A DNA stretch of 7,617 bases from Nitrososphaerota archaeon (GTDB taxonomy: Archaea; Thermoproteota; Nitrososphaeria_A; Caldarchaeales; Wolframiiraptoraceae), in NCBI GenBank assembly GCA_021157985.1, contig JAGGVM010000068.1, positions 1-7,617 on the forward strand, in the 5' to 3' direction. The notes beneath the pieces were generated by a model that worked only from the letters and a program-made list of their open reading frames with translations, ran no database searches and was not told the origin of the DNA. Every line of letters starts with the position of its first letter. Positions within the stretch are counted from its first letter, which is position 1. Below, piece by piece: positions 1 through 7,617 of the stretch. A program made the position numbers and the translations under genes.

Positions 1-513
1 CGACGCCTCCTCCAAGATCTTCTTCGCCTCCTCGCTCAGCTCAGGTGAAACATTACCCGAGCTCGGAACATATCCGATATTTATCGAGAATTCCTCAACG
101 GAGTTTATCAGCTCTCTGAGCTTATCCGATACGTTCGGAGCGATCCCGGAGACCTCGTCGCTCGCGGCTCCTAAAACGTCTCTGAGCGGCCCCATAACCG
201 CCGCGGCATTTTTGAGATCTCCTACGGCCTCAAGCCTATAGATGACTCCTTCTAGGAGGAGGCTCGCGTGAGTGAGCTTTCGGAGCATTTTCCTGAGCTC
301 GGCGAGTTCTTCGGCGTACATCGCCGCCTTCGCCTTATCCTTCTCCATATGCGCTTTAACAACCTGCTCGAATAGCTCCTTATATCTCGACTCCATATCT
401 CTCAGCCTCGTCGACAGCTTCATCCTGATGAACTGAAGCCTCCCGACTATGTCTTCAACGCTCGCGATCTCGGGCCCTCTCCTCTCCTCCCTCTTCCAGA
501 ACCTTATCTGCAC
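1..513 (-). CDS. cdvB: ESCRT-III / Snf7-family protein, CdvB type (3' part outside window)
   Basis: 171 N-terminal residues are visible; the C-terminus lies beyond the left edge. The protein is rich in charged helices, as in the Snf7 core: a basic N-terminus (MQIRFWKREERRG), then helix 1 with VEDIVGRLQFIRMKLSTRLR (residues 19-38), the long helix around KELFEQVVKAHMEKDKAKAA (45-64), then YAEELAELRKMLRKL (66-80) and an acidic stretch ending SPELSEEAKKILEEAS. This order and wording match archaeal CdvB proteins, which polymerise at the inner membrane and drive division or vesicle scission with the CdvC ATPase. The C-terminal MIM motif and wing domain cannot be seen. No cdvA or cdvC is adjacent on the visible side, so this could be one of the CdvB paralogues. 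The GTG at 513 is the first possible start after an in-frame TAA. A TATA-like box about 30 bases upstream implies an almost leaderless mRNA. Family call is firm; paralogue identity is not. Confidence 0.88.
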   Translation of the reverse strand, partial: MQIRFWKREERRGPEIASVEDIVGRLQFIRMKLSTRLRDMESRYKELFEQVVKAHMEKDKAKAAMYAEELAELRKMLRKLTHASLLLEGVIYRLEAVGDLKNAAAVMGPLRDVLGAASDEVSGIAPNVSDKLRELINSVEEFSINIGYVPSSGNVSPELSEEAKKILEEAS

Positions 514-538
514 GCCGCACCACGTGTAAACGCATTAG

Positions 539-547
539 AAATAAATT
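539..547 (-). promoter_or_regulatory. TATA-like box of the cdvB gene
   Basis: On the minus strand the bases read AATTTATTT, centred 30 bases upstream of the GTG start. With the usual archaeal TATA-to-start spacing of about 26 bases, transcription would begin only a few bases before the codon. No Shine-Dalgarno is seen, which agrees with a leaderless transcript. Confidence 0.45.
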
Positions 548-620
548 CCCTAAAGCCTTGAGACTTCATATGCCGCGGGAGGATTCCGTGAAAATACCCT
601 GGGAACACCCGGCCCGTGGA

Positions 621-638
621 AAGATTCTTTAAAATCTT
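621..638. promoter_or_regulatory. Inverted repeat enclosing the carS TATA-like box
   Basis: The 6-base arms AAGATT (621-626) and AATCTT (633-638) are perfect inverted copies flanking CTTTAA. The spacer and right arm form the TATA-like CTTTAAAA (627-634), centred about 28 bases before the carS TTG. The symmetry could be an operator over the core promoter, or just chance in AT-rich promoter DNA. Confidence 0.3.
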
Positions 639-658
639 CTCCGAGGTGAGGCTGAGGC

Positions 659-1189
659 TTGTCATCGCTTCAGAGCTTGGCCGCAGCAGTTCTCTACATT
701 CTCCCGGCATACGTGGCGAACGGCTCACCCGTGGTAGGAGTCAAGCTGATCGGGAGAAAAACTCCGATAGACCGCGGGGCTCGAGCATGGGATGGAAGAC
801 GCGTCCTCGGCGATGGAAAGACTTTCGAAGGACTTATCATCGGATTGACGATGGGAACCCTAACCGGAATAGCGATCTCATCGATAATTTCACCGTCTCT
901 ATACAGATCCCTCATCGAACCATTTCTCCTGAGCCTGGGAGCCATGCTGGGAGACATCCTCGGATCATTCATCAAGAGAAGACTCGGCCTGCAAAGAGGT
1001 CAACCCGCTCCGCCGATGGATCAACTCGGCTTCGCGGTTTTCGCGCTTCTCCTCGCTTTCTCTTTATACGGAGTACCGGCTTGGGCCGACCTACTGACCA
1101 TAATCGCTTTATTGACCGTTACCGCTTTTCTCCACGTCGGAACGAATTTCCTCGCTTATCTCGTCGGGTTGAAGCCGGAGCCCTACTAG
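659..1189 (+). CDS. carS: CDP-archaeol synthase (CarS)
   Basis: Integral membrane enzyme (CTP:2,3-di-O-geranylgeranyl-sn-glycerol-1-phosphate cytidyltransferase) that activates the archaeal diether lipid core with CTP before polar head groups are added. The 176 residues match the usual family length. Family signatures are visible: LPAYVANGSPV (15-25), TPIDRG (35-40), DGRRVLGDGKTFEG (45-58), and the cytoplasmic active-site loop GDILGSFIKRRLGLQRG (98-114) followed by the conserved DQLGF (121-125). About five hydrophobic helices are visible (roughly 6-21, 59-76, 86-103, 124-141, 144-169). The TTG at 659 is the first start after an in-frame TGA at 647. GAGGTGA at 643-649 gives a good Shine-Dalgarno at 9-base spacing, although the TATA-like box at 627-634 would instead imply a leaderless message. 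It is divergent from the cdvB-like gene and overlaps the next gene tail to tail by four bases. Confidence 0.95.
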   Translation: MSSLQSLAAAVLYILPAYVANGSPVVGVKLIGRKTPIDRGARAWDGRRVLGDGKTFEGLIIGLTMGTLTGIAISSIISPSLYRSLIEPFLLSLGAMLGDILGSFIKRRLGLQRGQPAPPMDQLGFAVFALLLAFSLYGVPAWADLLTIIALLTVTAFLHVGTNFLAYLVGLKPEPY

Positions 1190-1413
1190 TGTATTCCGGC
1201 GCGGCTCGCGAGCAGCAGGAACAAGACTATGAAGATCACGGCGTAGATGAGCAGGAATATGTTCTTCATCCGCTTTTCCCTTCTCTGTGCTTCCTCGTAT
1301 ATCTTCCTGCATCGCTCTGAGCAGAACTCCTGACCCGGAGGTATTGCTTTTCCGCAGACCTTGCAATGCCTGTGGTCAACTATCTTTAGTTTCCGCTCTT
1401 TCTTCCCGCTCAA
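1186..1413 (-). CDS. Small zinc-ribbon protein with C-terminal membrane anchor (DUF2116-like)
   Basis: A 75-residue protein in two parts. The N-terminal half holds a treble-clef/zinc-ribbon motif, DHRHCKVCGKAIPPGQEFCSERC, with likely zinc ligands C17, C20, C31 and C35. A basic helix EEAQRREKRMK follows, then one hydrophobic segment (about 51-69) close to the C-terminus. It resembles the archaeal DUF2116 family, whose role is unknown. The topology suggests a tail-anchored protein with its zinc domain in the cytosol. The start is TTG at 1413, just after an in-frame TGA, with a strong TATA-like box 25-35 bases upstream, so the mRNA is probably nearly leaderless. The stop shares the palindrome CTAG with the carS stop. 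The coding claim is strong; no function can be given. Confidence 0.85.
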   Translation of the reverse strand: MSGKKERKLKIVDHRHCKVCGKAIPPGQEFCSERCRKIYEEAQRREKRMKNIFLLIYAVIFIVLFLLLASRAGIH

Positions 1414-1439
1414 CGTGATTCAACCTAGTTTCTCGGCAA

Positions 1440-1450
1440 TTTATATTTAA
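1440..1450 (-). promoter_or_regulatory. TATA-like box for the zinc-ribbon gene
   Basis: Minus-strand TTAAATATAAA, centred about 32 bases upstream of the TTG start at 1413. It predicts a transcription start only a few bases before the codon. It is the most AT-rich element of the 81-base divergent gap. Confidence 0.5.
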
Positions 1451-1468
1451 TAGCTTTCCGAGTCTTAG

Positions 1469-1476
1469 CTTTAAAT
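1469..1476 (+). promoter_or_regulatory. TATA-like box for the MFS gene
   Basis: CTTTAAAT, centred about 23-25 bases before the TTG at 1495. No Shine-Dalgarno precedes that TTG (the sequence is AGGCTTTTC), so a leaderless mRNA fits both observations. Confidence 0.45.
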
Positions 1477-1494
1477 GATCGTCTCAGGCTTTTC

Positions 1495-2691
1495 TTGCTC
1501 AGATTGAGCAGGGATGACGCTGCGTCCTTGGTATTGACGACTCTCCCGCTTACCGCGGCTTATCTCCTGATGAACTTCAGCATGCTTCTCTGGTATTCGC
1601 TCTTCGGAAAATATCTCGTGGTCGACTTGGGTTTCAGCGGAGACGAGCTCGGAACGGCGATAATGCTCTATAACATGTTCTACGCTATCTCGGCTCTTCC
1701 CAGCGGAAAAATATCGGACTTAGTGGATATCAGGAAGGTCTTGGCCACGGGCGCGGCGGTGTATGCGATGGGAATCCTCATGATGAGCTTGACGAGGAGC
1801 TTCTGGCTCCTGGCTATGGCGTGCGCCGTAACCGGGCTTGGAGAAGGAATCTTCTTCACATCCGGGACCGTTTACTCCGTCAGGCGCGGTGGCGTCAGCC
1901 GGGTAGGCTTGACCTATGGAATCGTCTTCTCGAGCGGGTTACTCGGACAAGTTCTCGGAGCGCTAACGAGCGGGTACGTCAAAGAATATTTTGGGGCGAA
2001 AGCGATGTTCGCTGCGAGCTCTCTTCTCGCGGCCTCCGCGCTGCCGTTAGTCTTGTTTCTAAGGGATTTTCAGGCTCCATCTAGGTCTAGGAGAAGCTCG
2101 ATAGGCTTGGTAGAGTTGCTCAGGGAGCACCGTGGTTTCAGGATTCTGGCTATAGGCTTGATATTCCATAGCCTCGGATATAATATGATCGCCCCATTCT
2201 TCTCCGTCCACGCGGGTGAAATCGGGTTAGCGGATAAGGAAATAGGGGTAGTGAACTTCACCTGGCTTCTCTCGATGATGCTTACCGCCTTCTTCTGGAG
2301 CATGCTCGCCGATCGGATAAAAAGCAAGCTGATCTTAGCTTCTCACATAGCCCTCTCCTCGCTTGTCTGGATCAGCTATGCCTACTCGAAAAACTACGTA
2401 ATGCTCGTTCAGTCCGCTGTCGCTTTAGGGCTTGTGGGGGCGATGGACATGCCCGCGAGGAGGAAGCTCGTCGCCGAGCTGGAGAGCGGGGAGGGGCTCG
2501 GAACCATGATCGGCTCCTTGGATCTAATCACTATGACTTTTTCGATTCCGGCTTCGATAATCGGAGGAGTGCTATATGAATGGACTAATATACCGATTCT
2601 CTTCTTAGCGGCTTCGCTCGTGAACTTTATCGGGGTGCCGTTGGTTTTCGAGGTAGGTGACCGGGTTCGAGGTTCATCCTCTGTCGATTAA
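1495..2691 (+). CDS. Major facilitator superfamily (MFS) transporter
   Basis: A 398-residue polytopic protein of the usual 12-helix MFS size. The loop between helices 2 and 3 carries a motif-A-like GKISDLVDIRK (71-81). The equivalent loop in the second half reads SMLADRIKSKL (269-279), so both halves of the MFS repeat are intact. A basic central loop (DFQAPSRSRRSS, about 191-202) separates the halves. A glycine-rich GLGEGIFF (114-121) lies in helix 4. Substrate cannot be read from the sequence; single-polypeptide MFS proteins like this are commonly drug or metabolite exporters or sugar/organic-acid carriers. The chosen TTG at 1495 has a TATA-like box at leaderless spacing, and a second in-frame TTG lies at 1504. 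The gene stands alone: the zinc-ribbon gene diverges from it, and its last 18 bases overlap the convergent PUA gene. Confidence 0.9.
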   Translation: MLRLSRDDAASLVLTTLPLTAAYLLMNFSMLLWYSLFGKYLVVDLGFSGDELGTAIMLYNMFYAISALPSGKISDLVDIRKVLATGAAVYAMGILMMSLTRSFWLLAMACAVTGLGEGIFFTSGTVYSVRRGGVSRVGLTYGIVFSSGLLGQVLGALTSGYVKEYFGAKAMFAASSLLAASALPLVLFLRDFQAPSRSRRSSIGLVELLREHRGFRILAIGLIFHSLGYNMIAPFFSVHAGEIGLADKEIGVVNFTWLLSMMLTAFFWSMLADRIKSKLILASHIALSSLVWISYAYSKNYVMLVQSAVALGLVGAMDMPARRKLVAELESGEGLGTMIGSLDLITMTFSIPASIIGGVLYEWTNIPILFLAASLVNFIGVPLVFEVGDRVRGSSSVD

Positions 2692-3177
2692 TCTCTTGTT
2701 TTCTTGAACGAGCTTCCAGATCTTGTCGTTTACGTGGTGAATGTTCTCCGCGATCTTCCCTTTCTCCATGGAAACGCATTCACCCCGGCTTTTCAAGGCG
2801 ACCGCTATCGCCAAAGGCTTAAAATGCCTTTCATCTCTAACGACCACTATCTCCCCTTCATCGAATTCTCCCTCGAACTTCCTGACGCCGGGCCTCATGA
2901 CATCGGCTCCCCTCGCTATATACGGGACGGCTCCCATATCGACCACAAGAGCTGGAACCTTCTCCAAAACCTCTCTATTGTATTCTTCGTGAATCGTCGG
3001 GAAAATCGCCCCCTCTTTCTCGCATATCAGCAATCCGTCAAGCCTGTAGATCGTGAATTCATCTCCCTCGATTTTGAGAGCCCGCTTAGGCTTCTCAAGG
3101 CTTAAGCTCTTCCCCCAACTAAGCTCCCTAAGCTTCTTAACGAGCTTAGCTGAGTCCTTCTTACTCAGATAATTCAT
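2674..3177 (-). CDS. PUA-domain RNA-binding protein, MCT-1/Tma20-like
   Basis: A 167-residue protein in two domains. The N-terminal part (about 1-75) matches the pre-PUA domain that precedes PUA in this archaeal family. The C-terminal PUA domain (about 76-155) shows VVDMGAVPYIARGADVMRPG, then DEGEIVVVRDERHFKPLAIA. The two-domain order and length fit archaeal relatives of eukaryotic MCT-1/Tma20, which bind the small ribosomal subunit and act in reinitiation and recycling. A role on the ribosome is therefore likely but inferred. I chose ATG at 3177 because GGAG (3184-3187) lies six bases upstream. In-frame TTG at 3183, which overlaps the preceding stop as TTGA, and GTG at 3195 are alternatives. 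It is translationally coupled to the upstream phosphatase gene. A basic C-terminal tail (KLVQENKRLIDRG) extends past the PUA fold. Confidence 0.9.
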   Translation of the reverse strand: MNYLSKKDSAKLVKKLRELSWGKSLSLEKPKRALKIEGDEFTIYRLDGLLICEKEGAIFPTIHEEYNREVLEKVPALVVDMGAVPYIARGADVMRPGVRKFEGEFDEGEIVVVRDERHFKPLAIAVALKSRGECVSMEKGKIAENIHHVNDKIWKLVQENKRLIDRG

Positions 3178-3179
3178 CC

Positions 3180-3737
3180 TCAACTCCGATCCCACCCCGA
3201 GAGGATCTCTAAAGCCTCATCTAATCCCTTTATCCTCTTGACGTAGCGATCTTCATTTACGTTCTTATTCCACGGCTGATCATAAAGCAGGAGGAGCTTT
3301 CTTCTTAGGATGCATCCGTCGGCGAGGAGCGGGGAGTCGTCGATGAAGACGTCGTAGTCGAGCTTCGGCTTCACCCTGCTGCTCCTGATCCAAACGTATT
3401 CGTCGTAAAGTATTCCGTGATGTTCGAGCCATTCGAGAACGTATTTCTCCGTCTCCCTCGGCCTGGCCGTGACTATGTCGACTTTCCCAAGCTCCCTGAG
3501 CTTTGAGACCTTCTCGGAGATATCGGACTCGGTTGGGGGAATAATCTTCCACATCCTCCAAGCCTCGTTCATTATCTCCATGAACGCTGACTCGCTTATC
3601 CCAAGCCTCTTCCAGAAATCCCACTCAACAAGGTCCTTGTACTCGAGCTTCTCACCGGATCTCCTGTTCCAGATCTTCAGCCAAGCCCTCATAGTATCCG
3701 CCAAAACCCCATCCAGGTCCAAGGCTATCCTAAGCAA
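3180..3737 (-). CDS. HAD-superfamily phosphatase, NT5C-like (5' nucleotidase type C)
   Basis: A 185-residue protein with all HAD motifs. Motif I is ALDLDGVLADT, with nucleophile and acid/base D7 and D9. Motif II is IVTAR (T90). The motif III lysine is likely one of K124 or K126 (RVKPKLDYD). Motif IV is FIDDSP (D133, D134). The helical cap with EWDFWKRLGIS and the late DQPWNKNV match the NT5C family of 5'(3')-(deoxy)nucleotidases. Substrate is unproven: nucleoside monophosphate is the family expectation, but archaeal members are mostly uncharacterised. The reading frame is open back to a GTG at 3806. I prefer TTG at 3737 because it begins just before the conserved core with GAAGG upstream, and because the TATA-like box predicts transcription starting near 3799, downstream of that GTG. 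TTG at 3764 is another option. First gene of a two-gene operon with the PUA protein. Confidence 0.87.
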   Translation of the reverse strand: MLRIALDLDGVLADTMRAWLKIWNRRSGEKLEYKDLVEWDFWKRLGISESAFMEIMNEAWRMWKIIPPTESDISEKVSKLRELGKVDIVTARPRETEKYVLEWLEHHGILYDEYVWIRSSRVKPKLDYDVFIDDSPLLADGCILRRKLLLLYDQPWNKNVNEDRYVKRIKGLDEALEILSGWDRS

Positions 3738-3820
3738 TCCCCCTTCTGCGGCAACATTCTCCAAATCTCCGTTATATCGATTACTGCGAGGGTCATACTC
3801 GAGCACTGTGGCTAATCCTG

Positions 3821-3830
3821 CTTAAATACT
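3821..3830. promoter_or_regulatory. TATA-like element between the phosphatase and CBS-HPF genes
   Basis: CTTAAATACT reads AGTATTTAAG on the other strand, so it resembles a TATA box in both directions. On the minus strand it predicts initiation near 3799; on the plus strand near 3851. It is the best AT-rich element in this short gap, so the two genes may share it. AAAATA at 3840-3845 is a weaker plus-strand alternative. Confidence 0.35.
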
Positions 3831-3864
3831 GGCGGCGCGAAAATAGTTCGGAGAGAAGCTTAAT

Positions 3865-5007
3865 TTGGAAAGGTTCCTTTCTCAAAGAATTTCTCAGTTC
3901 ATGAGGTCTCCGCTGTTTTTTCCGTCAAGCGCCACGGCATCGGCCGCGATCGGGAGGCTTCGGAGATCCAACGGCTTCGAAGCTGTGGTGAAAACGAGGT
4001 CTAAGGAAAAAGTTGTAACGCTTTTAGATTTCCTCAAGGTAGTTGATCCGAGTCGGACCTCTCTCGAAAGCATCGCGACGTCGGCGATACCGATTTCCCC
4101 CGATGCCAGCTTGTTAGAAGCAATAGATCTAGTCCTCATGAGTCAGGCTTGGAGCTTAATCGTCAAACAATCTGAAAAGGTCTTGGGAGTCGTATCCCAG
4201 CTAGATATGCTCAAAGTCGTCTCAAGCGCTCCCTATCTTCGGGATATTCCATGCGGCGAGGTGGTGGACGTTGACGCGCCGCGGGTGAACACGGACGACA
4301 GGCTTTCAACGGCTCGAACATCGATGAGGAAATATGGGATCACTTATCTTCCCGTTGTCGAGGGCGAGAACCTCGTAGGCGCGATCTCGATCAGAGACTT
4401 GGTCTTCAATTTGCTGCAGCCTAAGAAGAGCGCGACGTGGGGGAGTCGAGGTGGAGAATCCGCCGGGCCTTGGAGGATGCCTGTTAAAAGCATGATGGAC
4501 CGCTCCCCGTTCACCGCCGAGCGAACTACTCCTCTTTCAAAGGTTTTGGAGACTCTGGGAAACGGCGTGAAGGATGGATGCGTGGTCGTGGAAGGATCTA
4601 AGGTTTTAGGGGTAATAGGCCCGAGGGAAGCTCTCTCGGTTCTTCTCAGGTTCATGCCGAAAGAGGAGCCGCGGATCTACATAATCGGTCTACCCGAATT
4701 CGGGGATTTCGCGACCCTGAAGACCGCTAAGGACAAGCTGGCGAGAACCGTGAGCAGGATATTCGATCTCCGGCAAACCGTGGTGGAGGTCATGATCGAC
4801 GTCGAGCAGAAAAAGAGGCAGGGTAAGAGAACGCTCTACGAGGTACGCGCTAGAGTATATTCGCCTAGTAGGTTGATCAACGTATCAGCTCAAGGCTGGT
4901 ACCTATCAAAAGCCATCGACGACATCTGCAAAAGGCTTGACAGAAGGCGTTCAAGGGTCAAGAGGCGCCCGGATCGGGAGCCGAGACTATATATGAAGGG
5001 CTCCTAA
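3865..5007 (+). CDS. Four-CBS-domain protein with C-terminal HPF/RaiA-like domain
   Basis: 380 residues. Four CBS units can be marked: about 7-60, 68-121 (SLLEAIDLVL to LGVVSQLDMLK), 127-186 (TDDRLSTARTSMRKYGITYLPVV to LVGAISIRDLV) and 205-264 (TPLSKVLETL to VLGVIGPREAL). A linker of about 18 residues (187-204) separates the two CBS pairs. Residues 269-368 look like the hibernation-promoting factor/RaiA fold: a strand with VVEVMIDVEQKK, then EVRARVYSPSRLINVSAQG, then YLSKAIDDICKRLDRRRSRV with a basic tail. The last part lines up by eye with E. coli HPF, where a strand and an AEG motif lead into the AIDGLIDKLARQL helix. CBS pairs commonly bind adenine nucleotides, so this may be an energy-sensing ribosome-hibernation factor; that is inference. 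The TTG at 3865 is the first start after an in-frame TAG, with GGAGAG (3850-3855) nine bases upstream. uS10 follows directly downstream. Confidence 0.85.
   Translation: MERFLSQRISQFMRSPLFFPSSATASAAIGRLRRSNGFEAVVKTRSKEKVVTLLDFLKVVDPSRTSLESIATSAIPISPDASLLEAIDLVLMSQAWSLIVKQSEKVLGVVSQLDMLKVVSSAPYLRDIPCGEVVDVDAPRVNTDDRLSTARTSMRKYGITYLPVVEGENLVGAISIRDLVFNLLQPKKSATWGSRGGESAGPWRMPVKSMMDRSPFTAERTTPLSKVLETLGNGVKDGCVVVEGSKVLGVIGPREALSVLLRFMPKEEPRIYIIGLPEFGDFATLKTAKDKLARTVSRIFDLRQTVVEVMIDVEQKKRQGKRTLYEVRARVYSPSRLINVSAQGWYLSKAIDDICKRLDRRRSRVKRRPDREPRLYMKGS
4987..4995 (+). promoter_or_regulatory. TATA-like box inside the end of the CBS-HPF gene, possibly for uS10
   Basis: CTATATATG lies in the last codons of the CBS-HPF gene and predicts a start near 5017, giving uS10 a leader of about 75-80 bases. 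CTTTTA at 5026-5031 is a weaker alternative. uS10 may also be read through from the upstream gene. Confidence 0.3.
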
Positions 5008-5064
5008 TCTGCTGAACAGCTCCCCCTTTTAGTGGGAAGAGTTAAGGAAATAAGGTGGCTTGTC

Positions 5065-5078
5065 CGGTCTAATGACCG
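5065..5078 (+). promoter_or_regulatory. Hairpin in the uS10 leader
   Basis: Perfect 5-base inverted repeat CGGTC-TAAT-GACCG, ending 16 bases before the uS10 ATG. It could form a small stem with a TAAT loop next to the G-run (5083-5087) that may serve as the ribosome-binding site. The stem is short, so a regulatory role is only possible. Confidence 0.3.
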
Positions 5079-5094
5079 AAACGGGGGCTACGGA

Positions 5095-5406
5095 ATGCCT
5101 ACGAACGTGCGGATCAAGCTGACTAGCACCGATCTGGAGAAGATCGAGCGAGTATGCTCCGAGATAAGGGACATAGCCCTGAAGACGGGGACCAAGATCA
5201 GGGGGCCGATACCGCTTCCCAGGAGGAGGCTCGTGCTCCCGGTGCGGAAGTCTCCATGCGGGGAGGGAACCGAGACCTGGAGAAAATATGAGCTCAGGAT
5301 TCATAGGAGGCTCATAGACCTCTTCATAACGGATCAGCGGGTGATGAGGCAGATAATGAGAATCCAGATCCCCGAAGACGTCTCCGTCGAGATGACCGTG
5401 CACTAA
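5095..5406 (+). CDS. rpsJ: Small ribosomal subunit protein uS10
   Basis: 103 residues, the normal size for archaeal uS10, a component of the 30S head. Conserved segments are plain: VRIKLTSTDLEKI (5-17), KIRGPIPLPRRRLVLPVRKSP (34-54), CGEGTETWRKYELRIHRRLID (55-75) and MRQIMRIQIPEDVSVEM (84-100). The ATG at 5095 places the N-terminus exactly where archaeal homologues begin (PTNVRIKLTS). An open frame extends upstream to a GTG at 5032, but the extra 21 residues are not like uS10. A GGGGG run seven bases before the ATG may act as a Shine-Dalgarno. In many archaea this gene follows the EF-1-alpha gene; here it follows the CBS-HPF gene instead. Its stop overlaps the convergent membrane-protein stop. 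Confidence 0.97.
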   Translation: MPTNVRIKLTSTDLEKIERVCSEIRDIALKTGTKIRGPIPLPRRRLVLPVRKSPCGEGTETWRKYELRIHRRLIDLFITDQRVMRQIMRIQIPEDVSVEMTVH

Positions 5407-6344
5407 GCTATAACCCCGACCGTTAGAAGCTGGTATATCGTGTGGGAGACGAAGAACACCACTAGGGTAACTAAGGCCGCTGTCGCGCCGTTTAATCTCC
5501 TGCCGTAAGCGGTTAAGGCCGTTAGGAAGGGGAGGGTCGCGACTTGGGCTATTATGAGGTATACGTCTCTGATCTGGTAGTAGAGCGGGGTGCGCTCTGG
5601 AGGTATAAGCCCCAATCCGAGAAGCCTGTTGAGCGATAGGATGGCCGGGAAGATCATGAGCGGGAGGCATGCGACGATAAGCGATGAGAAAAACTTGACC
5701 TCGTCGAGAAGCGAGGCGCCGGCCACTTTCCTAACCCTGTCTAAAACGGATTCGCCCTTAGATCCCTTGAAGAGGACTCCGGAGAAAAGGATCGCGACCA
5801 CGGTGATGAGCCCGTAGAGCGCTAAGGTGTTGAGGAGATATGAGCCCGCGGTCAAGAAGACGTTAGGCCTAACCGGATAGAAATGCATCAGGATCGAGAT
5901 CTGCCTACTATAGATCAGGAGGACGGTTGAGAGAACGAATCCAAGAGCGGGAACTATGAAGGTGACGACTTTCTGCTCATAGAGCGGCGTATAAAGCCAG
6001 ACCGGGAAGAAGAGGTTCGTCAGGATCCTGGCCATTCTTCCCCCGCTTTCGGGCTCGGCGAGGTCGGCGGCTGAAACCGTTCCCTTCTCCTTGAGGGCTT
6101 TGTAGACGCGTTTTCCCTCCTCGGTGAGGACGTAGTTCCGGTCCTTGTCCTGGGTTACGAACCCGCGGAGCTGTCTGAGGTTGTAGTAGAGCGATCCCGT
6201 GCTTATCTTCAAGCTATCCCGGAGGGCCGTCGCGCTGATCTTCCCAGCGTCCCCGATGGCCAAAAGGATCCTCCGCCTCGTCCTATACCTCAGGAGCCAG
6301 AGGAGCTCGTCCTCGGTCCGCTCCCTTATCGCCGTGATCAACAT
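5403..6344 (-). CDS. Membrane protein with N-terminal winged-helix DNA-binding domain
   Basis: 313 residues. Residues about 12-88 form an ArsR/MarR-like winged helix: LLRYRTRRRILLAIGDAG, then ISATALRDSLKISTGSLYYNLRQL as the helix-turn-helix with recognition helix, then a wing ending NYVLTEEGKRVYKAL. A short linker leads to about five hydrophobic helices (roughly 124-143, 165-190, 222-243, 260-278, 287-310), reminiscent of Yip1-type bundles, though I cannot confirm that family. The architecture predicts a membrane-bound regulator that holds its DNA-binding domain at the inner membrane face. No ligand or target can be read. The start is ATG 6344 with GAGG four bases upstream and a TATA-like box at 6374-6380. 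It is divergent from the AbrB gene, which is therefore a natural candidate target. The stop codon overlaps that of uS10 by four bases. Confidence 0.82.
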   Translation of the reverse strand: MLITAIRERTEDELLWLLRYRTRRRILLAIGDAGKISATALRDSLKISTGSLYYNLRQLRGFVTQDKDRNYVLTEEGKRVYKALKEKGTVSAADLAEPESGGRMARILTNLFFPVWLYTPLYEQKVVTFIVPALGFVLSTVLLIYSRQISILMHFYPVRPNVFLTAGSYLLNTLALYGLITVVAILFSGVLFKGSKGESVLDRVRKVAGASLLDEVKFFSSLIVACLPLMIFPAILSLNRLLGLGLIPPERTPLYYQIRDVYLIIAQVATLPFLTALTAYGRRLNGATAALVTLVVFFVSHTIYQLLTVGVIA

Positions 6345-6373
6345 CCGGCCTCGAATCCCTACTCAACTAAGGG

Positions 6374-6380
6374 CTTTAAA
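6374..6380 (-). promoter_or_regulatory. TATA-like box for the winged-helix membrane protein
   Basis: Minus-strand TTTAAAG, centred 33 bases before the ATG at 6344. It predicts a leader of about seven bases, short enough that the GAGG near the ATG may not be used. Confidence 0.45.
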
Positions 6381-6412
6381 GAGATTGCTCCTCCGCCTCG
6401 CCTATAGCTCGG

Positions 6413-6421
6413 CTTAAATAA
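6413..6421 (+). promoter_or_regulatory. TATA-like box for the AbrB / endonuclease Q operon
   Basis: CTTAAATAA predicts a transcription start near 6443, immediately before GGAGAGG (6444-6450), which lies 11 bases ahead of the ATG. Box, leader and ribosome-binding site are mutually consistent. Confidence 0.45.
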
Positions 6422-6461
6422 ACGTAAATCGCAGATAATATTCGGAGAGGATCGGGATAAT

Positions 6462-7037
6462 ATGAGCTGGAGCGAGGACTCCGTGAGCTTTAGGGCGGCG
6501 ATCAGGCGGAGCGGGAACAGCCTCGTGATAACGATTCCAGCGGAGCTCAGCCAGCGATTCCTCCTCAGGGAAGGCCAGGAGCTCCTGATCTACGGCTTAT
6601 CGAGGAAGGTTCCGGAGTTCGAGGGAGCGCTTCAGATCTATCTCGGATACTTCGTCGTCCAGGAGAAGGCTCCGACCGCGGTCTTCAAGGTCGAGGTGGG
6701 GGAAGAGAAGATCCCCTTGCTTCAGGAAGTGGTTAAGGAGATCGAGGAAAAGTATCTTCCTTCCAGGGTTGATTTAATGAAGCTCGGGGACTCGGAGGTC
6801 GAGGTGGACTTCGTCTTCGGCGCGATAACCCCTACGACCATAAGGAGGGTTAGGGAGAGGAAGGAGGTCGAGGCAGCTGCATCGGAGATAGAGTTCAAGC
6901 TTTCATCAGCAGGCTTCAAGATCTCGGAGAAAAAGATCGAGGACAAGATAATCGAGTGGAGGAACATCGACCCAGCGAAGCTCTCAAAAGCGCCCTACAA
7001 GGTCTCGGAAGTAGTCAGATGGCGATGGGAGATCTAA
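6462..7037 (+). CDS. AbrB/SpoVT-type DNA-binding protein with unrecognised C-terminal region
   Basis: 191 residues. Residues 8-48 are a swapped-hairpin AbrB domain of the MazE/SpoVT type: FRAAIRRSGNSLVITIPAEL, then FLLREGQELLIYGL. Such domains dimerise and bind promoter DNA. The remaining 140 or so residues are unlike the short antitoxin or plain AbrB proteins. They hold alternating strands and amphipathic helices (LLQEVVKEIEEKYL, EVDFVFGAITPTTIRRVRERKEVEAAASEI, FKISEKKIEDKIIEW), and I do not recognise them. No toxin gene is adjacent, so antitoxin function is unlikely. The ATG at 6462 follows GGAGAGG. The next gene, endonuclease Q-like, begins 19 bases after the stop, so the two are very probably one operon. 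The protein could be an autoregulator of that operon; this is inference. Confidence 0.85.
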   Translation: MSWSEDSVSFRAAIRRSGNSLVITIPAELSQRFLLREGQELLIYGLSRKVPEFEGALQIYLGYFVVQEKAPTAVFKVEVGEEKIPLLQEVVKEIEEKYLPSRVDLMKLGDSEVEVDFVFGAITPTTIRRVRERKEVEAAASEIEFKLSSAGFKISEKKIEDKIIEWRNIDPAKLSKAPYKVSEVVRWRWEI

Positions 7038-7056
7038 CGAGGAGGAGACCGCCCAA

Positions 7057-7617
7057 GTGAAAGTGATCGCGGATCTCCACGTTCACAGCAAATACTCCGG
7101 CGCGACCTCGACGAGAATGAATATTCCCGAGATCACGGCCTTCGCCGAGCTGAAAGGATTAAACATACTCGGAACAGGAGATGTCCTCCATCCCAAGTGG
7201 CGGCAAGAGCTTAGGAGAGACTTAGAACCTGTTGAAGGCGGATTATATCGGCCGAGAAGCGGGCCTGAGATCTATTTCATCCCCCAGGTGGAGGTCGCAA
7301 CCGTCCACGAGTACGAGGGAAAGGCTCGCAGGATTCACCATGTGATCTTGATGCCGAGCCTCGAAGTAGCAGAGCAGCTCTCCGACGAGCTTAGGAGGTT
7401 CGGTGACATAGCCTCCGATGGAAGACCCGTGCTGAGCATTCACCCGGCCGAGCTCGTTGAAATAGTCATGAGCCTCGACTCGAGGAACATAATTTTCCCG
7501 GCGCATATCTGGACGCCGTGGTGGAGCATATTCGGCGCGAGGAGCGGCGTGGACCGGATGGAGGAATGCTATGAGGATCAAGTCAAGCATATACACGCGA
7601 TCGAGACGGGGCTGAGC
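7057..7617 (+). CDS. endoQ: Endonuclease Q-like PHP-domain protein (3' part outside window)
   Basis: The first 187 residues are visible; the archaeal enzyme is around 420. PHP metal-site motifs appear in order: DLHVHSKYS (6-14), GTGDVLHPKW (39-48), QVEV with E79, RIHHVILMP (92-100), DGRP (121-124), FPAHIWTPWWSIFG (147-160) and the distinctive IETGLS at the right edge. This set, especially LHPKW, HIWTPW and ETGLS, matches the family of Pyrococcus endonuclease Q, which nicks DNA 5' of uracil, hypoxanthine, xanthine and abasic sites. A relative with another activity is possible because the C-terminal half is not seen. The GTG at 7057 has a strong GGAGGAGA (7041-7048) eight bases upstream; GTG at 7063 is less well placed. 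Co-transcribed with the AbrB gene. Confidence 0.88.
   Translation, partial: MKVIADLHVHSKYSGATSTRMNIPEITAFAELKGLNILGTGDVLHPKWRQELRRDLEPVEGGLYRPRSGPEIYFIPQVEVATVHEYEGKARRIHHVILMPSLEVAEQLSDELRRFGDIASDGRPVLSIHPAELVEIVMSLDSRNIIFPAHIWTPWWSIFGARSGVDRMEECYEDQVKHIHAIETGLS

What the first reader, a model, noticed from the sequence alone, without database searches (positions are those of the whole stretch)
3865..5007. CBS-domain array fused to an HPF/RaiA-like domain: candidate nucleotide-sensing ribosome-hibernation factor
The four CBS units are clear. The C-terminal 100 residues align by eye with bacterial HPF: a strand, a serine/alanine-rich turn ending SAQG where HPF has SAEG, a YLSKAIDDICKRL helix where HPF has MYAAIDGLIDKL, and a basic tail. 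CBS pairs often bind AMP, ADP, ATP or SAM, so one polypeptide could couple energy state to silencing of the 30S subunit. The uS10 gene directly downstream and the MCT-1-like gene nearby fit a translation setting. How widely this fusion is already described in archaea I cannot tell from here.
Basis: partly seen in the sequence, partly recalled or inferred. Interest (0 to 1): 0.72.

Follow-up and report, generated by a model that had tools for sequence, protein, structure and literature searches.

The report
Divergent archaeal ribosome-hibernation factor (HibA branch)
This archaeal gene encodes four CBS domains joined to a domain predicted to fold like bacterial ribosome-hibernation factors; it belongs to a divergent branch of the recently published HibA family, so it likely plugs and protects idle ribosomes, and its nucleotide-binding site is predicted to lie in a different CBS domain from that of the studied relative.

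Summary
Confirmed: the TTG-started 380-residue protein at 3865-5007 carries four CBS domains and a C-terminal domain predicted to have the HPF/RaiA fold. Modelled without an alignment, that domain has βαβββα order, and its 38 best PDB matches are HPF/RaiA/pY-family chains. The fusion is not new: it is HibA, published in April 2026 (PMC13324472), and P. abyssi HibA is the best solved relative (E 1.4e-35). The window protein lies on a separate branch: in a 72-row tree, canonical HibA (28 rows), the window clade (17) and a sister clade (25) each form one group. At the ribose-contacting position, canonical rows have Asp in 0 of 28 for CBS1 and 28 of 28 for CBS4; the window clade has Asp in 17 of 17 for CBS1 and Glu in 17 of 17 for CBS4. 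The ligand site has probably moved (inference). Neighbouring uS10 is no support: four genomes of the genus keep the surrounding genes without this one. Nucleotide control is unproven; AMP and ATP had no clear effect on ribosome binding of P. abyssi HibA.

The parts
3865..5007 (+). HibA-type gene (type-2 branch), 380 aa, TTG start, TAA stop
3820..3829 (+). TATA-box-like stretch gcttaaatac upstream of the gene (read by eye, not tested)
   Evidence: sequence; inference
3883..4044 (+). CBS1 (about residues 7-60); not found by Pfam, aligned to CBS1 of HibA; signature VVTLLD with Asp55 at 4027-4029
4063..4224 (+). CBS2 (about residues 67-120); signature GVVSQLD
4249..4419 (+). CBS3 (about residues 129-185); signature GAISIRD
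4414..4482 (+). Long loop (residues 184-206) at the place of the P. abyssi HibA PTC loop; residues 188-199 have pLDDT under 50; 23 residues here and in P. abyssi HibA
   Evidence: PMC13324472
4483..4656 (+). CBS4 (about residues 207-264); signature changed (GVIGPRE): Thr/Ser position is Gly252, Asp position is Glu255 at 4627-4629
4660..4968 (+). [quoted passage not shown]
4969..5004 (+). Basic C-terminal tail (residues 369-380), low confidence in the model

Best explanation
The gene encodes a member of a distinct branch of the archaeal HibA family (four CBS domains followed by a domain predicted to have the HPF/RaiA fold) that likely silences and protects idle ribosomes by seating its C-terminal domain in the 30S mRNA/tRNA channel and its CBS module in tRNA sites of the 50S, with an adenine-nucleotide site predicted to use CBS1 and to have lost CBS4. 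Shown here: the domain order, the predicted HPF fold, homology to P. abyssi HibA along nearly the whole length, the separate branch, and the switch of signature residues. Inferred: ribosome binding, the seating sites (transferred from the cryo-EM of P. abyssi HibA), silencing, and the moved ligand site. Untested: what ligand binds and whether it changes ribosome binding.
For: Profile of nine clade members against PDB sequences: best hit 9sr9_H (P. abyssi HibA; 9SR9 is HibA-ATP in PMC13324472), E 1.4e-35, positions 8-368. Single protein against the same chain: E 2.7e-22, residues 60-363. C-terminal domain folded without an alignment: the top 38 Foldseek rows are the HPF family, 22 by title and 16 by recall. 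Solved relatives of the CBS part include ribosome-bound CBS modules (SriA-D of Methanosarcina, Dri of Pyrobaculum) and MJ1225/AMPK gamma. The loop at the PTC-loop position has the same length. The three groups each lie on one side of a supported branch. Signature position, CBS1 Asp: canonical 0 of 28, window clade 17 of 17, sister 16 of 25 (plus 6 Glu). CBS4 Asp: 28 of 28, 0 of 17 (all Glu), 25 of 25. CBS3 Asp: 28 of 28, 12 of 17, 1 of 25. The position contacts ribose (motif G-h-h-T/S-X-X-D/N, PMC6429129 passages), and AMPK gamma CBS2, whose Asp is Arg, does not bind (PMC5535039 and PMC2080653 passages).
Against: No experiment on any type-2 protein was seen. The HPF domain shares only 15% identity with that of P. 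abyssi HibA, and the conserved motifs of the two branches in that domain differ widely, so individual ribosome contacts may differ. The Pfam and NCBIfam matches are below the curated cut-offs. In the full-length model the HPF part has lower confidence than the CBS part (ten-residue blocks from 60 to 88). CBS3 keeps its signature in the window protein, so binding at the CBS3-CBS4 interface is not excluded. Glu at CBS4 may still accept a ribose. The signature split follows the clades, so it may be one or two events rather than many.
Confidence: 0.8

Rival explanations
1. Nucleotide-gated hibernation switch: AMP (or ATP) binding to the CBS module directly turns ribosome binding on or off.
For: CBS modules commonly bind adenylates; P. 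abyssi HibA binds AMP with Kd 12 uM (PMC13324472); CBS1, CBS2 and CBS3 signatures are intact in the window protein.
Against: In the relative tested, AMP and ATP left the set of ribosome-bound states largely unchanged, with one extra weakly populated state in ATP; its authors leave open an effect on release or on a sequestering partner.
Confidence: 0.2
2. The protein kept the HibA architecture but left the ribosome: the type-2 HPF domain binds another RNA or a replication/repair partner.
For: HPF-domain motifs conserved in the canonical rows of the order (FKEHKEKHG...LIHCRA) are not seen in type 2; the HibA paper cites pull-downs of HibA with DNA recombination/replication proteins; one assembly holds both types.
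Against: The HPF family is the clear fold match. S30AE is detected in 10 of 35 members of A3 (best E 3.5e-7); of the 11 canonical rows in A3, 10 were scanned on their own and 3 reach it, at E 0.02-0.027, so the better scores lie outside the canonical rows tested. The PTC loop length is kept.
Confidence: 0.12
3. The coexistence of both HibA types in this genome is a binning artefact; the window contig comes from a close relative.
For: Of 398 genomes of the phylum, 49 have a canonical match and 58 a type-2 match at the thresholds used, and only this one has both; it is a 76%-complete, 158-contig assembly.
Against: Tetranucleotide profiles of the two contigs correlate at 0.927, higher than either with stretches of four relatives (0.665-0.828); other contigs of the assembly were not compared. 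The window's gene block is that of the genus; uS10 was found once in the assembly.
Confidence: 0.25

Closest known systems
HibA (P. abyssi Q9UYR4; PDB 9SR9-9SRF, 9T7H; PMC13324472)
   Same: Four CBS domains, long loop of equal length at the PTC-loop position, C-terminal HPF/RaiA-type domain, homology along nearly the whole length.
   Different: 25% identity in the CBS part and 15% in the HPF part; separate branch; Asp in the CBS1 signature, Glu instead of Asp in CBS4; different conserved motifs in the HPF domain.
Bacterial HPF/RaiA/pY (PF02482)
   Same: Predicted fold of the C-terminal domain; weak profile match.
   Different: Here fused to a CBS module; profile scores below the curated cut-offs.
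Dri (Pyrobaculum) and SriA-D (Methanosarcina) ribosome-bound CBS proteins
   Different: Matches cover the CBS part only; Dri has two CBS modules (PMC13324472).
MJ1225 / AMPK gamma
   Different: Match covers the CBS part only; not known to me as ribosome-bound (recall).

Membership tests
HibA (family, as described in PMC13324472) | N-terminal module of four CBS domains | tested here: met
   Three by Pfam, fourth by alignment and model
[quoted passage not shown]
   In predicted models:
HibA (family, as described in PMC13324472) | Homology to P. abyssi HibA along the whole protein | tested here: met
   E 2.7e-22, residues 60-363, single protein; E 1.4e-35, positions 8-368, profile
HibA (family, as described in PMC13324472) | Long loop at the PTC-loop position | tested here: met
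   23 residues in all 20 canonical and all 14 window-clade rows compared; low pLDDT
HibA (family, as described in PMC13324472) | Two archaeal insertions in the HPF domain | tested here: inconclusive
   Stretches of 8 and 12 residues against 10 and 13 in P. abyssi; no bacterial row was in that alignment
HibA (family, as described in PMC13324472) | Binds the ribosome and inhibits translation | not testable with these tools
Canonical (P. abyssi-like) HibA branch | Groups with P. abyssi HibA; Asp in CBS3 and CBS4 signatures, none in CBS1 | tested here: not met
Bacterial HPF/RaiA, PF02482 / TIGR00741 | Score above the curated cut-off | tested here: not met
   17.1 and 20.4 bits against 23.7; 18.9 and 22.4 against 40.9; whole protein and C-terminal piece
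Dri | Two fused CBS modules | tested here: not met
   One four-CBS module plus HPF-type domain

The most novel reading that the evidence does not exclude
Archaea have two anciently separated HibA switches with different metabolic inputs: canonical HibA reads adenylates through CBS3-CBS4, while type 2 reads a ligand through CBS1. The window's organism would be the rare case that carries both and so sends ribosomes into hibernation on two separate signals.
Probability: 0.25. Interest if true: 0.65.

Novelty: new variant of a known kind. Interest (0 to 1): 0.4.

Why it matters
The HibA paper could not say what nucleotide binding does for HibA. A sister branch in which the ribose-contacting residue has moved from one CBS to another is a natural comparison: if type 2 still binds ribosomes but binds a different ligand or at a different place, the role of the CBS ligand becomes directly testable. 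It also marks clade members that carried no name in the protein search (P0002-P0005, P0007-P0009) as likely hibernation factors.

Tried and rejected
A conserved translation neighbourhood was rejected. Flanks of five other clade members (L063-L067; ORFs of 90 aa or more, read by eye; only 384 bases upstream in L065) show different neighbours, including an eS1-like and a TGS-GTPase-like gene (names recalled) near L063 and a tyrosyl-tRNA-synthetase-like gene (recalled) beside L064 and L067. Four genomes of the genus have the window's block with no such gene between the HAD gene and uS10 (in G001 the HAD match is two short pieces only).

The first genome-contig scan with the single protein found nothing; the profile scan found 13 loci. 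Full-length fold searches were filled by CBS proteins, so the C-terminal domain was folded and searched alone. P. abyssi HibA structures do not appear among the rows shown of that fold library, whose entries end on 8 April 2026; they were compared by sequence only.

Strict mutual exclusion of the two types was considered: 1 genome of 398 has both where about 7 would be expected (Fisher p 0.004). The genomes are related, at most four candidates per genome were scored, the thresholds (1e-60 for canonical, 1e-35 for type 2) can miss distant copies, and many type-2 calls rest on the profile alone, so I do not claim exclusion.

Rows dropped: L072 and P0006 (long branches) are in the tree but outside the three group counts; loci whose ORF was under 330 aa, or identical to a row already in, were left out of the 72-row set. 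Some rows are near copies; with a 90% identity filter the counts are 26 canonical, 14 window-clade and 23 sister rows, with the same pattern.

Full report
What is there. The window (G000:C88:1-7617 of an 810,631-base, 158-contig assembly) carries a 380-residue ORF at 3865-5007 with a TTG start. The genome is listed as the same genus as G006, whose HibA-type gene has the coordinates and protein of the one on contig QMUP01000019.1, 'Candidatus Wolframiiraptor sp.'; so the host is, by inference, a Wolframiiraptor-like member of Caldarchaeales (order name from the search listing of PMC9246946; paper not read).

The known family. Madru et al. 2026 (PMC13324472; I read the abstract, parts 1-5 of 12, section 28 and further passages) describe HibA: a four-CBS module plus an HPF/RaiA domain, in 47% of archaeal genomes, seen on P. 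abyssi ribosomes with the C-terminal domain in the 30S mRNA:tRNA channel and the CBS module in three positions on the 50S. HibA inhibits translation in vitro, and its deletion in T. barophilus delays regrowth. The window protein matches its chain 9sr9_H at E 2.7e-22 over residues 60-363, and its clade profile at E 1.4e-35 over positions 8-368. Among the rows listed by the paper searches I saw no other description of the CBS-HPF fusion; one search listed 15 of 57, most subscription papers are not in that library, and it says that it holds no bioRxiv preprints.

A separate branch. The same assembly holds a second, canonical HibA on contig C89 (403 aa; E 3.5e-56 to 9sr9_H). A tree of 72 proteins puts canonical HibA (28 rows, with P. 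abyssi), the window clade (17) and a sister clade (25, with Bathyarchaeota and Nitrososphaerota among the named rows) each on one side of a supported branch (100/99, 99/98, 100/100). I call the last two type 2; the name is mine. I did not find a subdivision of HibA in the parts of the paper read; whether its HibA set includes type 2 I cannot tell, as the supplements could not be read here.

Ligand-site signature. At the Asp of the motif G-h-h-T/S-X-X-D/N, which contacts ribose, canonical rows have 0 of 28 Asp in CBS1, 28 of 28 in CBS3 and 28 of 28 in CBS4. The window clade has 17 of 17 in CBS1, 12 of 17 in CBS3 and 0 of 17 in CBS4 (all Glu). The sister clade has 16 of 25 Asp plus 6 Glu in CBS1, 1 of 25 in CBS3 and 25 of 25 in CBS4. 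CBS2 is mixed in all three: 19 of 28, 10 of 17 and 3 of 25. The window protein also lacks the Thr/Ser of CBS4 (Gly252). P. abyssi HibA binds one nucleotide, at the CBS3-CBS4 interface. By the precedent of AMPK gamma, where the CBS without its Asp stays empty, the conserved site of the window clade is predicted to be that of CBS1. This is inference from sequence.

Distribution. In 398 genomes drawn from the phylum, 49 have a canonical match (E 1e-60 or better) and 73 a match to the type-2 profile (E 1e-35 or better), of which 15 genomes show only the canonical protein at the same place; of the 58 left, only the window's genome also has a canonical match. In the order's 44 genomes the window clade occurs in four (G000, G006, G010, G013). 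Seven genomes show two or three canonical matches (G107, G119, G150, G244, G254, G272, G327), so extra copies as such are not unusual.

Setting. CarS, a zinc-ribbon-like ORF, MFS, PUA, HAD and uS10 keep their order in G001, G002 and G003, and MFS to PHP in G006, with no tblastn match to the window protein in these stretches (the HAD match in G001 is two short pieces). The gene was therefore probably gained at this place in the window's lineage (loss in the others is possible), and adjacency to uS10 is incidental.

Verdict.

Noticed in passing
L002:1384-2595 (-), G000:C89: Second, canonical HibA in the same assembly, beside a beta-CASP-type hydrolase gene and a methyltransferase-like gene (both names recalled).
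   Followed up: yes
G002:C5:70691-71873 and G005:C18:5499-6656: Canonical HibA copies in two genomes of the genus appear in pieces with frame changes or stops, either decay or assembly error.
   Followed up: no
sister-clade rows (L008, L021, L027, L068-L071, L073, L075 and 16 rows among L104-L122): The sister type-2 clade keeps Asp in CBS4 (25 of 25) but has His or Gln in place of Asp in CBS3 in 22 of 25 rows, a third signature pattern.
   Followed up: partly
window 6462-7034 (+): AbrB/MazE-like N-terminal domain (Pfam just below cut-off) with a long unassigned C-terminal part, followed by a PHP-type gene (recalled name); the pair is conserved in G006.
   Followed up: no
window 5403-6344 (-): Winged-helix domain fused to what looks like a multi-pass membrane part, conserved next to uS10 in G006 (70% identity).
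   Followed up: no
PDB 9l96_a (406 aa): A CBS-domain chain that matches the canonical HibA of this genome at E 2.3e-42; I did not learn what complex it comes from.
   Followed up: no
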